Translations under genes and position numbers: made by a program
Part shown: one piece after another, positions 1 through 64,000 of the stretch
Numbering within the stretch: position 1 is the stretch's first letter
Layout: every line of letters begins with the position of its first letter
Notes under the pieces: generated by a model
The model's input: only the letters and a program-made list of their open reading frames with translations
What the model was told of the DNA's origin: nothing
The model's database searches: none
Source: Maricaulaceae bacterium EIL42A08
Lineage (GTDB): Bacteria; Pseudomonadota; Alphaproteobacteria; Caulobacterales; Maricaulaceae
NCBI GenBank assembly: GCA_024178355.1
Contig: JAMZNZ010000002.1
Coordinates: 1-64,000 of the forward strand
Reading direction: 5' to 3'
Length of the DNA: 64,000 nt

Positions 1-77
1 GCAGCGCGCCGGTCGCTCGAGCTAGCTCGGGGCTCCGCTCCCGGCACGCTCGCCAGACCTCAAACCATGGACTATGA

Positions 78-620
78 AAGGCTCAGACTCTCGAAATAAA
101 CGAAGGATCGCAGGGTCTCAGGTCACTTACTGACGACTTCTTTGAAAGCGCCTGGACAAACCAGGAAATCGGTTTTGCCCTCGCTCGCGACGTGCCTGTT
201 ATCAGCCTCAAAGTTGGCTCGTGTGCACCCGCTGGATTCATCAGAAACAAGCAAGCTATCCAAGGAAACTCAAAACGAATAAGTGCCGACGCTGATCAAA
301 TATTTGAAGTGTTGAACAAGCGTCTTGCGGGCGCGCATATTTTGCGGGAAGCAGCTCTCACCACGTTCAGTGATGCACCCAGCTTCGACGCGGCGAAAAG
401 GAGGTTTGCGCGGGTCAAGGAGCTAGGAAATCTATCGGAAGAAGAAGTCAGGCGCCTCGTAAACGCATACAATTCAAATTCGCAAATTTCTGGATGTTGG
501 GCGCTTTCGGGCGACACTTTCGTAGACTATTTGAATAAAAATTCCTCTGTTAAATGCGAGCGTGGCAGAAACAAAATCAGGATAAAGAAAGAATCCGATG
601 AAGAAGATTTCCCGTTTTAA
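78..620 (+). pseudogene. C-terminal remnant of a TIR-domain protein
   Basis: The frame is open from just after a stop at 75-77. The first in-frame start is GTG at 192 (142 residues), but the frame upstream of it reads SLTDDFFESAWTNQEIGFAL followed by ARDVPVISLKVG. This matches the second half of bacterial TIR domains, including the W-x-x-x-E motif (WTNQE) that carries the catalytic glutamate of TIR NADases. The first TIR strand and the BB-loop half are missing and no upstream start with an RBS is visible, so I read it as a truncated, probably inactive gene; a short expressed form from 192 is possible. About 110 lysine- and serine-rich residues follow with no family I recognise. Base composition is clearly more A/T-rich than its neighbours, which suggests transfer, perhaps the edge of a defence island. 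The function of the intact gene is unknown. Confidence 0.55.
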
Positions 621-760
621 TTAGATATGTATCCCTTATTTTCAATTGATCCCAAAATATTAGGGTCTGCCAATCTACAAACACATATGCAAAATTTGAA
701 ACACCACGCACTTGATCCGGAAAATGCACGCATTTTAATTCTCTCTGGATATATCTATAC

Positions 761-780
761 CCCCCGGATCAAGTCCGGGG
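761..780. repeat. Short palindromic repeat (GGATCAAGTCC type)
   Basis: CCCCGGA and TCCGGGG flank a short centre, giving a small perfect stem. The same design recurs at 6585-6607. It resembles dispersed palindromic repeats common in alphaproteobacterial intergenic DNA. The rest of 621-910 shows no gene I can support. Confidence 0.6.
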
Positions 781-910
781 TGCGGGCGGCTGTTCGCCTT
801 GCGAGCGCGTTGCGCGCACGCTGCAAGAGCTTAGCGATGGTCTCGAGCGTTTGATGACATCTGAGGGGGGCAACATCGCGCCCGACTGAGCGGAGGCGAA
901 GGAGGACAGA

Positions 911-1252
911 TTATCGCGTTTTGTCCCACACGGTGAACTCATAGGCGATGGAGCGTTCCACCAGTTCGCGCCAGACCGGTTCAGCTATGGCTTCAGCCAG
1001 GCCGACGTCAGCGGCGGCGGCTTTGACCTTGCTCACGACGTCTTCGATGCGGTCTTCGTCGCGTACCCGGTCGCGTGAGGGTTTGATGCGGGCTGCCGCT
1101 TCCATATAGCCCGCACGCTCCTTGATCAGGGCGACGAGGGCGCGGTCGAGCCGGTCAACACCATCGCGGACCTCCGCCATGGTCTCGCAGTCCGCGGGGC
1201 GGGTGCGGGCGTTAAGGTCATCGAGGTCGAGATTCGCGGGCAGATCTGTCAT
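911..1252 (-). CDS. Chorismate mutase family protein
   Basis: A 113-residue all-helical protein of the AroQ-type chorismate mutase / isochorismate-pyruvate lyase family. The N-terminal helix has the family pattern: R at VRDGVDRLD, then LVALIKERAGYMEAAARIK, followed by the DEDRIEDVV turn and a C-terminal helix ending in ERSIAYEF. These arginines, the lysine and the glutamate normally bind the chorismate carboxylates. Known members convert chorismate to prephenate, or isochorismate to salicylate plus pyruvate; the sequence alone does not settle which. I chose ATG at 1252 (MTDLPANL). A TTG 12 codons upstream would add unconserved residues. It stands alone on the minus strand downstream of the VWA gene, separated by about 165 bp. 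Confidence 0.75.
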   Translation of the reverse strand: MTDLPANLDLDDLNARTRPADCETMAEVRDGVDRLDRALVALIKERAGYMEAAARIKPSRDRVRDEDRIEDVVSKVKAAAADVGLAEAIAEPVWRELVERSIAYEFTVWDKTR

Positions 1253-1418
1253 GGGCGGGTATATAGACGCACGCGCTTCAACGCTCAAAGCTTTAGATCG
1301 GTTGGGCGCATATCAACGGCTTCCTTATGTCTGCAAGAACGAGAATGCTGCCAGATGAGTTAGCGCCCCGTGCCGGCAGCCCCGCCACTCCGGATGGGGT
1401 GGAGGACATAAAGGGACG

Positions 1419-2606
1419 CTACTTCTTCGCCAATTCCTTCATGGCCCGATCGACACCGGACAGGGTGAGGGGGAACATGCGTTCGGGTCCGACGATCTCG
1501 CGGATCAGCTGGACCGAATAGGTGTGGGGCCACCAGTTTTCCGGCGTGGGATTGAGCCAGATCAGGTTGGGGTAGGTCTCTGCGATCCGGCGCAGCCAGA
1601 CGCCGCCCGCCTCCTCATTCCAGCCCTCAACGCTGCCGCCTGGATGGGTGATTTCGGTGGGGGCCATCGCCGCATCACCCACAAACACGACCTTGTAGTC
1701 AGCCGGATAGGTATGCAGCACATCCATCAACGATGTGGTCTCCGACTGACGGCGCTTGTTGGACTTCCAGACCGCCTGATAGGGGCAGTTGTGGAAGTAG
1801 AAATATTCCAGATTTTTAAACACCGAGCTGGCGGCGGAAAACAGCCGTTCGGTCAGCTCGATATAGGGGTCCATGGACCCGCCCACATCGAAAAAGACGA
1901 GCACCTTGATGGCGTTACGCTTTTCCGGGCGCATGCGAATATCCAGATAGCCGCGATTGGCGGTGGCATTGATCGTATCATCAAGATCAAGCTCTTCCTC
2001 CGCCCCGTCGCGGGCAAAGCGGCGAAGGCGGCGCAGCGCCATCTTCAGATTGCGCGTGCCGAGCTCGCGTTCGTTATCGTAATCCTTGAAGCGACGGGTC
2101 TCCCAGACCTTGTTGGCCTTCTTGTTCTTGGACTCACCACCAATGCGCACGCCATTAGGGCTCCAGCCAGAGTGGCCATAGGGGCTTGTGCCGCCGGTGC
2201 CGATCCATTTCGACCCGCCTTCGTGACGCTTCTGCTGCTCTTGCAGGCGCTCCTGCAGGGTCTTCATCAGCTGGTCGAAGTCCATCTCCTTAAGCGCGGC
2301 CATCTCCTCCTCGGTCAGGTGACGGCGCATCTCGGCACGCAGCCAGTCGTCCGGGATTTCATCGGCCTTAAACATCGCGCCAAGCGCTTCTATGCCTTCA
2401 AAGAAGTGGGCGAAGACCTTGTCAAACTTGTCGAAATTGCGCTCATCCTTGACCAGGGCGGCGCGGCTCACCGCGTAGAAGCTGTCCAGATCCTGATCAA
2501 TCGCCCCCTTCTCCAACGCCTCAAGCAGCGTCAGATACTCCCGCGTCGAAACGGGAATCTTGGCAGCGCGCAAGCCAGTGAAGAAACGGTGGAAGAGTGG
2601 GGTCAT
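1419..2606 (-). CDS. VWA domain protein of the CoxE-like family
   Basis: A 395-residue cytoplasmic protein. The N-terminal half is helical and charged, with a glutamine-rich stretch near residue 120. The C-terminal half (about 225-395) is a von Willebrand factor A fold with a MIDAS-like DVGGSM motif and a later VVFVGDAAM strand. CoxE-like VWA proteins work with MoxR AAA+ ATPases to mature or insert cofactors into client proteins. The neighbouring upstream gene is exactly such a MoxR ATPase, with only 9 bp between them, so the two probably form one operon and one complex. Start ATG at 2606. The client cannot be told: no CO dehydrogenase or methanol dehydrogenase gene lies in the window. Confidence 0.85.
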   Translation of the reverse strand: MTPLFHRFFTGLRAAKIPVSTREYLTLLEALEKGAIDQDLDSFYAVSRAALVKDERNFDKFDKVFAHFFEGIEALGAMFKADEIPDDWLRAEMRRHLTEEEMAALKEMDFDQLMKTLQERLQEQQKRHEGGSKWIGTGGTSPYGHSGWSPNGVRIGGESKNKKANKVWETRRFKDYDNERELGTRNLKMALRRLRRFARDGAEEELDLDDTINATANRGYLDIRMRPEKRNAIKVLVFFDVGGSMDPYIELTERLFSAASSVFKNLEYFYFHNCPYQAVWKSNKRRQSETTSLMDVLHTYPADYKVVFVGDAAMAPTEITHPGGSVEGWNEEAGGVWLRRIAETYPNLIWLNPTPENWWPHTYSVQLIREIVGPERMFPLTLSGVDRAMKELAKK

Positions 2607-2615
2607 GGGGTGAGC

Positions 2616-3461
2616 TTAACTCCCCTCACGCCGGCTCATAAACGCGAGGCGTTCAAACAGCTGCACATCCTGCTCGTTCTTCAGCAGGGCGCCGTGCATC
2701 GGCGGGATGAGTTTGCGGGGGTCGCGTTCGCGCAGGACGGCCGGGTCGATGTCTTCGGCCATGAGGAGTTTCAGCCAGTCCAGCAGCTCTGATGTGGACG
2801 GCTTTTTCTTCAGGCCCGGCACGGTGCGCAGGTCAAAGAAGGTCTGCAGCGCTTCGGACAGCAGGCGGCTCTTCAGGTCGGGGTAGTGAACCTTGACGAT
2901 CTGCTCCATCGTTTCTTCGTCGGGGAAGGCGATGAAGTGGAAGAAGCAGCGGCGCAGGAAGGCGTCCGGCAGCTCTTTTTCATTGTTCGACGTGATGATC
3001 ACGATGGGGCGGACTTCAGCCTTGATGGTCTGGCCGGTCTCGTAGACATGAAATTCCATCTTATCGAGCTCCTGCAGGAGGTCGTTTGGAAATTCAATGT
3101 CGGCCTTGTCGATCTCGTCGATCAGCAGGACGGGGCGCTGCTCGTGGGTGAAGGCCTCCCACAGCTTGCCCTTTTTGATGTAGTTGCTGACGTCGTGGAC
3201 CTTGTCGTCGCCCAGCTGGCTATCGCGCAGGCGCGCCACGGCATCATACTCGTAAAGCCCCTGACGGGCCTTGGTGGTGGACTTGATATGCCATTCCAGA
3301 AGCGGAGCGCCGAGCGCCTCGGCGACCTGCTTGGCAAGCTCGGTCTTGCCGGTGCCGGGCTCACCTTTCACCAGAAGCGGGCGTTCGAGAATGATCGCGG
3401 CATTGACCGCAGCAGCCAGCTCGTCAGTGGCCACATAATCCTTGGTGCCTTCAAAGCGCAT
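2616..3461 (-). CDS. MoxR family AAA+ ATPase
   Basis: A 281-residue single-domain AAA+ ATPase of the MoxR group. It shows Walker A GEPGTGKTE near residue 37, Walker B VLLIDEIDKAD near 110, sensor I IITSNNEKELP and the arginine-finger region AFLRRCFFHF. MoxR ATPases act as chaperones that activate protein complexes together with a VWA partner. The VWA gene follows 9 bp downstream on the same strand, which supports this. Length is normal for the family. The start ATG at 3461 is followed by the usual short N-terminal segment (FEGTKDYVATDEL). No transporter or metabolic partner gene is adjacent. Confidence 0.88.
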   Translation of the reverse strand: MRFEGTKDYVATDELAAAVNAAIILERPLLVKGEPGTGKTELAKQVAEALGAPLLEWHIKSTTKARQGLYEYDAVARLRDSQLGDDKVHDVSNYIKKGKLWEAFTHEQRPVLLIDEIDKADIEFPNDLLQELDKMEFHVYETGQTIKAEVRPIVIITSNNEKELPDAFLRRCFFHFIAFPDEETMEQIVKVHYPDLKSRLLSEALQTFFDLRTVPGLKKKPSTSELLDWLKLLMAEDIDPAVLRERDPRKLIPPMHGALLKNEQDVQLFERLAFMSRREGS

Positions 3462-3579
3462 GGGGCGTCCTTCTCGTCATAGGCGTGTGCGCAGCGCGCG
3501 TTACAAGCGCGATACGCTAATGTTTGAAATGGTGAGGGCAAGAGTTGGGTGCTGTTGGGGGTGTTAACGCCATGCTGTC

Positions 3580-3660
3580 GTCACCCCCGCGAAGGCGGGG
3601 GCCCAGCGGGCCAGGCTCAGGCGCTTAATGGCTCTGGGTTCCCGCCTTCGCGGGAATGAC
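3580..3660. repeat. Long inverted repeat with CCCGCGAAGGCGGG arms
   Basis: Two arms, TCACCCCCGCGAAGGCGGGGG and CCCGCCTTCGCGGGAATGA, face each other across about 40 bp. Each arm can also fold on itself. A second copy with nearly the same arms lies at 25253-25336. This is a dispersed palindromic element typical of alphaproteobacteria. It lies just past the stop of flmG and may end transcription there. Confidence 0.75.
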
Positions 3661-3673
3661 GAAGAGGGGTGTG

Positions 3674-5482
3674 TTAAGCCGCGCCTTTTTCAACCGCTTT
3701 GACCCGCTCACCAAGCGCCTCGGCGATCTGGCTGATCGGCGTCTTCCAGTCGCGGAATTTCTCCGGCACGAAGAGCTGGCTGCCCGGCATCCAGGTCAGG
3801 CGGTCGGTGCCAAAGGTTGTCCACTGGGTTTTGGCGGGAGAAAGCAACAGGCTTTCTGCGCCACAGTGGGCCCCCATGGTCAGCGAAGCGTTGACCTGTC
3901 CGACCATGACATCACACAGAGAGCCCAGGATGCCGACGCCTTCGAGATCATTCATCAGGTCCAGGTCTTCGATCTGGTGAATGGTGACGCCAAAGTCCTT
4001 GGCGCACTGGGCCAATTCTTCATCCACATCGCCATACTGCAGAGATACGAAGGTGCAGCCCGGCGTTTGCAGGACCGGCTTCCACATCTCGAACGGCGAG
4101 AAGTATTTGGTACGGTTGCCGGTCATCAGCTTTGATTTCCAGCAGAAGCCGACACGCAGGCCGGCAGGCAGGGCATCAAGTTGAGCCTTGATGGCATCAA
4201 TGCGGGACGGGTCCGGTGTGAGCACTTTACGGGCCTCGGGACCGGGGAAGTCTTCAGGGGTCTGGCGGACTGCGCGCTCCATGGACCCGAGTGGGGCCCA
4301 CAGATCAGGTTTGAAAGTAGGTTCAGCGTCGAGCACGGAGCGGATCTGAACGCCTTCTTTAAAGATCGTGGCGTGGCGGCCGACATAGTCCAGCCTGGGG
4401 AAGCTGCGCTGCATCAAGTCTACGAGGCGACGCTCACAGACCAGAGCAATCGCCCCTTCAGGCCCAACAAGGTCAAACGCTTCATCGAGAACGGCCGACA
4501 TGGCGATTTCATCGCCGAGGCCCTGTTCAGCCACCAGCAGCAGGCGTTTGCCTTTGATGGCGGCGGGGTCTTCGCCGGACCAGTATGGGGCTTTGACGAT
4601 GAATTCGACGCGCTTTGGATAGAGCGGATCCATGCGCCGTTCGTATTTCTGCCAGCCTTCTTTGAGCTCGCCCTTGGCAAACAGTGCCAGCGCCATGCCG
4701 TGTTCGATGATAACCTGATCGGCCGCAGAGGGGTTCATGGTGAGCGATTTGCGCCAGAGCGCGATTGCCTCATCAAGCTCGCCGAGCAGATCAAGGCAGA
4801 AAGCCAGATTGTGGTAGCCGCGGGCAAAGTCCGGACGCAGGCGCAGCGCTTCCTGATAGAAGGTCACAGCCTGTTCTGGATCACCGCTTTCCAGCAACGT
4901 CGTGCCGAGTGAGTTCCACAGGTCGGGGTTTTCCGGATCGGTGTAGATGGCCGAGCGCAGCAGCTCCATACTGTCTTCAAACTTCTGCTGATCACGCAGA
5001 ATACCCGCCAGGTTGGACACAGCACCCTTGGCATTGGGTGCCATCTGGTGATGCAGGCGCAGGAACTTCTCCGCAGCCTCCAGCATATCCAGCTTCCACG
5101 CGACCATGCCCAGATTGAGATAGAGGTCGGCGTTATTGGGATCGTGCTTGAACGCTTCCTCATAACAGTTGAGGGCCGCCGACAAACGTCCGAGCCGCTC
5201 CAGCGCGAGGGCCATACCCTGATAGGCGAGGCCGAAGTTTGGAGCTGCATCAATCGCCTTCAGGCAAAGCTGACCAGCCTTTTTGGCCGCTGCCGGGCCG
5301 TCGTCCATGATCTTGACTGCACGGCGGATCAGACTGACTGCCTTCGCAGGAGCTGCCTTGGCCGCGCGGTCACCAAGGGCTGCATCCAGGGCCGCTTGCG
5401 CGCCGGTGCGCGGGACATCGACCTGACGAAGCGGGGCTTCAGCTTCGGCATTCAGTTCGGCATCGAGATTGAAAGTCGCCAT
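3674..5482 (-). CDS. flmG: TPR glycosyltransferase for flagellin (FlmG/FlbA-like)
   Basis: A 602-residue soluble protein. An alanine-rich N-terminus is followed by TPR repeats from about residue 60 to 300 (for example YQGMALALERLGRLSAALNC, LYLNLGMVAWKLDMLEAAEK, LWNSLGTTLLESGDPEQAV). The C-terminal half, about 310-595, has the glycosyltransferase B fold seen in heptosyltransferase and O-GlcNAc transferase relatives (LLLVAEQGLGDEIAMS, SLQYGDVDEEL, TMGAHCGAESLLLSP). This layout matches Caulobacter FlmG (older name FlbA), in which the TPR part binds flagellin and the GT part adds pseudaminic acid. It stands back to back with flbT and flaF and next to the flagellins and Pse genes, which strongly supports the same job here. 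Donor specificity is inferred. Confidence 0.85.
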   Translation of the reverse strand: MATFNLDAELNAEAEAPLRQVDVPRTGAQAALDAALGDRAAKAAPAKAVSLIRRAVKIMDDGPAAAKKAGQLCLKAIDAAPNFGLAYQGMALALERLGRLSAALNCYEEAFKHDPNNADLYLNLGMVAWKLDMLEAAEKFLRLHHQMAPNAKGAVSNLAGILRDQQKFEDSMELLRSAIYTDPENPDLWNSLGTTLLESGDPEQAVTFYQEALRLRPDFARGYHNLAFCLDLLGELDEAIALWRKSLTMNPSAADQVIIEHGMALALFAKGELKEGWQKYERRMDPLYPKRVEFIVKAPYWSGEDPAAIKGKRLLLVAEQGLGDEIAMSAVLDEAFDLVGPEGAIALVCERRLVDLMQRSFPRLDYVGRHATIFKEGVQIRSVLDAEPTFKPDLWAPLGSMERAVRQTPEDFPGPEARKVLTPDPSRIDAIKAQLDALPAGLRVGFCWKSKLMTGNRTKYFSPFEMWKPVLQTPGCTFVSLQYGDVDEELAQCAKDFGVTIHQIEDLDLMNDLEGVGILGSLCDVMVGQVNASLTMGAHCGAESLLLSPAKTQWTTFGTDRLTWMPGSQLFVPEKFRDWKTPISQIAEALGERVKAVEKGAA

Positions 5483-5538
5483 GGAACTCTCGCGGGGCTT
5501 GGATCATCTGGATTGTTACCCAATCGGAACCGCTTCGA

Positions 5539-5553
5539 TTAAGGCTTTGCTAA
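5539..5553. promoter_or_regulatory. Possible CtrA-like site, TTAA-N7-CTAA
   Basis: TTAA (5539-5542), seven bases, then CTAA lies between the divergent flmG and flbT genes. The CtrA consensus is TTAA-N7-TTAA, so there is one mismatch. Position and lineage fit, but such a motif can occur by chance. Confidence 0.25.
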
Positions 5554-5677
5554 TGATTGACGCCTTGCTCGACAAAACCGCACACCGGTGAAACCCTTTG
5601 TTCACCGTGTCGATGGAAGCTGCGTCGGTGAATCACATGAATGGGGCAGAATTCCTGCCTGGCAAACGGAGACGGCT

Positions 5678-6088
5678 ATGCCGCTCAAACTGTCCTTGAA
5701 GCCTGGTGAGCGCTTTGTGCTGAACGGCGCGGTTGTTGAAAACGGGGACCGGCGTGCAACGCTTATCCTGCAGAACAAAGCCAGCGTGCTGCGTGAAAAA
5801 GACATCATGCAGGAGCACGAGGCCGATACACCGGCCAAGCGCATCTATTTCCCGGTCATGATGATGTATCTCTCGTCATCGTCCCAGGATGGGCTCTATG
5901 ACGCCTTCGTCCTTCGCATGACCGAGTTCATGAATGTTATCAAGAACCCGGATGTGCTCACCGATTGCGTCACCGTCAGCCGCGAGGTGATGAGCGGTGA
6001 GTATTACAAAGCGCTTCTGCGCTGCCGTAAGCTCATTGCTTATGAAAAAGAGCTGATGTCTCCAGACGGGGACGGAGACAAGAAATAA
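5678..6088 (+). CDS. flbT: FlbT, post-transcriptional repressor of flagellin synthesis
   Basis: A 136-residue protein matching FlbT through its whole length: MPLKLSLKPGERFVLNGAVV, an EKDIMQEHEADTPAKRIYFP segment and the helical C-terminus. In Caulobacter FlbT binds the 5' leader of flagellin mRNA and promotes its decay until the hook is complete. I chose ATG at 5678, preceded by GGAGA at 5668-5672 and starting at the conserved MPLK; the frame is open further upstream but that part is not FlbT-like. The stop overlaps the flaF start by one base (TAATG), so the two are translationally coupled. The flagellin leaders in this window carry repeated small hairpins that could be its targets. Confidence 0.95.
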   Translation: MPLKLSLKPGERFVLNGAVVENGDRRATLILQNKASVLREKDIMQEHEADTPAKRIYFPVMMMYLSSSSQDGLYDAFVLRMTEFMNVIKNPDVLTDCVTVSREVMSGEYYKALLRCRKLIAYEKELMSPDGDGDKK

Positions 6089-6456
6089 TGTCCTATCAGG
6101 CCTATCAGCGCACTAGCGCCCGGTCTGAAGACCCGCGCTCCACTGAATACCGCCTTCTGGGTCATGTGACCCGCGCGCTTATGGATGTGCGTGAGATCAA
6201 GGCTAGCGAAATCCGCAAACGCGCCGAGGCGCTGGACTGGAACCGTCGGGTCTGGTCAGCTTTCGCGGCTGATTGTGCCAATCCCGACAACGGACTGCCT
6301 GAAGCGCTCAGGGCGTCGATCATTTCGCTATCGATCTTTATTTCTAAAGAGACCTCCACCGCCATGCGGGGTGAAGGCGATATCGACATGCTGATTGATC
6401 TGAACCGCACCGTGATGCAGGGGCTTGAGCCGGGCGCTCAGGCTGCGGCTGGATAG
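6088..6456 (+). CDS. flaF: FlaF, flagellin synthesis regulator
   Basis: A 122-residue protein of the FlaF family. It starts MSYQAYQRTSARSEDPRSTE and has the conserved WNRRVWSAFAADCANPDN and LPEALRASIISLSIFISKET segments. FlaF is needed for flagellin production or secretion and acts in opposition to FlbT in Caulobacter. It overlaps flbT by one base and lies just upstream of the first flagellin gene, the usual order in this lineage. The 377-bp gap to the flagellin holds a palindromic repeat, a CGGCAA half-site and a sigma-54 promoter. Confidence 0.95.
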   Translation: MSYQAYQRTSARSEDPRSTEYRLLGHVTRALMDVREIKASEIRKRAEALDWNRRVWSAFAADCANPDNGLPEALRASIISLSIFISKETSTAMRGEGDIDMLIDLNRTVMQGLEPGAQAAAG

Positions 6457-6584
6457 ACCACTGGGTCAGGCGGATTTTTCGTCCTGAAGTGCGCCGAACT
6501 CTGCGCGACTATGGAACATGTGATGTTTTGATCCCGGACGCGACGTGACCTGGGGACCTATACATATTCTTGAGGGGGCGGCAG

Positions 6585-6607
6585 GTCCCGGATCGACTCC
6601 GGGGTGA
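6585..6607. repeat. Short palindromic repeat between flaF and the first flagellin
   Basis: GTCCCGGATCGACTCCGGGGTGAC forms a short stem (CCCGGA against TCCGGGG). It is a relative of the repeat at 761-780. The flanking intergenic DNA contains no gene I can support. Confidence 0.5.
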
Positions 6608-6620
6608 CGCCTCGCCTGCT

Positions 6621-6626
6621 CGGCAA
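6621..6626 (+). promoter_or_regulatory. Possible FlbD (ftr) half-site CGGCAA
   Basis: CGGCAA, followed by ATT but without a good second arm, lies 126 bp upstream of the sigma-54 core of flagellin A. The full form CGGCAA-N3-TTGCCG occurs upstream of flagellin B. Distance and sequence suggest an enhancer half-site. Confidence 0.35.
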
Positions 6627-6746
6627 ATTTGTTCAGGTGGGCTGAAGCTGCCGGGCCGTTTGCGCCGCGCGGTGGTGTCCTCACGAGGTGCCATTTCAAC
6701 GCACTGATTTTCAATATGTAATTTCTATTCTCCTTGCGGGTTCCGC

Positions 6747-6760
6747 GGCACGGCGTTTGC
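6747..6760 (+). promoter_or_regulatory. Sigma-54 promoter of flagellin A
   Basis: GGCAC-N5-TTGC with exact GG-N10-GC spacing (GG at 6747-6748, GC at 6759-6760). The predicted start of transcription is near 6772, giving a leader of about 62 nt. Flagellin genes of this lineage are sigma-54 and FlbD dependent. Confidence 0.8.
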
Positions 6761-6773
6761 GGTTGCTCGGTTA

Positions 6774-6824
6774 GGACAAAATGTCCACCGGTCGAGAATT
6801 GACCGTTCGCTTCCAGAATGGAGG
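6774..6824 (+). promoter_or_regulatory. Flagellin A leader with three small hairpins
   Basis: Three stem-loops can be drawn in order. The first is GGACA-AAA-TGTCC (6774-6786). The second is CGGTCG-AGAAT-TGACCG with one G-T pair (6789-6805). The third is CTTCC-AGAAT-GGAGG with one T-G pair (6810-6824), whose right arm is the ribosome binding site. Loop AGAA recurs in the other flagellin leaders. FlbT binding here is inferred from Caulobacter. Confidence 0.5.
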
Positions 6825-6833
6825 AACCCCACA

Positions 6834-7661
6834 ATGACAACTTCGGTGAACACCAATCCAGGAGCGATGATCGCGCTCCAGAACCTGAACAAGACGAATA
6901 TGGAACTGTCTCAAGTGCAGAACCGTATCAATACCGGCCTTGAGGTAGCAGGTGCCAAGGACAATGGCGGCTTGTACGCCATCGCTCAGCGCATGCGGTC
7001 TCAGGTGGCTGGCTATGGTGTCGTTCAGCAATCTCTGGACCGCGGCGAGGCGACGCTTGACGTTGCTCTGGCCGCGGGTGAGGCGATCTCTGACCTCCTT
7101 ATTGAAATGAAGGAGAAGGCGCTCGGCGCAGCCGACACGTCGCTTGATACCCAGTCTCGTACGGCCCTGAATGAAGACTTCAAGGCTCTGCGCGATCAGA
7201 TCACGACGATCGTCGACAATGCTGAGTTCAATGGTCTCAATCTGATCGATGGCTCGACAACGGCCTTCACGGCGTTGGCAAACCAGGATGGATCGAACAC
7301 AATCACGGTGACCTCGGAGAATATGGCTCTGTCGGGATCCATTGTGACGGTGACTTCGACCGCCTCGTTCGCGACCGCTACGCAGGCTGACAACATCGCG
7401 TCTCAGATCGGTACATCTTTGGATAACGTCAACGAATCGCTCGCGCGCCTCGGGACGAAATCCAAGGCGCTTGAGGTTCACTCTTCTTTCGTCACCAAAC
7501 TGTCTGACTCGCTGGAGAAGGGGATCGGCAATCTGGTGGACGCGGATCTGGCACGCGAATCGGCCCGGCTCCAGTCGCTGCAGGTCAAGCAGCAGCTGGG
7601 TGTCCAGGCGCTTTCCATCGCCAATTCGATGCCGCAGTCGGTTCTGTCTTACTTCCAGTAA
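6834..7661 (+). CDS. Flagellin (copy A)
   Basis: A 275-residue flagellin of the short Caulobacter FljK/FljL type. The N-terminal D0/D1 helix is NTNPGAMIALQNLNKTNMEL and continues to INTGLEVAGAKDNGGLYAIA. The C-terminal D1/D0 region ends ADLARESARLQSLQVKQQLG then VQALSIANSMPQSVLSYFQ. The central 100 residues are serine/threonine-rich and variable, the likely glycosylation surface. ATG at 6834 follows GGAGGA at 6820-6825. There is no signal peptide; flagellins leave through the flagellar export channel. It has its own sigma-54 promoter and terminator, so it is a single-gene unit. It differs more from copies B and C than those differ from each other. Confidence 0.95.
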   Translation: MTTSVNTNPGAMIALQNLNKTNMELSQVQNRINTGLEVAGAKDNGGLYAIAQRMRSQVAGYGVVQQSLDRGEATLDVALAAGEAISDLLIEMKEKALGAADTSLDTQSRTALNEDFKALRDQITTIVDNAEFNGLNLIDGSTTAFTALANQDGSNTITVTSENMALSGSIVTVTSTASFATATQADNIASQIGTSLDNVNESLARLGTKSKALEVHSSFVTKLSDSLEKGIGNLVDADLARESARLQSLQVKQQLGVQALSIANSMPQSVLSYFQ

Positions 7662-7678
7662 GTCGTTGGGACAAAGGG

Positions 7679-7714
7679 CCGGGGTCTTCCGCAAGGAAGG
7701 CCCCGGTTTCTTTT
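7679..7714 (+). terminator. Rho-independent terminator of flagellin A
   Basis: CCGGGGTCTTCC and GGAAGGCCCCGG form a 12-bp stem with a GCAA loop and one T-G pair, followed by TTTCTTTT. Confidence 0.9.
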
Positions 7715-7782
7715 GCCATGCCGCAGCGGTAACTCAAAATTAACGCTCTGAATTCGCGTGTGATTCTTCACCCTCTGTTAAG

Positions 7783-7849
7783 CGGCGATATTTGCCGGGT
7801 CGGCAGTTTTTACCCAGCAATACGGCGGCGGAAGCGGCAATTTTTGCCG
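7783..7849. promoter_or_regulatory. Two ftr-like palindromes upstream of flagellin B
   Basis: CGGCGA-TAT-TTGCCG at 7783-7797 has one mismatch. CGGCAA-TTT-TTGCCG at 7835-7849 is a perfect inverted repeat. They share a 3-bp spacer and lie 156 and 104 bp upstream of the sigma-54 core. This is where FlbD enhancer (ftr) sites sit in Caulobacter flagellar promoters. FlbD binding is inferred. Confidence 0.6.
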
Positions 7850-7938
7850 GGTTGAAATCGCGTCACCCCTTCTCGAAAACTAAAAACTTCAACCTTTTCA
7901 GCGCTTAAGTGAGATTTTTGAATCTCTCACGCGAAACT

Positions 7939-7952
7939 GGCCCCGACCTTGC
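7939..7952 (+). promoter_or_regulatory. Sigma-54 promoter of flagellin B
   Basis: TGGCCCCGACCTTGC with exact GG-N10-GC spacing (GG 7939-7940, GC 7951-7952). The predicted start is near 7964, giving a 68-nt leader. Confidence 0.8.
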
Positions 7953-7965
7953 GATGCATCACTGC

Positions 7966-8024
7966 GGGCCAGAAGGCCCTGCGCGCAAAATGCACGCATT
8001 CACATACGTAGAAACGTAAGGGAG
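7966..8024 (+). promoter_or_regulatory. Flagellin B leader with three small hairpins
   Basis: GGGCC-AGAA-GGCCC (7966-7979) sits at the predicted mRNA 5' end. TGCGCGCA-AAA-TGCACGCA with one mismatch follows (7980-7998), then perfect TACGT-AGAA-ACGTA (8005-8018), directly before the AGGGAG ribosome binding site. Loop sequences match those in the leader of copy A. Confidence 0.5.
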
Positions 8025-8031
8025 CCAAGAA

Positions 8032-8856
8032 ATGGCTACGATTAATACCAATCCGGGCGCGATGATCGCCCTGCAAAACCTCAACAAGACCAACATGGAC
8101 CTCCAGCAGGTTCAGCAGCGTATCAACACCGGTCTTGCGGTTTCCTCGGCAAAAGATAACGGCGGCGTCTACGCGATCGCTCAGTCCATGCGTGCTGATG
8201 TTGGCGGCTACAAGGCCGTGAACCAGTCGCTGGATCTGGTCCAGTCCACGGTTGACGTGGCTCTGGCCGGTGGCGAGGCCATCTCCGATCTCATGGTTGA
8301 GATGAAGGAAAAGGCTCTGGCCGCAGCTGACACCTCTCTGGACGCCGCGTCGCGCACTGCACTGAACGAGGACTTCCAGGCTCTGCGTGACCAGATCGGC
8401 ACCATCGTTGCCAACGCTGAGTTCAACGGCACCAACCTCATTTCCAACGGCGCGACCGATATCACGGCGCTGGCCAATGCGGACGGTTCCAACGCCATCA
8501 CCATCGGTGCTGAAGACCTGAGCCTGACGGGTACCACCCTGACGATCACGGCTGGCACCCAGATTAACACGGCAACCAATGCGTCGAATGCGGCCGCTGC
8601 TATCGGCACCTCGCTCGACAACTTGAACTCTGCCCTGGCTCGCCTGGGTACCGGTTCCAAAGCACTCGAAATCCACAAGACCTTCGTCGGCAAGCTGTCT
8701 GACACCCTGGAGAAGGGTATCGGCAACCTGGTCGACGCGGATCTCGCCAAAGAATCGGCTCGCCTGCAGTCTCTGCAGGTCAAGCAGCAGCTGGGTATCC
8801 AGGCGCTTTCGATCGCCAACTCGGCTCCGAGCTCGATCCTGGGCTACTTCCGATAG
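8032..8856 (+). CDS. Flagellin (copy B)
   Basis: A 274-residue flagellin. Its N-terminus (MATINTNPGAMIALQNLNKT, then NMDLQQVQQRINTGLAVSSA) and C-terminus (QLGIQALSIANSAPSSILGYF) are almost the same as copy C. The central domain (about 140-190) differs, rich in N, T, A and D. The start is set by AGGGAG at 8019-8024 and by identity with copy C. It has the best enhancer and promoter set in the cluster, so it is a good candidate for the major filament protein (inference). Transcription could run on into copy C: only a hairpin without a T-tract separates them. Confidence 0.95.
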   Translation: MATINTNPGAMIALQNLNKTNMDLQQVQQRINTGLAVSSAKDNGGVYAIAQSMRADVGGYKAVNQSLDLVQSTVDVALAGGEAISDLMVEMKEKALAAADTSLDAASRTALNEDFQALRDQIGTIVANAEFNGTNLISNGATDITALANADGSNAITIGAEDLSLTGTTLTITAGTQINTATNASNAAAAIGTSLDNLNSALARLGTGSKALEIHKTFVGKLSDTLEKGIGNLVDADLAKESARLQSLQVKQQLGIQALSIANSAPSSILGYFR

Positions 8857-8870
8857 GCCTTGGCCAAATT

Positions 8871-8948
8871 CCGCCAGCCGCTGAACAGAATGCTCAGCGG
8901 CTGGCGGGACTTCGCGCGCAAAATGCGCGTCCAACACCGTAGAAACGG
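8871..8948 (+). promoter_or_regulatory. Flagellin B/C intergenic hairpins and copy C leader
   Basis: A perfect 14-bp stem (8871-8884 with 8894-8907) has the loop ACAGAATGC and no T-tract, so it may be an mRNA processing or stability element more than a terminator. Two hairpins follow: CGCGCA-AAA-TGCGCG (8915-8929) and CCGT-AGAA-ACGG (8937-8948). They match the two 3' hairpins of the copy B leader. I see no GG-N10-GC promoter here. Confidence 0.55.
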
Positions 8949-8969
8949 AAAAATTGAAGGAGCCAAGAA

Positions 8970-9797
8970 ATGGCGACGATCAACACAAACCCGGGCGCAA
9001 TGATCGCCCTTCAGAACCTGAACAAGACCAATATGGATCTTCAGCAGGTTCAACAGCGTATCAACACGGGCCTGGCGATTTCTTCTGCCAAGGACAATGG
9101 CGGCGTTTACGCGATCGCACAGTCCATGCGCGCTGATGTTGGTGGCTACAAGGCTGTGAACCAGTCTCTTGATCTGGCTATGTCCACGGTTGACGTGGCG
9201 CTGGCCGGTGGCGAGGCCATCTCCGATCTCCTGGTTGAGATGAAAGAGAAGGCGCTTGCTGGTGCTGACACCTCCCTCGACACGGCGTCTCGTACGGCCC
9301 TGAATGAAGACTTCAAGGCTCTGCGCGATCAGATCACGACCATCGTGAGCAACGCCGAGTTCAACGGCACCAACCTTATCGACGGTTCCAACACCGCCGG
9401 CATCTCGGCTCTGGCCAATGCTGATGGTTCGAACACGCTCACCATTGACGACGAAGACTTCAGCCTCGGCGGCTCGATTGTCACCGTTGCAGCCACGGCT
9501 TCCTTCGGGACCGCTGCTGCAGCTTCGACCCAAGCTGCTGCGATTGAAACCTCGCTTGATAACCTCAACGCTTCGCTGGCCCGTCTGGGTACCGGTTCGA
9601 AGTCGCTTGAAGTTCATAAGACGTTTGTCGGCAAGCTGTCTGACTCCCTGGAAAAGGGTATCGGTAATCTCGTCGATGCTGATCTGGCAAAAGAATCGGC
9701 TCGCCTGCAGTCCCTGCAGGTGAAACAGCAGCTGGGTATCCAGGCGCTGTCGATTGCCAACTCGGCACCGTCTTCGATCCTGGGTTACTTCCGGTAA
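8970..9797 (+). CDS. Flagellin (copy C)
   Basis: A 275-residue flagellin, nearly identical to copy B over the first 95 and last 80 residues and different in the middle (around residues 135-190, with ISALANADGSNTLTIDDEDF). ATG at 8970 follows GAAGGAG at 8956-8962. It carries a copy of the B leader hairpins, showing that the duplicated unit included the leader. No sigma-54 core is seen directly upstream, so it is probably cotranscribed with copy B. A GC-rich hairpin follows the stop. Confidence 0.95.
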   Translation: MATINTNPGAMIALQNLNKTNMDLQQVQQRINTGLAISSAKDNGGVYAIAQSMRADVGGYKAVNQSLDLAMSTVDVALAGGEAISDLLVEMKEKALAGADTSLDTASRTALNEDFKALRDQITTIVSNAEFNGTNLIDGSNTAGISALANADGSNTLTIDDEDFSLGGSIVTVAATASFGTAAAASTQAAAIETSLDNLNASLARLGTGSKSLEVHKTFVGKLSDSLEKGIGNLVDADLAKESARLQSLQVKQQLGIQALSIANSAPSSILGYFR

Positions 9798-9811
9798 TCC
9801 ACTCTGAGCGG

Positions 9812-9863
9812 GCGGGCGGCCAGGGTCGTTCGTGGGGTTCTACCCCGGCCGCCCGCTTAGCTT
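9812..9863 (+). terminator. GC-rich terminator-like hairpin after flagellin C
   Basis: GCGGGCGGCC (9812-9821) and GGCCGCCCGC (9847-9856) form a perfect 10-bp stem with a 25-nt loop, followed by TTAGCTTT. The T-tract is weak, so some read-through into the FlaG-like gene is possible. Confidence 0.6.
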
Positions 9864-9900
9864 TGTCGAAGTTTTGAGATGATTGGGACGACAGCAACAG

Positions 9901-9940
9901 AAGGAGGCACCGAACGCTCAATAAGCGTTCTGTGAGAGGA
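9901..9940 (+). promoter_or_regulatory. Leader of the FlaG-like gene with a hairpin and two possible RBS
   Basis: A strong AAGGAGG (9901-9907) lies 36 nt before the ATG. The hairpin GAACGCT-CAATA-AGCGTTC (9912-9930) follows it, then AGAGGA (9935-9940) only 3 nt from the ATG. The layout could make translation depend on the hairpin. Confidence 0.35.
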
Positions 9941-9943
9941 ACG

Positions 9944-10318
9944 ATGGATAATGCGACGCTCATGTCGGGAACGGCTCTGAGCCGCCCTACGTGGGACGCA
10001 TCCGCCAAGGGGGTATCAGACCCCGTGACGAGCGGCTCACAAGGTGAGGCACAAGAGACAAAGGCCCGCGAAACCAAGCGCGAGGCCTCTAACGCGATTC
10101 CAAGCGTGGATCAGATCGAGGTGCTGCGCGCCGAGATCAACGCCAGCTCCAGATCCCGGCTTCAGATTGAACGCGCCGAAGACGCCGGCCGCTTCATCTA
10201 CCGGATTTTTGACCCGGAGACGGGTGAAACCGTGCGCCAGTGGCCGCCAGAGAAATATGTCGAACTGGTCGCCTATCTTCGTGGGCGCGAAGGGGGGCTG
10301 GTCGACGAGCGGGCCTGA
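9944..10318 (+). CDS. FlaG-family flagellar protein
   Basis: A 124-residue protein. The first 60 residues are polar and disordered-looking. The C-terminal half has the FlaG family signature: RLQIERAEDAGRFIYRIFDP followed by ETGETVRQWPPEKYVELVAYL. FlaG proteins influence filament length in other bacteria by an unclear mechanism. The gene sits between flagellins C and D. I chose ATG at 9944; a GTG four codons upstream is also open. The name FlaG is used for the Pfam-type family here; Caulobacter literature uses similar names for other genes, so no symbol is given. Confidence 0.8.
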   Translation: MDNATLMSGTALSRPTWDASAKGVSDPVTSGSQGEAQETKARETKREASNAIPSVDQIEVLRAEINASSRSRLQIERAEDAGRFIYRIFDPETGETVRQWPPEKYVELVAYLRGREGGLVDERA

Positions 10319-10323
10319 TTGCC

Positions 10324-10338
10324 CGGCAAAAACGACCG
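10324..10338 (+). promoter_or_regulatory. Possible FlbD (ftr) half-site upstream of flagellin D
   Basis: CGGCAA-AAA-CGACCG has one perfect arm and a half-matching second arm with the same 3-bp spacer as the sites at 7783-7849. It lies 125 bp upstream of the sigma-54 core at 10449. Confidence 0.4.
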
Positions 10339-10448
10339 CTCTGGCAGGCAAGAATTAACCGTAACGACCCGCTACACGCTGAGGTGTGGTGGGTTGATTT
10401 GCGTCTAAGGCTCTGAAAAAGCGTGATATGTGCCGTCTTGGCACAGTT

Positions 10449-10462
10449 GGCCCGCTTATTGC
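10449..10462 (+). promoter_or_regulatory. Sigma-54 promoter of flagellin D
   Basis: TTGGCCCGCTTATTGC with exact GG-N10-GC spacing (GG 10449-10450, GC 10461-10462). The predicted start is near 10474, giving a 55-nt leader. Confidence 0.75.
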
Positions 10463-10497
10463 TCATTAAGGATGTGAACGGCCGTCGAAAGCGGTTT

Positions 10498-10523
10498 GGC
10501 CCACAAACAGAATGAGCGGAGCC
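10498..10523 (+). promoter_or_regulatory. Possible RBS-sequestering hairpin of flagellin D
   Basis: GGCCC (10498-10502) can pair with GGAGCC (10518-10523) with one bulged A. This hides the GGAG ribosome binding site and leaves AGAAT (10509-10513) in the loop. It is weaker than the hairpins of copies A and B but has the same features. Confidence 0.35.
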
Positions 10524-10528
10524 TTGTC

Positions 10529-11362
10529 ATGACGCTGAGCGTCCACACCAATACTTCGGCGATGATCGCCCTTCAGAACCTGAACAAGACCAATACCGAC
10601 ATGGTCGAGGTTCAAAACCGCATCAATACCGGTCTGAAAGTGTCCGGCGCGAAAGATGACTCCTCCGTCTTCGCCGTGGCTCAGGGAATGCGGTCTGATA
10701 TTGGCGCGCTGGGCTCGGTCCGGTCCTCGCTGGATCGCGCCGTGTCAATCGGTGACGTTGCAATCGCAGCGGGCGAATCCATTTCCGACCTCCTCATCCA
10801 GATGCGTGAGAAGGCGACGGCAGCCATGGACCCGTCCATCGACACCTTCTCCCGCCAGGCTTTTGACGGTGACTTCAAGGCGCTGCTGGAACAGGTCGAA
10901 GTCATCCTCGACAACGCCGAATTTGATGGTGCTAACCTGCTCAACGGCTCGCTGACCAACGGCATCGCCTTCCTGGCAGATGCCAATGCGACCCGGACAG
11001 TGACGCTGGGTGCCCAGGACATGTCGATTTCTGGCTCCGTTATCACAATCGCCTCCAATGCCAGCCTTGGGACGGCCACGCTTGCGGGTCAGGTTCAAAG
11101 CGCCATCAAGATCAGCCTGGATAACGTCAACCAGGCGCTGGCTGATCTGGGTTCGGATCTGAAGAAGATGGAAGCGCATCGCACCTTTGTCGGCAAGCTG
11201 ACCGATAGCCTTACTGAAGGCGTTGGCAACCTCGTTGATGCCGACATGGCCAAGGAAAGCGCCCGATTACAGGCCTTGCAGGTTAAACAGCAGCTTGGGG
11301 TTCAGGCCTTGTCCATCGCCAACACCGAGCCGCAGATCATCTTGTCGCTGTTCAACGGCTAA
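10529..11362 (+). CDS. Flagellin (divergent copy D)
   Basis: A 277-residue flagellin, the most divergent of the four. It starts MTLSVHTNTSAMIALQNLNK and ends QALSIANTEPQIILSLFNG. It keeps the D0/D1 core but differs at many conserved positions (KVSGAKDDSSVFAVAQGMRS, SLDRAVSIGDVAIAAGESIS). The start at 10529 is chosen for the GGAG at 10518-10521 and for alignment with the other copies; 11 codons upstream are open but not flagellin-like. It has its own sigma-54 promoter and terminator. In relatives with several flagellins, divergent copies occupy the hook-proximal filament; that role is inferred. Confidence 0.93.
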   Translation: MTLSVHTNTSAMIALQNLNKTNTDMVEVQNRINTGLKVSGAKDDSSVFAVAQGMRSDIGALGSVRSSLDRAVSIGDVAIAAGESISDLLIQMREKATAAMDPSIDTFSRQAFDGDFKALLEQVEVILDNAEFDGANLLNGSLTNGIAFLADANATRTVTLGAQDMSISGSVITIASNASLGTATLAGQVQSAIKISLDNVNQALADLGSDLKKMEAHRTFVGKLTDSLTEGVGNLVDADMAKESARLQALQVKQQLGVQALSIANTEPQIILSLFNG

Positions 11363-11388
11363 ACCTGAGCCGACGAGAAATCACCCCG

Positions 11389-11421
11389 CCGCCCGGTCCT
11401 TTGGCCGGGCGGTTTTCGTTT
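11389..11421 (+). terminator. Rho-independent terminator of flagellin D
   Basis: CCGCCCGG and CCGGGCGG form a perfect 8-bp stem with an 8-nt loop, followed by TTTTCGTTT. It lies only 38 bp before pseC, so pseC needs a promoter in a very short space or read-through. Confidence 0.9.
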
Positions 11422-11458
11422 AAGGACCCGCATACCCGACTCAGCGCATGTTAATCCT

Positions 11459-12634
11459 ATGACACAAGCCTTTCTGCCCTATGGGCGTCATTCGATCGAT
11501 GAGGGTGACATCGCCGCGGTAACACGTGTGCTGCGCGGTGATTTCCTGACGACAGGACCAGAAATCCCTGCTTTTGAGGTGGAATTCGCCGCTGCGGTCG
11601 ATGCACCACATGCGGTCGCCTGTAGTAGTGCGACGGCCGCGCTTCATATGGCGCTGGCTGGACTAGGGGTGGGTGAGGGCGATGTGTGTATCGTGCCGTC
11701 TATCACCTTCCTCGCGACAGCCAACGCGTCACTCTATTGCGGCGCTGACGTGGTGTTTGCCGACGTTGACGCGGCGACCGGTCTGATGACACCGGAGACT
11801 CTGACCGAGGCGCTAAACCTTGCTGGGGAGCGTGCGAGGGCTGTATTGCCGGTCCACCTGGCCGGTGCCCTGTGTGACATGACCGGTATAGAAGCGGTGG
11901 CTCGCAAGGCGGGGCTTTTGATCGTCGAAGATAGCTGTCATGCGCTTGGCACAGTGGGTCCAGACGGCCCAGCGGGCAATTGCGCTCGGTCCGATGCGGC
12001 GACCTTCTCCTTCCATCCTGTCAAAACACTGGCAGCCGGTGAGGGGGGTATGGTGACCACCCGCAAACCGGAGCTGGCCAGAGCCACCTCACAGCTCCGC
12101 AGCCATGGCGTTGAACGTGATATAGCCGCTTTCACGCGTTTTAATGGCAAGGCGGAGCCCTGGACCTACGAGATGCAGGCGCTTGGGTATAACTATCGCA
12201 TGCCGGATATCAATGCCGCGCTCGGGCGCTCACAGCTGGCAAAGCTGGGCTTGTTTGCTGATCGTCGCAGACACCTCAGTCAGCTCTATCGAGAGCAATT
12301 GGCCCACCTGGCTCCCTTAGTGCAAGCACCCGTCGCGCAGCCTCCCGTTGACGCTTGCCGCCACCTGATGAACGTTGCGATCGACTTTGACGGTGCGGGG
12401 GTGACGCGGGCCGAATTGATGGATCGATTGCGCAGTCGTGGGGTTGGGAGTCAGGTTCACTATACCCCAGTTCACACGCAACCCTATTACGTGACGCTCT
12501 ATGGCGAGATGACCCTGACGGGCGCGGAGACCTATTACGCCAGGACGCTGTCGCTGCCCCTATACCCTGATATGGCCGACGGCGATGTCGGCCGAGTTGC
12601 TCAGGCGCTTGCTGAAAGCCTGGGCGGTCCATGA
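11459..12634 (+). CDS. pseC: PseC-type aminotransferase (pseudaminic acid step 2)
   Basis: A 391-residue PLP enzyme of the DegT/DnrJ/EryC1 family. The PLP lysine is K189 in FSFHPVKTLAAGEGGM. VACSSATAALHMAL binds the cofactor phosphate, and VEDSCHALG carries the ring-stacking region. The start MTQAFLPYGRHSIDEGDIAA matches PseC, which makes UDP-4-amino-4,6-dideoxy-N-acetyl-altrosamine from the PseB product. It heads an eight-gene + operon with stop/start overlaps (ATGA with the next gene). ATG at 11459 has no clear RBS and follows the flagellin D terminator by 38 bp. Confidence 0.9.
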   Translation: MTQAFLPYGRHSIDEGDIAAVTRVLRGDFLTTGPEIPAFEVEFAAAVDAPHAVACSSATAALHMALAGLGVGEGDVCIVPSITFLATANASLYCGADVVFADVDAATGLMTPETLTEALNLAGERARAVLPVHLAGALCDMTGIEAVARKAGLLIVEDSCHALGTVGPDGPAGNCARSDAATFSFHPVKTLAAGEGGMVTTRKPELARATSQLRSHGVERDIAAFTRFNGKAEPWTYEMQALGYNYRMPDINAALGRSQLAKLGLFADRRRHLSQLYREQLAHLAPLVQAPVAQPPVDACRHLMNVAIDFDGAGVTRAELMDRLRSRGVGSQVHYTPVHTQPYYVTLYGEMTLTGAETYYARTLSLPLYPDMADGDVGRVAQALAESLGGP

Positions 12635-13719
12635 CGGTTGATATCTGGATCCGGGCGCGTTCGGGCCCCAGCCTCGGCATTGGTCATCGTGTGCGTGCGG
12701 AAATTCTCGCGCAAGCATTGGTCAATGAGGGTGTAAAGCCAGGGCTGATCCTTGATAGCGACACCTCTGGCCCGCAGCTGGTAGGCGTTGACCTGGCGGT
12801 CTGGCGTTTGCCTGAAGGGGCCGTGCCACCGGATGAAGCGAACACCTATCCCGATGATGGCGTGCCCGTCATTCTCGATCTCAGTCATCCGTCCATGCTG
12901 GATGATCTGCCTGAGTTGGTGCGAAGTTTGAACGGGCAGGGTCGGCGTGTCGGGCTTATCGATGGGCTGGGCGCTGAGGGCTATATACCCGAGGCCGCCG
13001 AATGCCGGGCTCATGTGGCCCTGACACCGTACATTCTTGAACCCGATGCGCCACAACGAACGGCCCGGACCTGGCTGCGCGGTGCTCAGTATGCGGTGCT
13101 CAACCCGATCTATCGGGCTGAGCCGGCGCTCAAACCTCGTGATAGGGACGCGCGGCTCCTTGTCAGCATAAGCGGTACCGATCCCTGGTCGCTGACCGAA
13201 GCCTGTGTCGGTGCTTTGGTCGAGTGCGGCCTACCCGATGACTGGACGGCTTCAGTTGTTGCTGGCCCGGGGTTTGACGGGCCGCGATGTGTATCGCTGG
13301 AAGCGATGGTGGGGGGCGATGATCGGTTTGATCTGGTTCGTACGCCGTCCGATCTGCGCTCTTTGTTGCTCTCGGCTCGTCTTGGCCTTCTGGGCCCCGG
13401 TCTTGCTAAGTATGAGGCGGCAGCCTGCGGCACCTACAGCCTGATTGCCTCTCCATCGCCTGACTATGCAGACATGAACCGCCCGTTTGAGGCCGCCGGG
13501 CTGGCAACAGTGCTCGCGTCCGGGCCGCCTGATGCCACGGCCTTGCGCCAGGCCATAGAGGCTGCGGCTCCCGTAGCAGACCGGGATACGCGCAGGCTGA
13601 TCGATGGAGGCGGTGCTGAGCGCGCAGCAAAGCGCTTCGTTTCAGAGCTGATAACCGAATCGCGCGACACTCAGCGAGACTTTTCAAGGATTGCGGCCCA
13701 TGGACGCCAGCTCACCTGA
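12631..13719 (+). CDS. pseG: PseG-type UDP-sugar hydrolase (pseudaminic acid step 4)
   Basis: A 362-residue protein of the MurG-like GT-B fold. It has the PseG N-terminal signature RARSGPSLGIGHRVRAEILA, in which the glycine-rich loop and histidine bind the substrate. The C-terminal nucleotide-binding region reads LGLLGPGLAKYEAAACGTYS. PseG removes UDP from UDP-2,4-diacetamido-2,4,6-trideoxy-altropyranose. It overlaps pseC by 4 bp, and pseI starts 20 bp before its stop. It is less conserved than pseC and pseI, and the name rests partly on operon position. Confidence 0.8.
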   Translation: MTVDIWIRARSGPSLGIGHRVRAEILAQALVNEGVKPGLILDSDTSGPQLVGVDLAVWRLPEGAVPPDEANTYPDDGVPVILDLSHPSMLDDLPELVRSLNGQGRRVGLIDGLGAEGYIPEAAECRAHVALTPYILEPDAPQRTARTWLRGAQYAVLNPIYRAEPALKPRDRDARLLVSISGTDPWSLTEACVGALVECGLPDDWTASVVAGPGFDGPRCVSLEAMVGGDDRFDLVRTPSDLRSLLLSARLGLLGPGLAKYEAAACGTYSLIASPSPDYADMNRPFEAAGLATVLASGPPDATALRQAIEAAAPVADRDTRRLIDGGGAERAAKRFVSELITESRDTQRDFSRIAAHGRQLT

Positions 13720-14797
13720 TACATCGCCACCAAAAGCCAGGCCCCTCGTCATTGACGGAAGGGCAATTGGCCCGGGCCATGCGCCTTACGTTATTGCAGA
13801 AGTTTCGGGCAACCATAACAAGGATTTAGGCAAGGCGCTGGCAATGATTGACGCAGCAAAGGACGCCGGTGCCGATGCGGTCAAATTCCAGACTTACACC
13901 GCTGACAGCCTGACCGTCCCCAGCAACAAGGCTGACTTTCAGATCACCAGTGGAACGTGGGCCGGGTGGAACCTGCACAAGCTCTATCAGGAAGCTGCCA
14001 CGCCCTATGAGTGGTTTCCGGAGCTGTTTGCCCATGCCGCCCATGTCGACATCACGGTCTTCAGTTCGCCCTTTGATAATGATGCGGTTGACCGACTGGA
14101 GGGGTGGGGCGCACCCGCTTACAAGATTGCGTCCAATGAGTTCACCGACTGGCCCCTGATCCAGCACGCCGCCAAAACCGGAAAGCCACTCATCCTGTCC
14201 ACGGGAACGGCGACGCTTGAAGAGATTGAGGCAACGACGGCCTTCCTTAAGAAGATTGGCGCGCCAGATTATGCGCTCCTGCACTGTGTGAGCGCCTATC
14301 CTGCACCGCTCTCAGCCGCTCACCTGAAGACCATTCCTGCGCTCGCTGAGCGCTTTGGTGTCGTGTCTGGCTTCTCAGACCATACGCTGGGTGTGACTGC
14401 GCCGATTGTTGCCGCCGCTCTCGGCGCATCGATCATTGAAAAGCACTTTATTCTAGACCGCTCCGAGGGCGGGCCGGATTCCAGCTTCGCCATTGAGCCT
14501 GACGAGCTGGCGCTGCTTTGCCGCTCGGTGAAGGATGCTCACGATACGCTGGGGGAAGTGTGCTTCGGCATGAAAGAAGCCGAAACGAAGTCGCCCATCT
14601 ACAAGCGCTGTTTCTACACAACGCGTGCTATCAAGGCGGGCGAGGTGCTCGGGCCGGACAACCTGCGCGCCATCCGGGCTCGCCATGGGCTGCCTGCGCG
14701 ACGCTTTGAAGAAATATTCGGTGCTGTGGCCAGTCGTGACCTTGCGGAGCATGAACCGCTTACCGCAGACGACCTGGATTTAGGGGGCTCGGCATGA
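13700..14797 (+). CDS. pseI: Pseudaminic acid synthase
   Basis: A 365-residue NeuB-family synthase. The TIM barrel (about 20-290) reads PYVIAEVSGNHNKDLGKALA, DAVKFQTYTADSLT and IEKHFILDRSEGGPDSSFAI. The C-terminal part (about 300-365) is a SAF/antifreeze-like domain (FYTTRAIKAGEVLGPDNLRA). It condenses the 6-deoxy-altrose derivative with PEP to give pseudaminic acid; the reading TADSLT is typical of PseI and not of NeuB. ATG at 13700 is chosen; an open TTG lies three codons upstream. It overlaps pseG by 20 bp and the next gene by 4 bp. Confidence 0.92.
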   Translation: MDASSPDTSPPKARPLVIDGRAIGPGHAPYVIAEVSGNHNKDLGKALAMIDAAKDAGADAVKFQTYTADSLTVPSNKADFQITSGTWAGWNLHKLYQEAATPYEWFPELFAHAAHVDITVFSSPFDNDAVDRLEGWGAPAYKIASNEFTDWPLIQHAAKTGKPLILSTGTATLEEIEATTAFLKKIGAPDYALLHCVSAYPAPLSAAHLKTIPALAERFGVVSGFSDHTLGVTAPIVAAALGASIIEKHFILDRSEGGPDSSFAIEPDELALLCRSVKDAHDTLGEVCFGMKEAETKSPIYKRCFYTTRAIKAGEVLGPDNLRAIRARHGLPARRFEEIFGAVASRDLAEHEPLTADDLDLGGSA

Positions 14798-15486
14798 CCA
14801 AACCCCTCGTAATTTTCGGGTCAGGCGAAATTGCATCGCTTGCGAAGTATTATTTCGAAACCGATGGCGGGCGGGAGGTGATCGCGTTTACCGTCGACGA
14901 TGAATACGCCACTGAAGCCAGCTTTGAAGGTGTGCCGCTGCTCGCCTGGTCACAGGCGCAGGCAAAATATTCACCCGACGATGTGGATATGCATGTGGCC
15001 CTGTCCTACCAGAAGCTCAATCGTTTGCGGCAAGCAAAGTATGAGCAGGTGAAGGCCGCAGGCTATACGCTGGCGAGCTATATCTGCTCAAAAGCCACAA
15101 CCTGGCCGGACCTGACCCATGGTGATAACTGCTTCATTCTGGAAGACCAGGTGATCCAGCCCACTGTGTCGATTGGCAACAATGTCATGCTGTGGTCAGG
15201 CAATCATATCGGCCATGGCAGCCATATCGGTGACCACACCTATTTTGCCAGCCATGTGGTCATTTCGGGCCATTGCAAGATTGGCCGGCGTTGCTTTTTT
15301 GGCGTGAATGCGACCCTTCGAGACTTCCTGACCATCGGCAATGATTGCTTTGTCGCCATGGATGCTTCGGTTGTAAAGGACTTGAGCGACGGGTCGGTGG
15401 CGCTGACTGCAGCCTCGACTCTGTTGGATGGGGATGACCCAAAGGCCATCAAGATCCGCAATCGCTATTTCGGGCTGGAGGGCTGA
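14794..15486 (+). CDS. NeuD/PglD-like hexapeptide acetyltransferase
   Basis: A 230-residue protein. The N-terminal Rossmann-like part (about 1-85, LVIFGSGEIASLAKYYFETD) is followed by a left-handed beta-helix of hexapeptide repeats (about 100-190, VSIGNNVMLWSGNHIGHGSH and HCKIGRRCFFGVNATLRDFL). This is the PglD/NeuD layout, whose members acetylate amino or hydroxyl groups of nucleotide sugars or nonulosonic acids using acetyl-CoA. PseH, the usual GNAT acetyltransferase of the pathway, is not in the window, so this protein may do that step or may O-acetylate the finished sugar. It overlaps pseI by 4 bp. Confidence 0.82.
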   Translation: MTKPLVIFGSGEIASLAKYYFETDGGREVIAFTVDDEYATEASFEGVPLLAWSQAQAKYSPDDVDMHVALSYQKLNRLRQAKYEQVKAAGYTLASYICSKATTWPDLTHGDNCFILEDQVIQPTVSIGNNVMLWSGNHIGHGSHIGDHTYFASHVVISGHCKIGRRCFFGVNATLRDFLTIGNDCFVAMDASVVKDLSDGSVALTAASTLLDGDDPKAIKIRNRYFGLEG

Positions 15487-15490
15487 CGCC

Positions 15491-16396
15491 GTGCTACAGC
15501 CTGCCCGCTGGGACAAGCTTGGCCTTGTGATTGAACCCGATGCTTCGCTGTGGTGGAGCCGGACGCACGCCATGCTTCCGACGCCGGAGCATGTGGAGGG
15601 CTCACTCTGGCGAGTTTACCAGTCGGGGCGGAATGATCAAAACCAGTCCCATGTGGGTTGGGCCCTGATTGATCTGGAGCAGCCAGACCGTGTGATTGAG
15701 CGCAGCGCGGAGCCTGTGCTGACGCCCGGCCCGCTTGGCGCGTTTGACGATAATGGCGTGCTGCCCAGTTGCATCGTGCAAGACGATGACGAGACGCTTC
15801 TCTATTATATCGGTTTCAAACCGGGCGGTACGACACGCATGGATCTCTATGGCGGCCTTGCGTCACGCCGGGGCGATAGTGCCCCGTTTGTGCGGGTGAA
15901 CCGGGCACCGATAATCGAGCGGTGCAACGTCAATCCCTACATCAATACAGCCCCCTGGGTGGTTCGCAATGGGGCCGACTGGCGGATGTATTATGTGGCG
16001 GGCACCGAATGGGTGCATCCCGATCTGCCCCGCTACAATATCCAGATCGCGACCTCGAAGGACGGTCGCACATGGCAGCGAGATGGCCGTGTTGCCATCG
16101 ACTTCGCGCCCGGTGAGAACGCGCTGGCGCGCCCGTACGTCTACCACGACGGCAAGCGCTGGGTTATGTGGTTTGCATCCAAAGGAAATGCCTATCGCGC
16201 TCGCTGGGCATGGAGCGATGATGGTCTGAACTGGGCCCGTGAGGAGGCTGGACCGGGGCTCGAACCCACCGAAGGCGGCCCTGATAGCGGGATGCTGGAG
16301 TACTTCATTGTATTGCCGCACAAGGGTAAGCGCGTGGTGCTCTATAACGGCGACGATTACGGGCGCGGCGGTGTCTGCGCGGCGGTGGAGCGATGA
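15491..16396 (+). CDS. Glycosidase-like beta-propeller protein of the Pse operon
   Basis: A 301-residue soluble protein with the look of a five-bladed propeller of the GH43/GH32/GH130 type. Repeated blade motifs include SRTHAMLPTP, YYIGFKPGGTTRMDLYGGLA, YNIQIATSKDGRTWQRDG and YRARWAWSDDGLNWAREE. GTG at 15491, four bases after the stop of the previous gene, is the likely start; the longer frame would run inside that gene. I do not see a secretion signal. Similar proteins occur in polysaccharide clusters with uncertain roles. A sugar-binding or tailoring role for the flagellin glycan is inferred from the operon only. Confidence 0.7.
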   Translation: MLQPARWDKLGLVIEPDASLWWSRTHAMLPTPEHVEGSLWRVYQSGRNDQNQSHVGWALIDLEQPDRVIERSAEPVLTPGPLGAFDDNGVLPSCIVQDDDETLLYYIGFKPGGTTRMDLYGGLASRRGDSAPFVRVNRAPIIERCNVNPYINTAPWVVRNGADWRMYYVAGTEWVHPDLPRYNIQIATSKDGRTWQRDGRVAIDFAPGENALARPYVYHDGKRWVMWFASKGNAYRARWAWSDDGLNWAREEAGPGLEPTEGGPDSGMLEYFIVLPHKGKRVVLYNGDDYGRGGVCAAVER

Positions 16397-17133
16397 GCGC
16401 GATGCCCGATAGTCAGGCTCAGCCGCGGTCGCTGGCGATCATGCAGCCAACCTTCCTGCCCTGGGTCGGGTATTTTGCTCTGATGGACCGCGTGGACCGC
16501 TTTGTGTTTCTGGACGATGTCCAGTTTGACAAGCGCAGCTGGCAACAACGTAATCGTATCAAGACGGCCAATGGTCCGCTCTGGCTCACAGTTCCAGTCC
16601 TCACCAAAGGGCGGCGCGATCAATCCATTTTTGAGGCTCAGATCCAGCCGGAGGCGCGCTTTGGCGAGGCCGCACTTAAAACGCTGGAACATGCCTATGC
16701 GAGGGCTGAGTATTTCGCGCCGGTCATGGATCGTATTGCGCCTGTCTTTACCAATGCAGGCGAAGGCCTCTGCAATCTGAATATCAGCCTTATCCAATCG
16801 ATTTGCGACTTGATCGGGTTGCCGGCTGAAACCGTGCGAAGTTCTTCGACACCGGTCAATTCCACCAAGGCCCAGCGTCTTGCGGACCTCTGCGTTGCCC
16901 ATGGAGCCACCGATTACATCTCCCCGCCGGGCTCCAGGGACTATTTGGATGGCGATGAGGCGCTTGAGCAGGCCGGTGTTTCGCTTCATTATTTCGCGTA
17001 TGAACATCCGCAGTGGCCACAGCTCCATGGTGAGTTTCAGCCCTATATGAGTGCGCTTGATCTTGTGATGAATGCTCTGCCGGATGCGCTGGAAATTCTG
17101 CGCTCCGGGCACAGACCCGAGGTGGCAGTGTGA
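16393..17133 (+). CDS. WbqC family protein
   Basis: A 246-residue protein with the WbqC family signature LAIMQPTFLPWVGYFALMD, then FLDDVQFDKRSWQQRNRIK and a C-terminal FQPYMSALDLVMN. WbqC proteins sit in O-antigen and nonulosonic acid clusters; their reaction is not well established, and acyl or amino transfer to sugar nucleotides has been suggested. Here it overlaps both neighbours by 4 bp (ATGA and GTGA), so it is made with the Pse enzymes. It could add a further substituent to the flagellin sugar. Confidence 0.85.
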   Translation: MSAMPDSQAQPRSLAIMQPTFLPWVGYFALMDRVDRFVFLDDVQFDKRSWQQRNRIKTANGPLWLTVPVLTKGRRDQSIFEAQIQPEARFGEAALKTLEHAYARAEYFAPVMDRIAPVFTNAGEGLCNLNISLIQSICDLIGLPAETVRSSSTPVNSTKAQRLADLCVAHGATDYISPPGSRDYLDGDEALEQAGVSLHYFAYEHPQWPQLHGEFQPYMSALDLVMNALPDALEILRSGHRPEVAV

Positions 17134-17831
17134 GCGCATTGTGTGTGATCCCGGCGCGCGGCGGTTCTAAACGCATTCCGCGCAAGAATGTGCGCGAGTT
17201 TGCTGGAAAGCCCATGCTGGCTCATGCACTGGAGGCAGCGCTGGAAAGTGGTGTCTTTGAGCGGGTCCACGTCTCTACAGATGATCCTGAGATCGCTGAC
17301 ATCGCGACGCGTTATGGCGCGGCGCCAGCCTTCTTGCGCGATCCTGACCTCGCAGATGACTACACCCCGATCCGCGATGTGGTGCGTACAGACTGGCAAC
17401 GCTTTGCCAATGAGGGCGAGCGTTTTGATGACATCGCGCTCATCTATGCCACGGCGGCCCTGCTTGATGCAAAAACTGTCAGCACGGCTTTCAAGGCCTA
17501 TCGTGAAAACCGCAGCACGCCGCTTCTGGCTGTTGTGCCCGCTGGAACGCCGCTGGAGCGCTTTATGAAGATTGAGGGCGATGCTCTTACTCCGGCGCTA
17601 CCGGCTGACCGTTTTGCCAATCGCACCCAGGATTTAACGCCGGTCTATCGAGACGCCGGTGCTATGGGTGTATTCAGCGCCGAGACGCTGGCGATGAACA
17701 CCGATGGTGCCGCCGCGCTCGCCTTCAGACCCTACGTGCTGTCGGTGTTTCGTGCGGTCGATATCGATACTGAAGACGACTGGCGTCACGCTGAGATCAT
17801 CAAGGCGGGCCTTGCTGCCACAGGAGGATAA
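17130..17831 (+). CDS. pseF: Pseudaminic acid cytidylyltransferase
   Basis: A 233-residue CMP-sugar synthetase. The signature CVIPARGGSKRIPRKNVREF binds CTP. VHVSTDDPEIADIATRYGA and the C-terminal DIDTEDDWRHAEI carry metal- and sugar-binding acids. PseF activates pseudaminic acid with CTP to CMP-Pse, the donor for flagellin glycosylation. The length and the short insert after ALIYATAALL fit PseF. Start GTG at 17130 overlaps the previous stop (GTGA). Confidence 0.92.
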   Translation: MSALCVIPARGGSKRIPRKNVREFAGKPMLAHALEAALESGVFERVHVSTDDPEIADIATRYGAAPAFLRDPDLADDYTPIRDVVRTDWQRFANEGERFDDIALIYATAALLDAKTVSTAFKAYRENRSTPLLAVVPAGTPLERFMKIEGDALTPALPADRFANRTQDLTPVYRDAGAMGVFSAETLAMNTDGAAALAFRPYVLSVFRAVDIDTEDDWRHAEIIKAGLAATGG

Positions 17832-17834
17832 GTC

Positions 17835-18458
17835 ATGAGCTACCGCACCGATCAGGAGGCCTTCTGGGCTGGTGAATTCGGCGATGCATATCGGGAGCGC
17901 TGTGCGTTGACCGATGATCTGGTCGCGGCACGCACCGCCTGCATGGCCCGGATGCTCAAGCACGCCGCTCCGATTGAGAGCGCCTTTGAGGTGGGCTGCA
18001 ATATCGGGCTCAACCTGGTGGCCATGAAACGCGTTTCACCGGCAACAACGCTGGAAGCCATCGAGCTGAACACTGAAAGCGCAAAAGCGGCCAATTTGCT
18101 TGGCATTGCAGAGGTCGAGAATGCATCGGTCATCGGGTATGAGCCGAAGAAGACCTATGATCTATCCATGATTTGCGGCGTGCTGATCCATCTGGATCCA
18201 TCGGTCCTGCCAGAGGTCTATGACACCCTGTTTGCTCTGAGCCACCGCCATATCCTGTTGTTTGAGTATTACAATCCAACTCCGGTGGAGGTGAATTATC
18301 GAGGCCACAGCGCTCGCTTGTTCAAGCGGGATTTTGCCGGTGAGATGCTTGATCGGTTTGGCGACCAGCTGAAGCTGGTGGACTACGGCTTCTTCTATCA
18401 CCGCGACCCGATTGCCAGGTCCGATGACGGCACCTTCTTTCTTCTGGAAAAGCGCTAG
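17835..18458 (+). CDS. Pseudaminic acid biosynthesis-associated methylase
   Basis: A 207-residue SAM-dependent methyltransferase. It starts TDQEAFWAGEFGDAYRERC and has the SAM-binding motif FEVGCNIGLNLVAMKR, then MICGVLIHLDPSVLPEVYDT. This is the family of small methylases found beside Pse genes, thought to methylate the nonulosonic acid or a precursor. It is the last gene of the + operon, three bases after pseF, and its stop overlaps the end of the facing methyltransferase gene by 4 bp. Confidence 0.88.
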   Translation: MSYRTDQEAFWAGEFGDAYRERCALTDDLVAARTACMARMLKHAAPIESAFEVGCNIGLNLVAMKRVSPATTLEAIELNTESAKAANLLGIAEVENASVIGYEPKKTYDLSMICGVLIHLDPSVLPEVYDTLFALSHRHILLFEYYNPTPVEVNYRGHSARLFKRDFAGEMLDRFGDQLKLVDYGFFYHRDPIARSDDGTFFLLEKR

Positions 18459-19627
18459 GCGATCTTTTCGCCGGTCACAGCGTCGATGACGGCCAGCGCC
18501 GGGGCAGGGCGCTTGGCGATTTCTGCGGCGATCTGGGCATTCCAGTTTGGTGAGCACACCAGGAATATGGCGTCCACCACGTCGGCGCGGTCATTAGGGT
18601 GAGCAATTGCGGGGTCGAGGTCTGCAAAGCTTTTGCCCAGCTTGCTGTCTGATTTGTCCAGCACTTCGACATGGTCGAAATGCTCGGGCAGCAGATGTGC
18701 AGCCCGCTCGGCATATTCATTGGCTCCCCATATGAAGACGGGTGTCTCGCGACCGTGCGCGCACTCGATAGCGCAGGCTACGGCTTTGCGACTGGCCGCT
18801 GCACGTGCCTCACGGGCAGATTTGGCCTTGTCATAGGCCTCAAGCGCGTGATTGAGTGCGCCCACCTCAACGGCCAGCTGGCGCGGCTTTGCGGTGTGGC
18901 GTGCCACTGCGGCCTGGCCATAGCCCATGGTCGCAGGGGGGGTGTCGATCAGTTCGAACCCGCAAACAGCCAGTAGCCGCTTCAGGCTCTCGGGTGTGAA
19001 ATGGAGCAGGTGCTCCATGTTCAACGAGTCTTCGGGGTGGGTCGTGTAGTTGGGAACCTCAACGATCAGGATACCACCAGGTTTGAGATAGCTCGCCAGT
19101 TCGGCCAACCACTCACGCGGCGCGATCACATGTTCCAGGACATAATAGGCAACTACCGCGTCAGCGCTGGCTACAGGGCGGCCCGTCTCGCCCTTTCCGG
19201 CGAAGCCTTTGGCCACGTCGCGCGCTTCATCTGCCTCGTTGGGGTCAAAGCCAAAGGCGTCAAAACCGTTGTCTCTCAAGATTGTAGTGAAGGCTCCATC
19301 ATTGGCACCGACCTCAACAATCTGGCCTCCTGCCGGAACATGGCTGGCAACCGTGGCGGCGCGCGCTTCGGCGTCGAAATGGGTTTCTCCGCCGCGATGG
19401 CCGATATGCGCGTCGCGGTAATAGTCCATCAGGAAGGCCTCGTCGGGGCGCTTGCCGGCAAAGACAAACCCGCATTCGCGGCAGGCCATGTCCTGAAAGT
19501 CCATCGCAAAGCGGCGGGTGCGTCCGGCGACAACATAGTGGCGCTCGCCCAAGAGCTCGTGGTCCTGCGCTCCGCAGATATCACAGGCCGCGTGCGTCCA
19601 GTGGCCGCTCTTTAAATCATCAGCCAT
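18455..19627 (-). CDS. SAM methyltransferase with zinc-binding N-terminus (sugar C-methyltransferase type)
   Basis: A 390-residue three-part protein. Residues 10-60 hold two cysteine pairs (CDICG and CRECG) for zinc. Residues about 95-200 are the SAM domain (QIVEVGANDGAFTTILRDNG, then YYVLEHVIAP). The C-terminal third is a Rossmann-like domain (FIWGANEYAERAAHLLPEHF). This is the arrangement of deoxysugar C-methyltransferases such as TylC3 and NovU relatives, so the substrate is probably a nucleotide sugar. ATG at 19627 overlaps the upstream stop by 8 bp. It ends the minus-strand operon pseB-dioxygenase-methyltransferase. Confidence 0.8.
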   Translation of the reverse strand: MADDLKSGHWTHAACDICGAQDHELLGERHYVVAGRTRRFAMDFQDMACRECGFVFAGKRPDEAFLMDYYRDAHIGHRGGETHFDAEARAATVASHVPAGGQIVEVGANDGAFTTILRDNGFDAFGFDPNEADEARDVAKGFAGKGETGRPVASADAVVAYYVLEHVIAPREWLAELASYLKPGGILIVEVPNYTTHPEDSLNMEHLLHFTPESLKRLLAVCGFELIDTPPATMGYGQAAVARHTAKPRQLAVEVGALNHALEAYDKAKSAREARAAASRKAVACAIECAHGRETPVFIWGANEYAERAAHLLPEHFDHVEVLDKSDSKLGKSFADLDPAIAHPNDRADVVDAIFLVCSPNWNAQIAAEIAKRPAPALAVIDAVTGEKIA

Positions 19628-20426
19628 TGGAATATCCCCAGCGTTCAAGAAGCTCTGCCTGCCGGGTCAGGACATGCCGAGAGAGAGACGGCGTGAAGGT
19701 CGATGTCAGGTGGCTGGCCGTGGCCAGATCGTTGTAGCGAAGCTGAAGGGTCACCCGGACCTTGTCTGAGCTGTTATGACCACTGCGATGAATCAGGCGC
19801 TGATCAAAGAGTATGGCTTCGTCCCGGCCGGGCAGGGCCGCTACAGCGTCTGAAGCGTCGATTTCCTCGGCGCATTCAAACCACTCATGCCCCGCCTCGT
19901 ACGGTTTGAAAGCGACCAGATCGCGTTTGTGACTGCCGGGCAGCAGCTCAACCGCACCCATGTTATCTTCCAGCGGACCCAGCGCCATCCAGATCACGAC
20001 CGCTCGGTCGCTCAAGAGGGAGTACCAGTAGTCCTGATGAAGCGGGGTTGTGAAGCGAACATCGCCGGGCCGATCAAGCCGGACCAGAGGGTTGGTCCTG
20101 GCCACCGGGCGTTCAAGGCCCGCCGCTTTGGCGGCGTCTAGAAACACGGGCGCGTTAATCAGTGCGATCACCTCAGGCAAGGTGGGGAACACCTCATAGC
20201 AGGCCCGCGTGGCGGCTTGATCGGTTTCTTGCGCACACATCGCGGCTAGCTGATGGCCACGCGTGGCTTCGTCGGGCGCGTTCGCTCCCATCACACGCTT
20301 CGCAATATGCTTTGCGGTATCGAGCATGGCCGCTTCGGCCCTTGCTTTGGCCGCGGCGACTTCAGGGGCGCGGATACAGGCGTGTCCGTTGGCCTCAAAC
20401 GCTTCTGTATCAAGCGCCATGGTCAT
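19620..20426 (-). CDS. Phytanoyl-CoA dioxygenase family protein
   Basis: A 268-residue Fe(II)/2-oxoglutarate oxygenase. The metal-binding H-x-D is in TTPLHQDYWYS. The distal histidine is in DQRLIHRSGHNSSDKVRVTL, and the following arginine would bind 2-oxoglutarate. GPLEDNMGAVELLPGSHKRD is typical of the PhyH family. ATG at 20426 overlaps the pseB stop (ATGA), so pseB and this gene are translationally coupled. Members in sugar clusters hydroxylate or oxidise a sugar; that role here is inferred. Confidence 0.82.
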   Translation of the reverse strand: MTMALDTEAFEANGHACIRAPEVAAAKARAEAAMLDTAKHIAKRVMGANAPDEATRGHQLAAMCAQETDQAATRACYEVFPTLPEVIALINAPVFLDAAKAAGLERPVARTNPLVRLDRPGDVRFTTPLHQDYWYSLLSDRAVVIWMALGPLEDNMGAVELLPGSHKRDLVAFKPYEAGHEWFECAEEIDASDAVAALPGRDEAILFDQRLIHRSGHNSSDKVRVTLQLRYNDLATASHLTSTFTPSLSRHVLTRQAELLERWGYSNG

Positions 20427-21499
20427 GCCGTCAGGCGGTTTTGCAGCATGGCGTGCAGGGCACGCGCATCCAGTCGTTCCGGATTGGAGTTCGAAGCATA
20501 GCTGAAGCCCTCGGGCACCGGCGTCGCGCCGTCTTCCAGCCATGCATCGCGGTGGCGCGGATCATGGGCTGGCAGGATGATATAGCGGTCCGACAGTTCC
20601 AGCGTGGCGCGGGCATCATCTTCGGGCACCATAACTTCATGCAGCTTTTCGCCAGGCCGGATGCCAATGATCTTGTGGGGCAGCTGCGGGGCGAGGGATT
20701 TGGCCAGGTCTACCGTCGACATGGACGGGATCTTCGGCACGAAGGTCTCACCGCCTTTGGCCGATGCCAGCGAGGACAGCACAAAATTCACGCCCTGCTG
20801 TAAGGTGATCCAGAAGCGGGTCATGCGCTCATCGGTGATGGGCAGGTGGTCTGCCCCTTCAGCGATGAGCTTTTTAAAGAATGGCACGACTGAGCCGCGG
20901 CTGCCGACGACATTGCCGTAACGGACAACTGAAAACACCGGTCCGTCCTGACCGCCCATTGCCGAGGCGGCTGAGAAAATCTTGTCCGACGCCAGCTTGG
21001 ACGCGCCATAGAGATTGATCGGGCTGGCAGCCTTGTCGGTGGACAGGGCGCAGACATGCTTCACCTGGCGTTTGATCGCGGCGGTCACCACATTCTGCGC
21101 CCCGATGACATTGGTCTTGATGCATTCAAACGGATTGTATTCGGCAATCGGAACATGCTTCAGCGCGGCCGCGTGGACTACGACGTCCACACCTCGCATG
21201 GCCAGGTCTAGACGGGCTTCATCGCGTACATCACCTATGAAATAGCGCAGGCAGGGATGCTCGACCGGGCTGAAACGTTGAGCCATTTCATACTGTTTAA
21301 GCTCATCGCGGGAGAAGATGATGACCTTGCGTGGCTGGTATTCAGCCAGGATGGTTTCCACCAGCTTCATGCCGAATGATCCGGTGCCACCGGTGATCAG
21401 GATGACCTTGCCATCCAGATTGATGCGCGGCTCGGTAAAATCGCGACCGAGGAACAGGCTTTCGACACTGTCTGCCGTATCTGGTGAGCTCGTGGACAT
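20423..21499 (-). CDS. pseB: UDP-GlcNAc 4,6-dehydratase/5-epimerase (pseudaminic acid step 1)
   Basis: A 358-residue short-chain dehydrogenase-like enzyme. The NAD(P) motif is ILITGGTGSFG near residue 35. The active site is in LSTDKAASPINLYGASKLAS, with the D-K pair and Y-x3-K of PseB/FlaA1. RYGNVVGSRGSVVPFF follows. ATG at 21499 sits behind GGAGAAAA; an upstream frame adds 14 unconserved residues. It is the first enzyme of the pathway, yet it lies on the opposite strand from the other Pse genes and leads its own three-gene operon. Confidence 0.93.
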   Translation of the reverse strand: MSTSSPDTADSVESLFLGRDFTEPRINLDGKVILITGGTGSFGMKLVETILAEYQPRKVIIFSRDELKQYEMAQRFSPVEHPCLRYFIGDVRDEARLDLAMRGVDVVVHAAALKHVPIAEYNPFECIKTNVIGAQNVVTAAIKRQVKHVCALSTDKAASPINLYGASKLASDKIFSAASAMGGQDGPVFSVVRYGNVVGSRGSVVPFFKKLIAEGADHLPITDERMTRFWITLQQGVNFVLSSLASAKGGETFVPKIPSMSTVDLAKSLAPQLPHKIIGIRPGEKLHEVMVPEDDARATLELSDRYIILPAHDPRHRDAWLEDGATPVPEGFSYASNSNPERLDARALHAMLQNRLTA

Positions 21500-21554
21500 C
21501 GCGATTTTCTCCGTTGGCGATTCGCCGTGTGAGCTTAGCATTTCGCGGGTCCGG

Positions 21555-21569
21555 TTAACGCGGTGTTAG
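21555..21569. promoter_or_regulatory. CtrA-like site, TTAA-N7-TTAG
   Basis: TTAA, seven bases and TTAG (one mismatch to TTAA-N7-TTAA) lies between the divergent pseB and SpsF-like genes. The position suits control of either gene. Confidence 0.3.
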
Positions 21570-21621
21570 CCTGTGTAAACGAAGATTCATCCTATCTGGT
21601 TTGCGCGAAGGGTGTGCAGGC

Positions 21622-22395
21622 ATGACAACCGCTTTGTTGATCGAAACGCGCCGTAGCGCCCACGCCAATATTCTCCTTCAAAGTGTCGGTGGGCGAAGTG
21701 GTCTGGCCCGCTGTCTACACCGGGCTGCCCGGGTGCCGGGAGCCGGGGTTCTGATAGTCACCATTCCTGAAGGTGAAGCCGGTGATGCGCTTGTCCTTGA
21801 GGCCCGCGCAAACGGTGCGGTCGTGGTTCGCGGGGGGGCAGATGGCCTTGCCCGTGCGGTAACCGCGGTGCGCACAGTGGAGGCCAGCCGGATCATTTCG
21901 CTGAAAGCCGATCAGCCTTTCTTTGATCCGACGCTGGCGATGGGCGTTGCCGGATTATTATCCGACGCCAATGCGGACTTTGCCTGCAACACCATGCCTG
22001 CAGGTTTCCCGGACGGCCTGGACTGCGCGGCGTTTTCAGCCCGGCTTCTGTTTGAAGCCGATGCCAAGGCCCGAAGGGCGGAACAGCGTGCAGGTGCAAC
22101 CGCGTGGATGAGGGCCCATCCGGGCCTGGTGAAAGCCAACCTCAATGGGCCGGGCGGTGGAATGGAGAATCTGCGCTGGCGCTTGTCCAGCCTGGCGGAC
22201 CTGAACTTTGCTGAAGCCGTGTTTGAGGCCGTGGGCGAGCGAGCGGCGGATATGAGCGCGGCTGAATTGGCGGGGCTATGCCTGCGCCGCCCTGATCTGG
22301 TTGAGCTGAATGCCGGTGCGATCAATGCAAAGCGTCACGGCGGCGAAACGGCAAGCCTGCAAAGCCGTCCGGTGCGTCTGGGCCTTGCCGCGTAG
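21622..22395 (+). CDS. SpsF-like nucleotidyltransferase, probably inactive
   Basis: A 257-residue protein related to the SpsF/cytidylyltransferase family. The middle part fits (RIISLKADQPFFDPTLAMG, FACNTMPAGFPDGLDCAAFS, LRWRLSSLADLNFAEAVFEA). However, the N-terminal nucleotide loop, normally ARxxSxRLPGK, reads IETRRSAHANILLQSVGG, with no conserved lysine. The final acidic metal site is also weak. I infer loss of catalysis or a changed substrate. ATG at 21622 is preceded by a poor RBS. It is divergent from pseB and upstream of the FlaEY-like gene. Confidence 0.7.
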   Translation: MTTALLIETRRSAHANILLQSVGGRSGLARCLHRAARVPGAGVLIVTIPEGEAGDALVLEARANGAVVVRGGADGLARAVTAVRTVEASRIISLKADQPFFDPTLAMGVAGLLSDANADFACNTMPAGFPDGLDCAAFSARLLFEADAKARRAEQRAGATAWMRAHPGLVKANLNGPGGGMENLRWRLSSLADLNFAEAVFEAVGERAADMSAAELAGLCLRRPDLVELNAGAINAKRHGGETASLQSRPVRLGLAA

Positions 22396-22490
22396 AGGTC
22401 GCATTTACCTCAAATCCTAACGCTTTATTTGCGCCTTCAAGCGCAATCTGATTGGTGACGAACTCCGTCTGATTCGAAGGATTGGCGTTT

Positions 22491-25244
22491 ATGACGTTTT
22501 CGGTTGGCCTCTTGACCGCCTGGTATGGCGCTCAAGCCTCTCAGAGCCTGGCTTTGAGTTCCAGCAGAACCGCGTCCGCGCCCACCTCTGCGGCGAGCCA
22601 GCGAAATCCCGATGTGCTGCCACCGTGGGACCCACGCGGTGAGATTGTTGCGCTGGACGCATTGCGTCGTGATGTGCTCGCCGACGGGCAGTTCTTTGAC
22701 GCAACGCTTCGCAACTTCTCCAGCCTTGATGTCAGCGAGGATGAGAAGACGCTGTTTGCGCTGCACCAGGGTTTGAGAAAACTCCAGGCGCTGGCCTCGG
22801 CGGCTGCGGAGAAAACCGCGACGAGCTCCGACCTGTCCTTCTGGTCGCGCCGCTTCAATGAAGGCGTTGGCCAGCTTGATGGCTTCTTTGAAGACATCGA
22901 CCTGCAGGGCGTAACGGTTCTCAAGGGCGAAGATCTGTCGAAGGCTGAATCCGAGCTCGCAATTTCGCGTGGCCGGTCTGAATATCTGGGTGGTGTCATC
23001 CACACAGGGGCCTTTGATGACGAAGTAGCCGGGCTGACTGGCGCCGCTGCATTTACGATCACAGTGCGCAAGAACGGCGTTGATACCGACGTCAACATTG
23101 ATCTGGCGAATATGGGCGCGACGCCGCGCACGCTCGATAACGTCGCTGACTTCATCAATGGCGAGCTTGAAGCTGCCAGCATGGTCAGCCGCGTGTCGCG
23201 CGTGAAAATCGGCGAAGAAGACGAGAACGGTATCGTCCAGGGCAATAACTGGGGCTTCAAGATCGAAGGCGTCATCACCGAGCAGCTGTCCTTCTCTGCA
23301 GCCGGCAGCGCGCCTGCGGTCTGGACCGCTGGTATCTCCGGAACGGGCGATGATGCGGCCGGCCAGCTGGTCAAATATGTCGATCTGGCCTCCGGCGGTT
23401 CAGCGGAGTTTGCGCGCCGTATCGAAGCAGACCCGTCCGTGACTGAAACCACGACCGAGGACGGCGACACTGAAACGGACGAAACCGCCAACGGTCTGGA
23501 AGTGCTGGCCACAGCGCGCGGCTCTGATGGTGGCATCTACGTGCTGGGCCAGACATCCAGCACCATCGATGGCCAGACCATCAAGGGCGAGCAGGACCTT
23601 GTCCTGATGCGCTATGACACCACCGGCAAGAAGGTCTGGACCCGCACGCTGGGGTCTGGCGGTGAGGCGAGCGGCACCTCTATTTCGGTCAATGCTTCAG
23701 GCGATGTGGTCGTGGCCGGCTCCATCAAGGGTATTCTGGGCACCACGACAGAGCTTGGCGGGACGGACAGCCTCGTTGTGAAATACTCTGCGGACGGTGT
23801 CGAGCAGTGGGCCAAGCGCTACGGCTCCACCTCTGACGATCAGGTCAATTCGGTGACGGTTGCCGATGACGGCACGGTCTATCTGGCTGGCCAGTCGAGC
23901 GGCAATATTGGTGGTGTTGTCAATCAAGGCGGCGTCGATGGCTATGTCCGTGCGCTCGATGCCAATGGTAACACACTCTACACCCGCGCTGCTGAAGCCG
24001 GGGCTGGAACCGAGCGCGCCGCGGCGACCGCCGTTGCCGCAGATGGCGGCCTGCTGGTGGCCAGCGAGGTCGATGGCCGCGCGGTTCTGACAAAATACGC
24101 CGCTGGCGATGATGGCACGGGTACTCCGGCCTGGACCCTTGATATGGGCGATCTGGACGGTGGACGCATTGGCGGCATTGATGTCGGCGATGATGGATCG
24201 ATCTATCTCGCTGGTGCCGCCGGTGCAGGCTTTGCGCCGGGCAATACGGTCACTGCAAATTCCGGTGGCCGCGATGCGGTCGTCGTCCGTTTAAGCGAAA
24301 CCGGTGGCGGCACAGGCGTGCAGGTCGACTACACGACCTTCCTCGGCACCGCAGAAGACAACTCCGCCAATGGGATCGAGGTGACCGGAGGCGTTGCCTA
24401 CATCGCGGGCAAGACCAGCGGCGCGCTGCCTGGCTCTACCCAGAGCGGGGACCGCAACGCCTTTGCGGCCGGGTTTGATGCGGCCACAGGCGCGCTTCAG
24501 TGGACGCAGCAGGTCTCCGGTCGCGGCGGCCTGTCCGAAGCCAAGGGCATCGTGGTTGATCCAGGCGGGGATAGCGTGCTTGACCGCTTCGGCTTCCCCT
24601 CAGGCAAAGTCAGCTATGCCGATAGCCGTGTCATCACCGACCGCAGCTCGGTGCGCGAGGGCGATCATTTCTTCATCCAGGTTGATGGTGGTCGCAAACG
24701 TAAGATCACCATTGATGCCGATGACACCATGCGCTCGCTGACATTCAAGCTGAATGCGGTTCTGGTGCTGGATGGTAATGCCGACGTGCGCCGCTCTCAG
24801 GCTGGCGACCAGCTGCGTATTACGCCAAAGGAGGGCGTCACCATTACCCTGTCCGCTGGCGGGGAGGGGCAGGACGCTTTGTCAGGCCTCGGCCTTCCTG
24901 AAGGCTCTCTGCGAGGCAAGGCGTCGCTGCTCGATGGTCCGGCTGATGACAGCACTTCTGATGCGCCGAGCGTGTTCGCGCTGGAGCTGCCACGAACGCT
25001 CGATATCTCCACCCGGGAAGCCGCGTTGAAGACGCTGGATGCGTTGAGTGCGGCCCAGTCCAAGGTTCAGCGCGCCTGGCGCGACCTGACCATGGACCCT
25101 GCGCTCCGCAACCTGCTGGAAGGTGGTCCAGGCAATCGCGGGGGCACGGTGCCCGCCTACCTCAGCTCCCAGATCGCCAACTATTCTGCCGGCCTGCAGC
25201 GTCTGAACGCGGGCGGCGGTGGCTCTACGCTGGGGCTGTTTTAA
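22491..25244 (+). CDS. flaEY: FlaEY-like flagellar regulatory protein with beta-propeller repeats
   Basis: A 917-residue protein. The N-terminal 110 residues are helical. Around 165-250 (FTITVRKNGVDTDVNIDLAN) and again around 705-820 (FIQVDGGRKRKITIDADDTM) are segments that resemble the flagellin hook motifs of FliD/FlgK-type proteins. Between them, about 325-700, lie six or seven SBBP-like propeller repeats (LVVKYSADGVEQWAKRYGST, then DGTVYLAGQSSG). The C-terminus (about 845-917) is helical with TVPAYLSSQIANYSAG and a glycine-rich tail. Caulobacter has a large protein FlaEY beside flmG/flbT/flaF that affects flagellin expression; size and setting match, and I use the name on that basis. The architecture also fits a secreted filament-associated protein. 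ATG at 22491 follows GAAGG. No signal peptide is seen. Confidence 0.6.
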   Translation: MTFSVGLLTAWYGAQASQSLALSSSRTASAPTSAASQRNPDVLPPWDPRGEIVALDALRRDVLADGQFFDATLRNFSSLDVSEDEKTLFALHQGLRKLQALASAAAEKTATSSDLSFWSRRFNEGVGQLDGFFEDIDLQGVTVLKGEDLSKAESELAISRGRSEYLGGVIHTGAFDDEVAGLTGAAAFTITVRKNGVDTDVNIDLANMGATPRTLDNVADFINGELEAASMVSRVSRVKIGEEDENGIVQGNNWGFKIEGVITEQLSFSAAGSAPAVWTAGISGTGDDAAGQLVKYVDLASGGSAEFARRIEADPSVTETTTEDGDTETDETANGLEVLATARGSDGGIYVLGQTSSTIDGQTIKGEQDLVLMRYDTTGKKVWTRTLGSGGEASGTSISVNASGDVVVAGSIKGILGTTTELGGTDSLVVKYSADGVEQWAKRYGSTSDDQVNSVTVADDGTVYLAGQSSGNIGGVVNQGGVDGYVRALDANGNTLYTRAAEAGAGTERAAATAVAADGGLLVASEVDGRAVLTKYAAGDDGTGTPAWTLDMGDLDGGRIGGIDVGDDGSIYLAGAAGAGFAPGNTVTANSGGRDAVVVRLSETGGGTGVQVDYTTFLGTAEDNSANGIEVTGGVAYIAGKTSGALPGSTQSGDRNAFAAGFDAATGALQWTQQVSGRGGLSEAKGIVVDPGGDSVLDRFGFPSGKVSYADSRVITDRSSVREGDHFFIQVDGGRKRKITIDADDTMRSLTFKLNAVLVLDGNADVRRSQAGDQLRITPKEGVTITLSAGGEGQDALSGLGLPEGSLRGKASLLDGPADDSTSDAPSVFALELPRTLDISTREAALKTLDALSAAQSKVQRAWRDLTMDPALRNLLEGGPGNRGGTVPAYLSSQIANYSAGLQRLNAGGGGSTLGLF

Positions 25245-25252
25245 GGGGGGGG

Positions 25253-25336
25253 CGTCATCCCCGCGAAGGCGGGGACCCAGAGCCGCCTGTTGCTGCATTA
25301 TATGATCACTGGGTTCCCGCCTTCGCGGGAATGATG
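25253..25336. repeat. Long inverted repeat with CCCGCGAAGGCGGG arms (second copy)
   Basis: CGTCATCCCCGCGAAGGCGG and GGGTTCCCGCCTTCGCGGGA face each other across about 45 bp. It is the same element as 3580-3660. It sits between two converging genes and could end transcription from both sides. Confidence 0.75.
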
Positions 25337-25348
25337 TGGCAGCTAATC

Positions 25349-26260
25349 CTACGCTGCACACACCCGGTTCCGCCCTGCATCCTTCGCCGCGTAGAGCGCT
25401 GTGTCGGCGCGGTCCATCAGGGCGCTGGCGTCTTCCATGTCGGCATCCCCGTATAGTGTTGCGACGCCAAAGCTGGCGGTCACGGGCAGGGGCGCGCTGG
25501 TGTCGATGTCGACCGGGGTGTCGGCAATGATCTGGTGAAACTCATCAAGGCGGGCCTTGGCCTGCTCCAGCGCCTGATCAGGCAAGAGGAAGGCAAATTC
25601 CTCGCCGCCCAGGCGCCCGAAGGTTTCATTGTCGCGTAAGAAATCGCGGGCCCGGCGGGCAATCTCGACCAGGACCATATCCCCGGCAGTGTGGCCGTAG
25701 GTGTCGTTGACGAGCTTGAACTTGTCGAGATCGAGAATGCTGACCGATAGCGGCTTGCCCTGGGCGCTGGCTTCTTTCATTGCACGGCCGAGCGAGGCAT
25801 CAAAGCTGCGCCGGTTGGCAACCCCGGTCAGGGCATCGCGGCGCGCTTCGTTGGCAAGGCGCTGTTGCAAACGGACAATGCGGGACGCGGCACGCATGCG
25901 GGCGTGAAATTCTGCTTCCACCAGCGGCTTTCGCAGGAAGTCATCGGCCCCGGCATCAAGCGCATTGGTCAGGCGGTGAATATCGGTGTGGGCCGACAGC
26001 ACCATGGTGTGCACATGGGCGGTCTCTGGCTCGCACTTGATCTGCCAGCACAGCTCAAAGCCGCTGGAGTCGGGAAGCTCCAGCCCGGTCATCAGGATAT
26101 CACCCACGCCGGAGCGGATCAGCGCGAGGGCTTCGCTTGCAGTCGACGCACCGTAGACATGGTATCCGGCCGAGGTCAGCGACCGGGCGAGGATTTGACG
26201 CTGCACACCGCTGGGGTCGCACACGATGACGTTAAGCACGTCCTCGTCAGCCATAGCCAT
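25349..26260 (-). CDS. Diguanylate cyclase with a degenerate receiver domain
   Basis: A 303-residue protein. Residues 1-120 form a response-regulator receiver (NVIVCDPSGVQRQILARSLT, DDFLRKPL with the conserved lysine). The phospho-acceptor aspartate, expected four residues before the conserved proline, is glycine in DILMTGLELPD. Residues about 135-303 form a GGDEF domain with DLDKFKLVNDTYGHTAGD and active-site RLGGEEF, so cyclic-di-GMP synthesis is likely. The inhibitory RxxD site reads RDNE and may be weak. Either of two ATGs (26260, 26254) may be used. It converges with the FlaEY-like gene; a link to motility is plausible but not shown. Confidence 0.88.
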   Translation of the reverse strand: MAMADEDVLNVIVCDPSGVQRQILARSLTSAGYHVYGASTASEALALIRSGVGDILMTGLELPDSSGFELCWQIKCEPETAHVHTMVLSAHTDIHRLTNALDAGADDFLRKPLVEAEFHARMRAASRIVRLQQRLANEARRDALTGVANRRSFDASLGRAMKEASAQGKPLSVSILDLDKFKLVNDTYGHTAGDMVLVEIARRARDFLRDNETFGRLGGEEFAFLLPDQALEQAKARLDEFHQIIADTPVDIDTSAPLPVTASFGVATLYGDADMEDASALMDRADTALYAAKDAGRNRVCAA

Positions 26261-26364
26261 TCCGGCGACGCCCTGTGGTGATTTCTGAAGCACGCCCCGT
26301 CCCCCGTCGAACCCCGTTTTCGGGTGTTCGACTGAATATAATCATTCAAAGGGTTAGGGCCGAG

Positions 26365-27879
26365 TTAAGTGGATGGCTTTTCCAGTCCCAATTCGTCCCA
26401 CATGGCGTCCACTCGATCGATAACGTCCTGCTCCATGTAGAGCTTCTCGCCCCATTCGCGATTGGTCTCGCCGCCGATCTTGTTGGTGGCATCAAGTCCG
26501 ATTTTCGAGCCGAGGCCGGATACGGGCGAGGCGAAGTCGAGATAATCGATGGGGGTGTTTTCAATCACCGTGATGTCGCGCGCCGGGTCCATGCGGGTGG
26601 AGACCGCCCACATCACATCTTTCCAGTCGCGCGCATTGATGTCGTCGTCCACCACGATGACCCATTTGGTGTACATGAACTGGCGCAGATAGGACCACGC
26701 CCCCATCATCACCCGCTTGGCGTGACCGGCATAAGCCTTCTTCATGCTGATCACGGCGATGCGGTAGCTGCACCCTTCAGGTGGCAGCCAGAAGTCCACG
26801 ATCTCCGGGTATTGCTGTTTGACCAGTGGGATGAAGACCTCGTTCAGGGCCTCGCCCAGTACAGACGGCTCATCCGGCGGTCGGCCGGTAAAGGTGGTCA
26901 GGTAAATCGGGTCCTTGCGCATGGTGATCGCGCTGACCTTGAAGACCGGGAACTTTTCCACCGAGTTGTAGTAGCCGGTGTGGTCGCCGTAAGGACCTTC
27001 ATCCTCATACTCGTCGAGCATGACATGACCCTCGATCACAATCTCGGCCTGAGCCGGAACTTTCAGCGGCACGGTCTTGCAATCCACCAGCTCCGCCTTC
27101 TGACCGCGCATCAGCCCGGCAAACTGATACTCCGACAGGGTGTCTGGCACCGGTGTTACGGCTGCCAGGATCGTGCCGGGATCTGCGCCCAGCACACAGG
27201 CTGCGGGCAGGGGCTCCGGCTTTTCGTTTTTCCAGCGCTGGTAATGCTGTGCGCCGCCGCGATGCTTGAGCCAGCGCATGATCGCCTTGTCCTTGCCCAG
27301 CTTCTGCATGCGGTAGATGCCAAGGTTGAAATCGTCCTGCTTGTCTTCAGACGGGCCCTTGGTGACCACCAGCGGCCAGGTGATCAGGGGGGCCGGTTCA
27401 CCGGGCCAGCACCCCTGGATGGGTAGGCGATCAAGATCAATATCATCGCCCGTCAGCACCACTTCCTGGCAGGGGGCTTTGCGCACATTCGTCGGGCGCA
27501 TGGACATAACGGTCTTGGCCAGAGGCAGCATGTCGAGCGCATCTTTGAAGCCGCGCGGCGGCTCCGGCTGGCGCAGGAAGGCGAGGAGCTCACCGACTTC
27601 CCGCAGCTCAGCGGCGGACTTGCGCGGCTCGCCACCCAGCGTGACGGCCTTGGCAACGCGCTCAACGGTACCGAACAGGTTGACCAGAGCGGGCATTTCC
27701 GAAGGGCGACCATCCTCATGGACCGGGTTCTCAAACAATACTGCCGGGCCCTTCTTGTGGAGCAGGCGGGTCTGGATCTCGGTCATTTCCAGATGGGTCG
27801 ACACCGGGCGCGATACCCGCACCAGATCGCCGTCAGCTTCCAGCAAGTCGATAAATTCACGCAAGGATTTATAGGCCAC
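26365..27879 (-). CDS. ubiD: UbiD family decarboxylase
   Basis: A 504-residue protein matching UbiD along its length: [33 protein letters not shown], the prenyl-FMN and metal region [20 protein letters not shown], and [20 protein letters not shown] with its conserved E-x-x-x-G-D-H. UbiD uses prenylated FMN made by UbiX to decarboxylate 3-polyprenyl-4-hydroxybenzoate in ubiquinone synthesis. Length is typical. No UbiX or other ubi gene is in the window, so a related aromatic acid substrate remains possible. Confidence 0.9.
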
Positions 27880-28057
27880 GTGTGGTGCTCCGTTGTTTCG
27901 ACGAAGAACCTAGGCCGGGCCGCACAAAGCGCCAAGCATTTGCGCAGGTGTGTCGCATATCGGACGCGCCAGTATCGCTAAATCAGTTCACTTACCGAAT
28001 ATAAATATTCTTCCGCGAAACTCCTGCTTGCAAGCAATCCCCTGTGAGCAAACCCTG

Positions 28058-28094
28058 AAAGCTGGCCTTCCCCCCGGAGGCCAGCTTTTTTCTT
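28058..28094 (+). terminator. Strong hairpin with T-tract in a gene-free gap; possible small RNA end
   Basis: AAAGCTGGCCT (28058-28068) and AGGCCAGCTTT (28078-28088) form a perfect 11-bp stem with a 9-nt loop, followed on + by a run of T. Both neighbours are on minus, so on + there is no gene to end. A short RNA starting near the A/T-rich stretch 27995-28010 is possible. On minus it could end the serine hydrolase gene, though its T-run there is only three bases. Confidence 0.6.
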
Positions 28095-29478
28095 ATTGGT
28101 TCTGCTCGTCGCCTACTCCGTCTGCCGCTTCCGGCTCGGCTTCCACTTCCAAGCGGCGCGCCTGCATGACGGCCATCGCAAAGTCGGCTGCCCCACTCCT
28201 CATGCCATTGGTTGCGCCAAGGCGGATCACGACCAGATCCTGCAACGGGATAATGAAGCCTTCCTGGCCCTGAAACCCGTTCATGATGAAATGGTCAGAG
28301 GGAAAGTCGTCAGCCCACATCCAGTAGCCTGAGCCATAAATGCCGTTTGAGCCCGGAGTGACTTCCGTAACGTAGTCGATCCAGTCTTCGGGAATGATCT
28401 GTGTGCCGTCCGGCGCGCGTCCACCATCAATGTAAAGCTGACCCAGCCGCGCCCAGTCGCGAGCGCTGGCATACATGTAGGATGACCATTGCAGCGTCCC
28501 GGCCTGATCGGCTTCAAGGATGGAGTGGGCCATGCCCAACGGCTCAAACAACCACTCGCGGATCGTGGCGATTTCTTCTTCCGGCGTGTCGCCAAGATGC
28601 TCCTCCAGAGCGGAGCCAGCGAGGACAGTATTGCCTGACTGGTAGTCCCAGCGCTCACCGGGCCCGGCAATCTGCTCACGCGTTGCAGCGAAGGTCGCCA
28701 TATCACTTTCGGTGAACAACATGTCGGAGTTTGGATCGGTGCCGTTGTTGAGCTCATAGCCGGCAAGACCGCCGGTCATGCGCAATAGATCATCGACCGT
28801 GATCTCAGGGCGACCGGCAGCGACAAGCGCCGGCACCTGACCTTCAGCATACACATCAATCAGCCGGCGATGGGTCAGGACGCCGGCCATGGTTGCCGCT
28901 AGCGATTTGGTCATGGACCAGCCATGCAGCGGCGTGAAAGCGGTAACTCCGTCGGCGTAGCGCTCGGCGACCAGCTCACCTTCGTGCAGGACAACAACTC
29001 CAAGCGTATTGCGGCCATCCTCGGTGAAGGCGGCATCAAGCGCGGCATTCAGGGCGGCGACATCGAAATTGGCGTCACGGTGCTCGGCATTGAGTGACAT
29101 CGGTTCGGCCGTCAGCGGGAGTAGGCCAGTGTCGGTATCAAGTTCGGCGTTGCCGTGCACCAGCGTGCACCCCAGGCCTTCGCGATAAATCGCGCGCTGG
29201 GTGAACAGTCCGTAGACGCTCGCGGTCACCTCACCGGCGTAGCGGTCGACATTAACCGATACATGCTTGTCGATATCGCCCAGCAAGGGCGCGGTATACA
29301 TCGCCCGGGCGGTATTGGTGTCGAGACCGGACACAAAGCTAAGCGAGCAGGCCTGCTTGGCGGTAATGCCAATCCCGCTCGGGATATAAATTCGCCCGAT
29401 ATCAGATGTATTCAGCCAAATCACACCGCCCGCAATCGCAGCGGCAACTACACCACCCAAGCCAAGTAGAATCCGCAT
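28093..29478 (-). CDS. Serine hydrolase, class C beta-lactamase fold
   Basis: A 461-residue protein with an N-terminal membrane anchor or signal segment (LLGLGGVVAAAIAGGVIWL). About 110 residues with no recognised domain follow, then a beta-lactamase/transpeptidase-like domain from about residue 135. The nucleophile motif S-x-x-K is SMTK in LHGWSMTKSLAATM. The Y-x-N-type motif is WDYQSGNTVLAGSALE. It is most like the 6-aminohexanoate-dimer hydrolase/EstB group, which cleaves esters or amides and is rarely a true beta-lactamase. The mature protein probably faces the periplasm. It stands alone, with a hairpin at its 3' end. Confidence 0.85.
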   Translation of the reverse strand: MRILLGLGGVVAAAIAGGVIWLNTSDIGRIYIPSGIGITAKQACSLSFVSGLDTNTARAMYTAPLLGDIDKHVSVNVDRYAGEVTASVYGLFTQRAIYREGLGCTLVHGNAELDTDTGLLPLTAEPMSLNAEHRDANFDVAALNAALDAAFTEDGRNTLGVVVLHEGELVAERYADGVTAFTPLHGWSMTKSLAATMAGVLTHRRLIDVYAEGQVPALVAAGRPEITVDDLLRMTGGLAGYELNNGTDPNSDMLFTESDMATFAATREQIAGPGERWDYQSGNTVLAGSALEEHLGDTPEEEIATIREWLFEPLGMAHSILEADQAGTLQWSSYMYASARDWARLGQLYIDGGRAPDGTQIIPEDWIDYVTEVTPGSNGIYGSGYWMWADDFPSDHFIMNGFQGQEGFIIPLQDLVVIRLGATNGMRSGAADFAMAVMQARRLEVEAEPEAADGVGDEQNQ

Positions 29479-29546
29479 GAAAGCCCCTCATCAATCGTCT
29501 TTGACACTGTTGGGCCGTGCGCCGCAGGGGTCAAGCTGGGGCGCAA

Positions 29547-29849
29547 TTACTTGCCCCGGCCACCGAGTACGTCCTGCCATTCGGGGTGTTTGTCGATCTG
29601 GGCCTTTGCGAAGGGGCATAGCGGGATGATGCGGATGCCGCGCTCGCGAGCGTCCAGAACGCCGCGCTCCACCAGCGCCTTGCCCACACCCATGCCGCGC
29701 CACTCATCGGGCACGCCGGTATGGTCGATAATGATGGTGGTGGCGTTCATGATGGAGAAGGTCATCTCCGCGTCCGGCTTGCCCGGAGCGCGGGCCACAT
29801 AGCGGCCCTTGGTGTCGCCGCGTTCTTCGGTGATTTCAAATTCAGCCAT
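29547..29849 (-). CDS. Small GNAT-type acetyltransferase (YjdJ-like), copy 1
   Basis: A 100-residue single-domain protein of the short GNAT group. It contains HTGVPDEWRGMGVGKALVER, the acetyl-CoA-binding loop, then IIPLCPFAKAQIDKHPEWQD, a family signature. The substrate is unknown; members are too small for most known GNAT reactions. It follows the related next gene by 11 bp, so the two form a tandem pair on minus. Confidence 0.85.
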   Translation of the reverse strand: MAEFEITEERGDTKGRYVARAPGKPDAEMTFSIMNATTIIIDHTGVPDEWRGMGVGKALVERGVLDARERGIRIIPLCPFAKAQIDKHPEWQDVLGGRGK

Positions 29850-29860
29850 GTCAGGCCTCC

Positions 29861-30157
29861 TTACCCGCGCCAGCCGGGGTCCAGAACGTCCTGGAGGGCC
29901 GGCGTTCGGTCAATCTTGATCTTGACGTAGGGACAGACCGGCACGACCAGCCAGCCGCGCGTCCGCGCATCACTCACCGCACGCTCCACCAGCTTTCCCG
30001 CTGTGCCCTGACCGCGCAGGGCAGGGGGCGTGAAGGTGTGGTCGATGACCATGCGCTCACCACTCAGCCGATAGGTCAGCTCGCTATCGCCAGCCGTATC
30101 AGCGAAGACATAGCGACCCTGATCGCCCTTGCGCTGTTCTGTGATGGGATCTTGCAT
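29861..30157 (-). CDS. Small GNAT-type acetyltransferase (YjdJ-like), copy 2
   Basis: A 98-residue paralogue of the next gene downstream. It reads HTFTPPALRGQGTAGKLVER and VVPVCPYVKIKIDRTPALQD at the same positions. Sequence identity is moderate, so the duplication is old. It is probably cotranscribed with copy 1 (11 bp apart). Substrate unknown. Confidence 0.85.
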   Translation of the reverse strand: MQDPITEQRKGDQGRYVFADTAGDSELTYRLSGERMVIDHTFTPPALRGQGTAGKLVERAVSDARTRGWLVVPVCPYVKIKIDRTPALQDVLDPGWRG

Positions 30158-30248
30158 GTGTGTACTGTCCTTTCCCGAAGCTGAATATAGGCGAGGCGTG
30201 CTGGCTTATCTTCGCAGATACGGAAAGACAGGATTGCCGACGCGGGCC

Positions 30249-30653
30249 TTAATTCGCATCCGCCGCGTGAGAGGTCAGCGCCTCCAAGGGAACGATATCC
30301 AGCGTCTTTGAGTGGCAGGCGGCGAGCACCACCTTCGGGGCCTGACCAACCTCATAGGCTTCCAGCCAGCGCACGGCACAAAGGCACCAGCGGTCGCCGG
30401 GGCGAAGGCCGGGAAAGTCAAACTCAGGCCGCGGGGTAGACAGGTCATTGCCCCGGCTCTGGGTGAATTTCAGGAACTCATCGGTCATCACCGCGCACAC
30501 GGTGTGGACGCCGTGGTCGCCAGGCATGGTCCGGCAGCATCCATCGCGAAAATACCCGGTCTTGGGATCATGGCTGCAATCAGCCAGCGGACCGCCCAGC
30601 ACATTGCGATCGCCTCCACCTCCACCTGGCTCGGGTCTGTGATCAAAGGGCAT
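30249..30653 (-). CDS. DUF2237 family protein
   Basis: A 134-residue protein with the strongly conserved DUF2237 core: NVLGGPLADCSHDPKTGYFR, DGCCRTMPGDHGVHTVCAVM, RGNDLSTPRPEFDFPGLRPG and DRWCLCAVRWLEAYE. Several conserved cysteines (DGCC, VCAV, WCLC) could bind metal, but the function of the family is unknown to me. It follows the sulfotransferase-like operon by 16 bp on the same strand and may be its last gene. Confidence 0.85.
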   Translation of the reverse strand: MPFDHRPEPGGGGGDRNVLGGPLADCSHDPKTGYFRDGCCRTMPGDHGVHTVCAVMTDEFLKFTQSRGNDLSTPRPEFDFPGLRPGDRWCLCAVRWLEAYEVGQAPKVVLAACHSKTLDIVPLEALTSHAADAN

Positions 30654-30669
30654 TGGCGTCTCCTATGGC

Positions 30670-31404
30670 TTACAGCGGCTCAAGCTTGCGCTTGCGGAGC
30701 TCCAGATAGGCCGGGCGACAGGTCGCGACGACCGGCAAAAGCGCCGCCGGTGCTGCATGGGGGCTGGGGCGCGGTGCCGCAAAGCCGGTGGAGTTTTCCA
30801 CTCGCGTGTACCAGTGCTCAGCCCAGGGACCATCCGTCTTGCGGGGACCGGCAGACCATTTCAGCATCGAGTAGCGAAACGGGATATCAAGCGCGGCGCA
30901 GATTGATCGCAGCATGCCTTCAGGGTTTTCCAGCACATCCACGCCTTCGATGATCGGCCAGTTGGATCGCTGGGTGATCTCGCAGATTTCCTCATAGAGA
31001 AATTGTTGGCGTACCGCACCCAGATCATCGGGGGTCACACGTCCCATGGTCGCGTTAAAGCTGGCGGCGACATCGGCTGGGTCACGGATCAGGAAGAGAT
31101 GCCGACAGTGTTTGGTCCAGCTCAAGTCCAGCTCAGGCCGCATGTGCTGGCACATATGTTTCTGGAAAAACTCTGCTTCGCCGTCGGGGGCGTCGCCAGC
31201 ACATGCCGCGGCAATCTCATCAGGATCGGTCGGCCATTGAGCAAGCGTTTCGTCGCGCGCCGGATGATCCAGGCCAGTGGCCTTGAGATAATACCCGTAG
31301 AAGGGCTCATCCCAGACCGCGCAGTTTCCACGTGCTTCAAAGCTGCGCATGGTGGCGGTGGAGATATTGCGCGGGCCGGACCACAGGCAGATGCGGACCG
31401 TCAT
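30670..31404 (-). CDS. Sulfotransferase-like P-loop protein
   Basis: A 244-residue protein starting MTVRICLWSGPRNISTATMR. SGPRNISTATM is the 5'-phosphosulfate loop of the sulfotransferase fold, and HLFLIRDPADVAASFN is the 3'-phosphate-binding segment. ATG at 31404 overlaps the stop of the class IV aminotransferase (ATGA), so the two are made together. In other bacteria this family is often fused or coupled to branched-chain aminotransferases. Its true substrate is unknown. Confidence 0.8.
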   Translation of the reverse strand: MTVRICLWSGPRNISTATMRSFEARGNCAVWDEPFYGYYLKATGLDHPARDETLAQWPTDPDEIAAACAGDAPDGEAEFFQKHMCQHMRPELDLSWTKHCRHLFLIRDPADVAASFNATMGRVTPDDLGAVRQQFLYEEICEITQRSNWPIIEGVDVLENPEGMLRSICAALDIPFRYSMLKWSAGPRKTDGPWAEHWYTRVENSTGFAAPRPSPHAAPAALLPVVATCRPAYLELRKRKLEPL

Positions 31405-32330
31405 AAGCGCGCCCATGAACGCGCCTCGGCGGCGATACGGGCAAGGTAAAGCTGCTGCAGGCGTTCCACCATTGGTCCTCGCCCATCGCCGATATGGCGT
31501 CCATCAATGGTGGAGACCGGAGCAAGTCCTGCAAATGTGCCGGTCACAAAGGCTTCGTCCGCGCCATAGGCTTCTGTCAGGGAGAAATTCTTCTCAAAGA
31601 CGGGTATGCCAGCGTCTCTGCACAGCTCTATGACCATGCCGCGGGTAATCCCGCCAAGGCAATAATCCCCTGTGGAGGTCCACACCTCTCCCTTGCGCAC
31701 GATGAAGAAGTGGGTGGAGTTGCAGGTGGCCACAAAGCCGTGGGGGTCCAGCATCAGCGCTTCATCAGCCCCGGCCTTGGCAGCTTGGATGCAGGCGGTG
31801 ATGCAGTTCAGCTTTGAGTGGGAGTTCAGCTTGGGGTCCTGAACATCGGGATAGCCCCGTCGGACATGGACGGTGAAGAGGTTGAGCCCCTTGGTGGCGG
31901 TTTCTGGCTTGGGCGTCTTCCACTCAGGGATAATCACTACGGTCGCGGGTGAAATCGTCACGCGGGGATCCTGATAGGGGGTCGCCTTCATCCCGCGCGT
32001 GACCATCAGGCGGATATGAACGCCATCGCCTTCGGTCATGCCATTGGCGGCAAGCGTATCATGCAGGGCTTTGGTCAGCGCATCCGGCGTTAGCCCGATA
32101 TCCATATCGATGGCCTTCGCCCCTTCATAGAGCCGGTCCAGATGCCGATCGAGGAAGGCGATATGACCGTGGTGAACGCGCAGGCCCTCCCACACGCCAT
32201 CGCCAAGGATGAAGCCAGAATCAAAGACTGAGACCTTCGCCTTGTCGCGCGCGAACAGCTCACCATTGATCCAGATCCGGATCGACGCGTTGCGCGGGTC
32301 GTCGATATATTCGTGGCTACCCTTGGCCAT
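31401..32330 (-). CDS. Class IV aminotransferase (branched-chain or D-amino acid type)
   Basis: A 309-residue PLP enzyme of fold type IV. It has SVFDSGFILGDGVWEGLRVH, the catalytic lysine in LNSHSKLNCITACIQAAKAG, and the phosphate-binding GGITRGMVIELC. Fold IV members include IlvE, D-alanine aminotransferase and 4-amino-4-deoxychorismate lyase. The sequence around the lysine fits the IlvE/Dat side, but I cannot choose between them. It is the second gene of an apparent operon: enoyl-CoA hydratase, this gene, then the sulfotransferase-like gene. Confidence 0.82.
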   Translation of the reverse strand: MAKGSHEYIDDPRNASIRIWINGELFARDKAKVSVFDSGFILGDGVWEGLRVHHGHIAFLDRHLDRLYEGAKAIDMDIGLTPDALTKALHDTLAANGMTEGDGVHIRLMVTRGMKATPYQDPRVTISPATVVIIPEWKTPKPETATKGLNLFTVHVRRGYPDVQDPKLNSHSKLNCITACIQAAKAGADEALMLDPHGFVATCNSTHFFIVRKGEVWTSTGDYCLGGITRGMVIELCRDAGIPVFEKNFSLTEAYGADEAFVTGTFAGLAPVSTIDGRHIGDGRGPMVERLQQLYLARIAAEARSWARL

Positions 32331-32333
32331 GAC

Positions 32334-33107
32334 CTAACCGAATTTTGAGAAGTCGGGCGCGCGGCGCTCCATGAAGGCGGTCGCGGCTTCCTTGAATTCT
32401 TCGCTGCGCAGCTGAGAGGCAAAGATGCCGCCCTCGTGAACGATACGGGCGTGAAGATCTTCTTCGGGCCGCGTAATCAGGGCTTTGGCTTCCTTCACCG
32501 CTGCTGGCGCCTTGGCGGCAAGCTCTTCGGCGATCTTGTGGACGGCGTCTTCAAAGCCCTCCTCGGCCAGCACCGCATTGATGAGATGCTTGGCTTCTGC
32601 GCGTGCCGCATCCCACTTGGCCCCCAGCAGCAATAGCTCACTGGCGACCACGCGTCCGACGATGCCCGGTAGAACCTGGCTGGAGCCATATTCCGGGGCG
32701 AGTGCAAGGTTTACAAAGGGCGTGGTGAAAACAGAGCGCGGCGTCGCATAGGCGAGGTCACAGTGCAGCAAAAGTGTTGTGCCAATACCAACTGCGAGGC
32801 CATCGACAGCCGCAATGACCGGCTTCTCACATGCCAGAAGGGCGCGCATGAAGTCTTCAACTGGCGGTGTTTCATCGCCGCCGATATGGGGCGGGGCCTC
32901 CATGAAATCCATTAGATCGTTACCGGCGCTGAACGCACCGGGAGCGCCTGCAATGATCACGACGCGTGTCTCATCGCCATTGGCCGCTTTCAGCGCATCT
33001 GCCATCGCCGTGTACATTGGCCGCGTCAGAGCGTTTTTCTTGTCCGGGCGGTTGATGCGGATGGTGCGCACACGGTTGGTGTCGGTGACGGTTACAAGCT
33101 CGGTCAT
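32334..33107 (-). CDS. Enoyl-CoA hydratase/isomerase family protein
   Basis: A 257-residue crotonase-fold protein. The oxyanion-hole segments are GAFSAGNDLMDFMEA and VDGLAVGIGTTLLLHCD. The later segment FVNLALAPEYGSSQVLPGIV has E where hydratases place a catalytic glutamate. It could act in fatty acid or branched-chain acyl-CoA breakdown, hydrating or isomerising an enoyl-CoA. The next gene starts 3 bp after its stop, so they are probably one operon. Confidence 0.87.
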   Translation of the reverse strand: MTELVTVTDTNRVRTIRINRPDKKNALTRPMYTAMADALKAANGDETRVVIIAGAPGAFSAGNDLMDFMEAPPHIGGDETPPVEDFMRALLACEKPVIAAVDGLAVGIGTTLLLHCDLAYATPRSVFTTPFVNLALAPEYGSSQVLPGIVGRVVASELLLLGAKWDAARAEAKHLINAVLAEEGFEDAVHKIAEELAAKAPAAVKEAKALITRPEEDLHARIVHEGGIFASQLRSEEFKEAATAFMERRAPDFSKFG

Positions 33108-33128
33108 GGATCGTCCTTCGAACGTCGC

Positions 33129-34172
33129 CTAGCCTGCCTGTGGGCAGATCAGGATATGGGAATCAAACACGGCACCGAGCATGACCTGATCACCCACCGG
33201 TGTAACCACCGAAAGGGAGTCGATGTCGGTGCCATCTGTGGCAAAGGTGGTGGTCCAGGCTCCTGTCCCGGCGTCAAAATAGCCTGCGACTGATGGAGCG
33301 CGGGCGTCTGGATCCGCCTGGTGGTCGAGGAAGGAGAAGACTTGCGTATTGCCAGCCACCCAGACATTCCCGGCATCATCCAGCTCGATATTGTCGAGGC
33401 CAAAGGGCGCGCGCCAGGTATCGACCTTTGTCAGGGCGTTGGTCGCCAGGTCGCGCTCATAGACGTAGAGTTTTTGAGCAATGAAGTTTGCCGCATAGAG
33501 GCGTGTGCCATCCGCGCTTATCTGAACGCCGTTGCCATATACAAAGCCGCCAGCGGCCTCGCTGACCTCGTCGCCGTCAATCAGCACCAGATTGGTGAGC
33601 GGCAGGCCGAGCAATGCTTCCACAACACCCAGAGGGTTGTCCCCAAAATAGCTGGAGTTGGTCACAAAGGCCGTATCCGGACCTACAGCAGCAACATCGT
33701 TGGGCGAATAGATCGCCGGGTCATTGATGGTGCGCACATGGGTTAGCGTGCCGTCGTTGGCGACATCAAAGATCAGGATGTGATGGTCATCACCGGGGTG
33801 GGACACCACGAACAGGCGGGCATGGTCCGCGTCGCGATAAAGACTGATCCCGTGGGGCCGGAAATTGGCCGGTGCATCGGCACTGACCCTGCGCAGGGTA
33901 CCGGATGGATCGGCCGGATCAAACGCCCAGATGCCATTGCCCGGTGAGGTGCCTTCAGCGCGGCGATCATCGGTGGAGACAAATACAAGCCCGGTTGCCG
34001 CGTCATAGGTCACGTCCTCGGTCCCCGGTGCGATCTCAAGGGGAGTGCAGGCACTATTGTCGGTGAGCGCAAAGCTTGTCGTCCAGCCTGCGGCTGCAGG
34101 GACAACGAAGGCCATGCGAGCCAGCGCGGCGATCACCACCATACCTATCGCGATCAGAATAAATCGAACCAT
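33129..34172 (-). CDS. Paraoxonase/arylesterase-like six-bladed propeller hydrolase
   Basis: A 347-residue protein with an N-terminal membrane or signal helix (LIAIGMVVIAALARMAFVV). Propeller motifs of the SMP-30/paraoxonase group follow: TEDVTYDAATGLVFVSTDDR, FRPHGISLYRDADHARLFVV, IYSPNDVAAVGPDTAFVTN and FGLDNIELDDAGNVWVAGN. The N, D and H in these motifs are calcium ligands and catalytic residues in paraoxonases, which hydrolyse lactones and aryl esters. It probably faces the periplasm. It lies 21 bp upstream of the enoyl-CoA hydratase gene. Confidence 0.82.
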   Translation of the reverse strand: MVRFILIAIGMVVIAALARMAFVVPAAAGWTTSFALTDNSACTPLEIAPGTEDVTYDAATGLVFVSTDDRRAEGTSPGNGIWAFDPADPSGTLRRVSADAPANFRPHGISLYRDADHARLFVVSHPGDDHHILIFDVANDGTLTHVRTINDPAIYSPNDVAAVGPDTAFVTNSSYFGDNPLGVVEALLGLPLTNLVLIDGDEVSEAAGGFVYGNGVQISADGTRLYAANFIAQKLYVYERDLATNALTKVDTWRAPFGLDNIELDDAGNVWVAGNTQVFSFLDHQADPDARAPSVAGYFDAGTGAWTTTFATDGTDIDSLSVVTPVGDQVMLGAVFDSHILICPQAG

Positions 34173-34248
34173 GAAGCCTCACCGATTTCTTGGGGCTGGA
34201 GCCTAGCGCCGAAAATGGGCTGGCGTCGAGCCGGGCAGGGCAGGCGGG

Positions 34249-34285
34249 ACAAAAGAAAAAGCCCGGCGCTTCGCACCGGGCTTTA
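34249..34285 (-). terminator. Rho-independent terminator of the atp operon
   Basis: On minus, AAAGCCCGGTGC and GCGCCGGGCTTT form a stem with a GAA-type loop, followed by TTCTTTT. It lies 27 bp after the stop of atpF. Confidence 0.9.
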
Positions 34286-34311
34286 ATCGTCTCGTCTGGC
34301 GGCAGGAGGGC

Positions 34312-34806
34312 CTAGTTCAGGCGATCCTTGGTGGCCGCGATATCGGCCTTAACCAGAGCGTTTTTCTGAGTCTTGGTCAGCTTCTTGGTCAGAAGCTCCT
34401 TGGTGGCCTCAACAGCCAGGTCAGCTGCAAGCGCTTTGACTTCCTTGGCAGCAGCGGCTTCAGCCTGTGCGATGCGGGCCTCTGCAAGAGCGGTACGGCG
34501 CTCAACGCGCTCGGCGATCTCACGCTTGGCTTCTTCGCGCATGTAGTCTGCGTCGGCTTTGGCCTGGCGAATGGTCTTCTTGGCTTCTTCGGCCGCTTCA
34601 GCCTGCTTGCGCTTGTAGCTGGCAAGCAGCTCCTGGGCTTCTTCACGCAGGCGGCGGGCTTCATCAAGCTCTGTTCGGATCGTTTCGGCACGATCGTCCA
34701 GAGATTTGCCTAGAGCCTTGAACGCTCCGAAGCGCCAGACAACGATGAAGAAGATCACCAGACCAACAGCGGTCCAGAAACTCGTGTCTTGGAGAAGATA
34801 GCTCAT
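34312..34806 (-). CDS. atpF: ATP synthase Fo subunit b
   Basis: A 164-residue subunit. One N-terminal membrane helix (FWTAVGLVIFFIVVWRFGAF) is followed by a long charged coiled coil (DEARRLREEAQELLASYKRK). Subunit b forms half of the peripheral stalk that holds F1 in place. In alphaproteobacteria it pairs with the b' subunit, encoded 3 bp upstream. It is the last gene of atpI-atpB-atpE-atpF'-atpF and is followed by a clear terminator. Confidence 0.92.
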   Translation of the reverse strand: MSYLLQDTSFWTAVGLVIFFIVVWRFGAFKALGKSLDDRAETIRTELDEARRLREEAQELLASYKRKQAEAAEEAKKTIRQAKADADYMREEAKREIAERVERRTALAEARIAQAEAAAAKEVKALAADLAVEATKELLTKKLTKTQKNALVKADIAATKDRLN

Positions 34807-34809
34807 GGT

Positions 34810-35343
34810 CTACCCCCTTGCCGCGTCAACGGCTTTCGCCGCATCGGCTTCGCTGACGTCGAGACCGGCCAGATGCTCTGCAGCAGCAGCAGCGGCTTCA
34901 GACGCGATCGTCTTGACGTCGGCCAGAGCAGCCTCGCGGGCGGCCTGGATACGCTTCTCGCTTTCGACCAGTTTGGCTTCCAGCTCAGTATCGGCCTGGC
35001 GGGTTGCTTCGGCGATTTCCTTGTCCACTTCAGCTTTCGCCTCAGCAGCAACGGCCTGGGCGCGGGTGCGCGCTTCAGCCAGTTCTTTTTCGTAGGCCTC
35101 AACCGTCTCGTCAGCTTGTGACTTCATGTCGGCAGCCGCATCGAGATTGTCAGCAATCTTGTCCTTGCGCTCCTCGATCGCCCCGCCGATGCGCGGCAGA
35201 ATGAGGCGCGAGAGCACAAAGTACAAAAGCGCAAAGCTGATCGCCAGCCAGAACAGCTGGGAAGCGAAATAGGTCGGGTCAAAGGGCGGGAAGGCAGCTT
35301 CAGCTGCGTATTCCGCGCCTTCACCAGGGGCTTCGATCGCCAT
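34810..35343 (-). CDS. ATP synthase Fo subunit b'
   Basis: A 177-residue second b-type subunit. The membrane helix is at about 28-50 (YFASQLFWLAISFALLYFVL), then PRIGGAIEERKDKIADNLDA and an alanine/glutamate-rich coiled coil. The diverged b' form beside b is the normal arrangement in alphaproteobacteria and phototrophs. The alanine-rich N-terminus precedes the helix and is not a signal peptide. It lies 101 bp after atpE. Confidence 0.92.
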   Translation of the reverse strand: MAIEAPGEGAEYAAEAAFPPFDPTYFASQLFWLAISFALLYFVLSRLILPRIGGAIEERKDKIADNLDAAADMKSQADETVEAYEKELAEARTRAQAVAAEAKAEVDKEIAEATRQADTELEAKLVESEKRIQAAREAALADVKTIASEAAAAAAEHLAGLDVSEADAAKAVDAARG

Positions 35344-35444
35344 AACGGCGTCTCCTTAGCAAGGCCGGGCCTGAATGTGGGTCAGGGCCAGGCAGCGATC
35401 ACGCTGCCTGGCCCGTAAAACCCACCTACACGTCGTCAGGAGAA

Positions 35445-35672
35445 TTAGACGACGAACAGCAGCAGCAGAGCAATGAGCAGCGAGAAGATGCCCAGTGCTT
35501 CGGTCACTGCGAAGCCGAAGATCAGGTTACCAAACTGGCCCTGAGCTGCGGACGGATTACGCAGGGCGCCCGTCAGGAAGCTGGAGAAGATGTTGCCCAC
35601 GCCGAGGGCTGCGCCCATCATGCCGAGCGTTGCGAGACCAGCGCCAATGTATTTTGCGGCTTCCGCTTCCAT
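35445..35672 (-). CDS. atpE: ATP synthase Fo subunit c
   Basis: A 75-residue proteolipid with two membrane helices. The first is [20 protein letters not shown], followed by the polar loop RNPSAAQGQ. The second is [20 protein letters not shown], which contains the proton-carrying glutamate (VTEALG). Copies of this protein form the rotor ring. Length and loop are normal. Confidence 0.96.
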
Positions 35673-35736
35673 GTCGATACTCCTCGAAGATGATCAGTGC
35701 GGATGGATAGAAAGGGTGAACTCGTCGAAACGCTTA

Positions 35737-36513
35737 TCAGTGGTGTCCTGGGTCAAGCGCGTCGGAGAGGTAGATGCAGGTCAGCACCGCGAACACGTAG
35801 GCCTGGAGGAAAGCCACCAGGAATTCCAGCGCGGTCAGTGCGACGACCATGACAAAAGGTGCAACAGCTCCGATGGCACCAAGGGCACCGACAGAACCAA
35901 GCATTACGATAAAGCTGGCGAACACCTTAAGAAGGATGTGACCGGCCAGCATGTTTGCGAACAGACGAACACCCAGCGTGATCGGACGCGACAGGAACGA
36001 GATCAACTCGATCGGCGTCAGCAGGATCCAGAGCGGCCAGGGCACGCCCGCCGGGAAGAGGAAGGAGAAGAATTTCAGGCCGTGATTGATCACGCCGTAG
36101 CCCACGACCACCAGGATGACCAGCATCGCCAACGCAAAGGTCACGATGATGTGGCTGGTGAAGGTGAAGCCTTTGAAGTCCGGGGCCGGGAAGTAGGGCA
36201 GCATGCCCAGCATGTTGCCCATAAGGATGAAGGCAAAGAGCGAGAAGACGAAGGGGAAGAATTTCAGACCCTTGTCGCCCGCTGTGGACCGTATCATGCC
36301 AGCCACGAACTCATACATGAGCTCGGCAACCGACTGGGCCCGGTTCGGCACCAGAGCGCGCTTGGACATCGCCATCGCCAGCAAACCCATCACGAGGATT
36401 GCGGCAACCAGCATGAAGTAGCTGGAGTTGGTGAAGGACAGATTCAGATCCCCCACCGAGATATCGGCGATGGTCTTGATCTTGAACTGGTCGATCGGGT
36501 TGGTGTCAGCCAC
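35737..36513 (-). CDS. atpB: ATP synthase Fo subunit a
   Basis: A 258-residue integral membrane protein with five or so helices. The essential arginine is in SRPITLGVRLFANMLAGHIL, and the C-terminal helix (VALTALEFLVAFLQAYVFAV) completes the proton half-channels. Start GTG at 36513 (VADTNPIDQ) is preceded by AAAAGGGG; another GTG seven codons upstream is open but would place that RBS inside the gene. It follows atpI by 35 bp. Confidence 0.93.
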   Translation of the reverse strand: MADTNPIDQFKIKTIADISVGDLNLSFTNSSYFMLVAAILVMGLLAMAMSKRALVPNRAQSVAELMYEFVAGMIRSTAGDKGLKFFPFVFSLFAFILMGNMLGMLPYFPAPDFKGFTFTSHIIVTFALAMLVILVVVGYGVINHGLKFFSFLFPAGVPWPLWILLTPIELISFLSRPITLGVRLFANMLAGHILLKVFASFIVMLGSVGALGAIGAVAPFVMVVALTALEFLVAFLQAYVFAVLTCIYLSDALDPGHH

Positions 36514-36548
36514 GCCCGGCCCCTTTTGTCTCACGCGCGAAGTGCGCC

Positions 36549-36887
36549 TTAGCCCTGGTCTGCGCCATCAGAACCGCTTGGCCCTGCGTCGCTGTTTAAG
36601 TCCTGTGCAGCGCGAACCACATTCAGTGTTCCGGCCGCGAAACCGATAATCAGCCCGACAAATAGTCCCCAAGGCAGCGTTGAAAAGAACAGATCAAAGA
36701 CATAGCCCAGACCTGTTCCCGTCAGCACACCCCCGACAAACTCCGATCCGAATTTCAAACCCTGGCTCCAACCCGAAGGTTTTTGCTCTGCGTTCGCTTT
36801 CCGTCGCGCATCGAGCTTGGCATTTAGCCGGCGCTCAAAATCATCGCGGTCGGAAGGGTCTGGGTGCGGATCGTCTAGACGGGACAT
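36549..36887 (-). CDS. atpI: AtpI-like Fo assembly protein
   Basis: A 112-residue protein with a charged N-terminus (DRDDFERRLNAKLDARRKAN) and two C-terminal membrane helices (SEFVGGVLTGTGLGYVFDLF and GLFVGLIIGFAAGTLNVVRA). AtpI proteins help assemble the c-ring and may affect magnesium supply. It heads the Fo operon, as in many alphaproteobacteria. The 120 bp between it and the smc stop contains nothing I can name. Confidence 0.88.
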   Translation of the reverse strand: MSRLDDPHPDPSDRDDFERRLNAKLDARRKANAEQKPSGWSQGLKFGSEFVGGVLTGTGLGYVFDLFFSTLPWGLFVGLIIGFAAGTLNVVRAAQDLNSDAGPSGSDGADQG

Positions 36888-37007
36888 CTGTTCGGTACCT
36901 CAGGGAGACAACCCCCCATCAGGCGCGCGCACCCTATAAGCGGGTCTAAATCAAGTCAAGCAAGCTCGGCTCATGATTTACTTATTGATTTAATTGATAA
37001 ATTTCTA

Positions 37008-40000
37008 TTACTCCGCAGCGAGCATCGCTTCGGCAGTGTTCAGATTAACGCTGACAAGCTGTGACACGCCGCGTTCGCCCATGGTCACACCAAAGAGTCG
37101 GTCCATCCGGCTCATGGTGACGGGGTTGTGCGTGATGACCAGAAACCGGGTCTCAGTCATGGTGCGCATCTGCTCCAGCATGGTGCAATAGCGGTCCACA
37201 TTGGCGTCATCGAGCGGCGCATCCACCTCATCAAGCACGCACACAGGTGCCGGGTTGGCCAGGAAGACGGCAAAGATGAGTGCAGTGGCCGTCAGCGCCT
37301 GTTCGCCACCGCTCATCAGGCTCATCGTTTCCATCTTCTTGCCGGGCGGGCAGGCATAGATCTCAAGGCCGGCCTCAAGCGGGTCATCGCTTTCAGTGAG
37401 CGCCAGCTCTGCGCGCCCACCATCGAACAGGGTGGAGAAGAGGGTGCGGAAATGCCCGTCGACAATCTCGAACGCTTCCAGCAGGCGTGCGCGGCCTTCC
37501 TTTGAAAGCGTGTCGACAGCCTTGCGAAGGCGTGCCACGGCTTCGATCAGATCGTCGCGCTCGGTCTTAAGGCGAGTGCGCTCGGTATCGAGTTCTTCTG
37601 ATTCTTGATCAGCGCGCAGATTTACAGCACCCAGACGCTCCCGGGACAGCCGAGCCTCATCCAGCCGGCGCTCCAGCTCCTTGGATGATAGCTCTGCAAA
37701 CTCATCTGAAGTCGCGCGCTTTTGGAGGGTTTCGGGTGCTTCACCAGTTGCATCACGCAGACGGGCCACCGTCTCGTCAAGTCGTTCACGCGCGGCGGTC
37801 AGGCGTGCGTGCGCTGCGGCGCGGCCCTCGCGCGCTTCAGCCGCGGCCTTTTCGGCAACGCGCAGAGCGCTATCGGCTTCACGCTGGCCAATCTCGCCCT
37901 CAGATACTGCATCGCGCGCTTTGGCGGCGTGGGCCTCGGCCGCATCAAGGGCTTCGAGCAAATCGGGGCGCTTGGCTTCCAGCTGGTCGGGCAAGGGCTC
38001 AGCCTTGGTCAGAGCCGCCTGTGCCTCATCAAGCTGGCTTCCAATCGCATCAAGGCGCTCTTTGGCGCTGGTTTCACGGCGCTGCCAGTCGCCAGCTTCA
38101 CGCTCCAGCGCGGCCATGCGGTGGCGCCGACCCTGCGCTTCACGTTTGACATTTTCCAACGATGCGCGGGCCTCGGCGGCGGTTGCTCGCGCGGCCTCAG
38201 CGGTCTCACGGGCCGCTTCAACCGCAGATGAGCCGTCATCACCGCTTTCAGCTTCAACCTTTGCGGCCTCCGCGGCCTGGAGGTCTGACCGTGCAGAAGT
38301 GAGGCGGCTTTCTGCGCGCTCCAGTGCTTCGGCCAGGCCGGTACGCCGCGCTTCGGCTCGTGCAGCTTCGGCTTGAGCCGCCGACAATGCACGCTCCGCC
38401 TGGCGCAGGGCCGCTTCCGCTTCGCGGGCAGTATTGCGTGCAGTGTTCGCGGCGCGCTCCGCCTCACTGTGCTCGATCGCGGCCGACTGAACCGCCTTTG
38501 CGGCGTTCGACTGGTGGCGCTCTGCCTCTTCAATGCGGTCGTCGAGTTCGGCCACACGATTGCGCGTTTCAAGGCGCACGGCGGCAGCCGACGGAGCACC
38601 GGCATCGGCAGCATATCCATCCCAGCGATGCAGTGCGCCGTCACGGGTTACCAGGCGCTGGCCTGGCTCCAGCATGCCGGCGAGGTGGTCAAGATCATCA
38701 AGGCTGTCGACCACGCCCACAGCCGCCAGGCGTGTAGACAGCGCTTCAGGCGCTTCGACCACCGCGCTTAACGCCGTTACACCATCGGGAAGGTTTGCCG
38801 CGGACACGCTCGCCCCGCCCCAGCGACGAGCCGAAGAGACAGACAACCCGGCTTCCAGATCGTCACCCAGCGCCGCAGCGAGTGCTTGCTCATAGCCAGC
38901 ATCGGCACGCACTTCATCCAAAACCTGATCATCAACGGATCCGCTGGCCAGCAAGCGCTCAAGACTGCTGCGCTCTGCGGTCAAAGCTCTCAGATCACTG
39001 GCCGCGCTCTGCTGGGCATCGCGGGCATCCTGGAGCGCAGCACGCGTCGTGTTGAGTGCTTCGCTCTGGCTCTCCAGCTCAACCTCAGCCTTGGTGAAGG
39101 CTTCTGTTGCTTCGGTGCTAGCAGTCTCAAGGGCCGTAAGATCAATGCCGCCTGAGCGGGTGAAGGCTTCCAGCGCTTCACGCGCCTGCTCGGCCTCAGC
39201 CTGCAGGGTTTCGCAGCGCTTGATGGCGCTATTGAGGTCGCGCTGGGCAGCATCGCGGCGGGCACGGATCTGAGCGCTGGCAGAATTTGTAGCATCAAGC
39301 GCGTTTTCCGCTTCCCGGCGTTTGGTCTCAGCATCAGACAGCGCAGCTTCAGCCTTCTCCTGGGCCGCGCTATCGCCAGCGCTATCTTCATTGATGCGGT
39401 TGATCTGGGACTTCAGACGCTCAAGGGCAGCTTTCGCTTCGTCGTGAAGCTCGGTTTCACGCGCGTCTGCGTCGCCCAGATCCTTGATGCGGGACCGTAA
39501 GCGGACAACCGCTTCCTTGGCATCATTGATATCGCGATCAAGCTGGTCGCGCGTGCGTTCGGCAAGGCGCAGAGAAGCTGATGCGTCGGCCTCCGCGTCA
39601 CGCAGCGGCTGCACCTTGGCAGAGGCGGCTTCGGCTTCGCGTGTTGCCACGGCGGCGGCGACGAGCGCCTTTTCCGCCTCTGCATCTGTGGATTTCAGTG
39701 TCTCTTCACACTGGGCGAGGCTTTCCACAGCGTCGCTCCAGCGTCGCAGCCAAAGCAGCGATTCAAATGCGCGAATGTCTTGAGAGATCGTGCGGTAGCG
39801 TGAGGCCTGGCGCGCCTGGCGCTGCAAGCTGGCATAGCGACCGTCCAGATCTTCGATCACGTCCTGCAGCCGGTCCAGATTGGCTTCCGCCGCGTTCAGG
39901 CGCAGTTGCGCTTCACGGCGGCGGGCCCGCAGGCCGGACACACCCGCGGCTTCTTCCAGCACCCGGCGCCGGTTTTCCGGCTTGGCGTTGATCAGCTCGG

Positions 40001-40448
40001 AGATCTGACCCTGACGGACCAGCGCAGGTGAGTTTGCACCCGTACCGGCATCGGCAAACAGAAGCTGGACGTCCTTGGCGCGCACGTCCTCACCATTAAT
40101 GGTGTAGTCTGAACCTTTGCCGCGCGTGATCTTGCGGACCACTTCAAGGATGTCAGCATCGTTGAACCGGGCGGGCGCGCGGCGGTCGCTATTGTCGATG
40201 GTTAGGGTGACTTCGGCCCGCTCCCGCGCAGGCCGATTGTCGGTGCCGGCGAAGATGACGTCTTCCATGCCGCCGCCACGCAGCGACTTGGCCGACGTTG
40301 CTCCCATCACCCAGCGCAGAGCTTCAAGCAGATTCGATTTCCCGCAGCCATTCGGACCGATCACCCCGGTCAAACCGGGGTCGATCCGAAGCTCTGTGGG
40401 GTCGATAAACGACTTGAAGCCGGCCAGGCGTAGCTGGGAGAACTTCAA
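37008..40448 (-). CDS. smc: Chromosome segregation ATPase Smc
   Basis: A 1146-residue SMC protein. The N-terminal ATPase half has Walker A IGPNGCGKSNLLEALRW at about 30-46. Coiled coils flank a hinge near residues 500-620 (EQALAAALGDDLEAGLSV). The C-terminal half has the signature LMSGGEQALTATALIFAVF and Walker B VCVLDEVDAPLDDANV. Smc compacts and helps separate new chromosomes with ScpA/ScpB. Length is normal. It lies 41 bp downstream of the DsbA-like gene on the same strand. Confidence 0.96.
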   Translation of the reverse strand: MKFSQLRLAGFKSFIDPTELRIDPGLTGVIGPNGCGKSNLLEALRWVMGATSAKSLRGGGMEDVIFAGTDNRPARERAEVTLTIDNSDRRAPARFNDADILEVVRKITRGKGSDYTINGEDVRAKDVQLLFADAGTGANSPALVRQGQISELINAKPENRRRVLEEAAGVSGLRARRREAQLRLNAAEANLDRLQDVIEDLDGRYASLQRQARQASRYRTISQDIRAFESLLWLRRWSDAVESLAQCEETLKSTDAEAEKALVAAAVATREAEAASAKVQPLRDAEADASASLRLAERTRDQLDRDINDAKEAVVRLRSRIKDLGDADARETELHDEAKAALERLKSQINRINEDSAGDSAAQEKAEAALSDAETKRREAENALDATNSASAQIRARRDAAQRDLNSAIKRCETLQAEAEQAREALEAFTRSGGIDLTALETASTEATEAFTKAEVELESQSEALNTTRAALQDARDAQQSAASDLRALTAERSSLERLLASGSVDDQVLDEVRADAGYEQALAAALGDDLEAGLSVSSARRWGGASVSAANLPDGVTALSAVVEAPEALSTRLAAVGVVDSLDDLDHLAGMLEPGQRLVTRDGALHRWDGYAADAGAPSAAAVRLETRNRVAELDDRIEEAERHQSNAAKAVQSAAIEHSEAERAANTARNTAREAEAALRQAERALSAAQAEAARAEARRTGLAEALERAESRLTSARSDLQAAEAAKVEAESGDDGSSAVEAARETAEAARATAAEARASLENVKREAQGRRHRMAALEREAGDWQRRETSAKERLDAIGSQLDEAQAALTKAEPLPDQLEAKRPDLLEALDAAEAHAAKARDAVSEGEIGQREADSALRVAEKAAAEAREGRAAAHARLTAARERLDETVARLRDATGEAPETLQKRATSDEFAELSSKELERRLDEARLSRERLGAVNLRADQESEELDTERTRLKTERDDLIEAVARLRKAVDTLSKEGRARLLEAFEIVDGHFRTLFSTLFDGGRAELALTESDDPLEAGLEIYACPPGKKMETMSLMSGGEQALTATALIFAVFLANPAPVCVLDEVDAPLDDANVDRYCTMLEQMRTMTETRFLVITHNPVTMSRMDRLFGVTMGERGVSQLVSVNLNTAEAMLAAE

Positions 40449-40489
40449 ACAGCGCCTCCAAAAGGCGCGTCATGTGCCGGTTTTCCGGT

Positions 40490-41227
40490 CTACTGCGCGC
40501 CGCCATCCGTCGCGCCACCTTCGACGCGATTCTTGTAGTAAAGAATGATTCGCTCGAAAGTCTCGCCTTCGAACGTGGCCGGAATAGGACCCTGATCGTC
40601 AACCAGCGCTTGGCCATCGACCGCATAGGCGAGGGTGCCATCCACCGTCACAGTGTCCAACTGGTCGCCGTTAAAGAAGAAAGTCGGTGTCGCGCCAATA
40701 CCTGCCGCAGCCGCAGCTTCATTGCGGTCGCGAACTGCCTGAACGCCGGCTTCGTCTGTCATGCAAGCGCGAAATTCTTCGGTGGAAAACCCGGAAGAGC
40801 GAGCAATGGTCTGAAGTTGCGTCTGGGCGCGCCCCTGCTGCATTGCGGTGAAAAGCGCTCTTTGCTGTTCGAAAAGCAGGTCAATGACGTCAAAATACTG
40901 ATCTTCAGCTGCGCAGTTGGCGAGCATGAAGCCCGCAATGGCCAGGTTAGGCTGACCGGTGATCATTTCGCGGAAGACAAAGCGTACATCGCCCGTCTCA
41001 ATGTATTCGTTGATCGTCGGCATGGCTGACATGTGAAAGGCCGCACAGCCGCCGCATGCCACCGAGGCGTATTCCACCATGGTCACAGGCGCGTCTGCAG
41101 AGCCCTTGGCGCGGTCGCCCTCTTGCTCATAGGCCGTGCGACCGTCGGTGGCACCGCCAGAGGAGCAGGCCGAAAGGCCAATGGCGGCAGCTGCAAAGCC
41201 AGCCGTAATCAGGGCGCGAAGGGTCAT
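40490..41227 (-). CDS. DsbA-family thioredoxin-fold lipoprotein
   Basis: A 245-residue protein. The lipoprotein signal peptide ends at the lipobox LSAC near residue 21. The thioredoxin-fold active site is CGGC in YASVACGGCAAFHMSAMPTI, and the cis-proline loop is GIGATPTFFFNG. The DsbA-like helical insert lies between them. It should act as a thiol oxidoreductase in the periplasm. Relatives often sit between smc and mutY in alphaproteobacteria, as here. Confidence 0.88.
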   Translation of the reverse strand: MTLRALITAGFAAAAIGLSACSSGGATDGRTAYEQEGDRAKGSADAPVTMVEYASVACGGCAAFHMSAMPTINEYIETGDVRFVFREMITGQPNLAIAGFMLANCAAEDQYFDVIDLLFEQQRALFTAMQQGRAQTQLQTIARSSGFSTEEFRACMTDEAGVQAVRDRNEAAAAAGIGATPTFFFNGDQLDTVTVDGTLAYAVDGQALVDDQGPIPATFEGETFERIILYYKNRVEGGATDGGAQ

Positions 41228-41230
41228 GGT

Positions 41231-41818
41231 CTACTCCTCGGTTGAGTCAGGTGCACGCGATTGGCGCGTATTATGGGGTTTAAACACCGCGTCTTCAAAG
41301 GCCTTCATCACAGCATCGAGCCCTTCAGGCTCTGATGTGAGATTCTTGACCTTTGTTACGCGCGATTTGCGAGTGGTTTGCCGGGTGGGTCGCGATTTGA
41401 GGGCACCCTGAGTCATTTTGAGCTTTTTCGCGGTCTTTCCGGAGAACCGTTCAACCCGCTCCAGAATTTGCGCGCTCTGCGCTTCAATAAGGGAGGCGGC
41501 AGGACCGCGTGCATTGACCACCAGTGTCAGGCCTCCTGCGCCTGACTGGAACTTCACCGGGCTGGAATAGGCCGCCAGCGCTTCTCCGACAATTTCCTTC
41601 CACGCGGCTTCAAGCTCGCCAGCGCCAGGACCAAAGCGGCTTGCCAGCGGTTTGATCAGGCGCGATGCGGCTCGTCCGGCAGACGGCGGCGGCGCAATCT
41701 GGGGGCACCCGCGATGTTTGTTCGCCCAGTCCCAGGCCTCCCGCGCAGACAGCGATCTGTCCACGCGGCGACGGGATGTCATGCCTTCAAGGCTTGATGG
41801 TCGAGCTTTGCGCGTCAT
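41231..41818 (-). CDS. DUF721/DciA-like protein
   Basis: A 195-residue basic protein. The DUF721 region (about 50-140) reads RLIKPLASRFGPGAGELEAA followed by WKEIVGEALAAYSSPVKF and LVVNARGPAASLIEAQSAQI. DciA proteins load the replicative helicase DnaB in bacteria that lack DnaC. The C-terminal 60 residues are basic and unconserved. ATG at 41818 (MTRKARPSSLEG) is chosen; a longer open frame upstream would overlap the divergent mutY start. It is 3 bp upstream of the DsbA-like gene. Confidence 0.75.
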   Translation of the reverse strand: MTRKARPSSLEGMTSRRRVDRSLSAREAWDWANKHRGCPQIAPPPSAGRAASRLIKPLASRFGPGAGELEAAWKEIVGEALAAYSSPVKFQSGAGGLTLVVNARGPAASLIEAQSAQILERVERFSGKTAKKLKMTQGALKSRPTRQTTRKSRVTKVKNLTSEPEGLDAVMKAFEDAVFKPHNTRQSRAPDSTEE

Positions 41819-41876
41819 GTTGGGCTCAGAATGGCGCCGCGTGCGCACAACGCAACCCGCACCAGGGAGCATTGGG

Positions 41877-44120
<2,244 letters not shown>

Positions 44121-44139
44121 GTTTCGCCTTACCCGCAGG

Positions 44140-44784
44140 TTAAGCTGAATTCATAAAGCGCTGTGCAAAGCCATTTTTCTGCAATGATGCCTGCACAGGA
44201 GCATAGCTTAGCCGATGAATGGGCGAGGGGCCTAATTTATCGAGAGCCTGCTTGTGCGTCGGGCTGGGATAGCCTTTGTGGCCCGCAAATCCATAACCGG
44301 GAAAACGAGCGTCGGCCTCAACCATCAGCTGGTCGCGCACGGTCTTTGCAATTATGCTTGCCGCACTGATGGCGGGTTCCAGTCCGTCGCCGCCCACCAG
44401 CGCCTCTGCGCTGCAGGGCAAGCCGCGCGGCAGCTTGTTGCCATCGATAAGCGCATGGTCCGGCGTGATGGGCAGGGCCAGCACAGCCCGGGTCATGGCA
44501 GCAAGGCTGGCGTGAAGGATGTTCAGTCGGTCAATTTCATGGGGTTCGGCCACCGCAATACCCACATGACAATGCTCGCGGATCGCCAAGGCTAGCGCAT
44601 CGCGGCGCCTCTCGGTGAGCTTTTTAGAGTCGTTGAGCCCCGACAGGCCTTCGATCTCTTCAAAGCCGTCAGGAAGGATTACCGCCGCCGCAACCACCGG
44701 CCCGGCCAGCGGTCCACGCCCGGCTTCGTCTATGCCGACGGTGAGTGCAGAGTGCTTCGCAAAGTTCAACGACGTTTGGCGCAT
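44140..44784 (-). CDS. rnhB: Ribonuclease HII
   Basis: A 214-residue protein. Active-site acids lie in LTVGIDEAGRGPLAGPVVAA (D and E), in ALIDGNKLPRGLP (D), and in the segment ISAASIIAKTVRDQLMVEAD. RNase HII cuts RNA in RNA-DNA hybrids, including single ribonucleotides. ATG at 44784 has AAGGTGG upstream; the longer frame would overlap the radical SAM gene. It lies upstream of ccrM on the same strand, so ccrM may partly depend on its transcription. Confidence 0.93.
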   Translation of the reverse strand: MRQTSLNFAKHSALTVGIDEAGRGPLAGPVVAAAVILPDGFEEIEGLSGLNDSKKLTERRRDALALAIREHCHVGIAVAEPHEIDRLNILHASLAAMTRAVLALPITPDHALIDGNKLPRGLPCSAEALVGGDGLEPAISAASIIAKTVRDQLMVEADARFPGYGFAGHKGYPSPTHKQALDKLGPSPIHRLSYAPVQASLQKNGFAQRFMNSA

Positions 44785-44804
44785 TCCACCTTGTGACTTG
44801 ATTC

Positions 44805-45914
44805 TCAAAACAAGCTCATCTGGCGACCTTCGGCGAGGGGGCGCTTGAACAGGTCTGTCCTGAGTTGATGGCGAGGGCGTGTTAGCCCTTCGCGCTGGCA
44901 CGCGGCGCGAAAGCGTTGGGCGATCAGGGCGGCGACCGGGCCCTCGCCGACACCACGCTTGTGGAAGGTCGCGTCATAGTCCGCGCCACCGCGGGTCTGG
45001 CGTACCAGGCTCATGATCTTTTTGGCTGCGGCTGGGCGTTCGGCCTCCAGCCACTCGGTAAACAGGTCGCGCACCTCCAGCGGCAGACGCAGCAGCACAT
45101 AGGCGGCATTTTGCGCACCGGCCTGCGCGACCCGAGCCAGGAGCGGTTCAATCTCGTGATCGGTGAGCCCCGGAATAATTGGTGCCATCATGACCGATAC
45201 CGGAACGCCAGCGTCGGTCAGCTCACGCACCGCTTCAAGCCGGCGCTCCGGCGTTGCAGCGCGGGGCTCCATCGCTCGCGACAGCTTGCGATCGAGTGTC
45301 GTGATGGAAAGCGCTACCTTTGCCAGATCGCGGCTTGCCAGCTCTGAAAGGATGTCAATGTCGCGTGTAATGCTGGCCGACTTGGTGATCACCATAACCG
45401 GGTGCTTGAACTTCCAGCACAGCTCCAGCAGCGAGCGGGTGATGCGCAGACGTCTTTCGATCGGCTGGTAAGGATCGGTGTTGGCTCCGACCATGATCGG
45501 CTCGGGCCGGTAGCCGGGCTTGCGGAAGGCTTTTTCTAGCTGGGCGGCTGCGCTGGGCTTGAAAAAAAGCACGCTTTCAAAATCAAGCCCGGCTGAATAT
45601 CCCCAAAAGGCATGGCTGGGCCTAGCATAGCAATAAATGCATCCATGCTCGCACCCGCGATAGGGATTGATCGACTTGTCGAACGAGATGTCCGGGCTGT
45701 CATTGGTTGAGATGATCGACCGCGAACTGTCCTTGATCAGCGTGGTTTTCAGCTTTGGTGGCGTGCGATCGGTATCACTCCAGCCATCGTCAAACGGCTC
45801 GCGCTGCTGACTCTCAAAGCGTCCAGACGCATTGGACACAGCCCCTCGACCCTTTGGGCGTAGCTCATCGGGCAGGGGCTGGCTATCAGCAGGCGGGATA
45901 AAACGAGCTGTCAT
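44805..45914 (-). CDS. PA0069-family radical SAM protein
   Basis: A 369-residue radical SAM enzyme. The cluster cysteines are C-x3-C-x2-C in RGCEHGCIYCYARPSH near residue 90. Family motifs include ISFDKSINPY before it and VMVITKSASITRDIDILSEL after it. This family is widespread and resembles SplB-like proteins, but its reaction is not known to me. ATG at 45914 (MTARFIPPADSQP) is chosen over an open start 12 codons upstream. It lies 20 bp upstream of the rnhB start. Confidence 0.87.
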   Translation of the reverse strand: MTARFIPPADSQPLPDELRPKGRGAVSNASGRFESQQREPFDDGWSDTDRTPPKLKTTLIKDSSRSIISTNDSPDISFDKSINPYRGCEHGCIYCYARPSHAFWGYSAGLDFESVLFFKPSAAAQLEKAFRKPGYRPEPIMVGANTDPYQPIERRLRITRSLLELCWKFKHPVMVITKSASITRDIDILSELASRDLAKVALSITTLDRKLSRAMEPRAATPERRLEAVRELTDAGVPVSVMMAPIIPGLTDHEIEPLLARVAQAGAQNAAYVLLRLPLEVRDLFTEWLEAERPAAAKKIMSLVRQTRGGADYDATFHKRGVGEGPVAALIAQRFRAACQREGLTRPRHQLRTDLFKRPLAEGRQMSLF

Positions 45915-45998
45915 AGCCTGGACGCTGACCCACAGAATAGAACAAAGCAAGAACTTTTTGTCGTTGACTTTAAGCGCGTCGGACGCTTCAAGCAGGAC

Positions 45999-46697
45999 AT
46001 GGCTCGACTTTTAACCATCATTCCAAGCCTTAATGCGGCGGCCTCGCTGGGCCGTGTTTTCGATGCGCTGGCCGAGGGTGAGCGCATCGGCCTAAGCGCC
46101 GGTTGGCTGGTGGCTGACGCGGGATCGAGTGATCGCACGCAAGACCTCGCGCGACGGGTGGGGGCGCACATTGTGACCGGCGCTTGTGGCAGGGGAGCTC
46201 AGCTGGCTGCTGGGGCCGAAGCGGCTGCGCGGCTGACTTCAGCCGATGACTGGTACCTCTTCCTGCATGCCGATACGCGACCCCGCCCGGGGTGGAGCCA
46301 TGCGGTCGGTCGCTTCATGGACAGCCAAGACAATCGCGCAGGCTATTTCACCTTTGCGCTTGATGATGGCGGGCACCGGGCGCGGCGTCTTGAGCGGGCT
46401 GTTGCGGCTCGGTGCAGGCTCTTTGGCTTGCCTTATGGGGACCAGGGCCTGCTGATTTCGCGCCGCTTATATGAAGCGCTGGGTGGCTACAAGCCATGGC
46501 CGCTTTTTGAGGATGTGGATCTCGTTCGCCGGATCGGACGGCGGCGATTGCAGCCCCTGGGCATTGCCGCTGAAACCAGCGCGGAACGCTTTCTTGTCGA
46601 GGGGTATACCCGTCGCTCAGCGCGAAATCTGACTCTGCTGGCACGATACTATATGGGCGCAAGCCCACAGAAGCTGGCTGAGGCCTACCGCAAATGA
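45999..46697 (+). CDS. Family 2 glycosyltransferase (TIGR04283 type)
   Basis: A 232-residue GT-A protein. It has LTIIPSLNAAASLGRVFDAL, the nucleotide motif WLVADAGSSDRTQDLARRVG, and the metal motif WYLFLHADTRPRPGW. GDQGLLISRRLYEALGGYKP and FEDVDLVRRIGRR match the TIGR04283 group. These proteins usually pair with the TIGR04282 protein that follows here, overlapping by 4 bp. The acceptor is unknown. Confidence 0.88.
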   Translation: MARLLTIIPSLNAAASLGRVFDALAEGERIGLSAGWLVADAGSSDRTQDLARRVGAHIVTGACGRGAQLAAGAEAAARLTSADDWYLFLHADTRPRPGWSHAVGRFMDSQDNRAGYFTFALDDGGHRARRLERAVAARCRLFGLPYGDQGLLISRRLYEALGGYKPWPLFEDVDLVRRIGRRRLQPLGIAAETSAERFLVEGYTRRSARNLTLLARYYMGASPQKLAEAYRK

Positions 46698-47266
46698 AGC
46701 TGGTCCTGTTTGCCAAGGCACCTGTCATTGGAGGCGCAAAGACGCGCCTCGCTGCAGGTATTGGCAAGGTGGAGGCCTGGCGCCGGCACAGAGCGATGAG
46801 CGCAAGGATCATCCGTAAGCTGCAGGATCGGCGCTGGCAGAGCGTGCTGGCGGTGTCACCAGATCGCGCGTTGGATAGGCGCTATCCGGGCGTCTGGCCC
46901 CAACGCGTCAATCGTGTGCCGCAAGGCAGTGGCGATCTGGGCGCAAGACAGGCCAGAGCTTTTGCTGATCGCGGGCCAGTCTGCGTTATCGGAACTGATG
47001 CGCCTGATGTCAGGCGCGCAGATATTGCGCGGGCCTTCAACGCCTTGAGGCGTCACGATGCGGTGATTGGTCCGGCAGAGGACGGTGGGTATTGGCTTCT
47101 CGCGCTTAACGCACCGGCTCCGAGTTATCTGTTTGACCGCATTCGCTGGTCGCACGCTGAAACCCGAGCCGATCTTGAAGCGCGCCTGCGCGCCTGCGGC
47201 CTGTGGCGCATCACCTACCTGCGCGGCTTGCGCGATATCGATGTGGCTGAAGATTTGAAGCGCTAA
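46694..47266 (+). CDS. TIGR04282/DUF2064 glycosyltransferase-fold protein
   Basis: A 190-residue GT-A-like protein with LVLFAKAPVIGGAKTRLAAG, VCVIGTDAPDVRRADIARAF and AVIGPAEDGGYWLLALN, the family signatures. It probably handles a nucleotide-activated group and is paired with the preceding glycosyltransferase in many genomes. Its exact reaction is unknown. It overlaps the converging FlgN/FlbY-like gene by 4 bp at its 3' end. Confidence 0.87.
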   Translation: MKLVLFAKAPVIGGAKTRLAAGIGKVEAWRRHRAMSARIIRKLQDRRWQSVLAVSPDRALDRRYPGVWPQRVNRVPQGSGDLGARQARAFADRGPVCVIGTDAPDVRRADIARAFNALRRHDAVIGPAEDGGYWLLALNAPAPSYLFDRIRWSHAETRADLEARLRACGLWRITYLRGLRDIDVAEDLKR

Positions 47267-47703
47267 GCCGTCTGATTGCACGCCAGCGCACCAACGCGGG
47301 CCTGGCCCGTGGTGCCTGGGCCATAGCCGGCTTTGGCTTGAGCCTGGCGGTTGGCTTCATCGGCGAGCGCTTTGACGAGGCCTTCAGTCAGTGTCTTTAG
47401 CGCTTCCACTGCCGCGCCATTGCGCTGGAGCGCCGCCTCAAACGCCTTGGTGCTGTCCTGCAGCTGGGCTTTGAGCATCTGAGGCAGGCCGGCAAGGCGC
47501 GATGGTTCAGCTTTCGCGCGCTGGGTTTCAGCTCGATACAGCGTGGCAAGGCGCGTCTTTTCCGGTTGTAAATCGACCGCCTTGTGCGGCTCACGCGCTT
47601 CAAACAATGCAGTTTCCTGGTCCAGAAGCTCCGTCAGGCGGCCTGTCAGGCGAATCAGCGCCTCGGCGCGCTCATGGGGTGTGTTGGCAGCAAGCTGTGT
47701 CAT
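47263..47703 (-). CDS. FlgN/FlbY-like flagellar protein
   Basis: A 146-residue helical protein (ALIRLTGRLTELLDQETALF and FEAREPHKAVDLQPEKTRLA) with the look of FlgN-type chaperones, which carry hook-filament junction proteins to the export gate. In Caulobacter the gene downstream of flgI and flgJ is called flbY; the position fits, but my sequence match is weak. It overlaps the rod-binding gene by 4 bp and is the last gene of the flgI operon. Confidence 0.65.
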   Translation of the reverse strand: MTQLAANTPHERAEALIRLTGRLTELLDQETALFEAREPHKAVDLQPEKTRLATLYRAETQRAKAEPSRLAGLPQMLKAQLQDSTKAFEAALQRNGAAVEALKTLTEGLVKALADEANRQAQAKAGYGPGTTGQARVGALACNQTA

Positions 47704-48023
47704 GCGTCGCGTCCTTCCTGAAGGGCCAGCATTTCGCGCGCCAGCGCATCGGCCAGACCAATGCCGCCAGCCTTGGCGACGACCTTGGCGTATTCTTCGT
47801 TGAGCATGGAGGAGAAGGCCTGTTCGCCGGGCCCGCCGCCAAAGCTGGACTGGGTGGTTTCACCCATCATCTGTTCCATGACCTGAGCCAGAAACACGGC
47901 TTCAAACTCTTCGGCTGAAGCACTGATCTCGGCTGGCGTTTCACCACGGGGACGCGATGGTCCTTGGGGACCGCGTGCTGCGGCAAGGGCGTTTTGAAGC
48001 TGGGCGTCGAGAAGTCCGTCCAT
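47700..48023 (-). CDS. flgJ: Rod-binding protein (FlgJ N-terminal domain only)
   Basis: A 107-residue protein. It has the rod-binding core EEFEAVFLAQVMEQMMGETT and FSSMLNEEYAKVVAKAGGIG followed by LADALAREML. Enteric FlgJ has an extra muramidase domain; here, as in many alphaproteobacteria, only the rod-capping part exists. It starts 1 bp after the flgI stop and overlaps the next gene by 4 bp. Confidence 0.88.
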   Translation of the reverse strand: MDGLLDAQLQNALAAARGPQGPSRPRGETPAEISASAEEFEAVFLAQVMEQMMGETTQSSFGGGPGEQAFSSMLNEEYAKVVAKAGGIGLADALAREMLALQEGRDA

Positions 48024-48024
48024 C

Positions 48025-49128
48025 TTACAGCACCTCGATTTCAGCCTGCAGGGCCCCGGCGGCCTTGATGGTCTGCAGGATGGTAATCATGTCGCGCGGG
48101 CTGATGCCCAGAGCATTGAGGCCATCGACAAGCTCACGCAGGGTAACCGAGCCCTCCAGCACACCAAGATCGGCCATGTCTTCAGATACCTGAACATCGG
48201 TGCGCGGCAGAACCACTGTCTCGCCGCCCGGTGCAAAGGCCTGAGCCTGACTGGCGACCGGGCTCTCTGAAACGGTGATGGTCAGCCCGCCCTGGGCGAT
48301 CGCGACCGTTGAGACGCGGACATTCTCGCCCATGACGATGGTGCCGGTGCTTTCGTCGATGACCACGCGAGCGCGCATGTCCGTCTCGACGCGCAGCTGC
48401 TCCACTTCGGCGATCAGGCTGACCATGTCGCCAGAGAACGCACCTGGGCGGGTCAGGGATACTGTGCTGGGGTTTTCAGCCGAGGCTGCCCCATCACCCA
48501 GATAAGCATTGATGGTCTGGGCCATGCGGCGGGCCGTGGTGAAGTCAGGATTGCGCAGAGCCAGGCGGATCTGGCTTTGCGAGGCGAGATCCCAATCCAG
48601 CTCACGCTCGATCACAGCGCCGTTGGCGATGCGGCCGTTGGTGGGAACGCCGCGCGTCACGCTGGCGGCATCACCTTCAGCAGCAAAGCCACCCACAGCA
48701 AGCGACCCTTGAGCCACGGCGTAGACATCACCATTGGCCGCCATCAGCGGGGTTGCGATAAGGACGCCGCCCTGCAGGCTGTCGGCATCACCAAGCGCTG
48801 AAATTGTCACGTCCATCCGGGTGCCCTGCATGGAGAAGGGCGGCAGCTCGGCGGTCACGATGACCGCGGCGACATTTCCGGTGCGCAGATCAGCTTCGCG
48901 CACATTGATGTCGAACCGCTCCAGCATGGAATTCAGGGCCTGACGGGTGAAGGCGGAGTTGCGCAACGTGTCGCCGGTGCCATCAAGGCCTACCACGAGG
49001 CCATAGCCCACCAGCTGATTGTCGCGAACGCCTTCAACGTCGGCAATGTCCTTGATGCGAGGGTTGGCATTGGCCGCCGTACCGGTCAGGGCCACAACAC
49101 TCAGCGCAATTAAAATCAGACGGATCAT
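48025..49128 (-). CDS. flgI: Flagellar P-ring protein FlgI
   Basis: A 367-residue periplasmic protein. The signal peptide is MIRLILIALSVVALTGTAAN, then NPRIKDIADVEGVRDNQLVG, GYGLVVGLDGTGDTLRNSAF and a C-terminal ISPRDMITILQTIKAAGALQ. FlgI builds the P ring around the rod in the peptidoglycan layer. ATG at 49128 starts the signal peptide; five open codons lie upstream. It leads the flgI-flgJ-flbY-like operon and is divergent from fliX across a 242-bp control region. Confidence 0.95.
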   Translation of the reverse strand: MIRLILIALSVVALTGTAANANPRIKDIADVEGVRDNQLVGYGLVVGLDGTGDTLRNSAFTRQALNSMLERFDINVREADLRTGNVAAVIVTAELPPFSMQGTRMDVTISALGDADSLQGGVLIATPLMAANGDVYAVAQGSLAVGGFAAEGDAASVTRGVPTNGRIANGAVIERELDWDLASQSQIRLALRNPDFTTARRMAQTINAYLGDGAASAENPSTVSLTRPGAFSGDMVSLIAEVEQLRVETDMRARVVIDESTGTIVMGENVRVSTVAIAQGGLTITVSESPVASQAQAFAPGGETVVLPRTDVQVSEDMADLGVLEGSVTLRELVDGLNALGISPRDMITILQTIKAAGALQAEIEVL

Positions 49129-49278
49129 CACAGGACTTAACACTCAGCTGGTGACTTGATTTGTTGTACCGGAGCGGGATGCGAAAACCGTGCCAAGGTT
49201 AACGCAAATAAATCCCAATCAAATCAGATGCATAGATATTGAAAAATCTGCCGCATGTGTGCGGCGGCTGACTTTGCT

Positions 49279-49293
49279 GGGCAAAATCTGCCC
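49279..49293. promoter_or_regulatory. ftr-like site between flgI and fliX
   Basis: GGGCAA-AAT-CTGCCC has two arms with a 3-bp spacer and one mismatch, the same build as the sites at 7783-7849. A half-site AATCTGCCG lies at 49245-49253. FlbD in Caulobacter acts at such sites to activate or repress. The match to the consensus is by eye. Confidence 0.5.
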
Positions 49294-49308
49294 GCTTTGC
49301 GCCCTTGC

Positions 49309-49323
49309 TTAAGGGGCTGTTAA
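49309..49323 (+). promoter_or_regulatory. CtrA box upstream of fliX, perfect TTAA-N7-TTAA
   Basis: TTAA (49309-49312), GGGGCTG, TTAA (49320-49323), 48 bp before the fliX ATG. CtrA controls class II flagellar genes in this lineage, and fliX belongs to that class in Caulobacter. This is the only perfect CtrA motif I found. Confidence 0.65.
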
Positions 49324-49370
49324 CACAGATTAAGCCAAGCATAGACATTCGCGATTAAAGGCGTGGATCG

Positions 49371-49796
49371 ATGAAAGTTTCAGGCTCAAACGGTGTTTCC
49401 GGTCCCAACCGGGCTCGTAAGTCAGGCGCTGCGTCTGGCGATGGTTTTGCGCCTGCGAGTGCGCCTGCTTCCGGCGGAGCGAGTTCCGCAGCCGGTGCTG
49501 CGGCGCTGGCGGGTACGTCCTCAATCGGCTCCGTGGATGCTCTCCTGGCGCTTCAGGGCACGGGTGACTTCACCGAAGCACGCAAGCAGGCGACGAATCG
49601 TGCGTTTTCGCTGCTCGACATCCTGGATGATCTGAAGATCGCGCTTCTTGAGGGGCAGATACCCCGCGACACATTGATGCGTCTGATGGATACGCTCCAG
49701 TCCCAGCGGGACATGACTCACGACCCGCAACTGGAGGCCGCTCTTGATGAGGTGGAGCTTCGCGCGGCTGTGGAGCTAGCCAAATTGGGCAACTGA
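49371..49796 (+). CDS. fliX: FliX, flagellar assembly regulator
   Basis: A 141-residue protein. An alanine/glycine/serine-rich N-terminal 45 residues is followed by the conserved helical part: SVDALLALQGTGDFTEARKQ, SLLDILDDLKIALLEGQIPR and DPQLEAALDEVELRAAVELA. FliX senses basal-body assembly and controls the activity of the sigma-54 activator FlbD. This links it to the flagellin promoters at 6747, 7939 and 10449. It is divergent from flgI, as in Caulobacter. Confidence 0.93.
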   Translation: MKVSGSNGVSGPNRARKSGAASGDGFAPASAPASGGASSAAGAAALAGTSSIGSVDALLALQGTGDFTEARKQATNRAFSLLDILDDLKIALLEGQIPRDTLMRLMDTLQSQRDMTHDPQLEAALDEVELRAAVELAKLGN

Positions 49797-49881
49797 CTGC
49801 CCACCTCTGGCCCTAATCACACCACCTTTTCACACGAGCGTCACACTGGCGCGATACTTGCGCGTGCGCAGCGCGAGCGAA

Positions 49882-49909
49882 TTGACTCCGCTTTGCGCCG
49901 ATATATTTT
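49882..49909 (+). promoter_or_regulatory. Possible vegetative promoter of dksA
   Basis: TTGACT (49882-49887), 16 bp, then TATTTT (49904-49909), about 46 bp before the dksA ATG. Confidence 0.45.
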
Positions 49910-49955
49910 ACCTCCGCTTTGCTGCAGGGGCGGCGATACAACAGGAGTTGACCCA

Positions 49956-50393
49956 ATGAGTGTCATGGCCAAATCCGAAATCGAACTGCCGGAAGGCTAT
50001 CGCCCCAACGAGGACACCGAAGAGTTTATGAACCCGCGCCAGAAGGAATATTTCCGGCGCAAGCTCATGGCCTGGAAGGACGAGATCCTTCGAGAGAGCC
50101 GCTCGACGCTGTCCAACCTCCAGGAAGATATCGGTGCCTTGCCTGATCTGGCTGACCGCGCGTCAACCGAAACCGATCGTGCATTGGAACTGCGCGCCCG
50201 GGATCGCCAGCGAAAGCTGATTTCCAAGATTGAGGCGGCGTTGCGTCGGATCGAAGAAGGCGAGTACGGCTATTGCGAGGAAACCGGCGAGCCGATTTCG
50301 CTGGCGCGCCTTGATGCCCGTCCAGTCGCCACGATGAGCCTGGAAGCCCAGGAGCGCCATGAGCGCTCCGAGCGTGTCCACCGCGACGACTGA
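49956..50393 (+). CDS. dksA: RNA polymerase-binding protein DksA
   Basis: A 145-residue DksA. The coiled-coil arms run from MNPRQKEYFRRKLMAWKDEI to DRQRKLISKIEAALRRIEEG, with DLADRASTETD at the tip, which enters the RNA polymerase secondary channel. The zinc-finger region EYGYCEETGEPISLARLDAR and its partner MSLEAQERHE keep only one of the four cysteines, a state known in alphaproteobacterial DksA. ATG at 49956 follows AGGAG. DksA acts with ppGpp in nutrient stress. Confidence 0.93.
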   Translation: MSVMAKSEIELPEGYRPNEDTEEFMNPRQKEYFRRKLMAWKDEILRESRSTLSNLQEDIGALPDLADRASTETDRALELRARDRQRKLISKIEAALRRIEEGEYGYCEETGEPISLARLDARPVATMSLEAQERHERSERVHRDD

Positions 50394-50511
50394 TTTACTT
50401 GCGTACGACGCTGAAGGCGTCGCAAGGCGAATAGCCGCCCGCAGCGAAGGTGAGCCCTTGCTCACCGACAGCGACGAACCTCCGGCATGATTTTGCCGAA
50501 GGCCTTAAAGT

Positions 50512-50892
50512 TTAACCGTGCACGTCCTGAGCGTCGGTGATCTTGTAGGTCAACACATCGCCGTCCGCTTCGTGGATCGTGACATAGTCGCCAAGCCTCA
50601 GCAGATGATCGCCGAGCTTGTAGACTGGCTCGTCCGGCCCTTCATGATCTTCGTCGTAATGGAAGAACCAGTTTGACCCGCAGTGGGTGAGCCAGCCGTC
50701 TGCGCGCTCTGCGTCATTGGGTGAAAAGCGGATCACCGTGCACGCCTTCTTGTGCTCGCGCCATAAGCTGGCATCCAGGTGGCCGTCCTTGTCGAGCGGC
50801 GCGGTCACGACATAGCCGTGCTCATCATCGCCATCGGGGAAGCCAGCATCGGGATTGCGCCCGAGGCGCAGAGTAAGACGGGTCAAAGCCAT
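50512..50892 (-). CDS. Conserved hypothetical protein, acidic, histidine-rich
   Basis: A 126-residue protein I do not recognise. It begins ALTRLTLRLGRNPDAGFPDG and contains ACTVIRFSPNDAERADGWLT, NWFFHYDEDHEGPDEPVYKL and DYVTIHEADGDVLTYKI. The pattern of short strands, W/H/D-rich turns and no signal peptide suggests a small beta-rich cytoplasmic protein. It is separated from the stress-protein gene by 31 bp on the same strand and may be cotranscribed. Confidence 0.7.
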   Translation of the reverse strand: MALTRLTLRLGRNPDAGFPDGDDEHGYVVTAPLDKDGHLDASLWREHKKACTVIRFSPNDAERADGWLTHCGSNWFFHYDEDHEGPDEPVYKLGDHLLRLGDYVTIHEADGDVLTYKITDAQDVHG

Positions 50893-50923
50893 TGGAAAAC
50901 ACTCCTGTTTGAGGGTGAAAAGC

Positions 50924-51760
50924 CTAGTGCGCGATGAGCAGCGAGGGGCCGTCCGTCGCGGTCAGAAGGCGGCGTGTAACGCCGCCAAACATGAACTGCG
51001 TAATGCGCGAGTGACCGTAGGCTCCGGCTACGAGAAGGTCTGCATCGGCAGCGGCCTCCAGCAGCCCGTCACCAAGTGAGCCCTTGCCCATAATTTCCTT
51101 CGATACGGCCTCAATCCCGCGTGCTTTCAGCCAGTTGCGAAGCCGGTTTGGCGCTGACGCCGCGCGGTCGTGATAATCCAGGTTACGTGGGCTATGCAGA
51201 ATGGTCACCTCAACTCCCGGCTGGAAGAAGGGATCTGCGGCAAATGCGGCTCGGGCGGCCTCTCGCGAGCCATCCCAGGCAACGGCGATCTTCTGCGGCG
51301 GGACCGTCCCGCCCCTCGGCACATAAACCGGGCAGCCTTCATCAACCATGCAGGCGGCAGAAAAGTCAGCCAGCGGCCCTTTGCCTGCTGCGGCCATGGG
51401 GCAGGTCACGAAAAGGCGCACGAGACGTGCCTGTTCGGCAGCATCAGACGGGCTGTCGCATATGCGCTTATAACTGGCTGCGGCCTCCAGGCTGGTGCCG
51501 GCGACGGCGGCATCGAAACGCCCCTTGGCGGCGTTGGAAGCCTTGTCGGCTTCTTCTTTTACGGCATCCAGTGCGCCCGACACCACAGAGGCACCGGCCG
51601 CGCCCGGGCCCGTCCACAGCATGTATTGAGCGGGATCAGGTTCTACGAATACGCCGCGCAGGTCGGCGTTGAACAAGGGTGCCAGGCCGGTCGCGGCCTG
51701 AATTGGCCCTGTATCAGCGTCAGACCCTTGCAGGGCCACCAGGATGCGTTCGCGGTTCAT
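50924..51760 (-). CDS. Universal stress protein with two Usp domains
   Basis: A 278-residue tandem Usp protein. The first half (ILVALQGSDADTGPIQAATG) has lost the ATP-binding glycine pattern. The second (KIAVAWDGSREAARAAFAAD) ends with the ATP-binding signature GAYGHSRITQFMFGGVTRRL (G-x2-G-x9-G type). Such proteins bind ATP and help in stress by unknown means. ATG at 51760 is behind AAAGGAG. Confidence 0.85.
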   Translation of the reverse strand: MNRERILVALQGSDADTGPIQAATGLAPLFNADLRGVFVEPDPAQYMLWTGPGAAGASVVSGALDAVKEEADKASNAAKGRFDAAVAGTSLEAAASYKRICDSPSDAAEQARLVRLFVTCPMAAAGKGPLADFSAACMVDEGCPVYVPRGGTVPPQKIAVAWDGSREAARAAFAADPFFQPGVEVTILHSPRNLDYHDRAASAPNRLRNWLKARGIEAVSKEIMGKGSLGDGLLEAAADADLLVAGAYGHSRITQFMFGGVTRRLLTATDGPSLLIAH

Positions 51761-51911
51761 GGCACGATCTCCTTTGATGCTGAAGCCAGTGCAAACCACA
51801 CCGTCTTTTCTTGAGTTTACGCCGTTTCACGATAGGACGGGAAGGAAAAGCACTCCACACGAGACAAAGTGGCGCGCATGGTGGCGCAACGATCAGAAGG
51901 ACGGATTAGCC

Positions 51912-52532
51912 TTGGCCAAAGCTCCAAGCTCCAAACCAGCCCCCCGTGCCTGGCAGCGCATGCTGTCCGGGCGCCGGCTCGATCTTCTTGATCCTTCGCC
52001 CTTCGATGTGGAGGTGGAAGATATCGCTCAGGGGTTGGCCCGGGTTGCGCGCTGGAATGGTCAAACAAAGGGCGACCATGCGTTTTCAGTCGCCGAACAT
52101 TCGGTCGTGGTGGAGAAAATTTGCGCTCATCTGGAGCCGGACTGGCCCTATAGATGGCGCCTCGCGGCTCTGCTCCACGATGCACCAGAATATGTGATCG
52201 GTGACATGATCTCGCCGTTCAAGGCTGCGCTAGGCTTTGATTACAAGGCCTTCGAGGCGCGCCTGGAAGCGGCGATCCATGCGCGCTACGGCCTGCCCGC
52301 CGTGCTGCCTGATGCGGTGAAGGCGGTCATCAAGCGCGCCGATCGGGCGTGCGCCTATTTTGAAGCCACCCAGATTGCAGGCTTCACGGTGGAGGAGTCG
52401 CGCAAATTCTTCGGTCGACCGCCAAAAGGTCTTTCAGTGACTATCGACCCGCTTCCTGTCAAAGCGGCCCAGACGCTTTTCCTTGACCGCTTCAACCTGC
52501 TTTTAGAGCATGTTGAGCGGGAGAAACACTGA
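51912..52532 (+). CDS. HD-domain phosphohydrolase (YfbR-like)
   Basis: A 206-residue HD hydrolase. H...HD...D residues are in HAFSVAEHSVVVEKICAHL (H), RLAALLHDAPEYVIGDMISP (HD) and KRADRACAYFEATQI (D). The start of the domain, PSPFDVEVEDIAQGLARVAR, is typical of the YfbR-like group with 5'-nucleotidase activity. Start TTG at 51912 is chosen because GAAGGA precedes it and homologues begin near KAPSSKPAPRAW; no ATG or GTG is in frame nearby. nrtR starts directly after its stop. Confidence 0.8.
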   Translation: MAKAPSSKPAPRAWQRMLSGRRLDLLDPSPFDVEVEDIAQGLARVARWNGQTKGDHAFSVAEHSVVVEKICAHLEPDWPYRWRLAALLHDAPEYVIGDMISPFKAALGFDYKAFEARLEAAIHARYGLPAVLPDAVKAVIKRADRACAYFEATQIAGFTVEESRKFFGRPPKGLSVTIDPLPVKAAQTLFLDRFNLLLEHVEREKH

Positions 52533-53516
52533 ATGAAGCCAGACCTTGATCCAGGTGTCCTGGGCCGCGTTGTTGTCGGTCTGAATGCGGTGATATTCGC
52601 CGCTGACGGCGATGAGCTGAATGTGCTTGTCACCGAAAGCCCGGATGGTGGGCAGCCTGCGCTGCCCTTTGGTCCCTTTGATCCTGAAACCCATCGCACG
52701 TTCGAAATCGGCCTGCGCGAATGGGTGAGGGGGCAGACCGGCTTTGAGCTTGGCTATGTGGAACAGCTCTACACCTTCGGCGATCGTGGACGCGACGCGC
52801 CCGTGGCAGCTCTGGCTGGATCGGATGGCGCGCGGGTTGTCTCGGTCGGGTATCTGGGCCTGGCCCCGGAAGCGCGGGTCCTCAAAGGGGACGATGCACG
52901 CTGGGTGCGATGGTCGCGCTTCTTTCCCTGGGAGGACCACCGTGAGGGCCGCCCGGCACTGCTGACCGAAGATATCGAACCGGCCTTGCGCAGCTGGGCC
53001 GATGAAGCCGGTGTGCCGGGGCGCCGCGCGGCGCGGTTTGACCGGGTTCGTTTAACCTTCGGGCTTGATGGTGCGCCCTGGAATGAAGAGCGAGCGCTGG
53101 ATCGTTATGAACTCCTTTATGAGGCCGGGCTGGTGGCAGAAGCGGCAAGGGACCGCAGTGAAGCACCGTCCGAGCACGGGGTGGGGGAGGCGATGGCCTC
53201 CGACCACCGGCGCATTCTTGCTACCGCGCTGTCGCGCCTGCGCGGCAAAATAAAATATCGCCCCATCGTGTTCGAACTGACGCCGGAACTATTCACCCTG
53301 TCTGACCTGCAAAAGCTGGTGGAAAGCATCTCCGGGCTCAGCCTGCACAAGCAGAATTTCCGCCGCTCGCTGGGCCGTGCTGGCTTTGTCGAAGGCACAG
53401 GGCGCATGCAAAGCAGTACCGGTGGCAGACCGGCTGAACTACACAGATTTACCCGCGATACCATGCGCTCCGGCGGGGCGCTTGGCCTGACGATCCCACG
53501 CTTGAAAGAAATGTGA
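52533..53516 (+). CDS. nrtR: NrtR-type Nudix regulator of NAD synthesis
   Basis: A 327-residue protein. A Nudix-like domain (about 10-150) has lost the hydrolase box: the place of RE-x2-EE-x-G reads LREWVRGQTGF. A winged-helix DNA-binding domain (about 215-327) has KYRPIVFELTPELFTLSDLQ and HKQNFRRSLGRAGFVEGTG. NrtR proteins repress NAD synthesis or salvage genes and respond to ADP-ribose. Here it lies directly upstream of nadA-nadB-nadC, its probable target. It starts on the base after the HD gene stop. Confidence 0.87.
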   Translation: MKPDLDPGVLGRVVVGLNAVIFAADGDELNVLVTESPDGGQPALPFGPFDPETHRTFEIGLREWVRGQTGFELGYVEQLYTFGDRGRDAPVAALAGSDGARVVSVGYLGLAPEARVLKGDDARWVRWSRFFPWEDHREGRPALLTEDIEPALRSWADEAGVPGRRAARFDRVRLTFGLDGAPWNEERALDRYELLYEAGLVAEAARDRSEAPSEHGVGEAMASDHRRILATALSRLRGKIKYRPIVFELTPELFTLSDLQKLVESISGLSLHKQNFRRSLGRAGFVEGTGRMQSSTGGRPAELHRFTRDTMRSGGALGLTIPRLKEM

Positions 53517-53594
53517 TCGACTTGCGACTTGCCTGTCGGAGTCGGGTGGTTTATCTCGTAGTCTGAGCTTAGGCTCCAACGGAGCATAACTTTC

Positions 53595-53622
53595 ACGGCG
53601 AAATCACCTTTCGCCGTTTCTT
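53595..53622 (+). terminator. Terminator-like hairpin between nrtR and nadA
   Basis: ACGGCGAAA and TTTCGCCGT form a perfect 9-bp stem with a 5-nt loop, followed by TTCTTA. It probably ends the HD-nrtR unit, so nadA would need its own promoter in the next 57 bp, or it may act as an attenuator. A partial palindrome around CGTAGTCTGAGCTTAG (53558-53573) may be an NrtR operator. Confidence 0.6.
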
Positions 53623-53678
53623 AGCGCCCCACTAATGATCATATCGAGCAAAAGGGGGTGCGTAATGGGAGGCCTCCC

Positions 53679-54794
53679 ATGGATGGCATGAACTTTTCCG
53701 ATAAAAATCAGTGTCCTGAGGCCGATGCGCTTGTGTATGATGACGGCGTCAAGGCGCGCGTAGATCATCTGTATGAGCGCGTAAAGGATGTCGTTACACC
53801 CATGGAGTGGCCGAAATTTGCGCCGCTCGTGGATGCCATTTTGCGCCTGAAGCAAGAGCGCGGAGCCACCATCCTGGCGCACAACTATATGACGCCGGAA
53901 ATTTTCAACTGTGTCGGTGACATCACCGGCGATAGCCTGAAGCTGGCTCAGGTCGCGGCTGAAGCTGATGAGGACATCATTCTTCAGGCGGGTGTCCACT
54001 TCATGGCCGAGACAGCAAAAATCCTCAGTCCGAACAAGACGGTACTGATCCCGGACATGGACGCTGGCTGCTCGCTGGCGAGCTCGATCACAGGCGAAGA
54101 CGTTCAGCGCATCAAGGCGGCTTACCCCGACCTTCCCATCGTGACCTATGTGAACACCTCAGCGGATGTAAAGGCCTGGTCGGATATCTGCTGCACCAGC
54201 TCCAACGCCGTGCAAGTGGTTGAAAGTGTTGCGCGCCAGTGGGGCGTCGACACAGTGATTATGATCCCGGACGAGTATCTGGCGAAGAATGTCGCCGCCC
54301 AGACGGACATCAAGATCCTGACCTGGAAGGGCAGCTGTGAAGTCCACGAGATGTTCACGCCACAGGACATTGATGACCTGCGTGCCGCGCATCCCGATGC
54401 GGTCATCCTGACCCACCCCGAATGCCCGCCTGAGGTGATGGCGCGCGCTGACTTTGCCGGCTCTACCGGAGCCATGGCCGGTTATGTCAAAGACAAGTCG
54501 CCCGCCAAGGCGATCCTGATTACCGAGTGCTCCATGAGCGATAATGTGGCGGTGGAAAATCCGGACGTAGATTTCGTAAAGCCCTGTAATCTTTGCCCTC
54601 ACATGAAGCGCATCACCCTCACCGGCATCTATGAAGCGCTGCGCGATTTAAAGCACGAGGTGGAGGTCGATCCGGTGATCGCACAGAAGGCGCGCGCCTC
54701 TCTGCAAGCCATGCTCGACCTGCCCAAGGCGACCACGCCGCCGTCGTTCGAGACGGGCAAGGACGCGGTCGCCGTGCCGTATGTAGCGGTCTAA
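53679..54794 (+). CDS. nadA: Quinolinate synthase NadA
   Basis: A 371-residue enzyme. It has the substrate region ILAHNYMTPEIFNCVGDITG and the iron-sulphur cysteines in DMDAGCSLASSI, in WSDICCTSSNAV and in KPCNLCPHMKRITLTGI. ILTHPECPPEVMARADFAGS is also conserved. It condenses iminoaspartate from NadB with dihydroxyacetone phosphate to quinolinate. ATG at 53679 has GGGAGG upstream. The nadA-nadB-nadC order gives the full path from aspartate to nicotinate mononucleotide. Confidence 0.95.
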   Translation: MDGMNFSDKNQCPEADALVYDDGVKARVDHLYERVKDVVTPMEWPKFAPLVDAILRLKQERGATILAHNYMTPEIFNCVGDITGDSLKLAQVAAEADEDIILQAGVHFMAETAKILSPNKTVLIPDMDAGCSLASSITGEDVQRIKAAYPDLPIVTYVNTSADVKAWSDICCTSSNAVQVVESVARQWGVDTVIMIPDEYLAKNVAAQTDIKILTWKGSCEVHEMFTPQDIDDLRAAHPDAVILTHPECPPEVMARADFAGSTGAMAGYVKDKSPAKAILITECSMSDNVAVENPDVDFVKPCNLCPHMKRITLTGIYEALRDLKHEVEVDPVIAQKARASLQAMLDLPKATTPPSFETGKDAVAVPYVAV

Positions 54795-54814
54795 GCAGTT
54801 GTGATCTGTCTGAA

Positions 54815-56332
54815 GTGACCCAACCGATCATCATCCTCGGCGCTGGGATTGCCGGCCTTTGGACGGCGCTCCATGCCGCGCCGCGCCGCGTAATCCTGCT
54901 CACCGGCGCTCGGCTGGGCGAGGGCAGCTCGACAGGCTGGGCGCAGGGCGGTGTCGCTGCGGCGCTGGGGGATGACGATAGGCCAGACCTGCACGCCAGC
55001 GATACCATTGAGGCTGGTGCAGGCTTGGTTGATAAGGCTGCGGCGCAGCTATTGGCTGAGGCTGGGCCACAAGAAATCAAGGACTTGCTGGCTCTCGGAG
55101 CACCGTTTGAAAAGAGCGGTGATGCTTGGGCGCTGTCTCGTGAGGCGGCGCACAGCCGGGCCCGGGTCGCCCGGGTGAAGGGTGATCAGGCGGGGGCCGG
55201 GATCCTGGCTGCGCTCATCCGGGCCGTGCGCCTAGCTGACCATATCGACATCCGTGAAGGCTGGCGCGGTGAAGCGCTGCTACCGGCCCGTGATGGCGGG
55301 TGTGCGGGCGTGCTAGCGCGTGATCCAGCAGGCCAATTGCACCGGATTGAAGCTGCGGACACCGTACTGGCGACAGGCTCGCTTGGTGGGCTTTACGCTG
55401 TAACAACAACGCCTTGGACCAGTCAGGGTCAAGCGCTTGCCATGGCTGCGGCGCTGGGTGCGACGATCCGAGATCCTGAGTTTGTCCAGTTCCACCCCAC
55501 TGCGATTGATATAGGACGGGACCCGGCTCCGCTGGCGACTGAGGCGCTCCGCGGGGAGGGGGCGACGCTGATCGATGGTGAGGGTCGGCGCTTCATGGTG
55601 GATCCACATCCGCTGGCTGAGCTTGCCCCTCGGGATGTGGTAGCACGTTGTGTTCATTCGCAAATTCAGCTTGGTCGTGGAGCGTTCCTGGATGCTCGCG
55701 AGGCGGTGGGTGAGGCCTTCCCGGAGCGCTTCCCGGCGGTGTTTGCAGCTTGCAAGTCAGCGGGGATAGATCCGCGGATAACTGCGATCCCTGTGGCACC
55801 GGCAGCGCACTATCACATGGGTGGTGTCGCCACCGATCTTGACGGATTTACAGGCGTTTCAGGGCTTTGGGCCGTGGGCGAGTGTGCGGCCAACGGGCTG
55901 CACGGGGCCAATCGACTGGCGTCCAACTCGCTTCTGGATGGTTTGGTTTTTGGCCGCCGGGCGGCGGATAAGCTGACACAAAACTCTCCGCGGCGGCAGG
56001 TCAAAGCGCTTCATGCCGAGCCCGCCCCTCAGCTGCCTGTTGAAGCGTTGCAGCGCTTGCGTCAGGCTATGTCAGCCGATGCGGGCGTGGTCCGTGATCG
56101 CTATGGTTTAACAAGGCTTTTAGCGACACTGAACCGGCTTGAGGCTGAGCATGGCGCGGCCCATCCGCTGGTTGCGGCGCGTTTTGTGGTGTCGGCTGCC
56201 CTGTCGCGAAACGAGTCTCGTGGCGGCCATTATCGCTCCGATTTTCCCAAGGCGGATCGGACTGGAATACCCACCTACCTGACCCTGGATCAGGTGAAAC
56301 CTGACCTGCCTGTTTTGGACGCTGCAGAATGA
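54815..56332 (+). CDS. nadB: L-aspartate oxidase NadB
   Basis: A 505-residue flavoprotein. The FAD motif is IIILGAGIAGLWTALHAA. The succinate dehydrogenase-like active site has SSTGWAQGGVAAALGDDD, FVQFHPTAIDI, the arginine in APAAHYHMGGVATDLDGFTG, and ECAANGLHGANRLASNSLLD. It oxidises aspartate to iminoaspartate, which NadA uses. Start GTG at 54815, 20 bp after nadA. It overlaps nadC by 4 bp. Confidence 0.95.
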   Translation: MTQPIIILGAGIAGLWTALHAAPRRVILLTGARLGEGSSTGWAQGGVAAALGDDDRPDLHASDTIEAGAGLVDKAAAQLLAEAGPQEIKDLLALGAPFEKSGDAWALSREAAHSRARVARVKGDQAGAGILAALIRAVRLADHIDIREGWRGEALLPARDGGCAGVLARDPAGQLHRIEAADTVLATGSLGGLYAVTTTPWTSQGQALAMAAALGATIRDPEFVQFHPTAIDIGRDPAPLATEALRGEGATLIDGEGRRFMVDPHPLAELAPRDVVARCVHSQIQLGRGAFLDAREAVGEAFPERFPAVFAACKSAGIDPRITAIPVAPAAHYHMGGVATDLDGFTGVSGLWAVGECAANGLHGANRLASNSLLDGLVFGRRAADKLTQNSPRRQVKALHAEPAPQLPVEALQRLRQAMSADAGVVRDRYGLTRLLATLNRLEAEHGAAHPLVAARFVVSAALSRNESRGGHYRSDFPKADRTGIPTYLTLDQVKPDLPVLDAAE

Positions 56333-57174
56333 CCTCGCCCATCCCCTCCCGCCTTGTCGTCGACCTTGTTGCGCGGACCCTTGATGAGGATCTTGGCGGT
56401 CGCGGCGACGTGACGAGCCTGGCCACCATCCCGGCGGATGCGACTGCGCGTTTCGACATCGTCAGCCGCGCCGAAGGCGTCCTCTCCGGGCGTCAGGCGG
56501 CTGATGAAGTCTTTGCCCAGGTGGACACCGCGATCGAGGCGAGATGGGAAAAGTCTGACGGGGACAGGGTGAGCCCCGGCCAAGTGGTCGCCAGCCTGTC
56601 CGGTCCGGCCCGCAGCCTTCTGACGGCCGAGCGCTCCGCGCTGAACTTCCTTGGACGGATGAGCGGGATCGCGACCTTGACCCGCCAGTATGTGGACGCC
56701 GTGGCGGGTGCCGGCACCACCATCGCCCACACTCGCAAGACCACACCGACCCTGCGCGCGCTGGAGATTCAGGCGGTGAAGGCTGGCGGGGGGGCGAGTC
56801 ATCGCTATGGCCTCGATGATGCGATCCTGATCAAGGACAACCACGTGGCGGTGTGCGGCAGTGTGGGTGAGGCGGTGCGCCGGGCGCGAGCCTTCGCCGG
56901 TCACATGACGCGTGTCGCGGTGGAAATTGATCGACTTGATCAGCTTGATGACGCGCTTGAGGCCGGGGCGGAAAGCATCCTGCTCGATAATTTCTCGCTT
57001 GATGATCTGCGCAGCGCGGTCGCTTGCGCCAAGGGCAAGGCGACGCTCGAAGCCTCAGGCGGTGTGACGCTGGATACAGTCCGCGCGATTGCTGAAACCG
57101 GCGTGGACGTGATCAGCATTGGCGCGCTCACCCATTCGGCCCCCAACTTCGATCTGGGTCTGGATGAGGCCTAA
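56329..57174 (+). CDS. nadC: Nicotinate-nucleotide pyrophosphorylase NadC
   Basis: A 281-residue quinolinate phosphoribosyltransferase. It contains RSLLTAERSALNFLGRMSGI, HTRKTTPTLRALEIQAVKAG with substrate-binding R and K residues, and DDAILIKDNHVAVCGSVGEA. The C-terminal ISIGALTHSAPNFDLGLDEA is the PRPP-binding end. It turns quinolinate into nicotinate mononucleotide. It overlaps nadB by 4 bp and the converging next gene by 4 bp. Confidence 0.95.
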   Translation: MTSPIPSRLVVDLVARTLDEDLGGRGDVTSLATIPADATARFDIVSRAEGVLSGRQAADEVFAQVDTAIEARWEKSDGDRVSPGQVVASLSGPARSLLTAERSALNFLGRMSGIATLTRQYVDAVAGAGTTIAHTRKTTPTLRALEIQAVKAGGGASHRYGLDDAILIKDNHVAVCGSVGEAVRRARAFAGHMTRVAVEIDRLDQLDDALEAGAESILLDNFSLDDLRSAVACAKGKATLEASGGVTLDTVRAIAETGVDVISIGALTHSAPNFDLGLDEA

Positions 57175-57719
57175 TCCGCCAGCCAGCATTTCATGATCGG
57201 ATAGGGTCGCGGATCGGTGCCGTCGCCAAAGGGCGGCGGGGCGGAGCAGAGTCCGATCTGTGCCAACATGGAGATGCCGGGAAACAGGCCCATCTGGAGC
57301 TGGTCTAAAATCAGCGCGATATCATTGCCCTTGTCCGCGCCATAGCCAGCCGCATCAAAGACCAGACGAGGATCGATCCCGGCATGGAGCGCGGCGGTGT
57401 AGGACCAGGCAATAGGCACCAGATCGGTGTGATTGATCGACCCGTCTGGGTCCAGCTTGGCAAGGCAGGCATCAATATTTCCCGACAGCTGGCTGCGAAA
57501 ACGTGCCGGGACGATGGCGATATGCCCCGCCTCATGCAGCAGATCACCGGGTGAGGTGAGCTGGTCTGGATCGTAGATCAATTGACCGGCCTCCATCCTC
57601 ACACCGGGCAGAAAGCTGTCGCCTGGCACCGCGCCAGCAGTGCAGTCGATCCCCACCGCGCTCAAAAATTTCAGAACCGGATCAAGGGTTTCAGGGTGCT
57701 GCACGCGGTTCGCTTCCAA
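57171..57719 (-). CDS. Hypothetical protein with an HExxH motif
   Basis: A 182-residue protein I do not recognise. Near residue 62 it has HEAGHIAIVPARFR, a zinc-protease-type HExxH. A third zinc ligand is not obvious; D or E residues about 40-60 positions further could serve. It lacks a signal peptide, so it would be cytoplasmic. The C-terminus is rich in P, G and C (LCSAPPPFGDGTDPRPYPIM). ATG at 57719 is preceded by a promoter-like A/T stretch only. The function cannot be said. Confidence 0.7.
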   Translation of the reverse strand: MEANRVQHPETLDPVLKFLSAVGIDCTAGAVPGDSFLPGVRMEAGQLIYDPDQLTSPGDLLHEAGHIAIVPARFRSQLSGNIDACLAKLDPDGSINHTDLVPIAWSYTAALHAGIDPRLVFDAAGYGADKGNDIALILDQLQMGLFPGISMLAQIGLCSAPPPFGDGTDPRPYPIMKCWLAD

Positions 57720-57789
57720 CTTCGACCTGGAACTGGATAAGGTTTAGGTCGCACTTTCGCCTGCGTTCAATAGGAACTTCCTTCCCGGT

Positions 57790-57819
57790 CCCTCTCACCC
57801 TTGTTTAAGGGGGAGAGGG
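57790..57819. repeat. Hairpin repeat CCCTCTC...GAGAGGG
   Basis: CCCTCTCACCCTT and AAGGGGGAGAGGG pair around a GTTT loop with one mismatch. This type of dispersed repeat is common in proteobacterial intergenic DNA. It lies between two minus-strand genes and lacks a T-tract. Confidence 0.6.
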
Positions 57820-57856
57820 GGCATCCACGTTGTGCTTTGTCGTCAAGCGCTGGTCT

Positions 57857-59293
57857 TCACTCACCCGCCAGAGCCATCACCGCCCGCCAGTGCCCTTCAA
57901 CCGGGGCGTCCTGCGGGTAGACCTCCAGCAACACATCCGGCGCGATGCCGCTTTCTTCAAAGACTTCGCCATCCGGTGCGGCAAACACTTCGTTGGACAG
58001 CTCCAGCAGCCAGCCATTGGGTAGCGGTTTGGCGAGTGGCGTGGAAAAGCTGCCTCGGGTCGCGGTGCCATAATGGGTGACGTTGGGCAGCTGGCGGAAA
58101 GCCAGCGTTGCCAATTCACCGCCGCTGACCGTGACATCACTGGTCAACAGGCGCACCGGCCCGGTAAAGCGCGGCCCCCCAGCCGGCTCGATGATATGGA
58201 AAAAGGGCGCGAGGCCGCTGCCCCGGCTCTGCGTGGTAAAGCCTACAAAGGCTGTATCGGTGAAGCGACCCGGCAGGGCCTTGGCGACCTGGTCCCAGCC
58301 CCCGCGATTATTCGACAGATCAACGATCACCGCGTCCGCCCCTTCAAAGGCGGTGAACGCCTCGTCCAGTGCCGCGTTGAGCGCAGCCATCTCAGCGTCG
58401 GCCCAAGCATCGCTGCCAAAGTCGGGATTGTCGGAAAACCCGCCCATCACGAAGAGCTGGAGATAGCCTACGCGCCGACCGGGTTCCGGTTCGATCACGC
58501 CCCAGACCAGGCGGTCATTGAGTGTATGGGTGGCCGTGTCGCCGAGCGCTTCCAGCGTCTGGGTGATCAGGCCGATTAGCCAGGGCGTCTCGCCAATAGT
58601 GTCGCGCACAAAGGGCAGGGTTTCACCCTGACCATCCTGTTGCCGACGAGGTTCTCCGTCGACGGTTCCAATCAGCTTGGTGTGACTGTCCGACAGGCCA
58701 TCCATGTAGGCAACCAGCGCGTCCCACAACTCAGCCTCGCCCATATCATCGCTGACGGTCTGGCGCAGCGCCTCTGCGCGCTGCTCACGATCGGGCAGGC
58801 GACGGTCAAAGAAGGCGTAGTGGGTCTCAAAATGATCGAGAAAGGCAGTTGCGACGGCGGTGGGCGACGTATCGGTGGGTTGCTGGCAGGCGTCTGGCAG
58901 AGTGTCGATGCGATCAAAGACCAGATTTGTATCACCCTGAAGCAGCTGGAAAATCGCCGCCTCCTCGCCGGGAATATTTCTTACATAGCGATAGCGGACC
59001 GAGGCCATGGCGCTCATATCGCGGGTTTCAGACGGTGTGGCGTAACAGGACGCGGCCTCCTGATAGCGGGTGACGCCATCCTCATCGATATCAAGGATCC
59101 AGCCATAGCCGCGTGAACGCCAGACACCGTGATAGTCTTCACGGGGCAGACCCTGCCCATCCAGCAGGCGCTCTGCCGGACCTGCCCGGTTCCAGGGCGC
59201 ATCGGCCGTTGGGGCAGGAGTCGTATTTGCTGCAGGTTCGCAGGCAGCCAGCAAAAACGCTGAGGCCAGAACGGCGCGGGGGAGAGTAAACAT
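57857..59293 (-). CDS. S41-family peptidase-like lipoprotein
   Basis: A 478-residue lipoprotein: the signal peptide ends in LLAACE. About 60 residues of a WRSRGYGWILDIDEDGVTRY-type region come first, then the S41 core: DALVAYMDGLSDSHTKLIG, DAVIVDLSNNRGGWDQVAKA, and VTVSGGELATLAFRQLPN with the probable catalytic serine. The usual lysine partner after the G-x-x-T-x-G motif is replaced (GTATRGSFS), so it may use the S41B-type mechanism. It would face the periplasm. ATG at 59293 follows TAGGAG. A palindrome just upstream and the TetR gene suggest local control. Confidence 0.83.
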   Translation of the reverse strand: MFTLPRAVLASAFLLAACEPAANTTPAPTADAPWNRAGPAERLLDGQGLPREDYHGVWRSRGYGWILDIDEDGVTRYQEAASCYATPSETRDMSAMASVRYRYVRNIPGEEAAIFQLLQGDTNLVFDRIDTLPDACQQPTDTSPTAVATAFLDHFETHYAFFDRRLPDREQRAEALRQTVSDDMGEAELWDALVAYMDGLSDSHTKLIGTVDGEPRRQQDGQGETLPFVRDTIGETPWLIGLITQTLEALGDTATHTLNDRLVWGVIEPEPGRRVGYLQLFVMGGFSDNPDFGSDAWADAEMAALNAALDEAFTAFEGADAVIVDLSNNRGGWDQVAKALPGRFTDTAFVGFTTQSRGSGLAPFFHIIEPAGGPRFTGPVRLLTSDVTVSGGELATLAFRQLPNVTHYGTATRGSFSTPLAKPLPNGWLLELSNEVFAAPDGEVFEESGIAPDVLLEVYPQDAPVEGHWRAVMALAGE

Positions 59294-59300
59294 GCAAGCT

Positions 59301-59327
59301 CCTAAAGTGACCGTGGTCACCTTTAGG
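59301..59327. promoter_or_regulatory. Palindrome upstream of the S41 gene, possible TetR operator
   Basis: CCTAAA-GTGACC-GT-GGTCAC-C-TTTAGG is a near-perfect inverted repeat with one inserted base. It lies 8 bp upstream of the S41 gene start and just after the tetR stop, so it could be an operator or a weak hairpin end for tetR. Confidence 0.5.
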
Positions 59328-59331
59328 GCTT

Positions 59332-59937
59332 CTAATCGTGCTTGGCAAGGGCTTTCAGGAAAGCTTTCAACCGCTCGTCGATCATGCCGCGAATGTCGAA
59401 TTCGGAGCCATTAATGGTCCAGTCATGGACCGTGCCGCTAAGCATGGCGAGGATCAGATCGGCGTGAACATCCGGATCATGCATCGAATCGATTTCACCG
59501 CGGGTGATCCCCTGAGCGAGAATATCGCTGATAATGACCCGGCTTTTTGCATCGCTTTCCCGCTCGGCACGGCGGAAATCCTCATTGATGCTCATGCGTT
59601 GGCGCTTGGCCCGCCACAGGTCTTCATTGACAAGGCCGATATCAATAAATGCGTTGGCCAGTGCAAGCAGGCGCGAATACACGGTCTCTTCAGGCAACAG
59701 CGCTGCATTGCCCGTGTGGGTCATGCGGCCATACCACTCCAGCAGGATGTGATCCTTGGTGGGGAAGTGGTTGAAGAACGTGCCTTTTGCGACGCCCGCT
59801 TCCTCGCAGATGGCGCTGACCGGGACGGTTTCGAAACTGCTTTCGCGGAAAAGCCTCAGGGCCGTTTTGTAGAGCGTCTCGCGCAGAGCTTCCTTCTTGC
59901 GCTCCCGCAAGCCTTTGCTTCGCGAATCGTCCAGCAC
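59332..59937 (-). CDS. TetR/AcrR family transcriptional regulator
   Basis: A 201-residue regulator. The N-terminal helix-turn-helix reads FETVPVSAICEEAGVAKGTF and ends FFNHFPTKDHILLEWYG, a typical TetR DNA-binding region. The C-terminal ligand domain is unassigned. It lies 38 bp upstream of the S41 lipoprotein gene on the same strand, with a palindrome between them, so autoregulation or control of the S41 gene is likely. Its ligand is unknown. Confidence 0.87.
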   Translation of the reverse strand: MLDDSRSKGLRERKKEALRETLYKTALRLFRESSFETVPVSAICEEAGVAKGTFFNHFPTKDHILLEWYGRMTHTGNAALLPEETVYSRLLALANAFIDIGLVNEDLWRAKRQRMSINEDFRRAERESDAKSRVIISDILAQGITRGEIDSMHDPDVHADLILAMLSGTVHDWTINGSEFDIRGMIDERLKAFLKALAKHD

Positions 59938-59943
59938 GATGCC

Positions 59944-60675
59944 CTAGGCCTCTCGGTCGTCAATCAGAAGCTGGCGTTCCGATCGGTTGGGAAAGCGATA
60001 AAACACGTGGCTACCAATTTTGCGCGTCCGCACCAGCGAGTCATTCCAGTACGGATCAACTTCGGTGGTGTGGTAATGCGTTGCTCGATTGGTCACCGGA
60101 CGTGCAAAGCCCATGAGCGCGTGTTCAGCCACCAGCTGCGAACGCGCCCAGCCGCGTCCATAGGGTGCACGCTCCATGGAGCCGTCACAGGTAAAGGTAA
60201 ACTGGCACCCGGTTGTGCGCTCAGACCCCTGATACACCACGTCACAAACGGTGTTGGGATAGGCACTATGGCGCACGCGGTTCATGATAACCTCGGCGAC
60301 CGCCATCTGACCGGACAGGCCCTCAGAGCGGGCCTCGTAATAAATGGCTTCAGCCATGCATTGGCGCTCGCGCGCAGCCAAGTGCGCGGCTTCCAGGTGG
60401 CTTGTATCAAAGCTGCGCAGATCATCTAGCGTGCGCGGGCTCAATTCCGCGCCGTTCAGGGTGAAGCTGGCGAACTGGATCGTTTCTTCGGTGTTGGCAG
60501 CAATTTCGTCAGACAGATAGTTGACCGCCAGCGTGCGCCACAGGGCCGCTTCATCCTGCTGACGCGCACGCTCAGGCGCGAGCGTCACCGCGCCCGCTGT
60601 CACCAGGACAGCAGCGCAGGCCGCCAGGCCCGTCGTTGCGCGCTTCAAGCGCTGGATGAGATGACGCTGTGCCAT
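59944..60675 (-). CDS. SleB-type cell wall hydrolase
   Basis: A 243-residue protein. An N-terminal membrane or signal helix (ATTGLAACAAVLVTAGAVTL) is followed by the hydrolase-2/SleB domain: CMAEAIYYEARSEGLSGQMA with the catalytic glutamate, then VAEVIMNRVRHSAYPNTVCD, QFTFTCDGS and THYHTTEVDPYWNDSLVRTR. It should cut peptidoglycan glycan strands outside the inner membrane. The TetR gene lies 6 bp downstream. Confidence 0.9.
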   Translation of the reverse strand: MAQRHLIQRLKRATTGLAACAAVLVTAGAVTLAPERARQQDEAALWRTLAVNYLSDEIAANTEETIQFASFTLNGAELSPRTLDDLRSFDTSHLEAAHLAARERQCMAEAIYYEARSEGLSGQMAVAEVIMNRVRHSAYPNTVCDVVYQGSERTTGCQFTFTCDGSMERAPYGRGWARSQLVAEHALMGFARPVTNRATHYHTTEVDPYWNDSLVRTRKIGSHVFYRFPNRSERQLLIDDREA

Positions 60676-60813
60676 CGAAACTCCAATTACCGATCCAGAG
60701 CGGTGAATTCACTGCTTTGGTATCTGCCAACCGTTTGCAAGGTTTGAACCACGCGCTCCGGTGTGGGGCAGGGCTGATACGCCGAGCCCGTGACCCCGTC
60801 AATATATACCGGT

Positions 60814-60828
60814 TAAGGCATAATTAGG
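60814..60828. promoter_or_regulatory. CtrA-like site upstream of the cell wall hydrolase
   Basis: TTAA-N7-TTAG (one mismatch) lies about 140 bp upstream of the hydrolase start. CtrA control of wall enzymes is known in this lineage; here it is only a motif match. Confidence 0.25.
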
Positions 60829-60886
60829 GTCTCAAACGAGGGCATTCAATTATGACGCTGCTACGCGGTTGAAAATAAAGCTATTC

Positions 60887-63553
60887 TCAGTCGCTTTTCA
60901 GGGCCGCCTGGGCCGCCGCCAGGCGCGCAATCGGCACGCGGTATGGCGAACAGGACACATAATCCAGCCCCACCGATTCGCAGAAATGGATCGAGGCTGG
61001 GTCGCCGCCGTGTTCACCACAGATGCCCAGTTTGACACCATTTCGCACGGCGCGGCCGCGTTCTGCCGCGATTTGAACCAGATCGCCGACGCCATCGCGG
61101 TCGATGGAGACGAAGGGATCTTTTTCAAAAATGCCGGCTTCCAGATAGGAGCCCAGGAATTTGCCCGCATCATCGCGTGACAGGCCAAAAGTCGTCTGGG
61201 TCAGGTCGTTGGTGCCAAAGGAGAAGAATTCGGCATGCTCGGCGATGTCACCGGCGCGCAGGGCCGCACGGGGCAGCTCGATCATCGTGCCGACGAGATA
61301 TTTTGGCTCAACGCCTTTTTCCTCGCCCACCTGACGGGCGATGGCTTCGATGCGCACTTTCAGGATTTCCAGCTCCTTGGCGGTAGCCACGAGTGGGATC
61401 ATCACTTCGGCGACCGGCTTCACACCGGTTTCCTTTTCCACATCAGCCTGGGCTTCGAAGATGGCGCGCGCCTGCATCTCGTAGATTTCCGGGTAGGTGA
61501 TCCCAAGACGGCAACCGCGATGACCCAGCATCGGGTTGGTTTCATTGAGATCACGGGCGCGAACCATCAGCGCTTCAGCCGACAGACCGGTGGCTTTGGC
61601 CACAGCCACCACATCTTCTTCAGTGTGGGGCAGAAACTCGTGCAGCGGCGGATCAAGCAGGCGGATCGTGCAGGGCAGGTCTTCCATGATGCGGAAGATG
61701 TCGGCGAAGTCCTGGCGCTGCATCGGCAGGATTTTCGCCAGCGCCTTGATGCGCCCTTCCTGGTCTTCAGACAGGATCATCTCGCGCACAGCTGCGATGC
61801 GGTCGGCATCAAAGAACATGTGCTCGGTCCGGCACAGGCCGATGCCCTCAGCGCCAAAATCCTTCGCCGTTTGAACATCGGCGGGGGTTTCAGCATTGGT
61901 GCGCACTTTCATGCGGCGGGCGCGGTCGGCCCACTTCATCAGGGCGCCAAAGTCGCCGGTCAGCTCCGGCTTGATCATCGGTGCTTCACCGTTGAGCACT
62001 TCGCCCGTGGCACCATCAACGGTGACCATGTCGCCATGGGAGAAGGTCTTGCCGCGGGCGGTGAAGGTCTTTGCGTTGGCGTCGATGCGGATTTCACCAG
62101 CACCGGACACACAAGGCCGACCCATGCCGCGCGCCACAACGGCGGCGTGGCTGGTCATGCCGCCACGGGCGGTGACGATGGCCTGGGCCGCGTGCATGCC
62201 GTGAATGTCTTCAGGGCTCGTCTCAACGCGCACCAGGATGACTTTCTCACCATGGGCGGCGAGCTGTTCAGCCTCGTCAGCGTCAAATACCACCTTGCCG
62301 GAGGCGGCGCCCGGAGAGGCCGGCAGGCCCTTGGCAATCACGTCGCGCTGGTAGTCGGCATCGATAGTGGGGTGCAGAAGCTGATCAAGCTGGGACGGAT
62401 CCACGCGCAGGACCGCTTCTTCCTCGGTGATGAGGCCTTCTGCGACCATGTCCACGGCGATCTTCAGCGCCGCCCGGGCGGTGCGCTTGCCGTTGCGGGT
62501 CTGCAGCATCCACAGGCGGCCCTGTTCCACCGTGAACTCGATGTCCTGCATGTCGCGATAGTGGCGCTCAAGATTGTCGAACACCTCGATCAGCTGGGCA
62601 TAGACGTCCGGCAGGGCGGTTTCCATGGACGGCAGGTGGTCGTCCATCTTGATGCGCATGGCTTCGGTCAGGCATTGCGGCGTGCGAATGCCGGCCACCA
62701 CGTCCTCACCCTGGGCGTTGATCAGGAATTCGCCGTAATAGCCGTTCTCGCCGGTGGACGGGTCGCGGGTAAATGCCACGCCAGTGGCCGACGTATCACC
62801 CATATTGCCGAACACCATCGCCTGCACGTTGACCGCGGTGCCCCAGCTTGCAGGGATGTCATACATGCGCCGATAGGTGATCGCGCGGTCATTCATCCAG
62901 CTGCCGAACACAGCCCCGATCGCGCCCCATAGCTGGTCGCGCGGGTCGGTGGGGAAGGGGTGGCCGAGGGCGTTCTGAACCGCGTCCTTGTACTCGGCGA
63001 TGACCTCTTCCCACTCCTCAGCGGTGATCTCGGTATCAAGCTGGTAGTCGCGCTCGTCCTTGAAGGTTTCAAGGATTTCCTCAAACTCGGAATGGGACAC
63101 GCCCAGCACCACGTCGGAATACATGGTGATGAAGCGGCGATAGCTATCCAGCGCAAAGCGGCGATCACCGGACAACTTGGCCAGGCCCTCTGCCGTCTCG
63201 TCGTTGAGCCCGAGATTCAGCACCGTATCCATCATGCCGGGCATGGAGGCGCGGGCGCCGGAGCGCACCGACACCAGCAGCGGGTTGGACGGATCGCCGA
63301 AGGTCTTGCCAACCTTGGTTTCAAGGTCAGCCAGCGCGGCTTCCACCTGGTCGTTCAGCTCGGCCGGGTAGTTGCGGTCATTTTCATAAAAGGCGGTACA
63401 CACCGCTGTGGTCAGGGTGAAGCCCGGCGGAACCGGCAGGCCCAGCTTGGCCATCTCGGCCAGGTTCGCGCCCTTGCCGCCAAGAAGGTTACGATCATCG
63501 CGGTCACCGTCCGAAGACCCGCCGCCAAATGCATAAACCCATTTGTTCGCCAT
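60887..63553 (-). CDS. ppdK: Pyruvate, phosphate dikinase
   Basis: An 888-residue three-domain enzyme. The N-terminal ATP-grasp part has LLGGKGANLAEMAKLGLPVP followed by PGFTLTTAVC. The central phosphohistidine domain has TARGGMTSHAAVVARGMGRP with the catalytic histidine. The C-terminal PEP-binding barrel has GICGEHGGDPASIHFCESVG and ends VSCSPYRVPIARLAAAQAAL. It converts pyruvate, ATP and phosphate to PEP reversibly. Length is normal. It lies downstream of glyS on the same strand, separated by 64 bp. Confidence 0.96.
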   Translation of the reverse strand: MANKWVYAFGGGSSDGDRDDRNLLGGKGANLAEMAKLGLPVPPGFTLTTAVCTAFYENDRNYPAELNDQVEAALADLETKVGKTFGDPSNPLLVSVRSGARASMPGMMDTVLNLGLNDETAEGLAKLSGDRRFALDSYRRFITMYSDVVLGVSHSEFEEILETFKDERDYQLDTEITAEEWEEVIAEYKDAVQNALGHPFPTDPRDQLWGAIGAVFGSWMNDRAITYRRMYDIPASWGTAVNVQAMVFGNMGDTSATGVAFTRDPSTGENGYYGEFLINAQGEDVVAGIRTPQCLTEAMRIKMDDHLPSMETALPDVYAQLIEVFDNLERHYRDMQDIEFTVEQGRLWMLQTRNGKRTARAALKIAVDMVAEGLITEEEAVLRVDPSQLDQLLHPTIDADYQRDVIAKGLPASPGAASGKVVFDADEAEQLAAHGEKVILVRVETSPEDIHGMHAAQAIVTARGGMTSHAAVVARGMGRPCVSGAGEIRIDANAKTFTARGKTFSHGDMVTVDGATGEVLNGEAPMIKPELTGDFGALMKWADRARRMKVRTNAETPADVQTAKDFGAEGIGLCRTEHMFFDADRIAAVREMILSEDQEGRIKALAKILPMQRQDFADIFRIMEDLPCTIRLLDPPLHEFLPHTEEDVVAVAKATGLSAEALMVRARDLNETNPMLGHRGCRLGITYPEIYEMQARAIFEAQADVEKETGVKPVAEVMIPLVATAKELEILKVRIEAIARQVGEEKGVEPKYLVGTMIELPRAALRAGDIAEHAEFFSFGTNDLTQTTFGLSRDDAGKFLGSYLEAGIFEKDPFVSIDRDGVGDLVQIAAERGRAVRNGVKLGICGEHGGDPASIHFCESVGLDYVSCSPYRVPIARLAAAQAALKSD

Positions 63554-63617
63554 GATCGGCTCACCCCTGTTTGTTCAGCCCTGAGAAGAGGCAATGTGGT
63601 GCAGTTTGTCGCACCTG

Positions 63618-64000
63618 TTACCCCTCCAGGCGAGAAAAGTCAGCCACTGCGTCCGTTGCAGCGCGGATTCGTGACAGCAGCAACAGCCTGTTGCGCCGCA
63701 CAATAGCGTCTTCGTCATTGACGACAACCGCCTCAAAGAAGGCGTCCACAGGCCCGCGAAGCTGCGCCAGCGCCTTCATCGCGGCCTCGAAGTTTTCTTC
63801 TGCCAGCGCGGCCTGCGCAGCGGTTTCTGCAGCCTCGATGGCATCGATGAGCGCGGTTTCTTCAGATGCCGTGGCACTGGCGCGGATGGTGGAGAGGAGC
63901 GAAGCCTCGCCAACCTCCTCACGCGCCGCACTCAGGTCAAAGCCCTTCTTCTCCTCAGCGGCCAGGATATTCGCCGCCCGGCGATACCCGGCGAGCAGGG
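63618..64000 (-). CDS. glyS: Glycyl-tRNA synthetase beta subunit (3' end only)
   Basis: The last 126 residues of a minus-strand gene that continues past the window edge. The end reads [40 protein letters not shown] and [20 protein letters not shown], the C-terminal tRNA-binding region of GlyS. The stop is TAA at 63618-63620. GlyS works with GlyQ to charge tRNA-Gly. The ppdK gene downstream may be cotranscribed. Confidence 0.93.

Follow-up and report, generated by a model that had tools for sequence, protein, structure and literature searches.

What does FlbT recognize in a flagellin messenger? In Caulobacter, FlbT is reported to contact flagellin leaders and to repress (PMC4347634, PMC3930126); the table of one review leaves its target motif blank and calls the mechanism unresolved (PMC4347634), and Brucella FlbT has been described as an activator. 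The question arises again in the window (the whole 64,000-nucleotide stretch analyzed), where a flagellin locus on the plus strand includes flbT (5678–6088; Pfam FlbT, E=1.3e-46), a putative trans-acting regulator whose product is 61.7% identical to that of the Caulobacter-like genome G116 and whose presence is expected for FlbT-controlled flagellin leaders of the Caulobacter type. It is followed by flaF (6088–6456; Pfam FlaF, 2.1e-34), flagellins A (6834–7661), B (8032–8856) and C (8970–9797), flaG (9944–10318; Pfam FlaG, 3.7e-11) and flagellin D (10529–11362). Boxes that we take to be sigma54-like from their consensus precede A (6746–6760, start predicted at ~6772), B (7938–7952) and D (10448–10462).

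Below, we describe an RNA element in leaders A–C whose stems covary, which sits at the flagellin start, is restricted to flagellins other than FljJ and co-occurs with flbT. These leaders are probably tandem-hairpin cis-regulatory RNAs that serve as an operator for FlbT, perhaps together with FljJ, and work like a CsrA leader; contact with FlbT is the part we infer.

Repeated purine-loop hairpins in leaders A, B and C

Counting as strict hairpins those with a stem of at least 4 bp and a loop reading ARAA or ARAAN, we find three in each of leaders A, B and C, on stems of 4–6 bp. Dinucleotide shuffles gave means of 0.03 (A), 0.04 (B) and 0.11 (C) hairpins per leader, and three were reached in 0 of 2000 shuffles for each. 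Of the 25 plus-strand hairpins in the window, nine fall within the leaders of A to D, which together span 320 nt; a further 17 are on the minus strand, three of them clustered opposite 7760–7849. Compared with shuffled sequence, whole-leader folds score z -0.69 (A), -2.00 (B) and -5.42 (C, long stem included), so that leader A by itself folds no better than shuffled.

Leader A begins with GGAC-AAAAU-GUCC (6774–6786), continues with a hairpin looped by AGAAU (6789–6805) and ends with CUUCC-AGAAU-GGAGG (6810–6824), which includes one U-G pair and whose right arm is the Shine-Dalgarno sequence, as the preliminary description had proposed. Leader B contains GGGCC-AGAA-GGCCC (7966–7979), an AAAAU-loop hairpin with one internal mismatch (7980–7998), UACGU-AGAA-ACGUA (8005–8018), with the Shine-Dalgarno sequence immediately 3', and AGCCA-AGAAA-UGGCU (8023–8037), which encloses the start codon. 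In leader C, an AAAAU-loop hairpin (8914–8930) and CCGU-AGAA-ACGG (8937–8948) are followed by GCCA-AGAAA-UGGC (8962–8974), again with the start codon inside. All were both recomputed and folded, apart from 6810–6824, which was recomputed, and 7980–7998, which was folded.

The AGAA hairpins described earlier in these leaders (second and third of A, first and third of B, second of C) agree with ours to within one base. The B hairpin then called the last, 8005–8018, does lie just before the ribosome binding site, but the start-codon hairpin follows it; this hairpin and its counterpart in C had been missed. The AAA-loop hairpins, previously treated as a separate class, belong with the others, their loops being AAAAU pentaloops closed by C-G; those in A and C were recovered, again to within one base, and the one in B folds as drawn, save for its mismatch. 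The very long stem in the B/C gap (8871–8907, from the fold), located after the B stop codon, carries AGAA at its tip (CAGAAUG), as had been claimed for a leader hairpin. We set it apart as a separate element because the long stems kept in this gap in several relatives, compared by eye, have other tips; it is probably a 3'-end or processing hairpin.

Compensatory changes and a conserved loop

Conservation was assessed in 229 leaders from relatives and the window, after one match without a start (L053) had been set aside. Removal of a copy of the window (L001), a false start at 5494 (L064) and the mis-set start of D left 226 leaders, 223 of them distinct, to which D was later re-added. Because Maricaulis and Oceanicaulis genomes that are related to one another supply many of the leaders, the counts are not independent. 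For hairpin, covariation and loop counts, D-type leaders were recognized from the flagellin sequence by HTN or QTN close to the N-terminus, a rule that in the loop-blind count additionally takes in Caulobacter FljJ; for tree and last-hairpin counts, they were defined by a clade in a tree of the 224 full-length flagellins among 232. Both sets number 44 by coincidence and differ by a few genes.

With CARAANG as the sole anchor, which does not presuppose pairing, the three adjacent pairs are complete in 75 of 138 different flank combinations, against a mean of 11.0 and a maximum of 22 in 2000 re-pairings, and the set comprises 35 distinct stems. Anchoring on ARAAN gives 69/232 (re-pairing mean 12.6, maximum 26), while the strict ARAA tetraloop, at 25/252, is barely above its control (mean 13.2, maximum 25). 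In the covariance-model alignment, 97.4% of cells are paired, a figure that leans upward given that the alignment was fitted to the model, and double changes occur at all 11 pairs; slid controls are 32–54% paired. The preliminary description had staked its reading partly on conservation of the stems in related genomes and on their inclusion in the mRNA, and both points came out in its favor: compensatory changes keep the A–C stems, and with transcription from the predicted sigma54 start the mRNA would open with hairpin 1.

The loop itself is strongly constrained. When hairpins are collected blind to loop sequence (stem of at least 5 bp, loop of 4–5 bases), ARAA begins 179 of 241 in non-D leaders but 8 of 46 in D-type leaders, and the first four pentaloop positions read A in 145, R in 157, A in 149 and A in 153 of 166. 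Loops containing ARAA are also one-sided, accounting for 403/1141 on the sense strand versus 6/1182 on the antisense strand, with 39/3290 in coding DNA and 196/7267 in shuffles. Such asymmetry argues against inverted repeats acting as DNA, bound by FlbD, which activates sigma54 promoters, or by some other dimeric transcription factor. FlbD-type enhancers do occur near sigma54-type flagellar promoters, and the sequence upstream of B contains near-palindromes (~7783–7851). However, the arms vary with compensation, the elements extend into codon 2, and at least two hairpins are kept by 21 of the 22 flagellins that lie closely downstream of another, none of which has a promoter box. A DNA-level role is therefore highly improbable.

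Position along the messenger is equally regular. Among box-bearing leaders, 89 of 127 have a hairpin 1 that begins 0 to +2 from the predicted start, and 158 of 188 leaders hold the Shine-Dalgarno sequence or start codon in their last hairpin, as against none of the 44 in the clade of D. A Shine-Dalgarno-like stretch falls within a right arm in 75 of 188 non-FljJ leaders, and 91 of 183 non-D leaders have a start-codon hairpin of at least 4 bp, where compensatory changes extend as far as codon 2. A first hairpin at the predicted 5' end and a last one mostly over the Shine-Dalgarno sequence or start codon would also suit hairpins that act alone, as intrinsic stabilizing or attenuating structures (for example by shielding the 5' end from RNase E or by slowing initiation generally) with no specific binding protein. 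Yet conservation is stronger in the loop than in the stem, and selection by a bound protein would leave one loop on many different stems. The D-type leaders, of which 42 of 44 also have a sigma54-like box, are moreover exempt. We consider it quite improbable that the hairpins work on their own.

The FljJ-like paralogue lacks the element

Leader D (10473–10528) differs from its neighbors. Neither recomputation nor folding found an ARAA or ARAAN hairpin in it, and its fold is no better than shuffled (z 0.25); the hairpin formerly drawn at 10498–10523, with its right arm as the ribosome binding site, is not confirmed. At least two hairpins are found in 151 of 183 non-D leaders versus 1 of 44 D-type leaders across the window and its relatives, and together with the hairpin scan, the fold and the D-clade counts, this led us to reject the idea that D carries the element.

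Flagellin D belongs to a 44-member tree clade with Caulobacter FljJ, apart from A–C, FljK and FljL (support 0.79). It matches G116 FljJ at 56.3% and other Caulobacter flagellins at 39–48%, over at least 230 residues, and shares with Caulobacter FljJ its genomic place after flaG. FljJ is reported to be an FlbT-binding flagellin needed for FlbT repression in Caulobacter, and it is D's grouping with this protein that makes the exemption informative. Beyond the FljJ clade, 10 of 180 flagellins lack a strict hairpin; 7 of these are the last flagellin of their locus, where FljJ-like genes sit; Caulobacter FljL is also among the 10, and its leader has three 3-bp hairpins.

Distribution of the element and of flbT

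Across 724 kb of flagellin loci, the covariance model has 140 matches. In 139 of these, the 13 seed leaders by construction among them, the match ends no more than 30 nt from the start of a non-D flagellin. The exception (L062) has no listed start nearby, its locus ending 85 nt away. Matches at E ≤ 0.1 in the wider genome search, found in 87 of 385 genomes, were used at cut-offs of 1e-4, 1e-3 and 0.01. All 22 genomes that match at E ≤ 1e-4 carry flbT, compared with 111 of 213 among the other flagellin-bearing genomes. At E ≤ 1e-3, 26 of 133 sampled genomes having both flbT and a flagellin match, under search filters strict enough to lose weak matches; in one of the 26 (G490), the match does not precede a flagellin. 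This low rate implies a different or diverged target for FlbT in the other genomes. Two further genomes match at E ≤ 1e-3 with flbT absent (G526, G280), neither before a flagellin, and at E ≤ 0.01, flbT is absent from 12 of 48.

Thirty match loci were inspected by eye. In 22, including the window's own leader A, the match lies immediately before a flagellin start; one runs off its contig and has a second copy before a flagellin, and one lies ~280 nt upstream of a flagellin match. Two precede an 81-aa open reading frame together with flbT-flaF, and four loci contain no flagellar gene (E 1.4e-4 to 1.8e-3).

These distributions bear on whether the loops are read by a protein other than FlbT, such as an RNase, Hfq or a flagellin itself. 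The 12 of 48 genomes without flbT at E ≤ 0.01 leave room for such a reader, as does the open-licence literature, in which we found no binding data for these leaders. Against it stand the full co-occurrence at E ≤ 1e-4, the two genomes with the element also before a reading frame overlapping flbT-flaF, and the reports of FlbT itself as the protein contacting Caulobacter flagellin leaders. Another reader is thus improbable, and FlbT is the favored one, by circumstantial links: the Caulobacter fljK- and fljL-type leaders, the 22 of 22 genomes and the absence from the FljJ clade. The earlier proposal that these hairpins are FlbT recognition elements is accordingly supported in part for A–C and not borne out for D.

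Relation to known leaders and a proposed mechanism

The closest known system is the FlbT-responsive fljK leader of Caulobacter crescentus. The Caulobacter-like G116 has the same gene order as the window, and its fljL- and fljK-type leaders have tandem hairpins like those of A–C. The covariance model (R1) matches these and three further paralogues, five G116 leaders in all (E 0.0012 to 0.045), and the same hairpin and model search did not find the element in the G116 fljJ leader. Relative to the fljK system, the hairpin repeat, its start-codon form and the FljJ exemption come from the present analysis. The flg-Rhizobiales RNA also has a flagellar context. Rfam returned five matches at E ≤ 10 in window positions 5000–12000, none reaching the gathering score, and no family at gathering score in 12 of 79 relatives; RF01736, the flg-Rhizobiales candidate structured RNA of Rhizobiales (PMC2864571), gave no match at E ≤ 10 in the former or at gathering score in the latter.

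Every hairpin presents one common purine loop, ARAA or ARAAN and mostly closed by C-G, on a variable stem; the first lies at the predicted mRNA 5' end, and the last usually contains the Shine-Dalgarno sequence or start codon. In the proposed mechanism, FlbT, most likely carrying FljJ (here D) as its co-repressor, would bind these loops, clamp the initiation region closed and mark the mRNA for decay; loop contact, clamping and the link to decay are what we infer. Export of FljJ by the finished hook-basal body may then release FlbT and allow translation of the structural flagellins, so that filament production is probably held off until the flagellum base is built. As the D mRNA lacks hairpins, the co-repressor could be made while the other flagellins are silent. 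A short repeated loop code that is missing from the escaping paralogue would open the question of the FlbT target to a few mutants, and the element offers a genome-searchable mark for a flagellar assembly checkpoint.

FlbT and CsrA

CsrA/RsmA leaders likewise place several small hairpins in the 5' leader, the last at the Shine-Dalgarno sequence, and the CsrA-FliW-flagellin switch couples repression to flagellin export. In the proposed mechanism, FlbT would also tie repression to the export of a flagellin. The systems differ in the loop, GGA for CsrA versus ARAA or ARAAN here, and in logic, which is reversed in that a flagellin acts as co-repressor in the FlbT system.

By eye, FlbT resembles CsrA in N-terminal strand order and in an L-x-L..GE..V-x-R-E pattern, but profiles do not support kinship. 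In hhalign comparisons with narrow profiles and with larger sets (81 FlbT sequences against 30 CsrA sequences, the latter being those caught by a pattern among 50 fetched loci), the probability was 0.03–0.8 percent, and 32 of 150 column shuffles scored at least as high as the real pair. Foldseek with the FlbT model, in which residues 1–40 have a mean pLDDT of 63–68, gave no match at E ≤ 0.001. VIA-align rows cover mainly FlbT residues 50–135, and CsrA is not among the matches listed. A PDB sequence search found no FlbT relative and one chance-level match, and aligned ribosomal L14 chains (E 0.017–0.032) with the helical part of FlbT; a Pfam scan of 41 FlbT proteins did not have CsrA among the 13 families listed. 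These results leave room for a very remote relation.

A bolder idea, which we regard as unlikely, is that FlbT is an alphaproteobacterial stand-in for CsrA, in which an N-terminal beta domain, possibly a CsrA-like dimer too remote for current profiles to detect, would read the ARAA-loop hairpin code, start-codon loops included, and a FliS-like helical bundle (candidate residues 50–128) would sense FljJ. If true, FlbT alone would do the job of CsrA, FliW and FliS in other phyla, and this would explain the near mutual exclusion of flbT and csrA. 

The window's genome has no match to CsrA (PF02599), and FlbT and CsrA occur together in 5 of 235 flagellin-bearing genomes. From this near-exclusion, it seems that flagellated bacteria fill one role with either of two proteins that show no detectable similarity.

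The flagellin locus and its leader hairpins

In the window, flbT (5678-6088) and flaF (6088-6456) are followed by flagellins A (6834-7661), B (8032-8856) and C (8970-9797), then by flaG (9944-10318) and flagellin D (10529-11362). If a hairpin is counted wherever a stem of 4 bp or more closes an ARAA tetraloop or ARAAN pentaloop, leaders A, B and C contain three each and leader D contains none, so that the preliminary description, which placed AGAA-loop hairpins in all four leaders, holds for the first three. Dinucleotide shuffles contain on average 0.03 (A), 0.04 (B) and 0.11 (C) such hairpins, and none of 2000 has as many as three. Over the entire window there are 25 on the plus strand, nine of them inside leaders, and the minus strand carries 17. 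The stems earlier set apart by an AAA loop exist and belong to the ARAAN class, their loop being AAAAU closed by C-G. As proposed, the ribosome binding site of leader A lies in a right arm, that of the last hairpin, which takes up the entire GGAGG; B and C each have their start codon inside a hairpin that had been overlooked.

Sigma54-like boxes lie upstream of A, B and D, and no such box is apparent between B and C. Directly 3' of the flagellin B stop codon is a very long stem without a U-tract (8871-8907); by eye, a long stem is kept at this place in several relatives, with differing sequences, and it may serve in protection or processing of the 3' end of the B mRNA. The minus-strand hairpins include one cluster of three (7760-7771, 7802-7814 and 7835-7849), opposite 7760-7849. 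Near-palindromes in the same stretch (to 7851), 5' of the B promoter box, at ~7783-7799 (CGGCGATATTTGCCG), 7801-7815 (GGCAGTTTTTACC) and 7833-7851 (CGGCAATTTTTGCCG), resemble FlbD-type enhancer sites, a DNA-level feature.

Compensatory conservation in relatives

The tandem hairpins form an RNA element conserved by compensation. From 79 named relatives, 229 leaders were extracted, of which 223 distinct ones were used for loop counts. ARAA occurs within 403 of their 1141 hairpin loops, compared with 39/3290 in coding DNA, 6/1182 when these leaders are read antisense and 196/7267 in shuffles. When hairpins of non-D leaders are picked by stem only (at least 5 bp, loop of 4-5), the loop begins with ARAA in 179 of 241. 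The stem conservation sought in relatives is found in their leaders, where arms co-vary beyond re-pairing: with CARAANG alone as anchor, 75 of 138 distinct flank combinations extend the closing C-G by three further pairs, against a mean of 11.0 (maximum 22) when arms are re-paired between leaders. ARAAN as the only anchor gives 69/232 (mean 12.6, maximum 26), and the tetraloop reading is weak (25/252; mean 13.2, maximum 25). Thirteen leaders served to build a covariance model, which at E<=0.5 has 140 matches in 724 kb of sequence (the window, the 79 relatives and three Caulobacter-like stretches); 139 of these end within 30 nt of the start of a flagellin not of D type. The model's alignment has double changes at 11/11 pairs, although, being fitted, it leans towards structure.

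The two upstream hairpins have a loop-to-loop spacing of 16-17 nt in 56 of 113 measured leaders, and CCAGAAYGG-like loops, whose GG is part of the Shine-Dalgarno, lie 19-23 nt further on in 65 of 100. A hairpin of at least 4 bp encloses the start codon in 91 of 183 non-D leaders, with arms that change jointly across leader and codon 2 (e.g. CGTC/GACG, GGCC/GGCC, TACC/GGTA). Taking transcription to start 12 nt 3' of the sigma54 box, the first hairpin begins 0 to +2 from this predicted start in 89 of 127 leaders with a box. A box is lacking in front of all 22 flagellins that lie closely behind another one, and 21 of these keep at least two hairpins, which argues for action in RNA.

Rfam gives five matches at E<=10 in window 5000-12000, none at gathering score and none on the ARAA hairpins; one is a microRNA model (22.5 bits, cut-off 70) on the minus strand of the 8871-8907 stem. 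A scan of 12 of the 79 relatives likewise gave none at gathering score. In the table of one review, the entry for the FlbT target motif is empty and the mechanism is described as unresolved (PMC4347634). A protein-operated leader with repeated hairpins is a known kind; given the Rfam result and the blank motif, we call the loop code new, with FlbT as its putative reader.

Association with flbT across the class

In a class sample of 385 genomes (135 with flbT, 235 flagellin-bearing), covariance model R2 at E<=1e-4 matches 22, all with flbT; among flagellin-bearing genomes this is 22/22 versus 111/213 of the rest, a difference whose significance Fisher tests overstate, as the sampled genomes are related. 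At E<=1e-3, flbT is present in 26 of 28 matching genomes, and the matches of three (G490, with flbT; G526 and G280, without) do not precede a flagellin; at E<=0.01, a threshold at which chance matches accumulate, the count is 36/48. Of the 133 genomes that have both flbT and a flagellin, 107 show no match at E<=1e-3, so the form is lineage-bound, diverging or lost to strict search filters. In two genomes of one family (L125 1501-1801, L127, L145), the element is also found before an 81-aa ORF of unassigned family that overlaps flbT-flaF, which hints at FlbT autoregulation there. FlbT of Brucella is described as an activator of flagellin production, so the sign of control may vary by lineage.

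An exempt paralogue

A tree built from 224 full-length flagellins places D with FljJ of G116 in a 44-member clade (support 0.79); A, B, C, FljK and FljL all lie outside this clade. G116 is a Caulobacter crescentus-like genome in which one flagellin matches FljL (PDB 9cem) with 100% identity across 271 residues and another is closest to FljK entries; its FljJ is named here from divergence and place, in a gene order that is the window's own (flbT-flaF-fljL-fljK-flaG-fljJ). Two or more hairpins of 4 bp precede 1 of 44 clade members versus 145 of 180 other flagellins, and a hairpin of at least 3 bp covers the Shine-Dalgarno or start codon in 0/44 versus 158/188. According to one report, FlbT interacts among flagellins with FljJ only, and FljJ is required for repression of the others until its export ends repression (PMC7591256). 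A co-repressor gene with an operator-free leader agrees with this logic. By eye, D-type leaders, including window 10473-10505, often have one other hairpin, e.g. CCGCYGAAnGCGG, 5' of the Shine-Dalgarno.

FlbT and CsrA

FlbT and CsrA are almost mutually exclusive in the 235 flagellin-bearing Alphaproteobacteria (FlbT only 128, CsrA only 64, both 5, neither 38), and no match to CsrA is found in the genome that the window comes from. An analogy of FlaF/FlbT to the CsrA-FliW system has already been suggested (PMC4894983); profile comparison does not support homology of FlbT to CsrA. The predicted FlbT fold comprises four short low-confidence N-terminal strands and a confident four-helix bundle, and FliS is one of the many bundles that the predicted one resembles, a likeness that is suggestive only.
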